Positions 1-49,371 of a DNA stretch of 49,371 bases are shown in pieces. Numbering within the stretch: the first letter of the stretch is position 1; every line of letters begins with the position of its first letter. Location: assembly GCA_008080835.1 (NCBI GenBank), contig VMDK01000116.1, positions 1-49,371 of the forward strand, read 5' to 3'. The translations under genes and the position numbers were made by a program. The notes below the pieces were generated by a model, which worked only from the letters and a program-made list of their open reading frames with translations, was not told the DNA's origin and ran no database searches. Source of the DNA: Sphingobacteriia bacterium. Its GTDB lineage: Bacteria; Bacteroidota; Bacteroidia; NS11-12g; UBA9320.

Positions 1-852
1 AACCACGATGTCGATGCCGATTACGCCACCGTATTTGGTATACAAAACGAAGTAAACGGAGATTATTCCTTCAGCACCGGAAGATCCAATGACATTTCAA
101 GCGCCTATGCCAGCTCTATGGGATATTTCCACGAAGTGGATGGAAATTACGCAACCGCCCTTGGATACTACAACAGGGTCAGAGGATCTGCCGGAATCGC
201 CGGTGGAATCTATAATATTTCCAATGCGTATGGGGAAACAGTTCTTGGTCTTTATGCCGACTCGGTGACTTCATTTTCCCGGAATGCCTACTCTTCTTCC
301 GACAGATTGTTTGTACTGGGTAATGGGACCTCAGCAGCAAGTCGAGCAAATGCCTTGACCGTGTTAAAGAATTCGAATGTATTCATCGGTGGTAATGAGG
401 CTGGTCTGACCACTGGCAACAGGACTCTGTATTTCCATGAAACCACACAAAACGGACCGAGTCTTGCCGGGACCGACATGGCAGCGATCTTTGCTGATGA
501 TGTCAGCGGAACGGTAGAGTTAAGAGTGAAGGACGAGGCAAATAACATCACAACGATCAGTCCGCATAACTTCAGCTTCATTCCGGGTGGCGCATCCGAA
601 CCTATGGCTTGGGCGTTTTATTCCGAACGCGGAAAGTCTGCGATCAACGTGGACATGATGCGCATGACACGCATTGTGGAGCAATTGTCGGGTGAAAAAT
701 TGATCTACGGAAATGGGGTCGAGTCATTCAACCCGAACTCTTCTGTGCTCAAGACACGTGTCGAGCAGCTGGAAACAGAGAACCGTGACTTAAAAAGAGC
801 GATCGAACTACTTGAAAAGCGATTGGACGAGATCGAATCGAAAGACAAATGA
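1..852 (+). CDS. Partial (5' end outside window) YadA-like head-repeat / adhesin-like protein with C-terminal coiled coil
   Basis: Frame 1 is open from base 1 (NHDVDADYATVFGIQNEVNGDYSFSTGRSNDISSAYASSM...). Head-type repeats such as NYATALGYYNRVRG...NISNAYGETVLGLYA; heptad-rich C-terminus (RVEQLETENRDLKRAIELLEKRLDEIE). Confidence 0.7.
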   Translation, partial: NHDVDADYATVFGIQNEVNGDYSFSTGRSNDISSAYASSMGYFHEVDGNYATALGYYNRVRGSAGIAGGIYNISNAYGETVLGLYADSVTSFSRNAYSSSDRLFVLGNGTSAASRANALTVLKNSNVFIGGNEAGLTTGNRTLYFHETTQNGPSLAGTDMAAIFADDVSGTVELRVKDEANNITTISPHNFSFIPGGASEPMAWAFYSERGKSAINVDMMRMTRIVEQLSGEKLIYGNGVESFNPNSSVLKTRVEQLETENRDLKRAIELLEKRLDEIESKDK

Positions 853-2312
853 GAGCTATCGCTGTCATATCACTGATGTGTCTGAGTTTGTGTTCTCACG
901 ATCTGTTTGGACAATTATACCTCAGCGACAATGCAGTCATGGACATTGGACAAGACGCCTTGTTGTATGTAAAAAACGGCGACATCGAGAATGAAGGAGA
1001 TCTGTACTATGCCGGAGAGATCGAGTTGATCGGGAACCTCGACAATGGGGATCGATTGGAAAGTGTAACGGGTGAGCCCAGTTTGTTTTCCGTAACGGGA
1101 GACTGGAACAATGACGGCTCCTTCCAAAGTGGTGTAGGTGAAGTCATTTTCAATGGAAATTCTCAAGTTCTTGGAGGAAGCAGTTCCAGTGCTTTTTATG
1201 ACCTTAACTTCTTAGGTCAACTTTCTGATGTCAAGGATGTTCAGACTAGCACATCTGTTGGCAATGAGCTTGGAATTGACGGGGCATGGATCGAGCTGAA
1301 TACCAAACAGTTATCCTTGTTTAATGCGCAGTACTCGATCGCCGAAAAAGGAGGTGTTTTTCACACAGATTTTGGTGGCAAGTTGGTGCTCGACGCCAAT
1401 GCCGCATCCATTAACCCCTATCCCATTCGATTTGCATATGATCGATCGAATCCATTGATCAGATATGCCGCGTTGGACAACCCAATTTCGGGTGCGCATT
1501 CAATAGGGTTCTACGAAGGTACACCCAGCGTTCATGGTTTGGATGCTTCACAGTCCATTGATAGTATATGCCGGATATTCAATGACCATTTCTGGTTCAT
1601 CGCTTCGGATCCGGGAGTCAATGTTGCCCTTCAAAGTGAAACAGATCCTTACTTTGAAAGAATGACAAAATGGGACGGAGCACAATGGAATGTTCTCCCC
1701 AGAAATTTGGGTCAGGCAGGAGTTGGATTCAACCACACCATGGTCAACTTACAAGGTGGCGACAGTTCTTTCTATACTTATTATTCGGAAATGCCATTCG
1801 TGGAAGCAGTTCCTTATCAGGAGATCTTTCACAGAGTACAAACCAGGCTCACCGCCGATTATTATTTGCCTTCAACCGGTTTAATAACCTGGACGCCCGA
1901 TGACCAACTTGGATGCTCAAACTGCCCAGATCCGCTATTTGAATCACTGAATTCTCAGGCGATCACCATTAGGGTAGAGAATGACATCTGCTACGATGAA
2001 GTCACCACTGAGATCGAAGTCCTCAAGCGTCCGGATGTGTTCATGCAGAACGCTTTTTCCCCAAACAATGGTGATAACCTGAACAACACGTTCAGACCGG
2101 TACTGGTTGATAACGAGACCTTGGTCTTTATGAGGATCTTTAATCGGTGGGGAGAAAAACTCTATGAAGGAACCGGTGCCTGGGATGGTACCTATCAGGG
2201 CAATGATGTGATGCCGGGTGTTTATTTGTACGAGATCAAAGTGAGACGAGTTTACAGCGACACTCACCACCAATTCATCAGTAAGAGTGGTACCTTGCAG
2301 GTTCTCCGCTAG
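849..2312 (+). CDS. T9SS type B (gliding-motility-associated) C-terminal sorting domain protein
   Basis: ATGA overlap with previous stop; N-terminal signal-like segment; C-terminus NAFSPNNGDNLNNTFRPV...MRIFNRWGEKLYEGTGAWDGTYQGNDVMPGVYLYEIKV is a type B CTD. Confidence 0.85.
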   Translation: MRAIAVISLMCLSLCSHDLFGQLYLSDNAVMDIGQDALLYVKNGDIENEGDLYYAGEIELIGNLDNGDRLESVTGEPSLFSVTGDWNNDGSFQSGVGEVIFNGNSQVLGGSSSSAFYDLNFLGQLSDVKDVQTSTSVGNELGIDGAWIELNTKQLSLFNAQYSIAEKGGVFHTDFGGKLVLDANAASINPYPIRFAYDRSNPLIRYAALDNPISGAHSIGFYEGTPSVHGLDASQSIDSICRIFNDHFWFIASDPGVNVALQSETDPYFERMTKWDGAQWNVLPRNLGQAGVGFNHTMVNLQGGDSSFYTYYSEMPFVEAVPYQEIFHRVQTRLTADYYLPSTGLITWTPDDQLGCSNCPDPLFESLNSQAITIRVENDICYDEVTTEIEVLKRPDVFMQNAFSPNNGDNLNNTFRPVLVDNETLVFMRIFNRWGEKLYEGTGAWDGTYQGNDVMPGVYLYEIKVRRVYSDTHHQFISKSGTLQVLR

Positions 2313-3800
2313 ATGGACCAGGAACAAGCATATTTATCTCTCAGGCAATTGAACGCCTACATCGAAGATGTTCTTCAAAATGCATTCGAGGGTGCCTTTT
2401 GGTTAAAGGCGGAGATATCCCAGATCAACTTCCACCGCTCCGGTCATTGTTACCTCGAGTTGGTCGAACATTCGGGCCAAAATATTGTAGCAAAAGCACG
2501 AGCCACGATCTGGAGGTCGGCCCTCTCAAACATCCGTTTCGAACTGGGCTCGGACACGGACAATATCCTCGCCAGAGGAAAGGAAGTGCTTATACAAGCC
2601 ACAGTCAATTTCCACGCTGTATACGGTTTATCGATCTCTGTTCATCGAGTGGATAGTCGATTCGCATTAGGTGAACTCGAGCGTAAAAAACAGGAAACCA
2701 TCGATCAGCTGGAGAAAGAGGAATTACTGGAATTGAATTCCCAGCTTCCAATGCCTTTGGTCGCTCAAAAGATCGCGGTCATTTCCTCTGATGGAAGCAG
2801 CGGACAACAGGATTTCTTGAAGCAGGTTCGCGAGAATCCATACAAGATCAAATTGGACATTGAGCATTTTCATGCCAGTGTGCAAGGAGTGGGTTCAGAG
2901 TCGGAGATCTGTGAGCGACTAGATCAATTGATGGGAAGCGATTTCGATGTGATCGTGATGATCCGGGGTGGTGGATCCAAATTGGATCTAGAAACCTTTA
3001 ACAGCTATGAGATCGCAAAACGCATTGCCATCCACGACCTCCCGGTGATCACGGGAATTGGCCACGAGACCGACGTTTCGGTAGCTGATATAGTGGCGCA
3101 TATGAGTCTGAAAACGCCTACCGCTGCTGCCGCATTCCTCATTGATCGGGCAGCCGAGTTCCTGAGAAAGATCGGATCTGATTTCTACGAGATCCTGCAT
3201 CGATACGAATTGAAGCTCCATAACTCGAAGTCGTTCATTCAAAATTCAAGTAAGCAGGTAAATCAGAAAGCCGTACATGCCGTTCAAATCCAACGTAGTG
3301 CGTTACAACGTCAGGGAAATAGAGTGATCCGATTTGCACGAACCAAGGTCTCCTCAGAATCGGGAAAGATCGATCTGCGAAGAGATATCCTGGTGAACAA
3401 ACCACTGGATCTGTTGCGAGAACGAAAAAGCAGGGATCGACTAACTGAGCAGATCATCTTAGGGCGCTCCGGAAAGATACTTTCCGAAAATCGAGCGAAG
3501 CTGTCGATCCAAAAAGAGGTGTTAGTGAGCAAGAGTTTTCATATATTACATGAGTCAAAGAGCTTCATTCAGAAGAATGAAGTTCTGCTGAACAATGCGC
3601 ATCCTGATCGGATCCTTCAGAGAGGATTCAGTGTGGTGCGAAAATCAAATAAGGCGATCACCGAAAACACCAAATTAAAAGATGGCGATCTTTTGGAGAT
3701 CGAACTTTACAAAAGAAAGATCTACGCACAATTTTTAAATGAAGAACCGGAATGGCAGAAACTAAAGACCTTACTTACGAAAAAGCCGCAAAAGAGCTAG
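2313..3800 (+). CDS. xseA: Exodeoxyribonuclease VII large subunit
   Basis: OB-fold N-terminus (FWLKAEISQINFHRSGHCYLELVE), VIMIRGGGSKLDLETFN, ITGIGHETDVSVADIVAHMSLKTPTAAA. Confidence 0.95.
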   Translation: MDQEQAYLSLRQLNAYIEDVLQNAFEGAFWLKAEISQINFHRSGHCYLELVEHSGQNIVAKARATIWRSALSNIRFELGSDTDNILARGKEVLIQATVNFHAVYGLSISVHRVDSRFALGELERKKQETIDQLEKEELLELNSQLPMPLVAQKIAVISSDGSSGQQDFLKQVRENPYKIKLDIEHFHASVQGVGSESEICERLDQLMGSDFDVIVMIRGGGSKLDLETFNSYEIAKRIAIHDLPVITGIGHETDVSVADIVAHMSLKTPTAAAAFLIDRAAEFLRKIGSDFYEILHRYELKLHNSKSFIQNSSKQVNQKAVHAVQIQRSALQRQGNRVIRFARTKVSSESGKIDLRRDILVNKPLDLLRERKSRDRLTEQIILGRSGKILSENRAKLSIQKEVLVSKSFHILHESKSFIQKNEVLLNNAHPDRILQRGFSVVRKSNKAITENTKLKDGDLLEIELYKRKIYAQFLNEEPEWQKLKTLLTKKPQKS

Positions 3801-3955
3801 AGTCCATTCTTGCAGAATTGGAGGATGACACCATCTCTGTGGACGACCTAGCAAACAAGGTAGAAAGAGCATCTGTACTTTTAAAATTCTGTTCAGGAAA
3901 ACTCACGGACACAGAGAAGAAGATCAATGAGATCGTCGACGATCTTGGTTTATAA
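3752..3955 (+). CDS. xseB: Exodeoxyribonuclease VII small subunit
   Basis: 67 aa, YEKAAKELESILAELEDDTISVDDLANKVERA...; overlaps xseA by 49 bp. Confidence 0.9.
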   Translation: MAETKDLTYEKAAKELESILAELEDDTISVDDLANKVERASVLLKFCSGKLTDTEKKINEIVDDLGL

Positions 3956-4000
3956 TCTGATAATCAGCACATAAGCCACAAATCCGGTGACAACGGCTGT

Positions 4001-4312
4001 ATGGACAGCACTGATATGACCGTAGCCGTAAGGGATAATCTGGTCGTATTCATTCCGACTTCCTTCTCGCCTGATAACGACGACAATCTCAATGATGTGT
4101 TCAAAGTATCTGGAGTTGGGTTTACCAATGTGCGTTGTCAGATCTACAATCGCTGGGGCGAGAAACTACTCGACGAAGAAGACTTCTCCTCATGGGACGG
4201 AACCTATATGGGTGAAAAAGTGCAATCGGGGATCTATATCTACCAGATGACCTTTACCGATTACAAGAATGTCCGTCATTTTAAGAATGGAACCATTCAG
4301 GTGATCCGGTAA
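4001..4312 (+). pseudogene. Orphan T9SS type B C-terminal sorting domain (probable 3' remnant of a larger cargo gene)
   Basis: 103 aa consisting almost only of a type B CTD (IPTSFSPDNDDNLNDVFKVSGVG...IYNRWGEKLLDEEDFSSWDGTYMGEKVQSGIYIYQMTF); no signal peptide. In-frame upstream codons after the xseB stop read SDNQHISHKSGDNGCMDSTDMTVAV, resembling the end of an Ig/PKD-like domain. Confidence 0.7.
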
Positions 4313-4315
4313 AGA

Positions 4316-6493
4316 TCACAACTTCACGAATCGAAAGACCCTCCCGCTCTCATGTAATCTCAACAGGTAAAGCCCTTGCACCAAAGCACTGACGTCCAAA
4401 CCGATCTTTGAATCGATCCTTCCCATCAAGACGACTTGTCCAAGTTCATTGAACACCTCGCAGTCTTGCGTTGGAGTATCTTCAGAATCAGCGTAGTAAA
4501 GTCTGCTCGTCGTTGGATTCGGGAATAGCACGACATAGGTTTCAGCGACCATTTCACCTTCGGTAGCCAGTGCTAACTGTATAGCACGGTACGCTGTGGT
4601 CTTACCCGTTCCCCAGATGGAGTTACCTCCTGTTTCGAACTCCTGGGTTTTGACATCCTCGCGGGTTGTCGCCTTCAATATTTCCTTGACCTGATAAGCA
4701 GATAAAGAAGGATTTGCCTGAAGGACTAGAGCTGCCACACCGGTCAATGCCGGTGAAGACATGGACGTCCCTGAGAATCGGGCAAACGGATATGATCGTC
4801 CTTGAAACGAGACTTCCTCGATCATCTCGAAATCATCGGTGGTGAATGAAGAAATGGAAGATGCGACACCCACACCCGGAGCTGAAAGATCTGGTTTGAC
4901 ATATGTGCGGCCCATCACGGGACCATGACTGGAAAATCCGGCGATGTCGCCTGGGATCGGATCGATATTCGGGACCCTGATCTCGGAAATATGTGCGCCA
5001 ACGGTGATCACTGCCTCCGTGGTGCCCGGATCACTGACCGTAAAGCTATCGTTCCCCGAAAGCCATCCCGGGAACATTCCAACGAACGGACGTCCCCAGT
5101 TCTTCGTGGATCGTTCCCCTTCCACGACATTCCAAAAATGCACTTCGGAGTCATCCGATGTTGCTGCTATTGCCACATCCCAGCGTTGATTCGTCAAACG
5201 GAATTTCATCACCATATGCGCTCTATCATTCACAGGATGTGCCGAGTCAGCCGTCATCTTAAAGAAGAAGGTGTCTGTCCCATCTGTATAAAATCCTTTG
5301 TCCGTACCGTCGACAGATGTATGGTAGAACCGACTGCTTTCGATCAAGTTCCTTCCGGCATCGTATACCAGATATTGGACCCCAAAATCGCTTTGCTGCG
5401 ATCCCCACATGATCACAGTTTGGCCCCAAAGCTCTTCCGTGCTCACGAAACCGAGGAAACTGATCCCACTACGGATCGTGTCATTGTCGAATTCGTGCTG
5501 AATGTGCATCCTGCGGTTGCCATTATTCCCCGCTGAGGTAACCATGACCACACCTGCGTCCATCATCTCTTTGATCGCTTCGCTACCTATGGAGTTGCCA
5601 TCCATAGTGGCTTTATGGTAATTCCCGAAACTCATGTTCACTACGAGTCTTTTTCCTTCCCGGTCTGCGATCGACTTCATCCACTGTATGGCATCGATAT
5701 ACGCGCTCACATCCCTGTCAGGGGAGGCGAACAGCAATTCAGCATCATATGCCACTCCACGGTATTTCTTACCTGCTCCGCTACCTGCGGCAATTCCTGT
5801 AACATGAGTACCATGGGTGTCGTATCCCGAGCTGTGGCCCGAAGTGTCTGAACCAGCAGCGATCAGATCATCCTTTCCGTAATAAGCTGTACCATAGCTG
5901 TAACCCGTGGGTGCAGGTCCGCTCTTTTTGAATTGATCCCAGGCAGCTAGTATTCGGTAGTTCTCGAGGAGTGTGTCATAGAACATCGGATGGGTATAAT
6001 CAAATCCCCAGTCGATCACCCCGATGATCACGTCCTTGCCTGTGTAGCCCATATCCAATCCGACACCTCGGTGAACGCTATCTGCTCTCATATCATAAAC
6101 CGCTCTGTCAAGATCAGGATAGATATGTCCGGGAGTTTCTATGTATTTCAAGCACGAAAGGTCCCGTATCACATGTAGCTCATGTAACGGGAAGAGCATG
6201 TTCAAATGTGTTTCCGAAGACCAGGTAACGATCGCACCTAGTTCGTTCAGTTCACTCAGCTCTGCTCCTGATTTTTTGACAGCAAGCAAGGGAATGTAAG
6301 ACTCCCCGTCTATCTGCTCCACTCTGGTGACCTCCGGTTTGATGGGTGAGAAATCACGCGCAACAGCAGAAACTTGGGAGGAATTCAAATATTGATCAAG
6401 CAACAACTCGGTCTCCGTGCTCATGCGCACTTGCGACCACGCCGTACATGCTAAAAAACTTGCCAGAAGTGATATAAATATCCGCTTTCTCAT
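4316..6493 (-). CDS. S8 (subtilisin-like) serine peptidase with T9SS type A sorting domain
   Basis: DVIIGVIDWGFDYTHPMF (Asp), DTHGTHVTGIAAGSG (His), FSGTSMSSPALTGVAAL (Ser); C-term LFPNPTTSRLYY...GLYLLRL. Start set to MRKRIFISLLASFLACTAWSQ at 6493. Confidence 0.9.
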   Translation of the reverse strand: MRKRIFISLLASFLACTAWSQVRMSTETELLLDQYLNSSQVSAVARDFSPIKPEVTRVEQIDGESYIPLLAVKKSGAELSELNELGAIVTWSSETHLNMLFPLHELHVIRDLSCLKYIETPGHIYPDLDRAVYDMRADSVHRGVGLDMGYTGKDVIIGVIDWGFDYTHPMFYDTLLENYRILAAWDQFKKSGPAPTGYSYGTAYYGKDDLIAAGSDTSGHSSGYDTHGTHVTGIAAGSGAGKKYRGVAYDAELLFASPDRDVSAYIDAIQWMKSIADREGKRLVVNMSFGNYHKATMDGNSIGSEAIKEMMDAGVVMVTSAGNNGNRRMHIQHEFDNDTIRSGISFLGFVSTEELWGQTVIMWGSQQSDFGVQYLVYDAGRNLIESSRFYHTSVDGTDKGFYTDGTDTFFFKMTADSAHPVNDRAHMVMKFRLTNQRWDVAIAATSDDSEVHFWNVVEGERSTKNWGRPFVGMFPGWLSGNDSFTVSDPGTTEAVITVGAHISEIRVPNIDPIPGDIAGFSSHGPVMGRTYVKPDLSAPGVGVASSISSFTTDDFEMIEEVSFQGRSYPFARFSGTSMSSPALTGVAALVLQANPSLSAYQVKEILKATTREDVKTQEFETGGNSIWGTGKTTAYRAIQLALATEGEMVAETYVVLFPNPTTSRLYYADSEDTPTQDCEVFNELGQVVLMGRIDSKIGLDVSALVQGLYLLRLHESGRVFRFVKL

Positions 6494-6641
6494 GAAGCGA
6501 ACAAAAATAACGGATTGGCCATTAGCTATTGGCTCTTGGCTAAATGCCACAAACTGATGGCTGTTCGCTGAGAATTGCTGTCGAATTAGGACCGTAACCC
6601 AATCTCCTAAACCTTTCCCCTAATAACTTTCTCCTAAATCC

Positions 6642-8108
6642 TTATTCTCCTTGTCCAAGCGAGAAGCCAAGTTCTCCGTCGAAGTAATAGAGGTTTTCCG
6701 TCTTAACTACGTCCACCCCATTGTTGAGAAGCTTTGACAGCAATTCGGAAACAGACGTCCTGGATACTTCCTTCATCTGCTTCACATCCTTCGGATTTTC
6801 CTTGTGCACAAATCGACATCTCCAGTGATCAGTGCAAAATGTCTCAGGAAGACCATTTGGATATACTTTCACTCCCCGGTTGGTGATCATTTTGAGCTTC
6901 AACTCTCCATCGGTAAGAGATTCAAGTTTCTGTCCCAACTCATCCGGTGTGCAGGTAGAATCATCGATGAAGAGGTCAGATCCCACCAATGTTTTTGCAG
7001 CGGTCGGACGATCGTACTTCTCGAAATCGATCACATGGTAGCTGTCTTTGTCGTACTCCACAGTTGCAAATTGACGAGGTGTTTTCCCCATTCGTTCGAT
7101 CACAGCATCGGCAAATTCTTTAGTACACACTTGCATCTTGCTGTTCTGAGGGTTGTAGATATCTCCGGTATGAATGCCATCTTCGATGGTAGTCCTCCAG
7201 GCATTAGAAACGCGTTCCGCAGCTTCAAGTTGACCGAGATGCTGCAGCATCAGTTCAGCTCCGGCCAAAAGACCGCTTGGGTTGGCGATGTTCTGTCCGG
7301 CAATATCCGGAGCAGAACCGTGCACCGCTTCGAACATGGCGAATCCGTCGCCGATATTCGACGATCCACCAAACCCAACAGATCCTGTGAGCTGCGCAGC
7401 AATATCAGAGATGATGTCTCCGTACAGGTTCAATGTGACAACCACATCGAATTTCTCTGGGTGGTCAGCAAGCAAAGCCGCTCCGATATCGATGATGCGG
7501 ATCTCCGACTCAATGTCCGGATACTCTGCTGCGATCTCGCGGAATACATTGCTGAACAATCCATCACTGAGCTTCATGATATTATCTTTCACCATACAGG
7601 TCACTTTTCGGCGATTGTATACTTTGGCATACTCGAAGGCGTAACGTATAATCTTGCGCGTTCCTGGGATACTGATCAGTTTCAGGCATTGGAATACGTC
7701 AGTGGTCTGACGGTGCTCAATCCCGGCATAAAGGTCCTCTTCATTTTCCCGAACAATGACAGTATCCATAAGCGGATGCTTGGAATCAATGAACGGAGCA
7801 TGGCTCTTACAGGGACGAATATTTGCAAATAGCCCAAGGCTCTTGCGAATGGTCACATTCAAGCTCTTGTAGCCACCGCCCTGTGGGGTGGTGATCGGTG
7901 CTTTGAGAAAGATCTTATTCCTTCGAAGGGTATCCCAGGATTCATTCGTGATCCCGGCTGTGTTACCCGACAAATAGACTTTCTCTCCAACATCGATGAA
8001 ATCATATTCCAGTTCCGCTCCCGCTGCTTCGATGATACGAAGAGTTGCGTCCATGATCTCCGGACCGATACCGTCTCCTTTTGCTACTGTGATTCGTTTT
8101 TTCGCCAT
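6642..8108 (-). CDS. icd: Isocitrate dehydrogenase, isopropylmalate-dehydrogenase-like family (long Thermus/Rickettsia-type)
   Basis: VAKGDGIGPEIMDATLRI, LRKxx-like substrate loop, MFEAVHGSAPDIAGQNIANPSGLLAGAELML, ~488 aa with C-terminal extension. Confidence 0.88.
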   Translation of the reverse strand: MAKKRITVAKGDGIGPEIMDATLRIIEAAGAELEYDFIDVGEKVYLSGNTAGITNESWDTLRRNKIFLKAPITTPQGGGYKSLNVTIRKSLGLFANIRPCKSHAPFIDSKHPLMDTVIVRENEEDLYAGIEHRQTTDVFQCLKLISIPGTRKIIRYAFEYAKVYNRRKVTCMVKDNIMKLSDGLFSNVFREIAAEYPDIESEIRIIDIGAALLADHPEKFDVVVTLNLYGDIISDIAAQLTGSVGFGGSSNIGDGFAMFEAVHGSAPDIAGQNIANPSGLLAGAELMLQHLGQLEAAERVSNAWRTTIEDGIHTGDIYNPQNSKMQVCTKEFADAVIERMGKTPRQFATVEYDKDSYHVIDFEKYDRPTAAKTLVGSDLFIDDSTCTPDELGQKLESLTDGELKLKMITNRGVKVYPNGLPETFCTDHWRCRFVHKENPKDVKQMKEVSRTSVSELLSKLLNNGVDVVKTENLYYFDGELGFSLGQGE

Positions 8109-8327
8109 TTCAATGATCTGTGTTTGGTTCTGACCTCAGGATTAACAATTCGTCATCCAAAAAGTCGGCGCAAAAGTAAGAATTAGGCCTATTCCATAGA
8201 AGGAAAAGGCCAGATAGAACACAGATTTATCACACGAATAGCAAACTGACGACTTTCTCGAACTCGATTTGGCTTTTTAGGCTTCAATTGATTTTCTGAA
8301 CCGCCACCGACTCCACCGGATTGATTT

Positions 8328-8363
8328 AAAAAAAAGCCTCATCAACACGATGAGGCTTTTTCG
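8328..8363 (-). terminator. Rho-independent terminator (bidirectional-looking) downstream of 8382-8798 CDS
   Basis: aaaaaaaagcctcatc-aacac-gatgaggcttttt. Confidence 0.75.
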
Positions 8364-8381
8364 CTCAGGAGGATAATTCGA

Positions 8382-8798
8382 TCACTTGAATACCAGCACA
8401 GCCAATATCAAAATGGCCAATCCTACCGGTAAAGCAATTCGTCCAAGCTTACCGATCTTCTGGAGTTGACTGAAATCCCCTTGCTGGGCCTTCTTGCCTG
8501 CCGAGGTCATGATCCCGATCAAGGCCCCAAGCACCACTACAAGGATCAATTTGGTCAGCAGCAACGTGTTTCCGGGTAACATACCCCATCTTCCATCCAT
8601 GAGAAATAACCCACTGATCACCAGCAATGTAAGCCCTATGTGCCCCATCCTGCTTAATCCGAGTGCATTGACCATGAATTTAGGCCGCTCTTCCTCCGGA
8701 AGTTTAGCAGCTGCCATTCCCAGGAACATGAAGCCAAAGCTTGTTCCAAGCCCCATGACCAGACCGATAAAGTGAAAAATCAATAATGTCTCTCGCAT
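8382..8798 (-). CDS. Small integral membrane protein (about 4 TM segments), unknown function
   Basis: MRETLLIFHFIGLVMGLGTSFGFMFLGMAAAKLPEEERPKF...; several hydrophobic helices. Start alternatives at 8819 and 8798. Confidence 0.65.
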   Translation of the reverse strand: MRETLLIFHFIGLVMGLGTSFGFMFLGMAAAKLPEEERPKFMVNALGLSRMGHIGLTLLVISGLFLMDGRWGMLPGNTLLLTKLILVVVLGALIGIMTSAGKKAQQGDFSQLQKIGKLGRIALPVGLAILILAVLVFK

Positions 8799-8925
8799 CT
8801 TGTGTTTTAATTGGTTCACCCGAATTTAATCATTCTACGACATTACCAACTCACGGAATTCTGGACTGATGCTGGCGTTTATGGCCGTTGTCACCGCAGT
8901 TTTAATTATACACTACTGACTTTCG

Positions 8926-11900
8926 ATGTCATATCTCCCACAGATAATGGGATTTGACAGACAGTTTCTCGACCTTGCAACAGATTGCCCTCAATATGGG
9001 TCTAGCATAGTAAGAGCCGCTTTGAATTCCCGTCGTACCAATATCTTCCAAAGTGTCGCTGCAGTGATTGTGGTGCTTTTGTCGGTAATTCCATCGGTGC
9101 AAGCCCAAAAGCAAGCCAATATCTGGCATTTCGGTTCGAATGCAGGTCTGGATTTCAATTTTACTCCACCAAAAGCTATAACCAATAGTTCGCTCAGCGC
9201 ATTGGAAGGTTGTGCGAGTATATGCGACGCCAAAGGTGATATCCTGTTTTATACTGATGGTCTCACAGTCTGGAATAAACGCGATAGTGTGATGACCAAC
9301 GGTACCGGTTTGAATGGACACAACTCCTCTACGCAATCTGCGGTGATCGTGCCTCACCCGTCCAACGTAAATCAATACTACATTTTTACAGTTGATGGCT
9401 CTACGGGTTCCAGAAAAGGGGGATACTACAACATTGTAGATATGACGAAGAGCGCAGGATTGGGAGAGGTCACTTTAAAAAATCAGGTCATCTTTAATCA
9501 CAATTATCCCTTTGAATCCATCGGCGCAACTCCAAGTGCCAATGGGAGAAGTTATTGGGTATGTTATGTCGATACCAATGCTACCATTCTTGCCTACAAT
9601 GTCACATCAAAAGGGATCAATCTGACACCTGTCCGTTCCCGTCTGAAGAATTATAGCGCGACAAGTACCATGTCGCACTACATGAAGTTTTCATCGGACA
9701 ATACCATGATGGCTGTGGCGATAGCAGGATATGGATTAACCCTCAGTAAATTTGACCCAACTTCAGGCAGATTCAGTAATAGCTTTTTGATCGACAAGGG
9801 GTCATCCTGGAACTACTACGGCGTAGAATTCTCTCCTGAATCAAAATTCCTCTATTGTTCAAATGGAAATCAATACGACGTGTCGACATTTGACTCCGCA
9901 TTGATCGTAAACTCTGCCTACAATTTCGAAACCGGAACCATACGCGCTTCTCTGCAACTGGGTCCGGATGGTAAGATCTATTACCGAAGCCACACATCCT
10001 CAACCAAAATGAGCTTCATCAACTATCCCGACAAGAAGGATAGTGCATGCACCGTATATGCCGACAGTATTGACCTGAATGGACGAAGAGCCCTGCTGGG
10101 GTTGCCAACATTCCTGCAGTCGCTACTGAATCCGAGTCTGATCTCGAAAGGTATCTGCTTCGGAGAACCTACGCCATTTCACATTACTGATTCATTGAAA
10201 CTGGATTCCGCTGTCTGGAATTTCGGTGATACTGCCTCCGGCAAAATGAACACCGCAACCTCCTTTTCACCAAGGCATATTTTTACGAGTCCGGGGCAAT
10301 ACGAAGTGACCACATTGATCTACCACGGAGCAGGTGTGGACACCTTATCCGCCGTGGTCTCCATCAAAGACTATCTAGGCACCTACCGAATGATCGGTGA
10401 AGATATTTTTAAATGCCGTGATGATTCCGTCGACATTAAACTGGCGAATGATACGAACTACCTCAAACAAGTCTGGAGCACAAGCGACACGATCGCAGGT
10501 ATAAGAACCTCTATTGCGGGAGTGTACTGGATCAAGGCATATGAAGGGAAAGGATGTTTTTTCACCGACACGATGACGGTCTATAATTATCCGAACAACG
10601 AGGTTCCGGACGTGCTGGGCTTGATCGACACGATCGAAAAATGCCCGGAGAAAGTGGTCAAGATCGGCACCAAACAATCCTTCTTCAAGTATTCCTGGAA
10701 TACGGGAGAAACAACTGGTGAAGTCAACACAGATAAGAAAGGACGCTTCATCCTTACGGTGTATCACGACAGTACATGTATCTCACGAGACACCACGGAC
10801 ATCATCTATTTTCCTACTCCAAAGCCAAACTTGGGACGTGATTCGAGCTTTTGTAGCAGCAACAAGCAGCGTGTAGGTGACTTGAATACTCCATTTGCCT
10901 CCTATTTATGGAATACAGGCTCCACGGACCCATTCATTTTTACCGATACATCCGGAACCTATATCATGAATGTAGAGACCAATCAGGGCTGTTTGATGTC
11001 GGATACGGTCATGTATTCGTTTGTAGCAAAAGCTCCTGATCTGCTCCTGCCAAAGGATACTGCCTTCTGTGATTCAGTTGGACTAAACGCCTATATCAAG
11101 CCGGTCAACCAAGGCGGCGAAGCTCCATTTGTTTGGCAAAGTGGTACCAGCGATTCCGCCATTTTCATCAATGGCAAAGGCATGTATGTGGTGAGTGCGA
11201 AAAATGCCTGTGGACAGGACGTCGATAGTTTTCTGGTCCGTGTGATCCGTTCGCCCGAAGTTTCCCTCCAGGCAAAGGACTCGTTTTGTGACTCGGTGCG
11301 AGTAGTGCTGCAGCCGGATACAACGGGTGATGAACTACAATTCCTATGGAGCACCACTGACACCCTTCTCGATCTTGAAGTAGACACTCTCGGAACGTAC
11401 TGGATAGAAGCACGGAACAAGTGTGGTGTAGATACGGCATACACGGAGATCATCCAATGGAATACTCCAACCGCAGAACCGATCCTTGACAGCATACTCT
11501 GCATACCGTTCCAACATGAACAGAAGTTGGTTTCGGGCACGACCGGAAACTCATACACCTGGAGAGATCCTGTGCGTCAAAGCATACTCTCGCTCGCAGA
11601 TTCAGTCTCCATATTCGATGCGGGGCAGTATATCGCCGAGATCAGCAATTACTGTGGGAACTACGCCGACACCTTCACCTTGACGGGCTATACGATACCC
11701 GTCGTTGACCTTGGAGCAGATTCCTATGTGTGCGATAGTCTTTCTGAAACGATGAACATCGGTCAAGCCCAAAACGGTGAACAATACCGCTGGTCCACCG
11801 GAGACACTACTTCCGGGATACAAGTCAAAGATCCGGGCTCCTATTGGGCTGTTGCAACCAATAAATGCGGCTCCGACGCAGACACGATCGAACTGAGCCT

Positions 11901-12828
11901 GTATTATACCACGGTAGTTTCTCTACCTTCAGACACGGTGGTTTGTGATGAAACGGCGCTTGATCTGGATGTGACCATACCCGGTGTGAATAACGAATAC
12001 TTCTGGGCACACGGACCTACTACCCCAGAGGTCTCAATAACCCAAGACGGATCCTATAGCGTAACTGTGAAGAATCTGTGCACCGATCAACAACGAAGCA
12101 TCGATGTCCAATTCTTGAAAACACCGGTTCGAAGTTTGCAACCGGAGTACATTTTCTGTGATGCGATCGAACCCACTGACCTCATTGTAGGCATGGATGC
12201 AAATGCAGAAAACTATTCCTGGTCGACCGGAGAGCGCAGCAAGACGCTCACAGCAAATTCACCCGGAACTTATGTGGTTCTGATCTCTAACGCATGCGCA
12301 GAGATCACCGACTCCTCTACGATCATCCTTTCCACATCTCCGATCGTGGATCTCGGGCCTGATACCCCGGTGTGCGGCGAGATCGAATACTTGCTCGATG
12401 CAGGAAATCCGGGATTAACCTACAACTGGAGCACCGGAGAAGTCACTCAACAGATCATCGCGACTGAGCAAACGGTTTATGCCGTGACTGTGACCAACAA
12501 TGAAGGGTGTATGTCCTTCGGACAAATGGAGATCACCGACGATTGTCGCACCACGATCCATCTGCCGGACGTTTTCAGTCCGAATGGTGATGGTTTGAAT
12601 GACGTATACAAACCCGTTCACTTCAAGAACGTGACTGACTACGAATTCTACGTCTATAACCGCTGGGGTGAGAAGATCTTTACTTCCAATGATCCCGATA
12701 TTGGATGGGATGGAAATTATCTCGGGAAGGAGGCATTGATCGGAGCATATCTGGTGCGCTATCGCTACCGCAACCTGGAGAAAGGGTACTTCGAAGGTGA
12801 TGGTAAAGTGATCTATCTGGTGCGGTAG
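8926..12828 (+). CDS. Large T9SS type B cargo protein with N-terminal propeller-like region, PKD domain and many Ig-like repeats
   Basis: QANIWHFGSNAGLDF...GDILFYTDGLTVWNK; PKD-like AVWNFGDTASGKMN...PRHIFTSPGQYEVTTLIYH; repeated YxWSTGxT motifs; C-term LPDVFSPNGDGLNDVYKP...YNRWGEKIF...GWDGNYLGKEALIGAYLVRYRY. Confidence 0.88.
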   Translation: MSYLPQIMGFDRQFLDLATDCPQYGSSIVRAALNSRRTNIFQSVAAVIVVLLSVIPSVQAQKQANIWHFGSNAGLDFNFTPPKAITNSSLSALEGCASICDAKGDILFYTDGLTVWNKRDSVMTNGTGLNGHNSSTQSAVIVPHPSNVNQYYIFTVDGSTGSRKGGYYNIVDMTKSAGLGEVTLKNQVIFNHNYPFESIGATPSANGRSYWVCYVDTNATILAYNVTSKGINLTPVRSRLKNYSATSTMSHYMKFSSDNTMMAVAIAGYGLTLSKFDPTSGRFSNSFLIDKGSSWNYYGVEFSPESKFLYCSNGNQYDVSTFDSALIVNSAYNFETGTIRASLQLGPDGKIYYRSHTSSTKMSFINYPDKKDSACTVYADSIDLNGRRALLGLPTFLQSLLNPSLISKGICFGEPTPFHITDSLKLDSAVWNFGDTASGKMNTATSFSPRHIFTSPGQYEVTTLIYHGAGVDTLSAVVSIKDYLGTYRMIGEDIFKCRDDSVDIKLANDTNYLKQVWSTSDTIAGIRTSIAGVYWIKAYEGKGCFFTDTMTVYNYPNNEVPDVLGLIDTIEKCPEKVVKIGTKQSFFKYSWNTGETTGEVNTDKKGRFILTVYHDSTCISRDTTDIIYFPTPKPNLGRDSSFCSSNKQRVGDLNTPFASYLWNTGSTDPFIFTDTSGTYIMNVETNQGCLMSDTVMYSFVAKAPDLLLPKDTAFCDSVGLNAYIKPVNQGGEAPFVWQSGTSDSAIFINGKGMYVVSAKNACGQDVDSFLVRVIRSPEVSLQAKDSFCDSVRVVLQPDTTGDELQFLWSTTDTLLDLEVDTLGTYWIEARNKCGVDTAYTEIIQWNTPTAEPILDSILCIPFQHEQKLVSGTTGNSYTWRDPVRQSILSLADSVSIFDAGQYIAEISNYCGNYADTFTLTGYTIPVVDLGADSYVCDSLSETMNIGQAQNGEQYRWSTGDTTSGIQVKDPGSYWAVATNKCGSDADTIELSLYYTTVVSLPSDTVVCDETALDLDVTIPGVNNEYFWAHGPTTPEVSITQDGSYSVTVKNLCTDQQRSIDVQFLKTPVRSLQPEYIFCDAIEPTDLIVGMDANAENYSWSTGERSKTLTANSPGTYVVLISNACAEITDSSTIILSTSPIVDLGPDTPVCGEIEYLLDAGNPGLTYNWSTGEVTQQIIATEQTVYAVTVTNNEGCMSFGQMEITDDCRTTIHLPDVFSPNGDGLNDVYKPVHFKNVTDYEFYVYNRWGEKIFTSNDPDIGWDGNYLGKEALIGAYLVRYRYRNLEKGYFEGDGKVIYLVR

Positions 12829-12896
12829 CACCAAACTTACCCAAAACAACTCCTAACCATATTCGTTGTAATTTCGGCCTGGTTGTTGGTCAGACA

Positions 12897-13673
12897 TTGC
12901 TGAGTTATACGATATATCGAAAAGATGAGAACACCCCTTGGGTGACCTTCATACACGGTGCCGGTGGAAGTAGTTCGATCTGGTATAAACAGCTCCGTGC
13001 ATTCAAGGAACATTTCAATGTATTATTGATCGACCTGCGCGGACATGGACGCTCCGAGGGCATTCCGTTGAAGCGTTGGGAGCGTTATAGCTTTGAGGCC
13101 ATCGGAAATGATGTGCTGGAAGTGCTGGACCATCTGCGGATCGAGAAAAGCCACTTCGTAGGCATTTCACTTGGTACGGTCATCATACGCGAGATTAGCG
13201 AACGTCATCCAGAGCGATGCCTGAGCATGATCATGGGAGGTGCCATCATGAAGATCAATTTCCGTGGCCAATTGCTCATGCGCCTAGGTGTCCTGCTCAA
13301 ATCAGTGGTTCCTTATTTGGTCTTGTATCGCCTATTTGCTTTTGTGATCATGCCTCGCAAAAATCACCGCGACTCCAGAAACTTTTTTATTGAAGAAGCC
13401 AAAAAGCTCTATCAAAAAGAATTCGTGAAATGGTTCGCAATGGCGGTGGAGGTCAACCTGCTGCTTTCACTTTTCCGCTTTAAGGACCCAAGTATTCCGA
13501 CACTTTATATCATGGGCGAACAGGATCATATGTTCCTCCCTTCGGTCCGAAAGATCGTATCAGACCACAGCTCAGCACAGTTGGAAGTGATACCTACCTG
13601 CGGGCATGTGGTCAATATTGAGCGAGCCGGGACATTTAACCAACTCAGTCTGGATTTTTTAAAGATGGATTAG
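12897..13673 (+). CDS. Alpha/beta hydrolase
   Basis: VTFIHGAGGSSSIWYKQL, VLLIDLRGHGRSEG, FVGISLGTVIIREI (nucleophile), GEQDHMFLP, CGHVVNIERAGTFN. TTG start codon. Confidence 0.85.
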   Translation: MLSYTIYRKDENTPWVTFIHGAGGSSSIWYKQLRAFKEHFNVLLIDLRGHGRSEGIPLKRWERYSFEAIGNDVLEVLDHLRIEKSHFVGISLGTVIIREISERHPERCLSMIMGGAIMKINFRGQLLMRLGVLLKSVVPYLVLYRLFAFVIMPRKNHRDSRNFFIEEAKKLYQKEFVKWFAMAVEVNLLLSLFRFKDPSIPTLYIMGEQDHMFLPSVRKIVSDHSSAQLEVIPTCGHVVNIERAGTFNQLSLDFLKMD

Positions 13674-13949
13674 TTAGCTCGGGGATTCATCCCGAGACGG
13701 AACTATCACTGCCTCCAATGCCTGAGCATTTTTACTCACCATCCGTTCGAATATCGTGGCAAAGACCCCACCTGTAAGGAACATCAGCGTGCCATAAATT
13801 GCCGGAACAAGCAAAATTCCCGGGAACAGAGCAAGTGCCCCAAGGGATGCCACGAACAACGCAAGTGAGCCGTTTTGTGTAAAGAATACACCACTAAAAG
13901 TGAATTCCTGTCTGAAAAAATTGATAGCATCTTCAGGGAGAAAGACAGA
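13674..13949 (-). pseudogene. Possible 5'-truncated membrane protein fragment
   Basis: Reading frame without ATG runs from the upstream stop at 13950-13952: SVFLPEDAINFFRQEFTFSGVFFTQNGSLALFVASLGALALFPGILLVPAIYGTLMFLTGGVFATIFERMVSKNAQ... Confidence 0.35.
13678..13696. repeat. REP-like palindrome / possible terminator between convergent ORFs
   Basis: CTCGGGGAT-TC-ATCCCGAG, ATTCAT centre as in the RAYT-adjacent palindromes at 34041-34404. Confidence 0.4.
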
Positions 13950-14088
13950 TTATGTTATGACTTTTTTGCTTTAACTAAGGAAAAATAAACAAGCCTATTT
14001 TGACCCCACTCTTATAACGGTGTAAGTAAAATTCGCTAATGACCTTCAATACCCGAACTTTATTAATAAGTTGGCAAACATTAATAAA

Positions 14089-14664
14089 ATGAAATATTCA
14101 TCTTTAATCATATTCTTTACCGTAAGCACACATTACTTAAGTGCTCAAGATTCAAGTTTCTCTCAAGAGATTGGATATGGTAGTGCAGGATATAGAGTGC
14201 CGGCAGGGAAAACACTTTTAATTCACACTGCAGAAGGTACTGATAGGAAGATTTTAATTAACGGTGGCACATACTACAGCCTAACGCAAAATAGCAACTC
14301 TTTTAATTCCCCTATCGTGGCAAAAAGTGGGAGCACGGTAAGTGTAACCTCATCTGGTGGATTTCCTTCCTCTTCTAATATTACAGGCATGTTAAAATCA
14401 GAAAACACTTCAAGTTCAAATGATGAAAAAACATCGTCAAACACACTTAATATTTTTCCAAACCCTACAACAAATTATCTTTCTATAGAGTATGGTAGAA
14501 TTAAAATAAATGAAATACAAATTATAGCCACGACAGGAAAACCAATACGAACTTTTAAGTTAAACTTTAGTAGAATCAATATTTCTGATATTCCGAACGG
14601 GATTTACTTCGTTAAGCTATTTACTGATCAAACAGTAATAACACAAAAAATTGTAAAGTACTAA
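14089..14664 (+). CDS. Small secreted protein with T9SS type A sorting domain (cassette gene)
   Basis: MKYSSLIIFFTVSTHYLSAQDSSFS signal peptide; C-term LNIFPNPTTNYLSIEY...DIPNGIYFVKLFTDQTVITQKIVKY. Confidence 0.75.
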   Translation: MKYSSLIIFFTVSTHYLSAQDSSFSQEIGYGSAGYRVPAGKTLLIHTAEGTDRKILINGGTYYSLTQNSNSFNSPIVAKSGSTVSVTSSGGFPSSSNITGMLKSENTSSSNDEKTSSNTLNIFPNPTTNYLSIEYGRIKINEIQIIATTGKPIRTFKLNFSRINISDIPNGIYFVKLFTDQTVITQKIVKY

Positions 14665-14670
14665 AAACGA

Positions 14671-14726
14671 TTTGCCAACAAAGTGTATAGTGCATACCCT
14701 AAGGGATACGCACCATACACAAACCG
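14671..14726 (+). repeat. attC-like recombination site
   Basis: R''-like TTTGCCAAC (14671-14679), inner arms GTGTATAGTGCATACCCTA / AGGGATACGCACCATACAC (14683-14720), then AAACCG; the circularised cassette would supply R' GTTGGCAAA, perfectly complementary to R''. Confidence 0.6.
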
Positions 14727-15081
14727 TAATCAATACACCCATAAAAGCTGCTCTTTAGGGGGCTATTTAAGCTAGGCTTAATTGAAACCTTTGTAGATTG
14801 AGAATAGAAAATCTACCGACATGAGTAAAAGATCTAGTTCGAGGGCTTTGTCGCACTCATTCTTGAAGACATCTGAGAACCTTGGAGCAAATAACGTAGA
14901 CATCCGAACTGCATCCCTCTGAGCCAACAAAGCCTCCAAGACCATCTGAAAAACACGATGCCTCAGCAAGAATTGAAATTCAAGAAGCAAAACACATTAA
15001 CTCAGAATAATCCCACCCTAGTCGACCATGCTCAAGTAAAAGGCGCCTCAACACTAATATGCAAATTGTATGCAAATAAAA

Positions 15082-15107
15082 AAGCCCCTACATTTCTGTA
15101 GAGGCTT
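15082..15107 (-). terminator. Hairpin terminator downstream of tRNA-Pro (minus strand)
   Basis: aagcccctaca-tttc-tgtagaggctt with adjacent A-tract (T-tract on the minus strand). Confidence 0.6.
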
Positions 15108-15126
15108 AACTGCTTGATTTACAATG

Positions 15127-15201
15127 TCGGGGTGGCAGGATTCGAACCTGCGACCTCCTGCTCCCAAAGCAGGCGCGATAACCGGGCTACGCTACACCCC
15201 G
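15127..15201 (-). tRNA. tRNA-Pro (anticodon TGG)
   Basis: Reverse complement CGGGGTGTAGCGTAGCCCGGTTATCGCGCCTGCTTTGGGAGCAGGAGGTCGCAGGTTCGAATCCTGCCACCCCGA; acceptor, anticodon and T arms pair. Confidence 0.95.
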
Positions 15202-15252
15202 AGAATTAGTGTGAGTGAAGAGTGTGAGTCTTGAGACTCTTTCTTCACTCTG

Positions 15253-15344
15253 GCCTCTCCCACAATTTGGAGATGACCGGGTGGAGTTTATCCGCCTTTG
15301 GCGGACTACACCCCGTGTGTACAGTGTGAGTGAGGAGTGTGAGT
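15253..15344 (-). pseudogene. Broken copy of tRNA-Pro 5' end plus leader, interrupted by a short palindrome
   Basis: CGGGGTGTAG (15306-15315) joined to TCCGCC-AAA-GGCGGA (15291-15305), then ...CCCGGTCATC...TGTGGGAGA resembling the rest of tRNA-Pro; the upstream leader (ACTCACACTCYTCACTCACACT) is duplicated at 15208-15229 and 15323-15344. Confidence 0.55.
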
Positions 15345-15389
15345 GTAGAGTTCTCATTACTCAATACCCAAACTCAATACTGTCTTTCG

Positions 15390-15463
15390 TGACTCCTTCA
15401 GGACTCGAACCTGAAACCTACTGCTTAGAAGGCAGTTGCTCTATCCAGTTGAGCTAAGGAGCC
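15390..15463 (-). tRNA. tRNA-Arg (anticodon TCT)
   Basis: Reverse complement GGCTCCTTAGCTCAACTGGATAGAGCAACTGCCTTCTAAGCAGTAGGTTTCAGGTTCGAGTCCTGAAGGAGTC + discriminator A. Confidence 0.95.
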
Positions 15464-15695
15464 ATTGTTTTTTAATCCAAGCTCTTCCTACCCCACTTTT
15501 CAAGAACTTTTCCCGCTCTCTGGCCTCTACTCTGGTTGGAAATTCCTCTGTTAAGAATATTTCCCATGGTCGATTGGCCTTGGTGGACCGAGTCTTACCT
15601 GAATTATGTTCCCGCAGTCGCCTCTTCAGATTCGATGTAAATCCAACATAGAACCGATCACGGTCAACACTTTTCATCACGTATACAAAGAACAT
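15441..15695 (-). CDS. GIY-YIG (URI-like) nuclease
   Basis: MFFVYVMKSVDRDRFYVGFTSNLKRRLREHNSGKTRSTKANRPWEIFLTEEFPTRVEAREREKFLKSGVGRAWIKK; the last residues WLLSSTG* are encoded by the tRNA-Arg 5' end. Confidence 0.88.
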   Translation of the reverse strand: MFFVYVMKSVDRDRFYVGFTSNLKRRLREHNSGKTRSTKANRPWEIFLTEEFPTRVEAREREKFLKSGVGRAWIKKQWLLSSTG

Positions 15696-15697
15696 CT

Positions 15698-15795
15698 TTT
15701 TCTGGCTGTTTGCTCCCCGCCTAAGGCGGGCAGGTATCCAGCTTGCTAGCCTCTGGCCAGCTCGTTCGCCTCTGGCGGATTGAGCTAAGGAGCCA
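15698..15795 (-). pseudogene. Interrupted copy of tRNA-Arg 5' region with inserted palindromes
   Basis: TGGCTCCTTAGCTCAA (15795-15780) | 38-nt insert of two degenerate 19-mers | CTGGATA | CCTGCCCGCCTTAGGCGGG | GAGCAAACAGCC, versus intact TGGCTCCTTAGCTCAA-CTGGATA-GAGCAACTGCC. Confidence 0.65.
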
Positions 15796-15839
15796 ATGCC
15801 TTTCCAGCTCTTGGCTTTAGCCGAGCCGGAGTCAATATG

Positions 15840-15927
15840 CGGTGAGGGCGGGATTCGAACCCGCGGTACCCGGTTAAGGTACGGCAGTTTAGCAAACTAC
15901 TGGTTTAAGCCACTCACCCACCTCACC
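15840..15927 (-). tRNA. tRNA-Ser (anticodon GCT)
   Basis: Reverse complement GGTGAGGTGGGTGAGTGGCTTAAACCAGTAGTTTGCTAAACTGCCGTACCTTAACCGGGTACCGCGGGTTCGAATCCCGCCCTCACC; long variable arm. Confidence 0.95.
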
Positions 15928-16137
15928 TGAAGTGAATCTCACAGTGGAGATCCTAGGTATTTCAACTGAACGATGTCCTCATTTTCTCTACCGAATCCGG
16001 GACTTCGCTCAAACGGACGGCAAAAATAAATTTTTTCGAGAAAACGGTGTACAAAAATTGGCTTTTTGTCAAAAATTGGGAAGGGGTCAATTTCATATTG
16101 AATTACTGACCCATTTTCCTAACCTTTGACAACAACA

Positions 16138-18780
16138 ATGGCCAAATCCGACAACAATAAATTCCTGTTCCGCAACCTGAAAATATACAGCAGCACGGAA
16201 TGGTTAGCCGATAACAAGAAGAAGTATCGATCAGTCTACGACCTGAGTGAGCTCGGCTATATTTATTGTGAATTCTCCTTCTTCAATCTCAACTTTCGAA
16301 AGGAAGATTGGCCCCTCAACTTACGTCTCAAGTGCATCGACGAGGATAAGAAAGAAGTATGTGATCTGAACTGCGACCGCGATGTATCCATGAATTCACA
16401 AGTGGTGTACGTCCGTGAAGGATGGGGAACTCGCTCCAGCGGTGGTTTCTGGAAACCTGGTATTTACAAATGGGAAGCCTGGTCGGATGATAAACTGATC
16501 GCTGAACGCAATTTCTACATCCAGGAATTCGGGAAAGTCAGTGGTACTGGTCAGCCGTATTTCGACATCGATACGATCAAATTGTATGAAGGACCGGACG
16601 CAAACGTGCTGCCGGAAAACCGAAAATACTACACGACTTTCCATCATCAGTTCACACGATACGTGTGGTCTGAATTCAATGCTCAAAACCTGATCGGTGA
16701 GGTGAACTACTGGACCTGTGAACTCACCTTCAATTTCCGAACGGAAACCAACCTTCTCAAGGGATCTATTTCAAAGGTGTTCTTAGTATACCCGCAAGAG
16801 AAAGATTTCTCCATTACTGTGGGGTGGGGCGCCGACACCGTTGGAACCTGGGGCAAAGGGAAATACAAGCTCGAGATACTCTTCCTCGACCGCATGATCG
16901 CCACCAAGACATTTGAGATCGGTGAAGATTATGTGAACGCTACGGAATCCGATTTCCTCATTTCGGAGACCGTTCAGGAAGAAGAAGTTCCGGAACCGGA
17001 AGCTGAATCTAAGTCAGGAACGGCAGTTCAAGCCGCCCCTTCCGATGACGTGGAGGATGTCCTTCAGGAATTGGAAGACCTGATCGGATTGTCAGAGGTC
17101 AAAGCTCGAGTCAAAGAATATAGCCACTATCTGCAATTCATTACCCTTCGAAAGGACAAAGGGATCAGTGAGGATGAACCGATCAATCTGCACGCCATTT
17201 TTCGCGGGAATCCCGGTACCGGTAAAACAACCGTTGCCAGAAAGCTCGGAAAGATCTACAAGAAACTCGGACTGCTCACCAAAGGGCATGTCCATGAAGT
17301 GGACCGTGCGGATCTGGTTGCCGAATTCATAGGTCAGACCGCCCCGAAGACCAAAGCCGCTATCCAGAAGGCCAAAGGAGGCATTCTTTTCATTGACGAG
17401 GCTTATTCTCTTGCGAGAAAGGACGACGACGCCAAAGATTTCGGTAAAGAAGCCATTGAGATCCTTCTTAAAGAAATGTCCGACGAATCAGATTTTGCCG
17501 TGATCGCGGCAGGATACCCGGATGAGATGAAGACATTCATCGAATCAAATCCCGGTTTGAAGTCGCGTTTCAATATGGTGTTCGACTTTCCGGATTATAT
17601 GCCTCAAGAGCTGATTGAGATCGCAGCCTATTCAGCAGATAAGAGAGGCATCACTTTCAGTGAAGGTGCTCAGGATCTTTTGTACAAAAAGATCGTGGAA
17701 GCATATCGTAACCGCGACCGGTTCTTTGGCAATGCACGACTGGTCAACTCCCTGGTTGATGAGTGCAAAATGAATCTGGGTTTGCGCGTCATGGACGAGA
17801 CCAATCCGGGTGCACTTACCATGGAAGAACTCTCCACGATCAATGAAGCCGATGTTGCCAAATTAGAGATCAACCCACGTGAGAAATTGCCGGATATCCC
17901 AATAGATGAAGAGCTGTTGCGCGAGTCCGTCGACAAGCTCCATCAAATGATCGGCCTCGACAAAGTGAAAGAGGACATCGAAGATCTGATCAAACTCGTC
18001 CGTTTCTACAAGGAAACGGGTAAAGACATTCGCAAATCTTTCTCATTGCACACCGTTTTCACGGGAAATCCCGGAACGGGAAAAACAACTGTGGCACGTA
18101 TCCTTAGTCAGATCTATAAGGCTTTGGGGATCCTTGAACGAGGGCACCTCATCGAATGCGACCGACAGAGCCTGGTGGGTGGATACATCGGGCAAACGGC
18201 CCTTAAAACGGGCAAGATCATCGACATGGCGATGGGAGGTGTATTGTTTGTAGATGAAGCCTATTCACTTACGGAAGGTGGAGGCTCAGACTACGGGAAA
18301 GAAGCAATTGAGATCATCTTAAAGCGCATGGAAGACCATCGCGGAAAATTTATTGTGATCGCAGCGGGGTATACCGAAAACATGCGTCGCTTCCTGGAGT
18401 CCAATCCTGGACTGAAATCTCGATTCGACCGCACATTCCTGTTTGAGGATTTCACGGAAACCGAATTGCTCGAGATCGCTGCTAATCAGCTTGCGGAGAA
18501 CAATCTCAAACCCGACAAACAAGCCACGGAGCTCTTGTCAGACATGATGACCAAAATGTATACCGGTCGCGACAAGTACTTTGGCAATGGTCGTGCGGTT
18601 CGAAAAGTGATCGAAGAAGCCGTTCGCAACCAACACTTGCGCATGAGCGAGATCGCAAGCGAAAAGAGAACATCCAAACTCATCTCCACTTTGAAAAAAG
18701 AGGATCTTGAGCCGATCGCATTGGCTCAGGATGTGATGGATAAACCTCCGAAATCCATTGGATTCCGGATGGAAAAATAA
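16138..18780 (+). CDS. Tandem AAA+ ATPase (CbbX/SpoVK-like) with duplicated N-terminal beta-rich domain
   Basis: Two Walker A (GNPGTGKTTVARKLGKIYK, GNPGTGKTTVARILSQIYK) and two Walker B (GGILFIDEAYSL, GGVLFVDEAYSL) motifs; N-terminal ~290 aa appears to be two related domains. ATG at 16138 (the ORF track begins at an upstream TTG). Confidence 0.88.
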   Translation: MAKSDNNKFLFRNLKIYSSTEWLADNKKKYRSVYDLSELGYIYCEFSFFNLNFRKEDWPLNLRLKCIDEDKKEVCDLNCDRDVSMNSQVVYVREGWGTRSSGGFWKPGIYKWEAWSDDKLIAERNFYIQEFGKVSGTGQPYFDIDTIKLYEGPDANVLPENRKYYTTFHHQFTRYVWSEFNAQNLIGEVNYWTCELTFNFRTETNLLKGSISKVFLVYPQEKDFSITVGWGADTVGTWGKGKYKLEILFLDRMIATKTFEIGEDYVNATESDFLISETVQEEEVPEPEAESKSGTAVQAAPSDDVEDVLQELEDLIGLSEVKARVKEYSHYLQFITLRKDKGISEDEPINLHAIFRGNPGTGKTTVARKLGKIYKKLGLLTKGHVHEVDRADLVAEFIGQTAPKTKAAIQKAKGGILFIDEAYSLARKDDDAKDFGKEAIEILLKEMSDESDFAVIAAGYPDEMKTFIESNPGLKSRFNMVFDFPDYMPQELIEIAAYSADKRGITFSEGAQDLLYKKIVEAYRNRDRFFGNARLVNSLVDECKMNLGLRVMDETNPGALTMEELSTINEADVAKLEINPREKLPDIPIDEELLRESVDKLHQMIGLDKVKEDIEDLIKLVRFYKETGKDIRKSFSLHTVFTGNPGTGKTTVARILSQIYKALGILERGHLIECDRQSLVGGYIGQTALKTGKIIDMAMGGVLFVDEAYSLTEGGGSDYGKEAIEIILKRMEDHRGKFIVIAAGYTENMRRFLESNPGLKSRFDRTFLFEDFTETELLEIAANQLAENNLKPDKQATELLSDMMTKMYTGRDKYFGNGRAVRKVIEEAVRNQHLRMSEIASEKRTSKLISTLKKEDLEPIALAQDVMDKPPKSIGFRMEK

Positions 18781-18802
18781 AACCCAACCAAACCAGAACA
18801 CC

Positions 18803-19537
18803 ATGCTTAAGAAGTCATTGTTCGCTGTTGCATTTGCTTTTATCGCGATCGGTTCTACCGCTCAATCCAAATTCGACCTGGAGGTCGGCATGAACGCCGC
18901 GCCTTTGTGGATGTCAGATTTCGACTACTCCCCTGCTATCACCGTTCAAGCCGGTCTTTTTGCCGACTTGCACCTGCGAGTTCAAGCAGGCTATGAGTCG
19001 AATTGGAAGGAATCAGATCGACATGTCCGAACCAGTAACGCATTCTTTTCCAGTGGAACCCTCGACAGTACCATCACCTACACGCCGAGAGAAGACAAAA
19101 ACCTGTTCCTCGCAGCGGCCTTGCTTAACGAGCACGATCTGGGGAACGACTTCTATGCTTACTACGGTATCGAGTTGTCGTATCAGGAGAAGATCAAGAG
19201 CTGGAAAGAGCGACAAGAGGTCGTTCAGGAATTTCAGCAGGGAAACCGCAACAACTCTCAGAACGATTTTGACTACAAGCGAACCACCACATCCATGGGT
19301 TACTCTCTGCTTGGTGGATTCCGATATAATGCCACAGAACGTATCGCAATCTCATTGGAAACGAGTATCCAGGTCATGAGTCGATCGGTCACAACCGAGC
19401 GTTCTACTTCCATGATGCAATGGAACGAGTTCAATCCGCAGGTATTCCGTCAATCCAACAAATCTGAAGGTACAGATGTGGAATCCCTATTCGGAATACG
19501 TCCGATCAGTGCATTGCTGATCACATTCCAGCTCTAA
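18803..19537 (+). CDS. Outer-membrane beta-barrel-like protein
   Basis: MLKKSLFAVAFAFIAIGSTAQ signal peptide; alternating beta-strand pattern ending ...ISALLITFQL. Confidence 0.6.
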   Translation: MLKKSLFAVAFAFIAIGSTAQSKFDLEVGMNAAPLWMSDFDYSPAITVQAGLFADLHLRVQAGYESNWKESDRHVRTSNAFFSSGTLDSTITYTPREDKNLFLAAALLNEHDLGNDFYAYYGIELSYQEKIKSWKERQEVVQEFQQGNRNNSQNDFDYKRTTTSMGYSLLGGFRYNATERIAISLETSIQVMSRSVTTERSTSMMQWNEFNPQVFRQSNKSEGTDVESLFGIRPISALLITFQL

Positions 19538-19539
19538 GA

Positions 19540-20757
19540 CTAAAGGATCCTTCCGCCGCGCATCACGTGGGAAACCTGGTTGTGCGCAGGGTAATACGGG
19601 ATCTGATCCAGATTGTCGATGGTATAAAAATTCAGATCGGCACGTTTGCCTTTGGCGATGCTTCCACACTCCTCTTCAAATTCAAGCGCATGTGCTGCAT
19701 TGATAGTGAGAGCGTTAAAGGCCTCATTTGGCAATAGTCTTTGTTTCACGCACGCCAGACTGAATACGAAATTGAGATCGAAGACCGGTGACGATCCGGG
19801 ATTGAAGTCTGATGCCAAAACCAGAGCACATCCCGCATCTATTATTTCACGTGCAGGTGTGTAGGGAATACTCAGAAAAAAGGAGCATGCCGGAAGAGCT
19901 ACCGGGATCAGATCGCTCTCCTGCAAGACTTCAAGGTCTCCCTCTCCCAGCACTTCGAGATGCTCCACGCTCAATGCGTTCATTTGCTTTGCCAGATCCA
20001 CTCCTCCAAAGGCATGGAATTGGTTCACATGGATCCGACTGCGCAATCCTTGCTTCAAACCAGCTTCAAGTATCCTTTTCGTTTGGGCAAGATCAAAATA
20101 TCCTTTCTCACAGAAAACGTCTATGTAATCCGCCAATCCTTCACTGACTACCTCAGGCAAGATCTCTTTGATCACGAGATCGACATAGCCATCCGTGTCG
20201 CCTTTGAAAGCTGCGGGTACTGCATGAGCTCCAAGAAAGGTAGATCTGACCGGAACGATCCCTTCGTCATTCAACCTCCGGGCTACTCGGAGCATCTTCA
20301 GCTCATTCTCCACATCCAGTCCATAACCACTTTTGATCTCAATCGCTCCTGTTCCCGATCGCTGAACATACATGAGTCTATCTTTGGCCTGCTCGAACAG
20401 CTCATCTTCACTCATTTGAGCAAGTCTTCCGGCAGAATTCAAGATCCCTCCTCCTCTACTGGCGATCTCTTCGTAACTCAGTCCTTTGATGCGATCCACG
20501 AATTCGCCCTCCCTTCCGGTGGCAAAGACGAGGTGGGTATGACAGTCGACGAATGCGGGCGCCACAACCATTCCTTGAGCGTCATGTCTTTCTGTATGTT
20601 CGGGTTCTACACCATTGCCGAAATCTGTGATCCGACCATTCTCCACAAGGATCCAGGCATTTTCCAGTGAATCCACTTCGGCCATGCTGCTGCCTTTCCT
20701 GATTCCGGAAGTTTTGGTCTCTACTCCGTAGATCTTGCTAATATTGTGAATGAGCAT
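19540..20757 (-). CDS. hutI: Imidazolonepropionase
   Basis: FVDCHTHLVFATGREGEFVDRIKGLSYEEIASRGGGILNS, IEIKSGYGLDVENELKMLRV, RIHVNQFH, LASDFNPGSSP. ATG at 20757. Confidence 0.95.
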   Translation of the reverse strand: MLIHNISKIYGVETKTSGIRKGSSMAEVDSLENAWILVENGRITDFGNGVEPEHTERHDAQGMVVAPAFVDCHTHLVFATGREGEFVDRIKGLSYEEIASRGGGILNSAGRLAQMSEDELFEQAKDRLMYVQRSGTGAIEIKSGYGLDVENELKMLRVARRLNDEGIVPVRSTFLGAHAVPAAFKGDTDGYVDLVIKEILPEVVSEGLADYIDVFCEKGYFDLAQTKRILEAGLKQGLRSRIHVNQFHAFGGVDLAKQMNALSVEHLEVLGEGDLEVLQESDLIPVALPACSFFLSIPYTPAREIIDAGCALVLASDFNPGSSPVFDLNFVFSLACVKQRLLPNEAFNALTINAAHALEFEEECGSIAKGKRADLNFYTIDNLDQIPYYPAHNQVSHVMRGGRIL

Positions 20758-20798
20758 GGGGTGGATCAATTGTTGGTCTCTACCACAAATCAAAGCAT

Positions 20799-21311
20799 AT
20801 GATCATTGAGATAAAAGGCCATAAACCGGAAATAGCTGAAGATGTGTTTATAGCACCGTCTGCCGACATCATTGGTAATGTCACCATCGGGTCGCAGAGT
20901 TCCGTGTGGTTTGGAGCTGTTTTGCGCGGAGATTCAGACAAGATAGAGATCGGGAAACGTTCGAACATTCAGGATAACGCCGTAGTTCATGTTGATCCGG
21001 GAGATCCCGTGAAGATAGGGAACGACGTAATAGTCGGTCATCTTGCGTTGATCCACGGAGCAACGATCGGAAACAACGTATTGGTTGGAATGAACAGTAC
21101 CGTACTGAATGGAGCCGTGATCGGGGAGTTCTCACTGATCGGTGCCAATGCCCTGGTCACCGCAAATACGGTGATCCCACCGCGCTCCTTGGTACTTGGA
21201 AGTCCGGCAAAAGTTGTCAAAGAATTAAACACAGAACAGATTGATGCCATCCAAAAGAATGCCGATGTGTATGTGAAACAGGCAGCCGAGTATCTGGCCA
21301 CTATTGGATGA
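20799..21311 (+). CDS. Gamma-carbonic-anhydrase-family (left-handed beta-helix) protein
   Basis: IAPSADIIGNVTIGSQSSVWFGAVLRGDSDKIEIGKRSNIQDNAVVHVDPG...VGHLALIHGATIGNNVLVGMNS. Confidence 0.9.
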   Translation: MIIEIKGHKPEIAEDVFIAPSADIIGNVTIGSQSSVWFGAVLRGDSDKIEIGKRSNIQDNAVVHVDPGDPVKIGNDVIVGHLALIHGATIGNNVLVGMNSTVLNGAVIGEFSLIGANALVTANTVIPPRSLVLGSPAKVVKELNTEQIDAIQKNADVYVKQAAEYLATIG

Positions 21312-21405
21312 CCAAATGACGCAATAAGAAATCTCAATCTACATTCCTTTTGGGATGCGGGTTGAGACACTAAATTTGCATTCAACTTAAAAAAGCAAAA
21401 TAATC

Positions 21406-22038
21406 ATGTCAGTACTAGTAGGAAAAAAAGCACCGGAATTCGTAACGAAGGCGGTTGTTAATGGCGAAGAGATCGTAGACAACTTCTCGCTTCAACAGTA
21501 TCGAGGAGAGAAATATGTGATCTTCTTCTTTTACCCAAAGGACTTCACATTTGTTTGCCCAACAGAACTTCACGCATTCCAGGCAAAACTCAATGATTTC
21601 AAATCGCGTGATTGTGAGATCGTTGCATGTTCAACAGACACAGAGCAGAGCCACTGGGGTTGGTTGCAGGTTTCCAAAGATCACGGTGGGATCCAGGGGA
21701 TCACATACCCGATCGTTGCCGACACCAACAAAACAGTTGCGATGAACTATGGTGTACTCAATGGAGAATACGGTTATAACGAAAGCGACGAAATGGTTGC
21801 CACAGAGCAAATGATCGCTTACCGTGGATTGTTCCTCATCGACAAAGAAGGAGTGGTTCGCCATCAGATCGTCAATGACCTTCCGTTAGGAAGAAACGTA
21901 GATGAAGCTCTTCGCTACCTGGACGCTCTTCGTCACTTTGAGCAGCATGGAGAAGTTTGTCCGGCCAACTGGTCAGAAGGACAAGACGCCATGAAAGAAA
22001 CTCACGACGGTGTAGCAGAATATCTCGCAAACCACTAA
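21406..22038 (+). CDS. 2-Cys peroxiredoxin (AhpC/Prx1 type)
   Basis: FFFYPKDFTFVCPTELHAFQ peroxidatic Cys; HGEVCPANW resolving Cys. Confidence 0.95.
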   Translation: MSVLVGKKAPEFVTKAVVNGEEIVDNFSLQQYRGEKYVIFFFYPKDFTFVCPTELHAFQAKLNDFKSRDCEIVACSTDTEQSHWGWLQVSKDHGGIQGITYPIVADTNKTVAMNYGVLNGEYGYNESDEMVATEQMIAYRGLFLIDKEGVVRHQIVNDLPLGRNVDEALRYLDALRHFEQHGEVCPANWSEGQDAMKETHDGVAEYLANH

Positions 22039-22056
22039 GTGAAATTTAGATAAACT

Positions 22057-22088
22057 AAAAAGCCACCCGGATAGGGTGGCTTTTTTTA
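22057..22088. terminator. Bidirectional Rho-independent terminator between convergent genes
   Basis: aaaaagccaccc-ggata-gggtggcttttttt. Confidence 0.8.
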
Positions 22089-22104
22089 TGGATGTAATTC
22101 TTGG

Positions 22105-22347
22105 TTAAGAAATACTGGTTCTCACCTTTACACTATAAGCACGCACTGATTTGTTCAAAGACTCCCCCGTTTTGTCCATGTGATCTTTGATCCAAATAGC
22201 CGCTAAAATGTGTGTGAGTTGTTCTCCTTCGTCTTCTCCTTCGATATTGATCTCAGGTTGACGCTCGTCCAGAAGCGCGGCCTCAGCCTTCTGCAGTTCG
22301 TCAATGCTATATGCACCAACTATCTCTTTGATTACCTGGATCTGCAT
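22105..22347 (-). CDS. DUF6952-like small protein
   Basis: 80 aa MQIQVIKEIVGAYSIDELQKAEAALLDERQPEINIEGEDEGEQLTHILAAIWIKDHMD..., adjacent to Trx and Prx. Confidence 0.7.
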   Translation of the reverse strand: MQIQVIKEIVGAYSIDELQKAEAALLDERQPEINIEGEDEGEQLTHILAAIWIKDHMDKTGESLNKSVRAYSVKVRTSIS

Positions 22348-22664
22348 TAGTTCAACTTATTAATAAGATCTACAACTACTTCTTCTTTCGAGGTAGCAAG
22401 ACCCTCTACCAACTCACCATTTTTGAAAACAGCGAAAAATGGCAAATGACTCACACCACCCGCACGACGGGCTTTTTCATTCTCTTCTGCGTTCACTTCG
22501 AGGAATTCAACGTCACCAAAGCGTTCGTCATCAGATAGCCTCCTAAACTTAGGAGCGAACAGTTTGCAACTGCCACACCAATTCGCGAAATATTTGACCA
22601 CGACCTTGTCGTGTTCTTTCAACGAAGTTTCGAAGTCTGCATCGGTATTTAATGTAACACTCAT
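22347..22664 (-). CDS. Thioredoxin family protein
   Basis: VVKYFANWCGSCKLFAPKFRRL; start MSVTLNTDADF at 22664. Confidence 0.88.
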   Translation of the reverse strand: MSVTLNTDADFETSLKEHDKVVVKYFANWCGSCKLFAPKFRRLSDDERFGDVEFLEVNAEENEKARRAGGVSHLPFFAVFKNGELVEGLATSKEEVVVDLINKLN

Positions 22665-22755
22665 AGCTTGTTCATTTATAGCCACAAAGATACTATGCAC
22701 ATTAGGCGGCAACAATTACATCTACCTATATGCTCATTGAGGACAGCGATAGGAA

Positions 22756-24408
22756 TTACTTGACCAACGTGATCTCCTCGATGGTATCACCGATCCGGAT
22801 GTCGTTCACCACATCCATCCCATCAACTACATATCCGAAGATGGAATAACGTCCATCCAAATGAGGAGTTGGGATATGCGTGATGAAGAATTGCACCCCT
22901 TCGGTGTCGTTCCCGGCTGAAGCCAACCCCACAGCGCCACGATCATACTTAAGGTAGTTGCTGAATTCGCTCCGTTGAGTCCAGTTCAAGCTACCCCATC
23001 CGTCACCTCTCGGACATCCACCCTGTATCACAAAATTGGGAACTACACGATGGAAGAATTTGCCATTATAGAACCCTTGTTCTATCAATTTGACAAAATT
23101 CGAAACCGAGCCCGGTGCATCGTTCACTTCCAGACGGATCATGATCACACCTTTGCTGGTCTGAATGCGAACCTGTTGATCGGCAGGTATGGATTGTACA
23201 TGCGCCCAATCGATAGGATGATTGTATTCGAATTCCGGTTTTTTAAACTCCACATCCTCGATCTGGGCGATCAATCTCCCCAGATCCAGATAGGTTTCCA
23301 TTTGCTCGGGCATCACAAGTGATCCCTGAATCTCACGTATGACATCGAGACTATCAGCATAAGGAAAGTCGGGCCGTTGAACCAAAATAGAGGCAATTCC
23401 ATTGGCTGACAAGCTTTGAAGAGCCATATCGCCTGAATGCAAACAATAAGTGATCGTAGCAATGAATCGATCTGCCGGTATCTTGCTGATCTGATTGATA
23501 TATACCTCGGTAGCGGTCGTGCGAACGATATGCGCAAGTGATTCATTTCTGATCAGAAGCTCCAGTGTATCTATATCTGTAGGTGTGAATTCCTTTTGGC
23601 GCAACATGTCGGCAAATGCATACTGGGAGCTTCCATTTTGTGTACCCTCAATTGATGTTGAAACGCCGGTGATCCGATCTTTCCACATATCAGCAACATG
23701 TGCGATCTCAGCATCAGAGGAATTGATCGCGACCCAGGTAGCTAAAAAATCATCCACACTATCTCTAGCCACCGGATTCTTTGCATTCCGGAATAAAGTA
23801 TGGATGGCGTAGAAATCTGCACCTGTCCATTCTTCATCTACAAGGACTTCACGGCATTGTTTGAATCCACGTGCATCGTACACCTTGTTCAATGAGGCTC
23901 GATAGATGCCAGCGTATTTCCCGACCAGCAATATGCTGTCGGTCAATTCCAAAGACAATAAGAACTCCAGTGCTTTGTCATCGGCGCATTTCCCTAGAGC
24001 TTCCAGAGCGATGGATTTTCCGATGTAGTCCAACTCATGGTGAAATGTTGCCAATATGTCTGCGGCAACGGATGAATCTCTCATTTGTCCGAGAGCGAAA
24101 ACAGCGGCACGACGGACTTCTGTTGTCTCATCGGTTTGTGCAACTTGCAGCAAGTAAGGCACAAATGCAGTATCACGAATGGATGCGTATGCCAAAGCTG
24201 CGCGCTCTCGATGCGCAGGCTCCTTGGATTTCAAATAAGGGATGAGTTGCTTACCTTCTATTCGATCTTGATACTCGTAGATCTTGCGGATCTGAGGATC
24301 GGCAAAAGCGTTTACAGGTGCATCAACAACCTCAGTGGGTTGGTTCTTAGTACAGGCCAGCAACAAAAGCGTTGCTGCGATCACTGGCAGCATCAAACGT
24401 GAATTCAT
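22756..24408 (-). CDS. Lipoprotein: HEAT-repeat domain fused to cyclophilin-type peptidyl-prolyl isomerase
   Basis: Lipobox-like LLLACTKN; HEAT-like VRRAAVFALGQMRDSSVAADIL; C-term FFHRVVPNFVIQGGCPRGDGWG...GVQFFITHIPTPHLDGRYSIFGYVVDGMDVV. Confidence 0.9.
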   Translation of the reverse strand: MNSRLMLPVIAATLLLLACTKNQPTEVVDAPVNAFADPQIRKIYEYQDRIEGKQLIPYLKSKEPAHRERAALAYASIRDTAFVPYLLQVAQTDETTEVRRAAVFALGQMRDSSVAADILATFHHELDYIGKSIALEALGKCADDKALEFLLSLELTDSILLVGKYAGIYRASLNKVYDARGFKQCREVLVDEEWTGADFYAIHTLFRNAKNPVARDSVDDFLATWVAINSSDAEIAHVADMWKDRITGVSTSIEGTQNGSSQYAFADMLRQKEFTPTDIDTLELLIRNESLAHIVRTTATEVYINQISKIPADRFIATITYCLHSGDMALQSLSANGIASILVQRPDFPYADSLDVIREIQGSLVMPEQMETYLDLGRLIAQIEDVEFKKPEFEYNHPIDWAHVQSIPADQQVRIQTSKGVIMIRLEVNDAPGSVSNFVKLIEQGFYNGKFFHRVVPNFVIQGGCPRGDGWGSLNWTQRSEFSNYLKYDRGAVGLASAGNDTEGVQFFITHIPTPHLDGRYSIFGYVVDGMDVVNDIRIGDTIEEITLVK

Positions 24409-24432
24409 GCCGCAAATGTCGACAATCCCGAC

Positions 24433-26541
24433 CTATCGCTCTACAGTGAGTTTTCTCGTGATCGTGCGATCCCCAAAGTCAACCTTGATGAAGTAATGTC
24501 CAGGATCCAGATCCTTGACAAAGATCGCCTGAACTTCTCTACAGTGCTCTAGTTTCATGACCTCGACCCCCAGAAGGTTGTAGATGATGATGTGCTGAGG
24601 ACCGCGCGGTGAAGACACATAGACAACACCGGATGCAGGGTTTGGATACACTCTGATCTGGTTGTTCCTGATCTCCGGCAAACCAGTTGTGCAACTGTCG
24701 GCCTCTACTACACGTACCGCTCGGTATTCACAGCCGTTGCTGTCTTCGGCTTCCACCACCAGCTCAATGCGTTTTTTTGCTTTGAATTCGATGATGCGAT
24801 CACGTGATCCGACGTTCCACCAATATGCTTTGAATCCGGCTGTGGCTTTAGCAATAACTGTATCGCCGATACAAATATTCCTGCTCGGCTGTATCTCAAT
24901 GGCCAGACGCTTTGCGCCTCCTTTGCTTACATAAACGCTATCGGTGCACGTACGTCCGCTCGAATCTTTGACTGTCAGTTTGTACCAGCCTTTCTCTTTC
25001 ACCCACAGAAGACGTCCTTTCTTTCCATTGGACCACTCATAGGTTTTAAAACCATGTTTGGCTTCAATGACAATCGAATCCTTACCACAAAGCGATCTTT
25101 CCTTGGCTTCGATGAGATCCGGACAGTCATCGCAGGTGTCCTTCACGGTCACTTTGATCGTTGCCCTAGCATCACATCCGTTCTCGTCTACCGCTTCAAC
25201 CACGATCTCCTTGGTCTTTTCCAACTTGATCTCAATGATGCGCTTTTCACGATGACCAGTATTCCAGTAGTAATTCTTCCACCCATCGGAAGCGACGATC
25301 TTGATGGTCTCACCCGGACAGATCAATGCAGGATGTGGCACGGTTTCGAGCTTCAGTTTGCGCTCATTCTTGTGAATGTACACGCTGTCGGCACATTCGT
25401 GTCCGTTCTTATCCTTTGTAACCAGCTTATACCATCCTGCTTCTTTAGCGACAATATTTCTGGTTGTGGCCCCGGTACTCCATTTGTAGCTCGAATATCC
25501 ACTCACTCCTTCTATGATGATTGAGTCACCATCCTTGCAAATGGTTCTGTGCTTCAGTTCCTGGATCACATCACAGGTATCGCAGTTCTTCACCGTTACC
25601 CGTATATCTTCTTTCGCTGAACAGCCGTCTTTGTTAACGACTTCCACGAGATATCCTTTGGTCTCAACCGGATCTACATACGTGTACCAGTTGTCGGATC
25701 CATTGCTCCATTTCACAGATTTATAGTCTCCCTGAACATACAACTTTATGGAGTCGCCTTTGCAAATGGTCGGTGGATCAGGGATCGTTTTGATCGTCAC
25801 ACTCGGTATCGAACCTTTATGCACTTCAATGGTATCATAGCAATAGTTACCACTCTTGTCTTTTACCTTTAGGATGTACGTTCCGGCTTTCTTGATGGTG
25901 CGAATGCGATCCTTGTTTCCATCGTTCCATAGATACTCGACATATCCCGACTTAGCTTCCAAGATCACAGAATCCTTGTCTCCACACAGAACAGCATCGG
26001 GCCAGGCACCAATGACATCACAACCGGAACCCGAACTACAATTCTTCACTGTGAACTGTATAAAGGTCTTTTTCTCACACCCATTCGTATCCTTCGTGAT
26101 CACCCATGTAGAACCGGAAGCCGTAGGCCTTATGACCGTGCGGTGCGTCGTGTCTTTGCTTTCCCAAAGGATGGTGCTGAATGCCTTTTGATTCCCGATC
26201 TCAAGGACTATTGAATCTCCCTTACAGATACTGCGGGTAGACGGTGATGATCCGATCTTTGGAGCGATCGGAGTATTCACCTTGAGTTCTACTTTGGCAG
26301 TGTGCTGCTTGGACGACCTGTCGGTTGCGGTGACCGTGTAAACTCCCGCTTTATGCGCTCGAATACTCTGCGTGAATGCTCCTGTACTCCAGGAATATCT
26401 CACAAAGCCTGTAGACGCAGTGAATGTCACCGTATCACCGGAACAGATGGTAACGACCGGTCCGGGTTTGATGGTGAGGGTCTGCGCGTAACTCTGAAAG
26501 CCAAATAACAGCGAAAACAGCAGGAGTTTTACTCGGTTCAT
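24433..26541 (-). CDS. T9SS type A cargo protein made of repeated Ig-like domains
   Basis: Repeated TICKGDSIVLE.../YKWSTGATTRNIVAKEAGWYKLVTKDKNG modules; C-term IRVYPNPASGVVYVSS...GHYFIKVDFGDRTITRKLTVER. Confidence 0.85.
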   Translation of the reverse strand: MNRVKLLLFSLLFGFQSYAQTLTIKPGPVVTICSGDTVTFTASTGFVRYSWSTGAFTQSIRAHKAGVYTVTATDRSSKQHTAKVELKVNTPIAPKIGSSPSTRSICKGDSIVLEIGNQKAFSTILWESKDTTHRTVIRPTASGSTWVITKDTNGCEKKTFIQFTVKNCSSGSGCDVIGAWPDAVLCGDKDSVILEAKSGYVEYLWNDGNKDRIRTIKKAGTYILKVKDKSGNYCYDTIEVHKGSIPSVTIKTIPDPPTICKGDSIKLYVQGDYKSVKWSNGSDNWYTYVDPVETKGYLVEVVNKDGCSAKEDIRVTVKNCDTCDVIQELKHRTICKDGDSIIIEGVSGYSSYKWSTGATTRNIVAKEAGWYKLVTKDKNGHECADSVYIHKNERKLKLETVPHPALICPGETIKIVASDGWKNYYWNTGHREKRIIEIKLEKTKEIVVEAVDENGCDARATIKVTVKDTCDDCPDLIEAKERSLCGKDSIVIEAKHGFKTYEWSNGKKGRLLWVKEKGWYKLTVKDSSGRTCTDSVYVSKGGAKRLAIEIQPSRNICIGDTVIAKATAGFKAYWWNVGSRDRIIEFKAKKRIELVVEAEDSNGCEYRAVRVVEADSCTTGLPEIRNNQIRVYPNPASGVVYVSSPRGPQHIIIYNLLGVEVMKLEHCREVQAIFVKDLDPGHYFIKVDFGDRTITRKLTVER

Positions 26542-26702
26542 CGAATGATTTTCTCAAAGATATACTAGTTGGACCTGCGGTCTATGCTAAACGTTGCATC
26601 TCAGCTAACAATATTTTGACAAAAAATCTTGGCATTGCATCGACGAGACTGTTTCAATAGCTGTGAATTGCCCAAATTTGCCCCCTTCTCAAGCCTATTG
26701 TT

Positions 26703-28469
26703 ATGAGATTTTCTTTAATCTTCGTTTCACTCCTTCTATTCTCCATGAGTACAACAGCCAAGGTCAAATACCACGTCTCTTTTGAAAATGCCAATAGTCA
26801 CAATGTTAAAGTTGAGATAGACATTCCGGCGAAACTTTTGAAAGGCGAAGATGCGCTCTTCAAGATTCCCGTGTGGACTCCCGGTTCATACAAGGTTCGT
26901 GAATTCGCTAGGAATATCACAGACATTCGAGCTCTGTCAAAAGATGGGGATCTGCAGGTGGAGATTGAAGATAAGCATTCCTGGCGGATCAAAGGTGGAG
27001 CGAACTCTGATCTAACCCTATCCTACGAGATCTACGTATTTACACTGGGTGTGCGCGAAAGTTATTTTGATCAGTTCATGGCTTTTCTGCATGGTCCAAG
27101 CACATTTGGCTATATCGATGGATGTGAGAATGAAGAGATCGAACTGACGCTGGATCTTCTTGATGATTGGGAAGCTTATGCAGCATTGAAAGAAAAGAGC
27201 AAGGGAAAGTTCATAGCTGACAATTATGATCATCTGGCAGATTCGCCGATCGCTCTGGGTGATTTCGATGTAATGGAATACGAAAGCGGAAACGTCCCAC
27301 ACAAAGTTGTAATGATCGGAAGTGGGAATTACAACCGCGATCAGATCGTCGAGGACTTCAAGAAGATCAGCGATGAACAAGTCAAACTCTTCGGAGAGCA
27401 CCCCTCTTCTCCTTGTTACATCCACTTCATTCAGAATGTGGACCAGGGAGGTGGTGGATTGGAACATGCGAACTGTCAAACAAGCCAGGTGGAGCGATTC
27501 GTGTACAACGACCCGGCTGCCTATCGCAAATTCCTCGGATTGATATCACACGAATATTTCCATTTGTGGAATGTAAAACGCATTCGTCCGATCGAATTGG
27601 GACCATTCGACTACGACAAGGAAAATTATACCGAACAACTGTGGGTAGCAGAAGGGATCACGAGCTATTACGACGACCTGATCTTGCGCCGAGTGGGCAT
27701 TCATACCAGAGAATCTTATCTCGAAGAAATGGCCAAAGACATCAATCGCTTGCAGAATCAACGCGGTCGCATGAACATGTCTCTCGACGAAGCCAGTAAG
27801 CTGGCGTGGGTAAAGGCCTACATGCCTGACGAAAACAGTCTCAATGCCACGATCAGCTACTACAACAAGGGAAAACTTGTTGCCTGGATGCTGGACCAAC
27901 TGATCGTTGAGCGAAGTCTTGGCAAAAGATCCTTGGATGATCTGATGCGTGAACTGTACGATTCATATTTCAAAAAGGAAGATCGGGGATTTTCACATGA
28001 AGAGTTCATGGCGACGGCGTCCAAGGTCGCCGATATCGATCTAAGCGAATTCTTCGAAAAGTATGTATTTGGTAAAGAAGAACTTCCTTACAAATCCGTG
28101 CTCAAGTTTTACGGTTTGATAATGACCGATCAGAACAAACCTGTTCCCGGTTTGGGGGTAAAGACCAAAAAAGACGGGAACCAGATATTGGTCACCTACG
28201 TGGAAAACGCTTCACATGGAGAACATGCCGGAATTAGCGTAAATGATGAGATCATTTCCATCAATAATTGGCGCGTGAAGGATCAACTGGAAAATGAACT
28301 CAAACGATACCATATTGGCGAAAAAGTGATGATCCAATTTGCCAGAAATGGTAAAATGCACGAGACACAAATGATGCTCGACCAAGACTCAACGGTCAAC
28401 TACAAGATCGAATCGGACCCAAATGCCGACGAGAATGCCAAGGTCCGTGGTGAGCGTTGGATCAACTGA
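26703..28469 (+). CDS. M61-family metallopeptidase with C-terminal PDZ-like domain
   Basis: LISHEYFHLWNVKRIRPIELGPFDY (HExxH), LWVAEGITSYYDDL; PDZ-like HAGISVNDEIISINNWRV. Confidence 0.92.
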   Translation: MRFSLIFVSLLLFSMSTTAKVKYHVSFENANSHNVKVEIDIPAKLLKGEDALFKIPVWTPGSYKVREFARNITDIRALSKDGDLQVEIEDKHSWRIKGGANSDLTLSYEIYVFTLGVRESYFDQFMAFLHGPSTFGYIDGCENEEIELTLDLLDDWEAYAALKEKSKGKFIADNYDHLADSPIALGDFDVMEYESGNVPHKVVMIGSGNYNRDQIVEDFKKISDEQVKLFGEHPSSPCYIHFIQNVDQGGGGLEHANCQTSQVERFVYNDPAAYRKFLGLISHEYFHLWNVKRIRPIELGPFDYDKENYTEQLWVAEGITSYYDDLILRRVGIHTRESYLEEMAKDINRLQNQRGRMNMSLDEASKLAWVKAYMPDENSLNATISYYNKGKLVAWMLDQLIVERSLGKRSLDDLMRELYDSYFKKEDRGFSHEEFMATASKVADIDLSEFFEKYVFGKEELPYKSVLKFYGLIMTDQNKPVPGLGVKTKKDGNQILVTYVENASHGEHAGISVNDEIISINNWRVKDQLENELKRYHIGEKVMIQFARNGKMHETQMMLDQDSTVNYKIESDPNADENAKVRGERWIN

Positions 28470-30224
28470 TCACTCCAAGATCCGGAATACGGGATAACGC
28501 AAATGTTCCGGTTCATAGTGGTCTGAATGGGTATACACCCAATGTATCCTCGCTCGTGGACTATTCGCAAACTCTTCACGCTCGAGCAGCCTGTCGAACT
28601 CTTTCTTCTTTTCGGGATCTGACTCCAGTATATCAAGTGCTTTGTCTTCGAACACATAAGGCGAATACCACTCCTTCTGCTGAAGGATGGCATCGAAATA
28701 GTTCCAGTTGAAGTAGGAGTCAGGCGCTTCCGGCTCCAGCAATTCTGCGATCAGCCGCTTTCTATGATCATTCAACCCAACGATAAGATCTCCGCGCTGA
28801 AATGAGATCTCTTGAGTGTCCCGATTTACGCGTGTGTTATGGTGTCCGTAATGTCCTTCGTAGGGCTGTGATCCGGTTGAAAAAGTATCAATGTGGTATA
28901 CTTCGACATGTAAAACGGTGTCTTCCCGAAGCTCTTCCACTACTACACCATGAGCTGCCAATCGCTCCTCTACGTGTACATATCCGCGTTTGAGCAAGTA
29001 TGCTTTAGGGTAATTCACAGAATTTGTTGGATTCATGTACGCATAGAATGGGATCACGGCACTCCATGGACTTTCTCGGTCGTAGTACAATCTCTGAGCC
29101 CCGCTGACGGGGCTTTGCTTGTACTTTGCTTCATATCCCCTAAACCCGATAGAATCAGCTCGCTCATGATCCACTTCCCAATCCAGATTGACACGAGTTG
29201 CTTCTGCGACATGCTGTCGTGCCTGCTCTCTCGACGAAAGCAGGTCCGTGCCATTATCGCTCAGAAGCTTGATCGTGGAATGGATGAACTGCCGAGTAGA
29301 TTCCACCCTCTTGCCATATGGCTTGAGCATGTGTGTCTCAGTGATATATCCCGGTGTCTGGATCAGACTCAGTAAGCCTGTCGAATAGCGCGGTGAGTCG
29401 TAGAAGGTAGAATACCCTTCATCCGGTGGAACACCGTGTACGTTCACGTAAGGCACCATCTCGAATCCGGCATTGGCCATATTGGCGAGCATATTGCCGG
29501 TCATCTTGAAGCGCATGAAGTCTCCGAGTGGTTCATCGAGTTTGTCCTCTTGTGAAGCCAGATAAGTCATCACATAACTGTAATCAGCTCCGTTGCTAAC
29601 GTGTGTTTCCACATAAAAGTCCGGATCCAATCTGTCGATCAATTCAGCAAATGAGAATGCGTTCCTTGAGTCGAGTTTTACAAAGTCCCTGTTCAGATCG
29701 AGGTTTTGCGCGTTTCCTCTGAACCCATATTCAGCCGGACCATTTTGGTTAGCTCTGGAGAAACTGTTCCTGTTCAAAGCACCACCGATATTGTAGATCG
29801 GTATGATCCTGATATCTACCTCGCGCAATAGGGCTGAATTGGATCTCAACAGATCATATGCCACAAGCATACACGCATCCACTCCATCAGGTTCCCCGGG
29901 ATGAATGGCATTGTTTATTAGGAGAAGCGGCTTCTCTCTTTGCGCTAAGTCCTTATTTGATGTAGCCGAACCGAGGTGGACCAAATGCAATGGCAGACCT
30001 TTGTCAGTCATGCCGAATTCCTCAATTTCGACCATATCCGACGCTTTACTCAAGCTCTCCCAATATTCGATCACCTCCCGATATGTAGGTGTCTGATTCT
30101 TGGTGCTATCGCTCAAAAAATATGGAATTGGTAGTTCCGAGTCCGCAACTTTAGAACCTTTCTTTTGTGACTTCTCACAGGCTACAAAAGTGAGAGCAAA
30201 TAAGGCTATGATCAGCTTGTTCAT
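28470..30224 (-). CDS. M14-family zinc carboxypeptidase, probable lipoprotein
   Basis: VACEKSQ lipobox; LLINNAIHPGEPDGVDACM; DLNRDFVKLDSRNAFSFAELIDRLDPDFYVETHVSNGADY. Confidence 0.88.
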   Translation of the reverse strand: MNKLIIALFALTFVACEKSQKKGSKVADSELPIPYFLSDSTKNQTPTYREVIEYWESLSKASDMVEIEEFGMTDKGLPLHLVHLGSATSNKDLAQREKPLLLINNAIHPGEPDGVDACMLVAYDLLRSNSALLREVDIRIIPIYNIGGALNRNSFSRANQNGPAEYGFRGNAQNLDLNRDFVKLDSRNAFSFAELIDRLDPDFYVETHVSNGADYSYVMTYLASQEDKLDEPLGDFMRFKMTGNMLANMANAGFEMVPYVNVHGVPPDEGYSTFYDSPRYSTGLLSLIQTPGYITETHMLKPYGKRVESTRQFIHSTIKLLSDNGTDLLSSREQARQHVAEATRVNLDWEVDHERADSIGFRGYEAKYKQSPVSGAQRLYYDRESPWSAVIPFYAYMNPTNSVNYPKAYLLKRGYVHVEERLAAHGVVVEELREDTVLHVEVYHIDTFSTGSQPYEGHYGHHNTRVNRDTQEISFQRGDLIVGLNDHRKRLIAELLEPEAPDSYFNWNYFDAILQQKEWYSPYVFEDKALDILESDPEKKKEFDRLLEREEFANSPRARIHWVYTHSDHYEPEHLRYPVFRILE

Positions 30225-30290
30225 GTGACAAAATAAACCAATTCCACGATGGAGATGTCTGTCTGATCAAAGTGTGTAGCTTTGTCTTCG

Positions 30291-31103
30291 ATGAAACATA
30301 CCGGGAACATCCGCAAGATGCGCAGTCTGATCGACAACGTAGTCGAATATTCACTTCCACTGTATAATGTACTGGAAGAGAGTGAGGTAGTTGAAATGAA
30401 TCCGCTGGTGGGTCAACATATTCAGATCAGCTTCGAAGGCGAGATCCACTGCGTCGTAACCGGCAAGAAGATCAGGAAGACCTTCGGTGACGGGATGAGT
30501 TATGACGCATTCATGAATTCACCACAAGCGTCTCCGAGTATCATTCGTCCGGAGCTCAGTCGCATTCATGAGGGTGTGGCCTTGCGCGATTACGATTGGG
30601 AAATGGCGCACCATATGCAACCTCATGTCGCTTATCTCTCCCTCACATCAGATGTGAAGATCGGGGTGACAAGAGAAACTCAGATCCCTACGCGTTGGAT
30701 CGATCAGGGAGCCGTTCAGGCTCTAGTGCTGGCTGAGACTCCTTACCGCCAACTGGCTGGATTGATCGAAGTTGCTCTGAAGTCGCACGTGTCGGACAAG
30801 ACCAACTGGCGAAACATGCTCAAGAACGATTACCCGCATGCGGACCTGTATGAGATCAAAGACGAGCTCAGCAACTACTTGAGTGCAGAATTACAACAAT
30901 ATGTAGCTCAGGATGAAGAGCTGGTAGAGATCGAATATCCGGTATTGGATTACCCGGACAAAGTCAAAAGCGTAAAGTTGGATAAGAACCCGATCATAGA
31001 AGGAAAGCTGGTCGGAATCAAAGGTCAGTACTTGATCTTTGAAGGAGGCATCGTGATGAATCTCCGATCACATTCAGGTTATAAGATCAGTCTTGAGTAC
31101 TGA
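30291..31103 (+). CDS. DUF2797 family protein
   Basis: RPELSRIHEGVALRDYDWEMAHHMQPHVAYLSLTSDVKIGVTRETQIPTRWIDQGAVQALVLAETPYRQLAGLIEVALKSHVSDKTNWRNML. ATG at 30291. Confidence 0.82.
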   Translation: MKHTGNIRKMRSLIDNVVEYSLPLYNVLEESEVVEMNPLVGQHIQISFEGEIHCVVTGKKIRKTFGDGMSYDAFMNSPQASPSIIRPELSRIHEGVALRDYDWEMAHHMQPHVAYLSLTSDVKIGVTRETQIPTRWIDQGAVQALVLAETPYRQLAGLIEVALKSHVSDKTNWRNMLKNDYPHADLYEIKDELSNYLSAELQQYVAQDEELVEIEYPVLDYPDKVKSVKLDKNPIIEGKLVGIKGQYLIFEGGIVMNLRSHSGYKISLEY

Positions 31104-31964
31104 TCAGCAAAAAACTCGGACTGCTCCGGGAATGCAACGAATTTCCAAACTCTTCTCTCCTTCCATTGGTTCTCCGTCAAAGTGAACGGCTGAAGTATTG
31201 GGTCTTTCGATACTAAAGCGATCTGAAGCGAATGTTTGCATCAGCTTATGGTTCTTTCTCCTCAACAATGCCTGTAATAGAGAAGGTATCTGATAGAGGG
31301 CCGGCTTTTTCATAGCTACCACATCCAACAGGCCGTCATCGAAACGAGCGCCACGAGCGATGTAGAAATTATTGCCCCACTGATCACCATTGGCAATGCT
31401 AATAAGGAAAGCATCGAGCTCCATTTGCCCCTCAGATGTTGTAATAGAATAGCGGCCTTCCCGAGCGTCAAAATACAGTCGGACCACTTCGATGACATAG
31501 CCGATGAATCCCCTGGACGTTCTCCCAAAAGCTTGAGCAACTTCTGCATCGAATCCCATTCCGGCGACATTGAGGAACATCCGATCGTTCATGACTCCTA
31601 CATCGAGGAGTCGGAAATTGCCCTTTTCTACAATGTCAAGGGCTTTTTCGGGGGATCGAGGAATACCCAAACTTCTACCTAGCCCATTTCCGCTACCTAA
31701 CGGTATCAAACCATACTCCCTTCCTGGAGAATAAGTCGTGTTCAGGACTTCATTAACCGTGCCGTCACCTCCCGCAATCACAATGCGTTGAAAATCATTC
31801 GGATCGATATTTCGCAGGTCGTGGCTGATATTGCCGGCGGTTTGCCATTCTACAATCTGGTAATCAAAACCCCTCCGATCGAGGGACTTTCTAAAATGAC
31901 CTGAATCGAGGTTGTGTCTGCGGGCAGAAACGGGATTGACTATGACTAGCGTTCTACCTAGCAT
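31104..31964 (-). CDS. Diacylglycerol kinase / YegS-like lipid kinase
   Basis: LVIVNPVSARR, VIAGGDGTVNEVLNT, LIPLGSGNGLGRSLGIP, VHFDGEPM. Confidence 0.93.
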   Translation of the reverse strand: MLGRTLVIVNPVSARRHNLDSGHFRKSLDRRGFDYQIVEWQTAGNISHDLRNIDPNDFQRIVIAGGDGTVNEVLNTTYSPGREYGLIPLGSGNGLGRSLGIPRSPEKALDIVEKGNFRLLDVGVMNDRMFLNVAGMGFDAEVAQAFGRTSRGFIGYVIEVVRLYFDAREGRYSITTSEGQMELDAFLISIANGDQWGNNFYIARGARFDDGLLDVVAMKKPALYQIPSLLQALLRRKNHKLMQTFASDRFSIERPNTSAVHFDGEPMEGEKSLEIRCIPGAVRVFC

Positions 31965-31974
31965 ATAGCATAGA

Positions 31975-32664
31975 TCAACTCTCCGTGAAAACGTGTTGAA
32001 TGATGTTGGCTCCCATTTGAAGAGCCTTTAGTCTGGTTGTCTCGCTATCGCTATAGATCCCGGCATCTTCCCAGCCATTCCCCAGGTCGCATTCCACATC
32101 GAAGAAACAAACCAATCGACCTTTGTGAATGAGACCGTAGCCTCGTGGAGGTTTACCGTCATGCTCATGGATCTTCGGAAGTCCATTGGGGAATTCAAAC
32201 TTCTGATGGTAGATAGGATGATCAAAAGGTAGTTCCACAAAATCCAATTCCGGGAACACCTTCTTCATTTGAGGTCGGATGAACTTCTCCAAACCATAGT
32301 TATCGTCGATATGCAGAAACCCTCCGGCTTCCAGGTATTTTCTCAAATTCGTAGCATCCTCATCTGTGAAGACCACATTCCCGTGACCGGTCATATACAC
32401 ATACGGGTAATTAAAGATGGATGTGTTAGCAGGTTCCACCGCATTGTCCTGTGGATCGATATTGGTATTGAGCTGCTCGTTACAAAACTCAGCCAGATTT
32501 GGCAATGCTGTTCTGTTGGCATACCAATCACCTCCTCCGCTGTACTTCAATTTTGCAAATGACACACTATACTCGGTAGAGAAAGAACCTTGAATCAGGA
32601 GCATGAACAATCCTAGCGCCCAAGCAAAGTAGAGCTTCCCATTTTTTACCCTGTTCTTCATCAT
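31975..32664 (-). CDS. DUF4159 domain protein
   Basis: FAKLKYSGGGDWYANRTALPNLAEFCNEQLNTNI...PYVYMTGHGNVVFTDEDATNLRKYLEAGGFLHIDDNYGLEKFIRPQMKKVFP. Confidence 0.88.
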   Translation of the reverse strand: MMKNRVKNGKLYFAWALGLFMLLIQGSFSTEYSVSFAKLKYSGGGDWYANRTALPNLAEFCNEQLNTNIDPQDNAVEPANTSIFNYPYVYMTGHGNVVFTDEDATNLRKYLEAGGFLHIDDNYGLEKFIRPQMKKVFPELDFVELPFDHPIYHQKFEFPNGLPKIHEHDGKPPRGYGLIHKGRLVCFFDVECDLGNGWEDAGIYSDSETTRLKALQMGANIIQHVFTES

Positions 32665-32682
32665 CACTATTCTCAACGCCGT

Positions 32683-33369
32683 TTATTGCATTAAAGTACA
32701 CGCTACCAATGCGGCCGTTTCCGTTCTCAGACGGCTTGTCCCCAGATCCAGCATTTGCCACTCGGCCGCTTTGGCCATTTCAACTTCATCTCGGCTGAAA
32801 TCTCCTTCGGGGCCTATGGCAACGAGCACACTGGAACCTGACTTTCTGATCTCACCTGGGGCAAATTTAGCGCCTATATCAGAATAGCAATGTGCCAGGA
32901 ACTTTTGTTCACTTTGAGTCCTATATAGAAGCTGTTCAAACGGGATTCCGAATTCGATCTCCGGTAAATAGACCTTTAGACTTTGCTTCATTGCGGCCAC
33001 AGCCTTCATCAGGATCCGCCTCTCCTGCATCTTGCTGCGTTCACCGTTGTGCGTATCAATAAAGACCACCTTCTCGACACCGATCTCCACCAGCTTTTCG
33101 ATCATCCATTCCATACGGTCGGCGCTTTTGGTTGGGCCCACGGCAATCGTCAAATGATCCGATCTGGGGAGTTCTTCTCGTTCTATTTCCCTCACAGCCA
33201 GTTGCTTTCCTATCTTTTCCAGTTGGGCTTTAACACGCAGTCCATTTCCGTTCACCAGCGTTATCTCCTGGCCATTAGATTTCCGTAGAACTTTTGTGAT
33301 ATGGCGACTCTCGGTATCATCGGGAAACCAGTAGCCGTCTTTGAATTCGGTTGCGAAAAAGTACTCCAT
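32683..33369 (-). CDS. rsmE: 16S rRNA (uracil-1498-N3)-methyltransferase
   Basis: MEYFFATEF...HITKVLRKSNGQEI; TKSADRMEWMIEKLVEIGVEKVVF; VAIGPEGDFSRDEVEMAKAAEWQMLDLGTSRLRTETAALVA. Confidence 0.95.
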   Translation of the reverse strand: MEYFFATEFKDGYWFPDDTESRHITKVLRKSNGQEITLVNGNGLRVKAQLEKIGKQLAVREIEREELPRSDHLTIAVGPTKSADRMEWMIEKLVEIGVEKVVFIDTHNGERSKMQERRILMKAVAAMKQSLKVYLPEIEFGIPFEQLLYRTQSEQKFLAHCYSDIGAKFAPGEIRKSGSSVLVAIGPEGDFSRDEVEMAKAAEWQMLDLGTSRLRTETAALVACTLMQ

Positions 33370-33437
33370 TGATCTTTGATCGAAACAATAAGCTTTTGCA
33401 AATCAAAGTAAAAGGAGGGGAATGTACCAACAAGGTC

Positions 33438-33956
33438 TTATCCATGACCTTCATACCGATGTGGGTTCGTCAATATATACCGTCGTATGCGATTCAGTTC
33501 TGTTTGGTTCCAGATAACGACATCAAAATAGCGTGGAAGCCAATTGAATTCCGGGATGTATTCTCTGATCTGCCTTGTACATCGCGCTTTGAACCATCTC
33601 ACTACGGCTCCGAGACCATTTACAATCATTGGATTTTTTATACCTGTCACTCCACCGATGTCTTTTGAAGTAAATCGTTCAAGGTCTGAGCGACGCTCAG
33701 TTATAGATATAATTCCGTGAAAATGTTCTGGCATTACTATGAAGATATCTAGAACAACATTTGAAAATTTACTCGGAATCTCAATCCAAGTATCCTCAAC
33801 CACCTTGCCAACCACATTCAAGTAGTGTTTCTTGTCGATAATGCGGCCGAAGTAAGGAATCATATCCTTCACATTTATAGTGACAAAATAGTGGCCACAG
33901 GAAGTGTAATCGTAGCCTTGAAGTCTTGGAGGACCTCCTCTGTTTTGGTAATACAT
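33438..33956 (-). mobile_element. RAYT / IS200-like Y1 transposase
   Basis: YDYTSCGHYFVTINVKDMIPYFG; HUH motif MPEHFHGII; WLPRYFDVVIWNQTELNRIRRYILTNPHRY (candidate catalytic Tyr). Confidence 0.85.
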
Positions 33957-34040
33957 ATACTAAAAAAGAAGGAATGGTATTGTTTAAGTGAGTTGTCACC
34001 GTCTTTCTTTAAGAACGCATTGTTTCTTCGTGTGAACGTG

Positions 34041-34200
34041 TCACGCGATGAATCGCGTGAATACGGTAATGGACTGGGTTATTCTTGAACTGAGGCTAAA
34101 GCTTGGAGGTTCTCTTCTCTACCGTCATAGCATGCGGGACATTGATAGCAAAACGTCCTGCAAGCAACCTAGACTGTATTTGCGCAATCTCTCACGCAAG
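34041..34200. repeat. REP/BIME-like unit 1
   Basis: TCACGCGAT-GA-ATCGCGTGA at 34041-34060; ends with degenerate TTGCGCAATCTCTCACGCAA at 34180-34199; shares AATACGGTAATGG, AAAGCTTGGA, GCAAGCAACy, AGACTGTATTTGCGC with unit 2. Confidence 0.75.
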
Positions 34201-34240
34201 CATCTTTACTTGATCATTCTACTTCGCCCTTCGTGCTGGG

Positions 34241-34404
34241 TCACGCGATGAATCGCGTGAATACGGTAATGGTATGGGTTGTCCTTAAACTAAAGTTAAA
34301 GCTTGGACAAATCTCTATCCTCCGTAGAACAAGGAACCCTGAGATCGAAACGTTCCATGAACTGCAAGCAACTCAGACTGTATTTGCGCGATTCATCGCG
34401 CAAG
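34241..34404. repeat. REP/BIME-like unit 2
   Basis: TCACGCGAT-GA-ATCGCGTGA at 34241-34260; ends with TTGCGCGAT-TC-ATCGCGCAA near 34384-34403. Confidence 0.75.
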
Positions 34405-34428
34405 AAGGACCAAAAGGAGTCCTTGCTC

Positions 34429-35763
34429 TTACAATCCCTCCCCGGCTCCTTCCGGCACATCGCTGTTCTTCATTAAGAACAAGAGTCCCATCCCAACCAC
34501 AAAGATGAACATAAGCATCAGCACGGAGGTTCTCATGCCTTCAGTGACTCCATTCAACCACCCAAATAGAAATGGACCGATCACGAGTCCCATTTTTTCG
34601 AGTACGTCATAGAAGCTGAAATAGGAAGCGTGATCTTTCGTATCGGGTAGCATTTTGGCATATGTGGATCGAGACATCGATTGGATCCCACCCATGACGA
34701 AGCCGACAATCGCAGCCAGTATATAGAATTCTGTTGGTGTATGAATGAAATACGCGATCACGCAAACAAGGATCCAGATGAATACCCCGATCTTGAGAAC
34801 GGAGATGTTACCTATGCGTTTGGACAATCTTGACATCACAGTCGCTCCTACAATGGCGATCAGTTGAATGATTATAATACTGATGATCAACCCTGAGCTG
34901 TCCTTTTCTCCGTCAGGACCCAATGGCCAGTCGATCTCTGTACTGGCAAAGAGCACAGCAAGTAGCATGATGGTTTGAACGCCCATATTGAACGTAAAGA
35001 ATGCTGCCAGAAACTTCTTCAGTCGCGGAATAGTCTGTAACTCCAACCATACCTTTTTCAACTCCTGAAAACCTTTGTACAGGTATCTTCGATCGACCTT
35101 TTCGGTATTTCTGGCTTCTCGTTCTGGCAGTCGGCTATAGGTGATCTGAGCGAATCCTGCCCACCACAGACCAACCAGGAGGAATCCATTTCTAATATCC
35201 CAGTTGTAGATCTTGTTCATCGCAAGAATGAATACCAGCAGAAGAACACTTCCTATATAACCCAACGAAAATCCCTTTGCACTCACACGATCATGCTGAT
35301 CGGGTGTAGCGATCTCCGGTAAGTACGCATTGTAGAACACAAGACTGCCCCAAAACCCAATACTCGCTAAGAACGGAGATAACATGCTGAGTTCGAGCTG
35401 ATCCTTGTCGAAAAAGTACAGACTGATACACGCGAATGCTCCCATGTAGCAGAAGAATTTCATAAAACTCTTCTTGTTGCCCTTGTAATCCGCAATTCCT
35501 GAAAGGATCGGAACCGTTAACACGATGATCAGGAACGAGAGAGAGAATATATAGCTGTAGAGCTCGGTATTGACGAATTCACGGCCAAAGAATCGAACAA
35601 GGCTTACCTCTCTGTCATCTCCATTAATGCGGGTATAATGAACAGCCACATTTTGGAAGAAAATTGGGAATATGGTAGAAGTAATGACAAGATTATAGAC
35701 CGAATTGGCCCAATCGTAAAATGCCCATCCATTGATGACCTTTGGATCGTTCTTGCGACTCAT
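34429..35763 (-). CDS. MFS transporter, UMF1/Atg22-like
   Basis: KVINGWAFYDWANSVYNLVITSTIFPIFF; VGFVMGGIQSMSRSTYAKMLPDTKDHASYFSFYDVLEKMG. Confidence 0.9.
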   Translation of the reverse strand: MSRKNDPKVINGWAFYDWANSVYNLVITSTIFPIFFQNVAVHYTRINGDDREVSLVRFFGREFVNTELYSYIFSLSFLIIVLTVPILSGIADYKGNKKSFMKFFCYMGAFACISLYFFDKDQLELSMLSPFLASIGFWGSLVFYNAYLPEIATPDQHDRVSAKGFSLGYIGSVLLLVFILAMNKIYNWDIRNGFLLVGLWWAGFAQITYSRLPEREARNTEKVDRRYLYKGFQELKKVWLELQTIPRLKKFLAAFFTFNMGVQTIMLLAVLFASTEIDWPLGPDGEKDSSGLIISIIIIQLIAIVGATVMSRLSKRIGNISVLKIGVFIWILVCVIAYFIHTPTEFYILAAIVGFVMGGIQSMSRSTYAKMLPDTKDHASYFSFYDVLEKMGLVIGPFLFGWLNGVTEGMRTSVLMLMFIFVVGMGLLFLMKNSDVPEGAGEGL

Positions 35764-35803
35764 TCAGGCAAGAACGCTAAATTTCAGGAGTTTGACAACA
35801 TGA

Positions 35804-37033
35804 TCAGGCTGCCTTCAAATGAAACTTCTTCAACTTCATTTCGGCATCCTTGAGCCCAACTTCGATGCGCTTGGAATTCTCATCGGACGGCGACTCATAC
35901 ATGTAGTCCACGAAGATGGCTTCACAGATCGACCTCAGTCCACGTGCACCAAGTTTGAATTCGACCGCTTTGTCCACGATGTATTCGATGATCTCGTCGC
36001 CAACTAGAAGCTCCTTGTCTTCCAATTCGAACAAGCGCTTATATTGTCGGATCAAGGCATTCTTTGGTTCTATGAGGATCGCTTTCAAAGCATCGCGATC
36101 TAGTGTATCGAGGTACGTGAGTACCGGCAGACGCCCAATGATCTCAGGGATCAATCCGTAATGTTTCAGGTCAAGAGGAGTAACGTGACTCAGTATTGAA
36201 CTATCATCCACTACGTCCTGCAGTTTCTCAGCTTTGAATCCAAGTGAAGATTTTTGGATCCTTCGTTCGATGACTTTGTCGACTCCTTCAAATGCTCCTC
36301 CGCAGATGAAAAGGATATTGGAAGTGTCAACCTGAATGTACTTCTGGTCGGGGTGCTTCCTTCCTCCTTGCGGTGGGATATTGGCCGTTGTACCTTCCAG
36401 CAGCTTCAGCAATGCCTGTTGCACACCTTCACCACTCACATCTCTTGTGATACTCGGATTGTCGCTCTTCCTGGAGATCTTGTCAATCTCGTCGATGTAG
36501 ATGATCCCGCGCTCTGCTTCTTCTACATTGTAATCAGCACTTTGCAAGAGTCTGGAAATGATGCTCTCGACATCCTCCCCGACATAACCGGCTTCCGTAA
36601 GCACCGTGGCATCAGCAATGCAGAAAGGAACTTGAAGTACGCGTGCCAGGGTCTTGGCCAATAAGGTTTTCCCTGTTCCGGTCTCCCCGACCATCATGAT
36701 GTTCGATTTCTCGAGCTCCACGAAGCCTTGATCCATATCGCGACCCGGATTCATCAATCGCTTGTAGTGATTGTACACCGCGACTGAAAGTACCTTCTTG
36801 GCCTCTTCCTGACCGATCACGTACTCCTCGAGATGTTCTTTGATCTCTTTCGGTTTGAGCAGATTTGGCTCGAAACTACCTTTGCCCTTCTTGCGCTTCA
36901 GTTCTTCCTGAACGATGGTATGCCCCTGTTCAATGCAAGCATCGCAGATATTCGCATCGATACCGGAAACGAGAAGATCTACTTCATGATTCTTCCTTCC
37001 ACAAAAGGAACAATATGACTCTTTCTCTTCCAA
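35804..37033 (-). CDS. clpX: ATP-dependent Clp protease ATP-binding subunit ClpX
   Basis: Zinc finger [11 protein letters not shown]...[41 protein letters not shown] start 1 nt after the clpP stop. Confidence 0.97.
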
Positions 37034-37034
37034 A

Positions 37035-37724
37035 TCAGGATTTTCGGGTGGTTTTGGTCAAGATATCATCGACCATACCGTAGGCTTTTGCTTCAGCTGC
37101 AGTCATCCAATAATCGCGGTCCGAATCCTTTTCAACCTTTTTCATGGTTTGTCCGGAATGATTGGAGATGATCTGGTACAATTCAGTCTTAACCTTTTTG
37201 ATCTCGTTCACTTGGATCTCCATATCACTGGCTTGCCCTTGAGCTCCACCGAGAGGCTGATGGATCATAACGCGTGAGTGAGGCAATGCGGAACGTTTTC
37301 CTTCTACACCTGCACACAACAGAACCGCAGCCATAGAAGCTGCAATTCCCGTACAGATCGTTGCCACGTCTGAGGAGATGAATTGCATCGTGTCGTAGAT
37401 CCCAAGACCTGCGTACACGGATCCTCCCGGACTATTGATGTAGATCTGAATGTCGCGGTTAGGATCTGTTGAATCCAGGAACAGCAGCTGTCCCATTATG
37501 ATATTCGCAACTTGATCATTGATAGGTACACCCAGAAAGATGATGCGATCCATCATCAATCTTGAGAATATATCCATAGAGGCCACATTCAACTGGCGCT
37601 CTTCGATGATGTTCGGTGTCAATCCTACTGGACCTATGCTGCTTTGAATATGGTGATCCACGGCCATGCTGTTGAGGCCGAGGTGTTTGGTAGCGTATAG
37701 CTTAAATTCTTTTCCGTAATCCAT
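37035..37724 (-). CDS. clpP: ATP-dependent Clp protease proteolytic subunit
   Basis: [37 protein letters not shown] (Ser); [28 protein letters not shown] (His). First ATG at 37724. Confidence 0.97.
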
Positions 37725-37756
37725 AGTTTGGTTTATCAACCAAAATTAACAAATAA

Positions 37757-39139
37757 TCAATGATTATGTTGTTCGTTGTGCTTCTGCAGGATGTCGTAGA
37801 ATTTGTCGGCTGTTACTTCCTTCTCTTCAATCTTGATCATGTCTTTGATGATCTCCGTAACACGGTTAGTTACGGCGATATCACGCACCTGTCGCATATA
37901 GTTCTCGTCACCGCGGTTGCGCTGCTCAAACTCGCGAACTGTATCAAAATCAGGATTTTGCATACCGTACTGGCGCAACATATTTGCGGTGTAGCCCAAC
38001 GAGGTCTGGTTGATCTCGTCTGAGGTAAGCTCCACATTGTTGTCTTCGAGGAGTTTCTCTTTCACCAATTGTGTACGCAAGCCGTTTGCCTCTTTGGCGT
38101 ATTGCTCATCCGTACTTTCTTCGGTATAGGTGTCAGGGTATGACTGCTGCAACCAACGCTTCAGGAATTCGTCCGGAAGTTCGAAGTCGTGCTTGTCCTG
38201 GATCAGGTGCTGGACTTCGTGGTTCACGTGATGCTCCGTCTCAGATCGGTAATAGTTCTCGAGATTTTCCTGGATCTTCTCCCTGAACATCTCTTCGCTT
38301 TCGATCTGTCCTTCCCCAAATACTTTATCGAAAAGGCTTTGATCGATCGGTGATGGATTGAATCGCTTCACTTCCGTGATATGGAATCGGAACTTCTTAT
38401 TCAGGTCCTTGATCCCTTCAGCAGGTAATCCGAGCGTTGAGGTCATGACATTCTCGTTGTCATTGAACATTTTGAATACATCAACGTCCACGTCGTCGCC
38501 GATCTTCTTACCCATCAATGCTGTACGCGTCTTCTTGTCCTTGATCATCTCCAACAGCACAGTTGTGGTCTTTCCTTCCACTCCACCTTCCAGAGGGTTC
38601 CCTTTGTCGTCGAGCTCGGTCAAGGTACCGCTCAGGCTGTCGTTGTCTTCCTCAGTCTTCTCAATGACTTCCAGAGAGCCGTAACGCTTGCTCAAGTTTT
38701 CGATCTCCTTGTCAACTTCTTTCTCATCAACCTTGATGACGTATCGAGTAAGCTTATTCTTCTTACTGAATTTGATCTCAAATTCCGGAGTCAGTCCCAG
38801 ATCGAAATGCAAGACGAAGTTCTCACCGTTCTCAAAGTCCAATTCGCTGTCCTTTGATTCAGAATTCAAAGGCTGACCAAGAATATCGATCTTGTTTTCT
38901 TTCAAATAGTCGTAGAGCGCACTTGAAGCAAGTTTATTGATCTCATCTGCGAGGATCGACGTTCCCGCCATCTTTCTGATCATACCCATTGGAGCCATAC
39001 CAGGACGAAAACCCGGGATGTTCGCACGCTTTCTGTAACTCTTCAAGTTCTCCTCAACTCTTGGCTTGTAGTCTTCTGGTTGAAGTTCTACCGTCAATAC
39101 GGCATTGAGGTCATCCTTTTTGTCTAAACTTACGTTCAC
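37757..39139 (-). CDS. tig: Trigger factor
   Basis: (V)NVSLDKKDDLNAVLTVELQPEDYKPRVEENLKSYRKRANIPGFRPGMAPMGMIRKMAG; GTG start at 39139; the track's longer ORF runs through tRNA-Leu. Confidence 0.93.
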   Translation of the reverse strand: MNVSLDKKDDLNAVLTVELQPEDYKPRVEENLKSYRKRANIPGFRPGMAPMGMIRKMAGTSILADEINKLASSALYDYLKENKIDILGQPLNSESKDSELDFENGENFVLHFDLGLTPEFEIKFSKKNKLTRYVIKVDEKEVDKEIENLSKRYGSLEVIEKTEEDNDSLSGTLTELDDKGNPLEGGVEGKTTTVLLEMIKDKKTRTALMGKKIGDDVDVDVFKMFNDNENVMTSTLGLPAEGIKDLNKKFRFHITEVKRFNPSPIDQSLFDKVFGEGQIESEEMFREKIQENLENYYRSETEHHVNHEVQHLIQDKHDFELPDEFLKRWLQQSYPDTYTEESTDEQYAKEANGLRTQLVKEKLLEDNNVELTSDEINQTSLGYTANMLRQYGMQNPDFDTVREFEQRNRGDENYMRQVRDIAVTNRVTEIIKDMIKIEEKEVTADKFYDILQKHNEQHNH

Positions 39140-39175
39140 GGAAAAATAATTTGGATTTGATTCTAAGAAATGTTG

Positions 39176-39257
39176 TGCGGGTGAAAGGACTCGAACCTTC
39201 ACGCCTTGCGGCACTAGATCCTAAATCTAGCGTGTCTACCAATTCCACCACACCCGC
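39176..39257 (-). tRNA. tRNA-Leu (anticodon TAG)
   Basis: Reverse complement GCGGGTGTGGTGGAATTGGTAGACACGCTAGATTTAGGATCTAGTGCCGCAAGGCGTGAAGGTTCGAGTCCTTTCACCCGCA. Confidence 0.95.
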
Positions 39258-39313
39258 TAAAGGGCTGCAAAGGTACATCAATTCGAAATAAAAAAACGCC
39301 AAAGATGGCTCAA

Positions 39314-39345
39314 TAAAAAAAGCCCGATCCAAAAGGACCGGGCTT
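39314..39345 (-). terminator. Rho-independent terminator downstream of 39365-41317 CDS
   Basis: aaaaaaagcccgatcc-aaaa-ggaccgggctt; minus-strand T-tract follows the stem. Confidence 0.75.
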
Positions 39346-39364
39346 CTTCAAAATATTGTTCGAA

Positions 39365-41317
39365 TCAGTCGATGACTTTCATCTTGCGAGTCACTTTGTG
39401 ATCGCCTGAAGTCAGCGTGTAGAAGTAGATACCAGGGTTCAGCTGAGAACCATCGATCACGATCTGATGGTTACCTGCTGTTTTGTATCCAAGTTCCTTG
39501 TTCATCACTTCTTTTCCCAGAATATCAGTCACCGTAAGATCCAGATCGCTTCCGCTTCTCATGTAGATCGTTACAGTGGTCATTCCTGCGAATGGGTTCG
39601 GGTAGTTCTGGCTAACAACGAAAACTTTGGCATCCAGATCTCTTGAAGGAGCACTCAGGTTGTTTGCGCCGAGAATTCCTGCCATGATATCTGATGTAGG
39701 GATCGCTGCGTAGTAGATTCCAACTTCATCATTAGGATGCAGTCCTGTATTACCATTGTTCTGCAAGTGAGTTCCTGGATAATCATCCGCCTGGAAGATG
39801 AAGTGGATATAATCGTCAGCCATTCTCGCCTGGCTTCCGAATACACATTCCTTAGTTCTCCACTGAGTAGCATTCTGTGCGTCTGACCAAGTATCTCCGT
39901 TATCATCAGAATATACCACATTTACGTTACGTAGATTCGCTCCGAAGTCGTGAAAGATCAACTCAAGAGGAGCATCATAAGTCACGAACAAGTTGTTGTT
40001 CGCATCGACAGAGATACTCGGGTGAGTTGAAATACTTGTACGTCCGTAACGCGCAGCGTAAGATAGTCCGCTTGGAGGCTGACCATCAGTACCAAGAGAT
40101 GCTGTTGTTTCACTAGCTATAGTCCAGTTATCACCAGTCTCAGGATCGGTTGCCAGGTCCATATCGATAGGAGTACCACAGATCTTCCACTGAGGGCTGT
40201 TCTCGCTCCAGTGGTACATGCTGAAAAATTGTGGGATGAAGATTGACTCATCAGTAGTGTCATCGTCATAGATCCTGAGCAATCCGGTAACGATATGGCA
40301 GTCGCCGTTGTTATCGATCACCACATCTACAGAACCATCGTTGGTCACGTAGTTTGAATCTTGAGAAAGAAGAGCTTTACCCCATTTGTACTTAGGAACA
40401 GGAGTTGGAAGAGCATCCGTTTTGGTCCAGTTTTGACCATTGTCAGTTGACTTCCAAAGAGCAAGGTCCTTTGCAATACCACCGATCACTACGGCAACAG
40501 TGCTTCCTTTTACGTCAATAGCGTAGGTGTCACCTCCACCGTTGTCATACTCCGTGCTGTCGTAACCAGGCATGAGCATATGCTCAACAGCCCAAGTCGC
40601 TCCTCCGTCGTCTGACCGTGAGTACGTAGTTGGGTTAGAGATACCTCCGATTAAAGTCTCAGGTACTGCACCACCATCTGACCAGAAGTTACAGATCAAA
40701 TGGATCGTGTCACCATTCACAGCCATTCTGTTCCAGATAGGTACACCATTGTTGTATTGCAGACGAGCTGCACTGCTTGTCCAGGTGGTAGAGCTCTTGC
40801 TCGGCTTTGTAGCCTGGATGAACCCACCGTCTGAACTGATGTGAGCAAAAGTGGTGATCGAACCATCGCTCAGCTCAGCGATGCTCGGCCATCCTGTTCT
40901 GCTTGTCTCAGTACGAGCAGTAGGTCCGGCTCCCCAAGAGGAACCATCGAAGTAGTTGAAACCAGTTCCACGTTGTGGCCATCCGGAAGATGCATCTGGA
41001 CTGTACGTCCACACCGTGCTGACCGTACCGTCGTCGTGCAATAGCAAGCGTCGTCCTACAGCGGCGTTGGACTGAAGGTCGTAATAAGACGTTCCGATGT
41101 TCACGAATGAGTACACGTCCTGTCTGGATTTTTCCAGAGTACCCTCTGTGTAGGGAACGTGTGGCATTCCTTGAATGTGTTCGCCGGCTGAAATGTCAAC
41201 CGCCTTGATCATGTCCTTGGTTACTTCATCATTATCGGTCTTTCGCAAATCGCTCACAGACTGAGCGCTCACAACTCCCGACACCAATACAGCACCGATT
41301 AGTAACACTTTTTTCAT
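39365..41317 (-). CDS. T9SS type A cargo protein with sialidase/BNR-like repeats
   Basis: YSRSDDGGATWAVEHM, WKSTDNGQNWTKTDAL, YSDDNGDTWSDAQNATQW; C-term VSQNYPNPFAGMTTVTIYM...NPGIYFYTLTSGDHKVTRKMKVID. Confidence 0.88.
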   Translation of the reverse strand: MKKVLLIGAVLVSGVVSAQSVSDLRKTDNDEVTKDMIKAVDISAGEHIQGMPHVPYTEGTLEKSRQDVYSFVNIGTSYYDLQSNAAVGRRLLLHDDGTVSTVWTYSPDASSGWPQRGTGFNYFDGSSWGAGPTARTETSRTGWPSIAELSDGSITTFAHISSDGGFIQATKPSKSSTTWTSSAARLQYNNGVPIWNRMAVNGDTIHLICNFWSDGGAVPETLIGGISNPTTYSRSDDGGATWAVEHMLMPGYDSTEYDNGGGDTYAIDVKGSTVAVVIGGIAKDLALWKSTDNGQNWTKTDALPTPVPKYKWGKALLSQDSNYVTNDGSVDVVIDNNGDCHIVTGLLRIYDDDTTDESIFIPQFFSMYHWSENSPQWKICGTPIDMDLATDPETGDNWTIASETTASLGTDGQPPSGLSYAARYGRTSISTHPSISVDANNNLFVTYDAPLELIFHDFGANLRNVNVVYSDDNGDTWSDAQNATQWRTKECVFGSQARMADDYIHFIFQADDYPGTHLQNNGNTGLHPNDEVGIYYAAIPTSDIMAGILGANNLSAPSRDLDAKVFVVSQNYPNPFAGMTTVTIYMRSGSDLDLTVTDILGKEVMNKELGYKTAGNHQIVIDGSQLNPGIYFYTLTSGDHKVTRKMKVID

Positions 41318-41373
41318 ATTCCTTGATTCAATCTTAAAAGTTATACAATTGTTAATCCTACAAGTATAGGAGA

Positions 41374-42387
41374 TTAGCTAGTTATCCTTACAATCATTTC
41401 TCTCAAAAGTTCATAAGAGGAGGCTTGTTTCTCGCCCATTCCTTTGACTCTCAGGTCCATTTCGTGAAACACAACGATGTTTCTTTGTAATTCTTTGACG
41501 TGGTAGTGACGAGCAGCGCTCGCGTATTTCTTGGCCATGAACGGACTGGCACCCAGTGCTTTGGGTAGGTCTCCTTGCATGTGTCCGCCTACTTCGTGTA
41601 CGATCAATAGTCTTTTGAAATAGTTGAAGACCATAGGGATGATCATCTGCAAAGGGAAGTTCTTTTTGTCCTTGCCGATCACCGAAGCGATATCCAATGC
41701 GCGGTTCAAATTTCGATTGCCAAGAGCTTCTGTGAATTCGAAGATGTTGTAATCCCGGTCAATTCCGGCAGAAGCCTCGAGATCGGATACCGTGATCACC
41801 TTCTTGTCACCGTGACTGGAAAGGATCTTATCGATCTCGCCATTGATCCGATGCAGGTCTGTACCGGCAGTATTGAGAAGGATAGCCATAGCCTGATGCT
41901 CCATTTTCAAACCCAATGTACTGAGATGCGCATCCAACCAAGGTTGCATTTCGTAGTCGCGCAATTTGTTGCTTGAGAAATGCACGAATGGCTTAATCGC
42001 TTTGCCCAGCTTAGTTCCACGGTTGAGTTTCTTTCCTTTGAGCAGAAGCACTAAGACAGTGCTCTCAGTTGGGTTTTCGGCATATTCCAGAAGCTTGTCC
42101 AGCTCCTTCTCGTGTATGTATTGTGCCTCGCGGACCACGATCAGCTGATGATCGGCCATCATAGGAAATCGACGACAGGCGGTGATCAGATCCCTGATCT
42201 TGACATCTTTACCGTACAGGATCTGAAGATTGAAGGAGCGCATTTCCTCCGGCACTACTTCCGCTTCCAATCTGTCGGCGATCACATCAATGAAAAACGG
42301 CTCATCACCATCAAGTGCATAGATGGGTGAGAACTTTCTGGATGATATGCTCTTCAGTATCCCTTCGTACTCCTTGACTTGTTTCAT
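41374..42387 (-). CDS. holA: DNA polymerase III subunit delta
   Basis: YALDGDEPFFIDVIADRLE; RRFPMMADHQLIVVREAQ; DLHRINGEIDKILSS. Confidence 0.9.
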   Translation of the reverse strand: MKQVKEYEGILKSISSRKFSPIYALDGDEPFFIDVIADRLEAEVVPEEMRSFNLQILYGKDVKIRDLITACRRFPMMADHQLIVVREAQYIHEKELDKLLEYAENPTESTVLVLLLKGKKLNRGTKLGKAIKPFVHFSSNKLRDYEMQPWLDAHLSTLGLKMEHQAMAILLNTAGTDLHRINGEIDKILSSHGDKKVITVSDLEASAGIDRDYNIFEFTEALGNRNLNRALDIASVIGKDKKNFPLQMIIPMVFNYFKRLLIVHEVGGHMQGDLPKALGASPFMAKKYASAARHYHVKELQRNIVVFHEMDLRVKGMGEKQASSYELLREMIVRITS

Positions 42388-42465
42388 GAACCTCGAATTG
42401 CGCTAAGTTTGCGTCGACAGAATTTTGCGCTAAACTAGTCAAAGCGCATCAATCTGCAATCGGAA

Positions 42466-42921
42466 ATGTCGAATTCAAACCCACCTCCCTGGAATCCAAA
42501 ATTACGCTCCTCAGAAGGCAAGGATCTCATCTTCGATCCGGTGCGCGAGAAGTATGTGGTCAGAACTCCCGAGGAGGATGTCAGACAGTGGTTCATTCAT
42601 TACCTGCATACTCGGCTTGGATATCCCCTGAAATGCATGGGTGTGGAAAGACAGATCACCTATAATCGAATGAACAAGCGGTTCGACATACTGATCTTCG
42701 GTAATACCGGGCAGCCGGTCTGTTTGATCGAATGTAAGCGACCGAATGTTCCCCTCGACCAGTCCACCATCGATCAGGTGAGTACGTACAACTTTGGGTT
42801 GAAGGTTCCTTATCTGTGTCTGGTAAATGGAGTGGAAATGGTGGTCTGTGAGCTGGATCTGGAGAAAAATGGCTATCGATTTCTGGAAGAAATGCCACCT
42901 TATCAGTCCATCAACAATTGA
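42466..42921 (+). CDS. Type I restriction enzyme R N-terminal (HsdR_N)-like PD-(D/E)XK protein
   Basis: VRQWFIHYLHTRLGYPLKCMGVERQITYNRMNKRFDILIFGNTGQPVCLIECKRPNVPLDQSTIDQVSTYN; no HsdM/S genes nearby. Confidence 0.85.
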   Translation: MSNSNPPPWNPKLRSSEGKDLIFDPVREKYVVRTPEEDVRQWFIHYLHTRLGYPLKCMGVERQITYNRMNKRFDILIFGNTGQPVCLIECKRPNVPLDQSTIDQVSTYNFGLKVPYLCLVNGVEMVVCELDLEKNGYRFLEEMPPYQSINN

Positions 42922-42959
42922 CTTAATCAATTGGCTTATTTTTGCGCCAAATTCTGGGT

Positions 42960-44279
42960 ATGGAGATATTTGTGATCGTCGTATTTGTGCTAGGCTACGC
43001 GGCAATTGCCATGGAACATTCGATCAAGATCGATAAGGCCGCCAGCGCACTCATTACAGGGGTTCTTTGCTGGACTTTATACGTGATGTCGGGAGCCGAG
43101 CATCATGTAGTGGAAGAAGGTCTCCTTCACCATATTGGTGAGATCTCGAATATCCTCTTTTTCCTCATGGGTGCCATGACCATCGTAGAACTCGTGGATG
43201 CACATGAAGGATTCTCGGTGATCACTGATCGCATCAAGACGAAGAAGATCGTTCCCTTGTTGTGGATCCTTTGTACACTTACCTTCTTCTTCTCAGCAAT
43301 GCTGGACAACCTCACGACCTCTATCGTGATGATTTCACTTCTAAGGAAGCTGATAAAAGAGAAAGAATTGCGGTGGCTGTTTGCCGGTATGGTGGTCATA
43401 TCCGCAAATGCCGGTGGAGCCTGGTCGCCAATTGGTGACGTGACCACGACCATGCTATGGATCAAAGGGCAATTGCCATATGTCCCGGATATGATCGTAA
43501 AATTGATCATTCCGAGTTTAGTGGCCATGATCGTTCCTTTGATCATCCTTTCGATCACTATGAAAGGAGGTGAAGCTGAAAGACCACAGATCTCCGAAGG
43601 TGCTGAACATTATTTGAATCCTACAACTCCAGGCGAACGCAAAGCAATCTTCATCATTGGTGTACTCGGACTATTATTCGTCCCTGTTTTCAAGACATTG
43701 ACCCACCTTCAACCATTCATGGGTATGATGCTGAGTTTGGGCGTGATCTGGACGGTTACGGAGATACTTCACCGATCCAAGAACAAGGAGCACAAGCACG
43801 ATCTTTCGGTCATTGGAGTACTTCAAAAGATCGATACGGCAAGTGTATTCTTTTTCCTGGGGATCCTTCTGGCAGTTTCGGGATTACAAGAATTCGGATT
43901 GCTGAAAGAAGTTTCCGGCTGGCTCGACAAAACGGTCGGGAACATCTTTGCGATAAATGTAGCTATTGGATTCCTATCATCGATCGTCGATAACGTACCG
44001 TTGGTTGCAGCCGCACAGGGCATGTATGAAACGGCCACGGAGCAGATGGTAGCGGGCAATGCTGAATTAGCTAACTTTCTACCCAATGGAACCTTCTGGC
44101 TATTCCTGGCATATTGTGCCGGTGTAGGTGGAAGTGCCCTGATCATTGGATCCGCTGCAGGTGTTGCGGTTATGGGATTGGAAAGGATCGATTTCTTCTG
44201 GTATATGAAGAAGATCAGCTTGCTAGCTATTGCCGGGTATCTTGCAGGAGCTGGAGTGTTTTATTTAATGTACGCGTAG
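42960..44279 (+). CDS. nhaD: Sodium:proton antiporter, NhaD family
   Basis: MLDNLTTSIVMISLLRKLI; VVISANAGGAWSPIGDVTTTMLWIKGQLP; SSIVDNVPLVAAAQGMY. ATG at 42960. Confidence 0.92.
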   Translation: MEIFVIVVFVLGYAAIAMEHSIKIDKAASALITGVLCWTLYVMSGAEHHVVEEGLLHHIGEISNILFFLMGAMTIVELVDAHEGFSVITDRIKTKKIVPLLWILCTLTFFFSAMLDNLTTSIVMISLLRKLIKEKELRWLFAGMVVISANAGGAWSPIGDVTTTMLWIKGQLPYVPDMIVKLIIPSLVAMIVPLIILSITMKGGEAERPQISEGAEHYLNPTTPGERKAIFIIGVLGLLFVPVFKTLTHLQPFMGMMLSLGVIWTVTEILHRSKNKEHKHDLSVIGVLQKIDTASVFFFLGILLAVSGLQEFGLLKEVSGWLDKTVGNIFAINVAIGFLSSIVDNVPLVAAAQGMYETATEQMVAGNAELANFLPNGTFWLFLAYCAGVGGSALIIGSAAGVAVMGLERIDFFWYMKKISLLAIAGYLAGAGVFYLMYA

Positions 44280-44282
44280 CAC

Positions 44283-45032
44283 ATGATCAACGGAAATAAA
44301 CTCGTCATCGTTCTGCCGGCATACAATGCCGCCAAGACACTCAAGATCACTTATGATGAGATCCCTTTTGATATAGTTGACGAAGTAGTCTTGGTGGACG
44401 ATGCAAGTAAAGACAATACCGTTGAGCATGCCCGGGAGATTGGAATTGAGCATATCGTTGAGCATAAGGCCAATCGAGGATACGGAGGAAATCAGAAATC
44501 GTGCTACAACAAAGCGTTAGAGCTCGGTGCTGATATCATTATCATGCTTCACCCGGATTATCAATATACCCCGAAGCTCATTCGTGCCATGGCCAGTGTG
44601 ATCGCTCATGACGTGTATCCTGCCATCTATGGATCTCGAATTCTGGGTAAAGGTGCTTTGAGAGGTGGAATGCCGATCTATAAATACATCGCGAATCGCT
44701 TTCTTACTCTTTCACAGAACATTCTGATCGGTCAAAAGCTTTCAGAATACCACACGGGTTATCGGGCATTTCATGCCAAGATCTTTGACACGATCGATAT
44801 AGAAGCGAACTCGGATGACTTCGTATTCGATAATGAAATGACCGCGCAGATCTTCTTTGCCGGTTTCGAGATCGGCGAGGTGACTTGCCCGACCAGATAC
44901 TTTGAGGATGCATCATCCATCAACTTTCGACGAAGCGTCAAGTACGGTCTTGGGGTGCTTCGAGTATCCTTTCAATACCGTCTGCAGAAAATGGGTCTTG
45001 GACGTTTCGGATTCCTGAAACTTAAAGAATAG
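44283..45032 (+). CDS. Glycosyltransferase family 2
   Basis: LVIVLPAYNAAKTLKITYDEIP, VLVDDASKDNTVEHAREIGIEHIVEHKANRGYGGNQKSCYNKALELGADIIIMLHPDYQYTP. Confidence 0.92.
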   Translation: MINGNKLVIVLPAYNAAKTLKITYDEIPFDIVDEVVLVDDASKDNTVEHAREIGIEHIVEHKANRGYGGNQKSCYNKALELGADIIIMLHPDYQYTPKLIRAMASVIAHDVYPAIYGSRILGKGALRGGMPIYKYIANRFLTLSQNILIGQKLSEYHTGYRAFHAKIFDTIDIEANSDDFVFDNEMTAQIFFAGFEIGEVTCPTRYFEDASSINFRRSVKYGLGVLRVSFQYRLQKMGLGRFGFLKLKE

Positions 45033-45034
45033 GC

Positions 45035-46057
45035 TTAGTTCGCCGAATCTCCTACACAATACTTCTCGATCAATTCACGAGCCAATGCAGGTGTGTTCCT
45101 CCAACTGGAGCAGGCATCCGTCTTGTTTCCTGACTTGATCTGAGCCAACCCAAGATTGTAATACAACTCTTCCTTGTCTGAATAGCCTTTAGCCAATGCG
45201 GATTGAAATCCTTTGACTGCTTCACTCAGGCGACCGGCTTGCAAGGAATAATATCCGAGGAGATAAAGCTGATCTGCAGAACTAGTTGCCATATCCCCTT
45301 CTATTCCTCTCTTAAGGTCTTCCATGGCTGCTGCCCACTCCTCCTGTGTAGCATAAATGTCTGAGCGGAGTATATAACTGCGTGGGTCCTCATCGAGCAG
45401 TAGTGCCGTTGAGAGGTCTGCAATGGCTTTGTTATGCTCTCCCAAAGCAAAATAGATCCCTCCACGCATGCGATAGAGTTTGTGATCAGAAGGGGCTTTT
45501 GCAATGTGCTTGTTCAGTTCTTCTATGGAAGCAGATGTGTCACCGAGTTTGAGCAATACCTCTGAACGAATGAGATGCTTTTGCTCTGCGTCCCATTCAA
45601 GTTTCAGGAAGTTGGCATAGTCAGATCTCGCAGTCTCCAGGCCGCTTTGCATATGCTTGATCTCGGCTCTGGCTAACCAAGCCTGTGCTTCTTCCGGGTG
45701 AAACTCGAGATACTTGTTGTATTCATTCAAAGCACGATCGTAATCTTCTAGGGCTGCGAAAATGTATGCCTTATTGTAGTATATCTCTGTGAGTGCAGGC
45801 TCAAGCACCAATGCTTTGTTAAGATCTGCGAGTGCTTCTTCGAATTGGTCCAGTTCGGCGAATACCGATCCTCTTCCATAGTATGCCTCAGCAAATTCGG
45901 GGTCCGCTTGAATAGCTGCAGTATAATCCTTGATCGCTCCCAGAGAATTTCCTTCCTTCATTTTCGAATTGCCGGATTCGGTCAATTCCAAAGCACTTTG
46001 AGCCGATAATGAACAGCTCAAGGCAACCCACAACACTAAGGATAAAGCATACTTCAT
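45035..46057 (-). CDS. TPR-repeat protein with signal peptide
   Basis: Repeated AIKDYTAAIQADPEFAEAYYGRG / ALADLNKALVLEPALTEIYYNKAY modules. Confidence 0.9.
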   Translation of the reverse strand: MKYALSLVLWVALSCSLSAQSALELTESGNSKMKEGNSLGAIKDYTAAIQADPEFAEAYYGRGSVFAELDQFEEALADLNKALVLEPALTEIYYNKAYIFAALEDYDRALNEYNKYLEFHPEEAQAWLARAEIKHMQSGLETARSDYANFLKLEWDAEQKHLIRSEVLLKLGDTSASIEELNKHIAKAPSDHKLYRMRGGIYFALGEHNKAIADLSTALLLDEDPRSYILRSDIYATQEEWAAAMEDLKRGIEGDMATSSADQLYLLGYYSLQAGRLSEAVKGFQSALAKGYSDKEELYYNLGLAQIKSGNKTDACSSWRNTPALARELIEKYCVGDSAN

Positions 46058-46182
46058 AAAACAAATGTAGCCGAGAGTACTCTGTCAAAACATTCTGAAA
46101 GGTTCCGGTCTTCCACAGTACTTCCAAAATCGTACCGAATGAGATACAACCACAAGAATCAAGCAATGCTTATGTTTGAGAA

Positions 46183-46941
46183 ATGGAAAAGAAAGCAAGC
46201 CGATTATTCATGATCCTGGGTGGCTTCTTTGTCGCCAACGCACTTCTTGCCGAGTTCATAGGTGGTAAGATCTTCAGTGTAGAGCTTTCCCTGGGGTTTG
46301 ATCCTCTCCCTCTTCATATTTTCGGTTATGAGATCCCGTTCAATATGACTGCCGGAATACTCCTTTGGCCGGTTGTGTTCATTATGACCGACATCATCAA
46401 TGAATATTTCGGGAAAAAGGGTGTGCGATTCCTGAGCTATATGACTGCAGGACTGATCGCATACTGTTTCCTGATGATATACCTGGCTATTGAGCTGGTA
46501 CCTGCTGGATGGTGGGTAGGTAGCATGGCAGAGAACCAAGGGATACCTGACATCAACCACGCATTTGGCGTCATATTCGGACAAGGCATGTGGATCATAG
46601 CGGGCTCTTTGACGGCCTTTCTGGTTGGTCAGTTCATCGATGCGACCATTTTTGAGTGGTTCAAGAAAAGGACCGGTTCCAGGTTGCTTTGGCTACGAGC
46701 TACAGGGTCCACTCTGGTTTCCCAGTTAGTGGACACCTATATCGTACTGTTCATTGCCTTCTATATCGGTCAGGGATTCCCATTGCAGCAAGTGATCGCC
46801 ATTGGACTTGTAGGATATATCTACAAATTCATCGTGGCAGTCGTCCTCACGCCTACTCTGTATCTGCTTCACGCTGTGATCGACAGATACCTTGGAGAGG
46901 ATGAAGCACGGGAAATGGTCAAACGCAGTCTGGAAAGCTGA
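46183..46941 (+). CDS. Queuosine precursor transporter (YhhQ/VUT family)
   Basis: FVANALLAEFIGGKIF; WPVVFIMTDIINEYFGKKGVRFLSY; VGQFIDATIFEWFK; TLVSQLVDTYIVLFIAF. Confidence 0.92.
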   Translation: MEKKASRLFMILGGFFVANALLAEFIGGKIFSVELSLGFDPLPLHIFGYEIPFNMTAGILLWPVVFIMTDIINEYFGKKGVRFLSYMTAGLIAYCFLMIYLAIELVPAGWWVGSMAENQGIPDINHAFGVIFGQGMWIIAGSLTAFLVGQFIDATIFEWFKKRTGSRLLWLRATGSTLVSQLVDTYIVLFIAFYIGQGFPLQQVIAIGLVGYIYKFIVAVVLTPTLYLLHAVIDRYLGEDEAREMVKRSLES

Positions 46942-49371
46942 TCACTCAACAGCGATCTTCACGTTGACAGCATCTCCGTTGGTATCCTTGATACCCAAAA
47001 TGTAGAGTCCCTTATTCAATTCTTCCACCGAAACAACGGCACTTCCATTTTCCAGACAATCAGTTGTGATCACACGGCCACCGATATCTGTAAGCGTATA
47101 GCAAAGTTCACGTGCAATGATCTCATCACTGATCGTAAAGAACTTGCTCGCCGGATTAGGGTATACTCGAATTCCCATGGCTCCCAGTTCCGCAATACCG
47201 GTAAAATCAGGTAGATCGATCTCCTGTGAACCCTTCGACACACAGTTGCTGTTATCAGTCACTTCGAGATCAACAGTAACGGTTTTTCCACTGCTGCTTG
47301 CATAGTCGTGTACAGGTTGCTGCAAAACGCTGGTAAAGCCATCACCGAATTCCCAGAAATACTTCTGATAGAATTGTCCGTTTGGTATAAATGAATATTC
47401 GCTACCGCTTCGGCTGTACGTGAACCCGGCATCAGGATCGGGCACAACCCCGATGACTATGGTCTCCGAAGTGTCGATACAAGCGCCTTTCTGCACGATC
47501 ACGAACGCACTGTCCTGGTCCTTGAATAGGCTCTCGTAGTAGAAACTATCTGCTGTGATCTTCCGTACTTCATCATTTACATAGAAACGGTATTCGTCGT
47601 TACCAGATGTCGCAGAGAATCGCACCGAGTCATATGTACAGAACTCGTTCAACGGTTTTTGAGTTCGGAATCTCAATTGGCTGATCTCATCAACTTGAAC
47701 GTCGAGTGCATAATTTGCAGGTGGACATCCAAGTACGGAAGAGTCCTGAACTTGAAGCATATATGTTCTGCTTAATGAAGGAGTAAATGAAAAGATCGTA
47801 TCAGTGAAGGCAGAACCACCTTCGAAGTACATGGCATATTTCTGTTCACTCAGACCCATTACAGTAACAATGGCTGAGTCGCCTTTACATACTTCTTTTG
47901 GATAGTCGATCATGACTTCCAAGCTATCGCAAGTTCCACTCTTGCAAACCTGCATGGTGGTGGGGCCATAGTAACAAGGAGCCAGATCCAATGCCCGCAC
48001 ATACAGGGTTACATCTGTATTCGGACTCACTCCTGTAACCCGATGAGTGTGATTATACCTACCGGAACTAGGGAAATCCCAGACTGTTCCGTTGGTCGAA
48101 ACCTGATAACCATTATACTGATCAACGGGATCCCATTCAAAGGTGACCGTGAAAGGGGTTTTTGACGAACATTTCACTACCGGTGCCTTGACACGCTGCA
48201 CAACTTCTACGAAGGCTGTGTCGCTTGGATCGCTCCAACACCCGTTACTATTCTGAGCTATGACGTAGAATTCAGCGGAAGTGTCTACCTGGAAGTCGAA
48301 CACGTTGGTGTCACCACTTCCGATCATCGCTCCTCCTCTATACCAAACGAAAGAGTCCAACCCCTGAGTGGATGTGAGCTGCAGGGTTCCATTAGAGCAA
48401 ATACTGTCGTTCTGAGCGCTTGTTGTCAATGACGCCGTAGGCTTTGACAAATAGCTAACTGTGATCTCATTCGAGACTCTGGAACATCCATTATTGTCGG
48501 TAACGATCACATAATACTTACCGGCCTCTTTGACCCAGATCGCATTACCGGTCTGTTTATCGCTCCAGAGGTAAGTATTACCACTGACGTTCGGCACACT
48601 GATCATGACGCTGTCACCCGGACAAATGGATCGATTTCCTCCCTGGATAAATGCGGATGGACCGCGATTCACGCGTATGATCGCAGTATCCCAGTTCGAT
48701 TGTCCCAAGGCGTTCTTCACCCGCAATCGAGCGTAAAAAGTTCCGGCATTGTTATAATTCACTTTTGGTGCCGAATCTGTTGACTGTGATGGACTCCCGC
48801 CTGTGAATGTCCATTCAAACGAAGTAGGGCTTCCAGACCCTCCGGCTTTGAAGGAAGCTACCGAGCCTTGGCAAATATTTGTATCGTTGGTCACGATCTG
48901 AGCTTGAGGAAGCAGCGATGAAGGTGCGATCGTAAATATTTTCGCATAGATCGTGTCACCTGAAGTACCACTGTTACCGTTCGCAGCATTCAATGTCACG
49001 TAAAACTTAATGTCTCCAACGTTCGAAGAAGGGGCAGTCCATTGAAATGACCAATCTGTTTTGTTGGTGCTGGTAGCACTTGTGCCGTTATTGGTATGCT
49101 CCATGTACTGTCTGGTCTTTCCACTAACAGTTTTAGTCCGTCTTTGCGTGCGGTTATTGGTATTAGTGAAATCTCCTATCGGATCGTCATTTACATCCAA
49201 TGAGGTCACATTAAACCCGAATTTGGAAATACCCGGTTGGGCATATTCGATCTTGATGGTGTATGTGGAATCAGGCAAATAGCCATTTCCGGTAAAATCT
49301 CCGCTCAATTTTAGTGCTGAACTATATGAACCCGAATTCAAGCTAGCTGAGGAATGACAGGATGTACAGTT
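46942..49371 (-). CDS. Partial (5' end outside window) T9SS type A cargo protein: choice-of-anchor-like N-terminus with CTSCH motif, Ig-like and PKD domains
   Basis: Frame is open to the window edge: NCTSCHSSASLNSGSYSSALKLSGDFTGNGYLPDSTYTIKIEYAQPGISKFGFNVTSLD; PKD-like EWTFTGGSPSQSTDSAPKVNYNNAGTFYARLRV; C-term IRVYPNPASKFFTISDE...GLYILGI. Confidence 0.85.
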   Translation of the reverse strand, partial: NCTSCHSSASLNSGSYSSALKLSGDFTGNGYLPDSTYTIKIEYAQPGISKFGFNVTSLDVNDDPIGDFTNTNNRTQRRTKTVSGKTRQYMEHTNNGTSATSTNKTDWSFQWTAPSSNVGDIKFYVTLNAANGNSGTSGDTIYAKIFTIAPSSLLPQAQIVTNDTNICQGSVASFKAGGSGSPTSFEWTFTGGSPSQSTDSAPKVNYNNAGTFYARLRVKNALGQSNWDTAIIRVNRGPSAFIQGGNRSICPGDSVMISVPNVSGNTYLWSDKQTGNAIWVKEAGKYYVIVTDNNGCSRVSNEITVSYLSKPTASLTTSAQNDSICSNGTLQLTSTQGLDSFVWYRGGAMIGSGDTNVFDFQVDTSAEFYVIAQNSNGCWSDPSDTAFVEVVQRVKAPVVKCSSKTPFTVTFEWDPVDQYNGYQVSTNGTVWDFPSSGRYNHTHRVTGVSPNTDVTLYVRALDLAPCYYGPTTMQVCKSGTCDSLEVMIDYPKEVCKGDSAIVTVMGLSEQKYAMYFEGGSAFTDTIFSFTPSLSRTYMLQVQDSSVLGCPPANYALDVQVDEISQLRFRTQKPLNEFCTYDSVRFSATSGNDEYRFYVNDEVRKITADSFYYESLFKDQDSAFVIVQKGACIDTSETIVIGVVPDPDAGFTYSRSGSEYSFIPNGQFYQKYFWEFGDGFTSVLQQPVHDYASSSGKTVTVDLEVTDNSNCVSKGSQEIDLPDFTGIAELGAMGIRVYPNPASKFFTISDEIIARELCYTLTDIGGRVITTDCLENGSAVVSVEELNKGLYILGIKDTNGDAVNVKIAVE

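Follow-up and report, generated by a model that had tools for sequence, protein, structure and literature searches.

A solitary integron-type gene cassette in a Sphingobacteriia genome, its conserved family of attC-type sites and a candidate patchless recombinase

The defining feature of the integron integrase IntI is a patch helix, which contacts the extrahelical bases of attC sites, and the origin of this helix has been described as a chicken-and-egg paradox, the helix being useless without attC and vice versa (Escudero et al. 2016, PMC4792948). Among the systems closest to the locus described here are the single attC sites and CALIN recognized by IntegronFinder (PMC9024848), which share with it one attC-type site, a like-oriented ORF, and the absence of a neighboring intI. 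A CALIN is also carried by the Polaribacter phage P12002L. Of its sites, IntI1 recombined P12002L_attC2 into attI1 but failed with P12002L_attC1 (Qi et al. 2023, PMC9892861). Here we analyze a unit at positions 14070-14726 of a 49,371-nucleotide stretch of DNA (the window), which had been predicted from its letters to be an integron-type cassette. All coordinates of that prediction hold, and the features are as follows.

14070..14726, + strand: integrated gene cassette (inverted 9-mers and a hairpin at one end; the far-end partner is a family-wide property)
14070..14078, + strand: R' box GTTGGCAAA, start of the cassette (exact reverse complement of 14671-14679)
14089..14664, + strand: single ORF, 191 aa (Pfam Por_Secre_tail, 43.8 bits)
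14671..14679, + strand: R'' box TTTGCCAAC (from the sequence, inverse complement of 14070-14078)
14671..14726, + strand: attC-type recombination site, cassette half (covariance models, BLASTN to other replicons)
14683..14720, + strand: imperfect L''/L' hairpin (family covariation, strand folds)
14726..14726, + strand: 3' junction base G (from the sequence)

The unit comprises 657 bases, with crossover expected after G14070 and the cassette proper at 14071-14726. Its complementary R'' and R' boxes, with their AAC and GTT triplets, lie at opposite ends and pair exactly over 9 bp, and they have no further exact copies anywhere in the window, which bears out the perfect inverse complementarity that had been claimed. 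The hairpin is set off by the spacers AAA (14680-14682) and AAACC (14721-14725); its top strand contains two A-C mismatches, and its bottom strand forms an uninterrupted 17-bp stem. The ORF has the same orientation as the attC site and abuts it, and its stop codon does lie 6 nt before the R'' box, as originally read. The unit is also AT-richer than its surroundings, as had been stated (GC content of 31-39% versus 42-54%). When the two ends are joined as in a circle, the resulting site folds with -15.5 kcal/mol (z score of -5.4), a value equaled by 0 of 200 shuffled sequences. The empty site predicted for the cassette at 14070-14726 is AATAAG|TAATCA (AATAAGTAATCA), with relatives in the comparison set no closer than the genus level. 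The flanks (13680-14069 and 14750-15120) hold no ORF of at least 80 aa and have the look of decayed genes, with a hydrolase gene on one side and a tRNA-Pro/Arg/Ser cluster on the other.

By itself, this anatomy is weak evidence: block-shuffled windows contain on average 0.73 matches to a loose criterion (inverted 9-mers accompanied by a short hairpin of any kind). A repeat with a hairpin is thus not rare by this criterion, which speaks for a rival reading, that of an immobile small gene with a transcription terminator hairpin and, flanking it by chance, a 9-bp inverted repeat. Because the combination is within chance by the loose criterion, we sought relatives of the hairpin. BLASTN searches with the 81-bp end of the cassette matched the same 54 bp in the megaplasmid p1 of Flammeovirga kamogawensis (85%, E value = 5e-8) and in Synechococcus phage S-CBS2 (81%, E value = 9e-6), with a weak match in Persicobacter pPP2, and a consensus query also picked up Synechocystis plasmids. 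On two of the latter, pSyn7338-1 and pSYSM (L313 and L314), single family sites are each adjoined by an Rpn-family nuclease gene. A pattern scan found the hairpin in Bacteroidota genomes and in viral contigs. We built successive covariance models, R1 and then R2 (from 103 sites), and the window site scored 74.8 bits with R2. With R3, in whose training the window took no part, it scored 75.7 bits (E value = 4e-18), although part of the structure line of R3 is shifted against the L stem, so that this score rests mainly on sequence. The covariance check proposed for the site was therefore positive. Rfam gave zero families at the gathering score, with Atu_C9 below threshold (26.6 versus 40 bits).

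We also evaluated the base pairing of the L stem across the 103 sites, counting pairs on a named structure. Compensatory changes were found at 12 of the 16 pairs, and changes on both sides numbered 134, compared with 30.5 in shuffles (0 of 500 shuffles had as many); shifting the pairing by one base as a control destroyed it. RNAalifold run on the gappy alignment A2 predicted zero pairs. The flanks follow one layout in all members: a variable sequence ending in AAC, 3 nt, the hairpin, about 5 nt, and GTT followed by a variable sequence. An exact 8-mer partner of R'' occurred 100 to 1300 bp upstream in 12 of 25 members, against a null expectation of ~0.7 (0.71; maximum of 4 in 2000 permutations). 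The R' box at the start of a unit thus pairs with the R'' box at its end in family members, which is the anatomy of a cassette, with an imperfect, structure-conserved hairpin between the boxes. These results show that the window hairpin belongs to a conserved family widespread in Bacteroidota genomes, in plasmids of Bacteroidota and Synechocystis, and in phages. Several other searches were set aside. The pair TTGCCAAC..GTTGGCAA gave only chance pairs in the window's order and in viral contigs, because each cassette has R boxes of its own; the 17-mer TTTGCCAACAAAGTGTA occurred in viral contigs at a count near chance expectation; and an apparent hairpin in L126 was rejected as a cassette.

Family members also stand head to tail in arrays (L290, L184, L340, and L394). 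The longest run lies on a phage contig from IMG/VR (L290, 9108-14324), where about 14 family sites follow one another and successive sites are linked by complementarity between the R' box of one (GTTGTAGTGC) and the R'' box of the next; no integron integrase was found in that record. Persicobacter pPP2 carries an array of 9 sites, and L340, from genome G053, one of 7 to 8 sites. Units similar to the one in the window therefore do exist elsewhere, and the related sites form true cassette arrays. In the window's order, the nearly closed genome G053 has two arrays (L394, 7708-15619, and L340, 9830-16311), one of them directly behind a patchless recombinase (see below), with T9SS, CAP-domain, and other probably secreted proteins as cargo. 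A terminator hairpin would leave the outer boxes and the arrays without explanation, and the hairpin sequence is found again in different phyla and in phages, where it shows covariation and is accompanied by R boxes that vary and by partners at the far end; we regard the terminator reading as refuted by the partners, the covariation, and the arrays and give it hardly any probability. A transposon-like or MITE-like element bounded by short terminal inverted repeats is equally improbable: 9-bp inverted repeats do lie at the ends of the unit or close to them, but one of them lies 47 bp inside it and is followed by a hairpin, no target-site duplication was seen beyond the shared G, and related units are arranged head to tail with each R' box complementary to the next R'' box. 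The comparative evidence is what makes the cassette observation decisive, and 14070-14726 is almost certainly a solitary integron-type cassette with a functional-type attC.

The site itself is of a particular type. At the two mismatch positions, A-C was found in 91 of 101 and 94 of 101 sites, corresponding to a T-G wobble on the bottom strand, and the bottom strand was the more stable fold in 96 of 103 sites. One-sided bulges were present in 24 of 103 family sites versus 6 to 7 of 8 sites from IntI arrays. The bottom-strand stem in the window is unbroken and so lacks the extrahelical bases (one-sided and unpaired) that mark the bottom-strand L stem of a canonical IntI-type attC. Its R boxes, GTTGGCA/TGCCAAC, differ from the consensus GTTRRRY/RYYYAAC at two positions, and we take this 7-mer consensus as a tendency and no defining feature. 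The description of the site as a textbook attC is accordingly withdrawn, given that A-C mismatches replace the extrahelical bases and the R boxes are nonconsensus.

Next, we looked into which recombinase might serve these sites. No integron integrase exceeded the TIGR02249 cut-off in the window or in the whole of its genome (best E value = 8.2e-21; assembly 94.6% complete, 149 contigs), no recombinase remnant was detectable in the window, and the genome holds one family site (one match at E ≤ 10), that is, a single attC without a complete integron of intI plus attI. The cassette is thus solitary and without an integrase over the cut-off, in agreement with the original prediction. Likewise, the TIGR02249 cut-off was exceeded in 0 of 108 genomes of the window's order and in 0 of 34 records, most of which carry family sites, although a sample of 395 genomes from the phylum included 105 that exceeded it. 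Within the window's own class, only one genome with a true IntI was among the matches listed for the phylum sample.

These counts bear on a further reading, in which an ordinary IntI cassette from a classical integron elsewhere was inserted at a secondary site by a true IntI acting in trans or by uptake, and in which the patchless recombinases are unrelated neighbors in variable islands. The occurrence of IntI in the phylum sample speaks for it, as does the recombination of P12002L_attC2 by IntI1 in Escherichia coli (PMC9892861), since P12002L sites match the family (up to 49 bits with R2), with the restriction that the two attC sites tested could not be mapped to the family matches in P12002L. 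Genome G112 carries both an IntI and family-like sites. The absence of IntI over the cut-off from the order and from the site-carrying records argues against it, and G112 is alone among 20 true-IntI loci in having family sites nearby; with 19 of 20 loci lacking one, we rejected true-IntI arrays as the source of the window's attC type. In G112, three long family-like sites (L163, 3034-5711) lie 4 to 6 kb before the true intI in the same orientation. This genome is possibly a link between the IntI and patchless systems. With IntI1 able to recombine a P12002L attC, and with a true IntI and family-like sites occurring together in G112, mobility can be explained without the patchless enzyme.

The TIGR02249 matches below the cut-off in the order were tyrosine recombinases of 350 to 380 aa. 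The example that we studied (L335, 377 aa) scored 227.8 bits with NF040815 (XerA; cut-off of 220) and 196.9 bits with TIGR02249 (cut-off of 265). The recombinases beside family arrays lack the IntI patch insert, and the predicted structure, which is nearest to archaeal XerA and then to IntI4, has only a short loop at the patch position (281-297). They therefore have neither the additional domain nor the TIGR02249 score of an IntI, and in a tree, they fall outside the single clade of IntI, which is supported at 100/100. Residues R231, K256, H321, R324, H347, and Y356, whose catalytic roles we presume from knowledge of the family, were invariant or nearly so in 10 sequences, as in a tyrosine recombinase, and the C terminus is IntI-like (KSPxDxL).

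We chose 42 loci solely by their recombinase. A family attC was present at 9 of them and, at all of these but L397 (8 loci), lay downstream in the same orientation; three further such loci (L335, L336, and L350) were first found via attC. Across the order, there are 60 family sites in 108 genomes, and because the genome-wide site density was obtained with stricter filters than the local scans, the enrichment near recombinases is approximate. A conserved attI-like end, TATAAACAA|GTTR, was present directly behind the recombinase gene, within 230 nt of its stop, at 21 of 37 loci, compared with 3.9% of random windows, and its R' box had an exact downstream partner in 13 of these 21 (null expectation of 1.28, maximum of 6 in 2000 permutations). 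It was absent behind recombinases of other branches (L415, L418, L423-L425, and L428-L430). We read these loci as an integrase gene followed by an attI and an array that share its orientation. An attI-like end with a paired first cassette so far above chance is not what unrelated island neighbors would be expected to show, and we consider the insertion of a classical cassette by a true IntI unlikely; the patchless XerA/IntI-like enzyme is probably the cognate recombinase of the attC family.

The ends of the window cassette can be compared with these loci. On its left, the sequence TATTAATAA|GTT is similar to the attI-like end of the recombinase loci, TATAAACAA|GTT, and its solitary 3' end reads G|TAATCA in place of G|TTGGCA. 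The right junction, G|TAA, suggests a secondary site. Of the earlier proposal, the solitary integration stands; one detail was off, the right flank being G|TAA and not G|TT. Three sites end in G|TA rather than G|TT (L343 at 8568, L348 at 8141, and the window at 14726), perhaps reflecting a secondary target preference.

The cargo protein has a hydrophobic, signal-peptide-like N terminus, as judged by eye, and its C terminus is a type A T9SS sorting domain (residues 122 to 189). We found no relatives of the protein outside the sorting domain, only matches of the tail elsewhere, and its AlphaFold model was poor (pLDDT of 44). Five ORFs with T9SS tails occur in three arrays of the window's order (two each in L335 and L394 and one in L340). 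Since such proteins recur in several arrays, the window cargo is typical of the order and not the unusual one that it had been taken for, which suggests that exported (T9SS) proteins are regular cassette cargo in Bacteroidota.

The best explanation overall joins the cassette with the patchless recombinase, and we give it a probability of roughly 0.8. The bottom strand of the site would fold and a tyrosine recombinase would cut at the triplet G|TT; as a circle, the cassette with its T9SS-exported protein would insert at a G|TA secondary site. Since the genome is without a recognizable integron integrase, the cassette presumably arrived from outside or was left behind. The usual recombinase in the order would be the patchless XerA/IntI-like enzyme whose gene immediately precedes an attI-like site and an array. 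A patchless recombinase next to sites most of which have no extrahelical bases is what a matched pair would look like, and site and enzyme may fit each other. We lean towards a second kind of integron in Bacteroidota, in which a patchless Xer/IntI-like recombinase would lie upstream of attI and a same-orientation array, and the attC sites would lack extrahelical bases and show an invariant T-G wobble at two places of the bottom strand; we are similarly inclined to think that its cassettes travel into plasmids and phages and that the window cassette is a stray. There is a real chance that this is a distinct integron class. If so, arrays mostly without extrahelical bases beside a patchless recombinase would be either the missing intermediate or a parallel solution, and they would account for many of the attC clusters without an integrase that occur in Bacteroidota and in the phages of these bacteria. 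A cassette-capturing system with a patchless recombinase looks not yet described as such: we found no description of a patchless integrase with cassettes in the literature searched, whose coverage mostly leaves out subscription journals.

Compared with known single attC sites and CALIN (PMC9024848), the window type has A-C mismatches and no bulged extrahelical bases, its R boxes deviate from GTTRRRY, and its family is associated with a patchless recombinase. The P12002L CALIN is phage-borne and clustered, whereas the window cassette is chromosomal and solitary. Classical Bacteroidota integrons with a true IntI (such as L132/L165 and G150) share with the family a tyrosine recombinase, attC arrays, and the GTT crossover triplet, but their IntI has the patch insert and their attC sites are more often bulged on one side. 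Archaeal integrons (Ghaly et al. 2022, PMC9668308) resemble the patchless loci in having attI directly downstream of the integrase gene; however, archaeal IntIs are described with the IntI-specific additional domain, which the patchless recombinases are without. XerA/Xer (NF040815; PDB 4a8e and 5hxy) is the nearest family and fold of the patchless recombinase, which differs from it in its IntI-like KSPxDxL C terminus and in the attI-like site and cassette arrays directly downstream.

Follow-up and report, generated by a model that had tools for sequence, protein, structure and literature searches.

A minimal GIY-YIG nuclease gene joined to tRNA-Arg in a Bacteroidota genome, and its apparent spread beside bacterial tRNA genes

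A nuclease gene within a tRNA cluster

The window analyzed here is the whole of a 49,371-nt stretch of DNA (contig VMDK01000116.1, assembly GCA_008080835.1) from a Sphingobacteriia bacterium of the Bacteroidota. Its minus strand carries, in order of reading, tRNA-Ser(GCU) (15839..15927), a broken copy of tRNA-Arg, an 84-aa GIY-YIG nuclease ORF resembling UPF0213 and Slx1 proteins (15441..15695), intact tRNA-Arg(UCU) (15389..15463), a partial tRNA-Pro copy with no nuclease gene (15272..15315), and intact tRNA-Pro(UGG) (15126..15201), the final gene of the cluster. The three intact tRNAs were called by both ARAGORN and Rfam; the nuclease was identified from the ORF list, Pfam, and profile and fold matches. 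The last 23 nt of the nuclease ORF are also nucleotides 1-23 of tRNA-Arg (15441-15463), with the TAG stop at tRNA nt 21-23, and a 16-nt repeat is found at both 15449-15464 and 15780-15795. An earlier note on this DNA had described this overlap, stop codon, repeat and ORF, and all of its coordinates hold. The same note had also placed a fragment of the tRNA-Arg 5' end upstream of the gene; the fragment is present, and is longer than was described, reaching approximately nt 28 across two inserts.

This broken tRNA-Arg copy begins 44 nt after tRNA-Ser. Its nt 1-15 (15780..15794, minus strand, as are the segments that follow) form an exact repeat of the intact gene and are followed within the D-loop by a 38-nt palindromic insert (15742..15779), copy nt 16-22 (CTGGATA; 15735..15741), a 19-nt hairpin insert placed right after GGATA between nt 22 and 23 (core CCCGCC-TTA-GGCGGG; 15716..15734), and copy nt 23-28 (GAGCAA; 15710..15715). 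Since copy nt 1-28 continues around both inserts, the palindromes are interruptions of a tRNA copy. In folding, the 38-nt insert, together with the 19-nt one, extends the D-stem. Similarity to tRNA-Arg fades after nt 28, and the ATG of the nuclease comes next. The partial tRNA-Pro copy consists of nt 1-10, a hairpin (TCCGCC-AAA-GGCGGA; 15291-15305), and then CCCGGTCATC. A similar repeat of ~28 nt precedes both intact tRNA-Pro (15208-15235) and its partial copy (15323-15350), an arrangement suggestive of the duplication of a ~114-nt unit. A terminator-like hairpin is predicted 3' of tRNA-Pro (15082..15107, minus strand), the sole one on this strand from tRNA-Ser to that point; the stretch from tRNA-Ser to tRNA-Pro has none predicted. 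A group I intron was considered and rejected, as no intron family reached the Rfam gathering score in the window.

Other features of the window were also noted. Divergently from the tRNA cluster runs a gene (16126-18780, plus strand) for a protein of 884 aa, in which two AAA+ ATPase-like domains were recognized by eye from the repeated GNPGTGKTTVAR. A 172-aa ORF (33438-33956, minus strand) has, by eye alone, the look of a REP-associated tyrosine transposase, and is adjoined by three near-identical 20-nt palindromes of the TCACGCGATGAATCGCGTGA type (34041-34060, 34241-34260, 34384-34403); a literature search on REP palindromes together with GIY-YIG proteins was unproductive.

Comparison with relatives, a check that the earlier note had named, supports an insertion at this site. 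Eleven relatives without the ORF keep the tRNA-Ser/tRNA-Arg pair, with tRNA-Arg starting 20-47 nt after tRNA-Ser. The 44-nt distance in the window falls within this range; the broken copy therefore occupies the native position of tRNA-Arg, and the intact tRNA-Arg has a 5' end from inserted DNA. Among 58 near relatives the nuclease was found in 26, and its presence is patchy among close relatives. A same-genus pair gives filled and empty states of a second site: the empty one (G044) reads tRNA-Asp, terminator, flank, and in the filled one (G041) a nuclease gene, then a hairpinned partial tRNA-Asp and a copy of the terminator, separate the tRNA-Asp terminator from that same flank. The nuclease gene is thus polymorphic for presence and absence at a conserved site, a property of homing endonucleases, and the anatomy of the loci has the native gene end stranded past the insert with an apparently carried copy in its place. 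One relative (G006), in which no nuclease gene was found, has a tRNA-Arg 100% identical over 76 nt to that of the window; the idea that an altered sequence shields the intact tRNA was therefore rejected for the window locus.

The nuclease family and its link to tRNA genes

The 84-aa ORF product matches the Pfam GIY-YIG domain with an E-value of 2.4e-17. In an alignment of 29 sequences Y5, G18, H30 and E62 are invariant and Y16 and R26 nearly so, and this domain with its conserved catalytic residues places the protein in the GIY-YIG superfamily. The nearest profile matches are UPF0213 (1.6e-14) and SLX1 (3.6e-9), which are also the top fold matches (E-values 0.0017 and above), and the protein is assigned on these matches to the UPF0213/SLX1 branch. 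The catalytic domain is predicted with a pLDDT of 96. A separate DNA-binding module is absent, with ~17 residues past the 67-residue domain, part of them encoded by the tRNA. NCBIfam gave no name for the nuclease, and its PADLOC matches were marginal.

The nuclease profile matched 266 of 395 sampled Bacteroidota genomes at E <= 0.001, often many times per genome, a count that takes in some relatives with no tRNA link. A search with a closer, three-sequence alignment gave matches in Flavobacteriales, Leeuwenhoekiella, Niabella, Saprospirales and other phyla, several of them adjoining tRNAs. Across the 162 loci examined, a same-strand tRNA lay within 250 nt at 121 and an opposite-strand tRNA at 1, and 26 anticodons were used among the loci examined. 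Within the phylum, 80 of 88 loci were linked; these are the top-scoring matches of a profile whose own members were tRNA-linked, and the linked share is therefore that of this lineage rather than of GIY-YIG proteins in general. In one branch of relatives (16 rows, SH-aLRT 95) no member is linked to a tRNA, and this branch serves as an internal control. Searches for a carrier gave no match in phages and one distant yazA-type match in plasmids, none convincing. The nuclease-tRNA cassette is widespread, and is apparently undescribed in the open-access literature searched.

Copies of the neighboring tRNA accompany these genes. At least 13 nt of the neighboring tRNA is repeated nearby, outside intact tRNAs, at 101 of the 121 linked loci as against 7 of 605 mismatched controls; at 15 nt the counts are 95 and 2. 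Chance similarity or an assembly artefact would be a conceivable source of such repeats, given that the genome of the window is a fragmented draft of 149 contigs and that many tRNAs have TAG triplets at nt 8-10 and 21-23 by nature. These control statistics, with the arrangement at ~100 loci against ~1% in mismatched controls, its recurrence in single-contig genomes (G352, G190, G244, G292), and the tRNA link in the isolate Leeuwenhoekiella polynyae, whose nuclease gene adjoins tRNA-Ala, leave that explanation with next to no probability, and chance was rejected.

The tRNA precedes the nuclease at 83 of the 121 linked loci and follows it, as in the window, at 38. This distribution bears on a proposal of the earlier note, that RNase P cleavage at the tRNA 5' end would remove the nuclease stop codon and set tRNA maturation against nuclease translation. 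A joint transcript is possible in the window because no terminator is predicted from tRNA-Ser to tRNA-Pro, and RNase P could there create a non-stop nuclease mRNA. As a general principle the competition is not supported, since the nuclease lies upstream at only those 38 loci; the idea cannot apply at the other 83, where the nuclease follows the tRNA and in several cases stands behind a terminator. The ORF stop falls inside the tRNA at 21 of the 38 nuclease-upstream loci, hence at 21 of all 121, mostly at TAGs that belong to the tRNA sequence in any case (nt 8-10 or 21-23). The earlier note had also said that relatives with the nuclease gene in the same place, but with neither tRNA overlap nor fragment, would count against its reading; overlap with the ORF is indeed absent where the nuclease follows the tRNA, but a tRNA fragment is present at most of these loci.

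Tandem arrays of two to five units occur at many loci, with a period of mostly 310-380 bp. The shared units often have their edges within the tRNA: at nt 7-22 if the tRNA follows the nuclease and mostly at nt 43-49 or 59-74 if it precedes it. At one locus (L203) 5' copies and one 3' copy enclose the intact tRNA-Arg together with three nuclease genes, and the ranges of the 5' and 3' copies overlap in the anticodon arm. As tRNA genes are well-known targets of integration, and many integrating elements bring a tRNA end with them, the repeats might be read as attachment sites of an ordinary tyrosine-recombinase integration or of a decayed island. This is very improbable: the units, mostly 310-380 bp, hold the nuclease gene alone, no integrase-like gene was seen on inspection of the ORFs at 12-20 kb, copies of the 5' end are frequent, and there was no phage match.

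Hairpins, nuclease-free copies and the nuclease tree

Perfect GC-rich hairpins are 22 times as dense in the tRNA copies (7.2 per kb) as in the remaining flanking DNA of these loci (0.32 per kb). They replace or extend a tRNA arm, such as the D-arm (L206), the anticodon arm (L159), or the T-loop in several arrays of genome G352. Their positions recur: in 9 of 10 aligned tRNA-Arg copies, that of the window included, the hairpin stands directly after the D-loop GGATA/GAATA, and in the copy at L268 it lies a few nucleotides further on. In tRNA-Met copies the hairpins come after CATA and carry paired base changes, with all cells paired, two pairs changed on both sides, and a covariation score equalled in 1 of 500 shuffles; these sites were chosen for holding a hairpin, and the result speaks for compensation rather than frequency. 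Within the 49-kb window the CCGCC-GGCGG hairpin with a 3-nt loop occurs just twice, both times inside a tRNA copy. Genome-wide, the CCGCC-N-GGCGG form has 21 sites against 5 for the reversed control, over-represented near tRNAs; most of the 21 lie away from tRNAs, and exclusivity of the hairpins to tRNA copies was ruled out.

Hairpinned copies also stand without a nuclease. In the genome of the window such copies are found for tRNA-Pro (in the window) and, elsewhere, for Arg(CCU), Arg(UCG), Ser(UGA) and Leu(GAG). At one of these loci (L246, contig G000:C47, ~1640-1913) at least two tandem hairpinned tRNA-Arg copies precede tRNA-Arg(CCU), each with its own upstream region and with hairpins at the same places as in the window copy. 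In genome G352, partial tRNAs for Cys, Thr, Glu, Arg and Met (L361, L364, L365, L379 and L358) form tandem arrays that have no nuclease gene and a period of ~90-145 bp; in the Cys, Thr and Met units the T-loop is split by an insert able to form small hairpins. Four genomes were surveyed for partial copies of at least 13 nt, which were found for 4 of 29 and 10 of 33 tRNA genes in the two with the nuclease and for 0 of 32 and 0 of 31 in the two without it.

A 153-row tree of the nuclease, built on 67 columns with many forks left open and used for clustering alone, tracks tRNA isotype better than host family. Isotype requires 43 changes against a shuffled minimum of 77, layout 14 against 27, and host family 74 against 87. 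One supported fork unites 18 Met-linked rows from approximately eight host families, plus one Val-linked row. The median dN/dS was 0.12 over 15 computable pairs, with synonymous sites saturated in most pairs.

These data bear on two further explanations. In the first, what expands is the tRNA-derived repeat with its hairpin, which would multiply in tandem through hairpin-driven slippage or recombination, with the GIY-YIG gene as a passenger or as a helper on structured DNA. The nuclease-free hairpinned arrays by Arg, Glu, Cys, Thr and Met tRNAs in G352 and the nuclease-free copies in the window's own genome are what such a repeat would leave. We nevertheless consider it unlikely, because the two surveyed genomes without the nuclease have no such copies, and because the nuclease tree is structured by isotype and its catalytic residues are conserved, neither of which a passenger would need. 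In the second, nuclease and tRNA copies would serve the host as decoys or controls, for example by diverting integrases or other tRNA-directed attackers, or by tuning tRNA expression through a shared transcript, as the earlier note had proposed. Purifying selection on the nuclease (estimated with synonymous sites saturated), the 21 of 38 upstream loci with a stop in the tRNA, and the lack of a predicted terminator between the window tRNAs fit a host role. Such a role is somewhat more doubtful still, given the patchy presence in close relatives, the poor fit to host family, the tandem multiplication, and the variable layout, with the nuclease after the tRNA at 83 loci.

A probable homing-type cassette and its closest relatives

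The arrangement is probably that of a tRNA-specific, homing-type selfish cassette of the bacterial chromosome, made up of a minimal GIY-YIG gene and a copy of the end of its target tRNA. In the window, the cassette lies inside the tRNA-Arg locus, where the native 5' end persists upstream as a hairpin-bearing remnant and tRNA-Arg is made whole by the 5' copy overlapping the end of the nuclease gene. Related lineages sit at other tRNAs in this manner, on the 5' or 3' side, and form tandem arrays. The earlier note had proposed insertion of a nuclease element into a tRNA gene, which the element then repaired with a 5' copy of its own. The relatives without the insertion, the G044/G041 pair, the repeats at 101 of 121 loci, the arrays and the poor host-family fit all favor that proposal, in which the transfer step itself is one that we infer. 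The isotype-structured tree, the invariant catalytic residues, the low dN/dS and the confinement of partial tRNA copies to the two nuclease-bearing genomes among the four surveyed speak for the cassette as well. The nuclease would cut a cognate tRNA gene that has no cassette, and recombinational repair from a cassette-bearing copy would then install the nuclease together with the tRNA end, leaving the native end stranded. Insertion would cost the host little because the tRNA stays functional. Arrays may arise by repeated rounds of insertion or by unequal recombination. Hairpins at fixed positions in the non-functional copies may destroy the cut site or the tRNA fold, and the role we prefer for them is to protect such a copy against renewed cutting or to stop it from functioning as a tRNA.

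Four observations stand against this homing mechanism: the intact tRNA-Arg beside the cassette is identical to that of a cassette-free relative, the protein has almost nothing beyond its catalytic domain while known homing endonucleases possess a part that binds DNA, hairpinned copies often occur with no nuclease, and the searches gave neither a phage carrier nor a convincing plasmid one. Because this usual module is absent, and because cutting is itself a conjecture, we do not claim membership of the free-standing homing endonucleases. More tentatively, the cassettes may represent a new class of chromosomal mobile element in several phyla, in which an Slx1-like, structure-sensing nuclease targets those arms of a tRNA gene that can form hairpins, the tRNA is rebuilt from the element's own copy, and remnants with a hairpin replacing or extending the D-, anticodon- or T-arm are immune, with isotype-specialized lineages and nuclease-free arrays as its outcome. 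Any selfish nuclease directed at tRNA genes, which are essential and strongly conserved, has to leave them intact or restore them, and this has apparently been solved for the 26 anticodons in the loci examined, in many Bacteroidota and some other phyla. The nuclease cassette is a testable case of how a tRNA-targeting nuclease avoids killing its host. If true, this interpretation would explain the many small GIY-YIG genes beside tRNAs and the tandem tRNA-fragment repeats, and would link bacterial chromosomes to the SegB-tRNA amplification of phages.

The tandem tyrT repeats of E. coli (RtT RNA) follow a tRNA gene, and each contains the tRNA 3' end; they occupy a single locus with no nuclease gene, and presumably resemble the nuclease-free arrays of G352. 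The nearest solved relatives of the nuclease by sequence and fold, UPF0213 and SLX1, share its catalytic core. To our knowledge, this branch is not known as mobile or tRNA-linked. SLX1 acts on branched or structured DNA (PMC6902002), and a 2006 survey of the GIY-YIG superfamily makes no mention of such a link (PMC1564403). Mobile ORFs of fungal mitochondria bring a gene end with them, as in Allomyces atp6 and in Glomus atp6, atp9, cox2 and nad3 (PMC3630166). As with the cassette, an endonuclease ORF (GIY-YIG in Glomus atp9) inserts and replaces the cut-off end, and the native end remains beyond it; these ORFs differ in residing in mitochondrial protein genes and in being mostly LAGLIDADG, with no tRNA targets or hairpins described. 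SegB of phages T4/T6 is a free-standing GIY-YIG homing endonuclease of the tRNA region that cuts inside tRNA genes, and drives tandem tRNA-segB amplification by way of a short homologous stretch that the tRNA 5' region shares with the gene 3' end (PMC13096335). It has in common with the cassette a GIY-YIG gene adjoining tRNA genes and tandem tRNA-nuclease units, whereas it belongs to a phage genome and is a larger protein, its cutting is established where that of the cassette is presumed, and no restored tRNA or hairpinned remnants have been described for it. SegB is a direct precedent for the mechanism proposed for the cassette.
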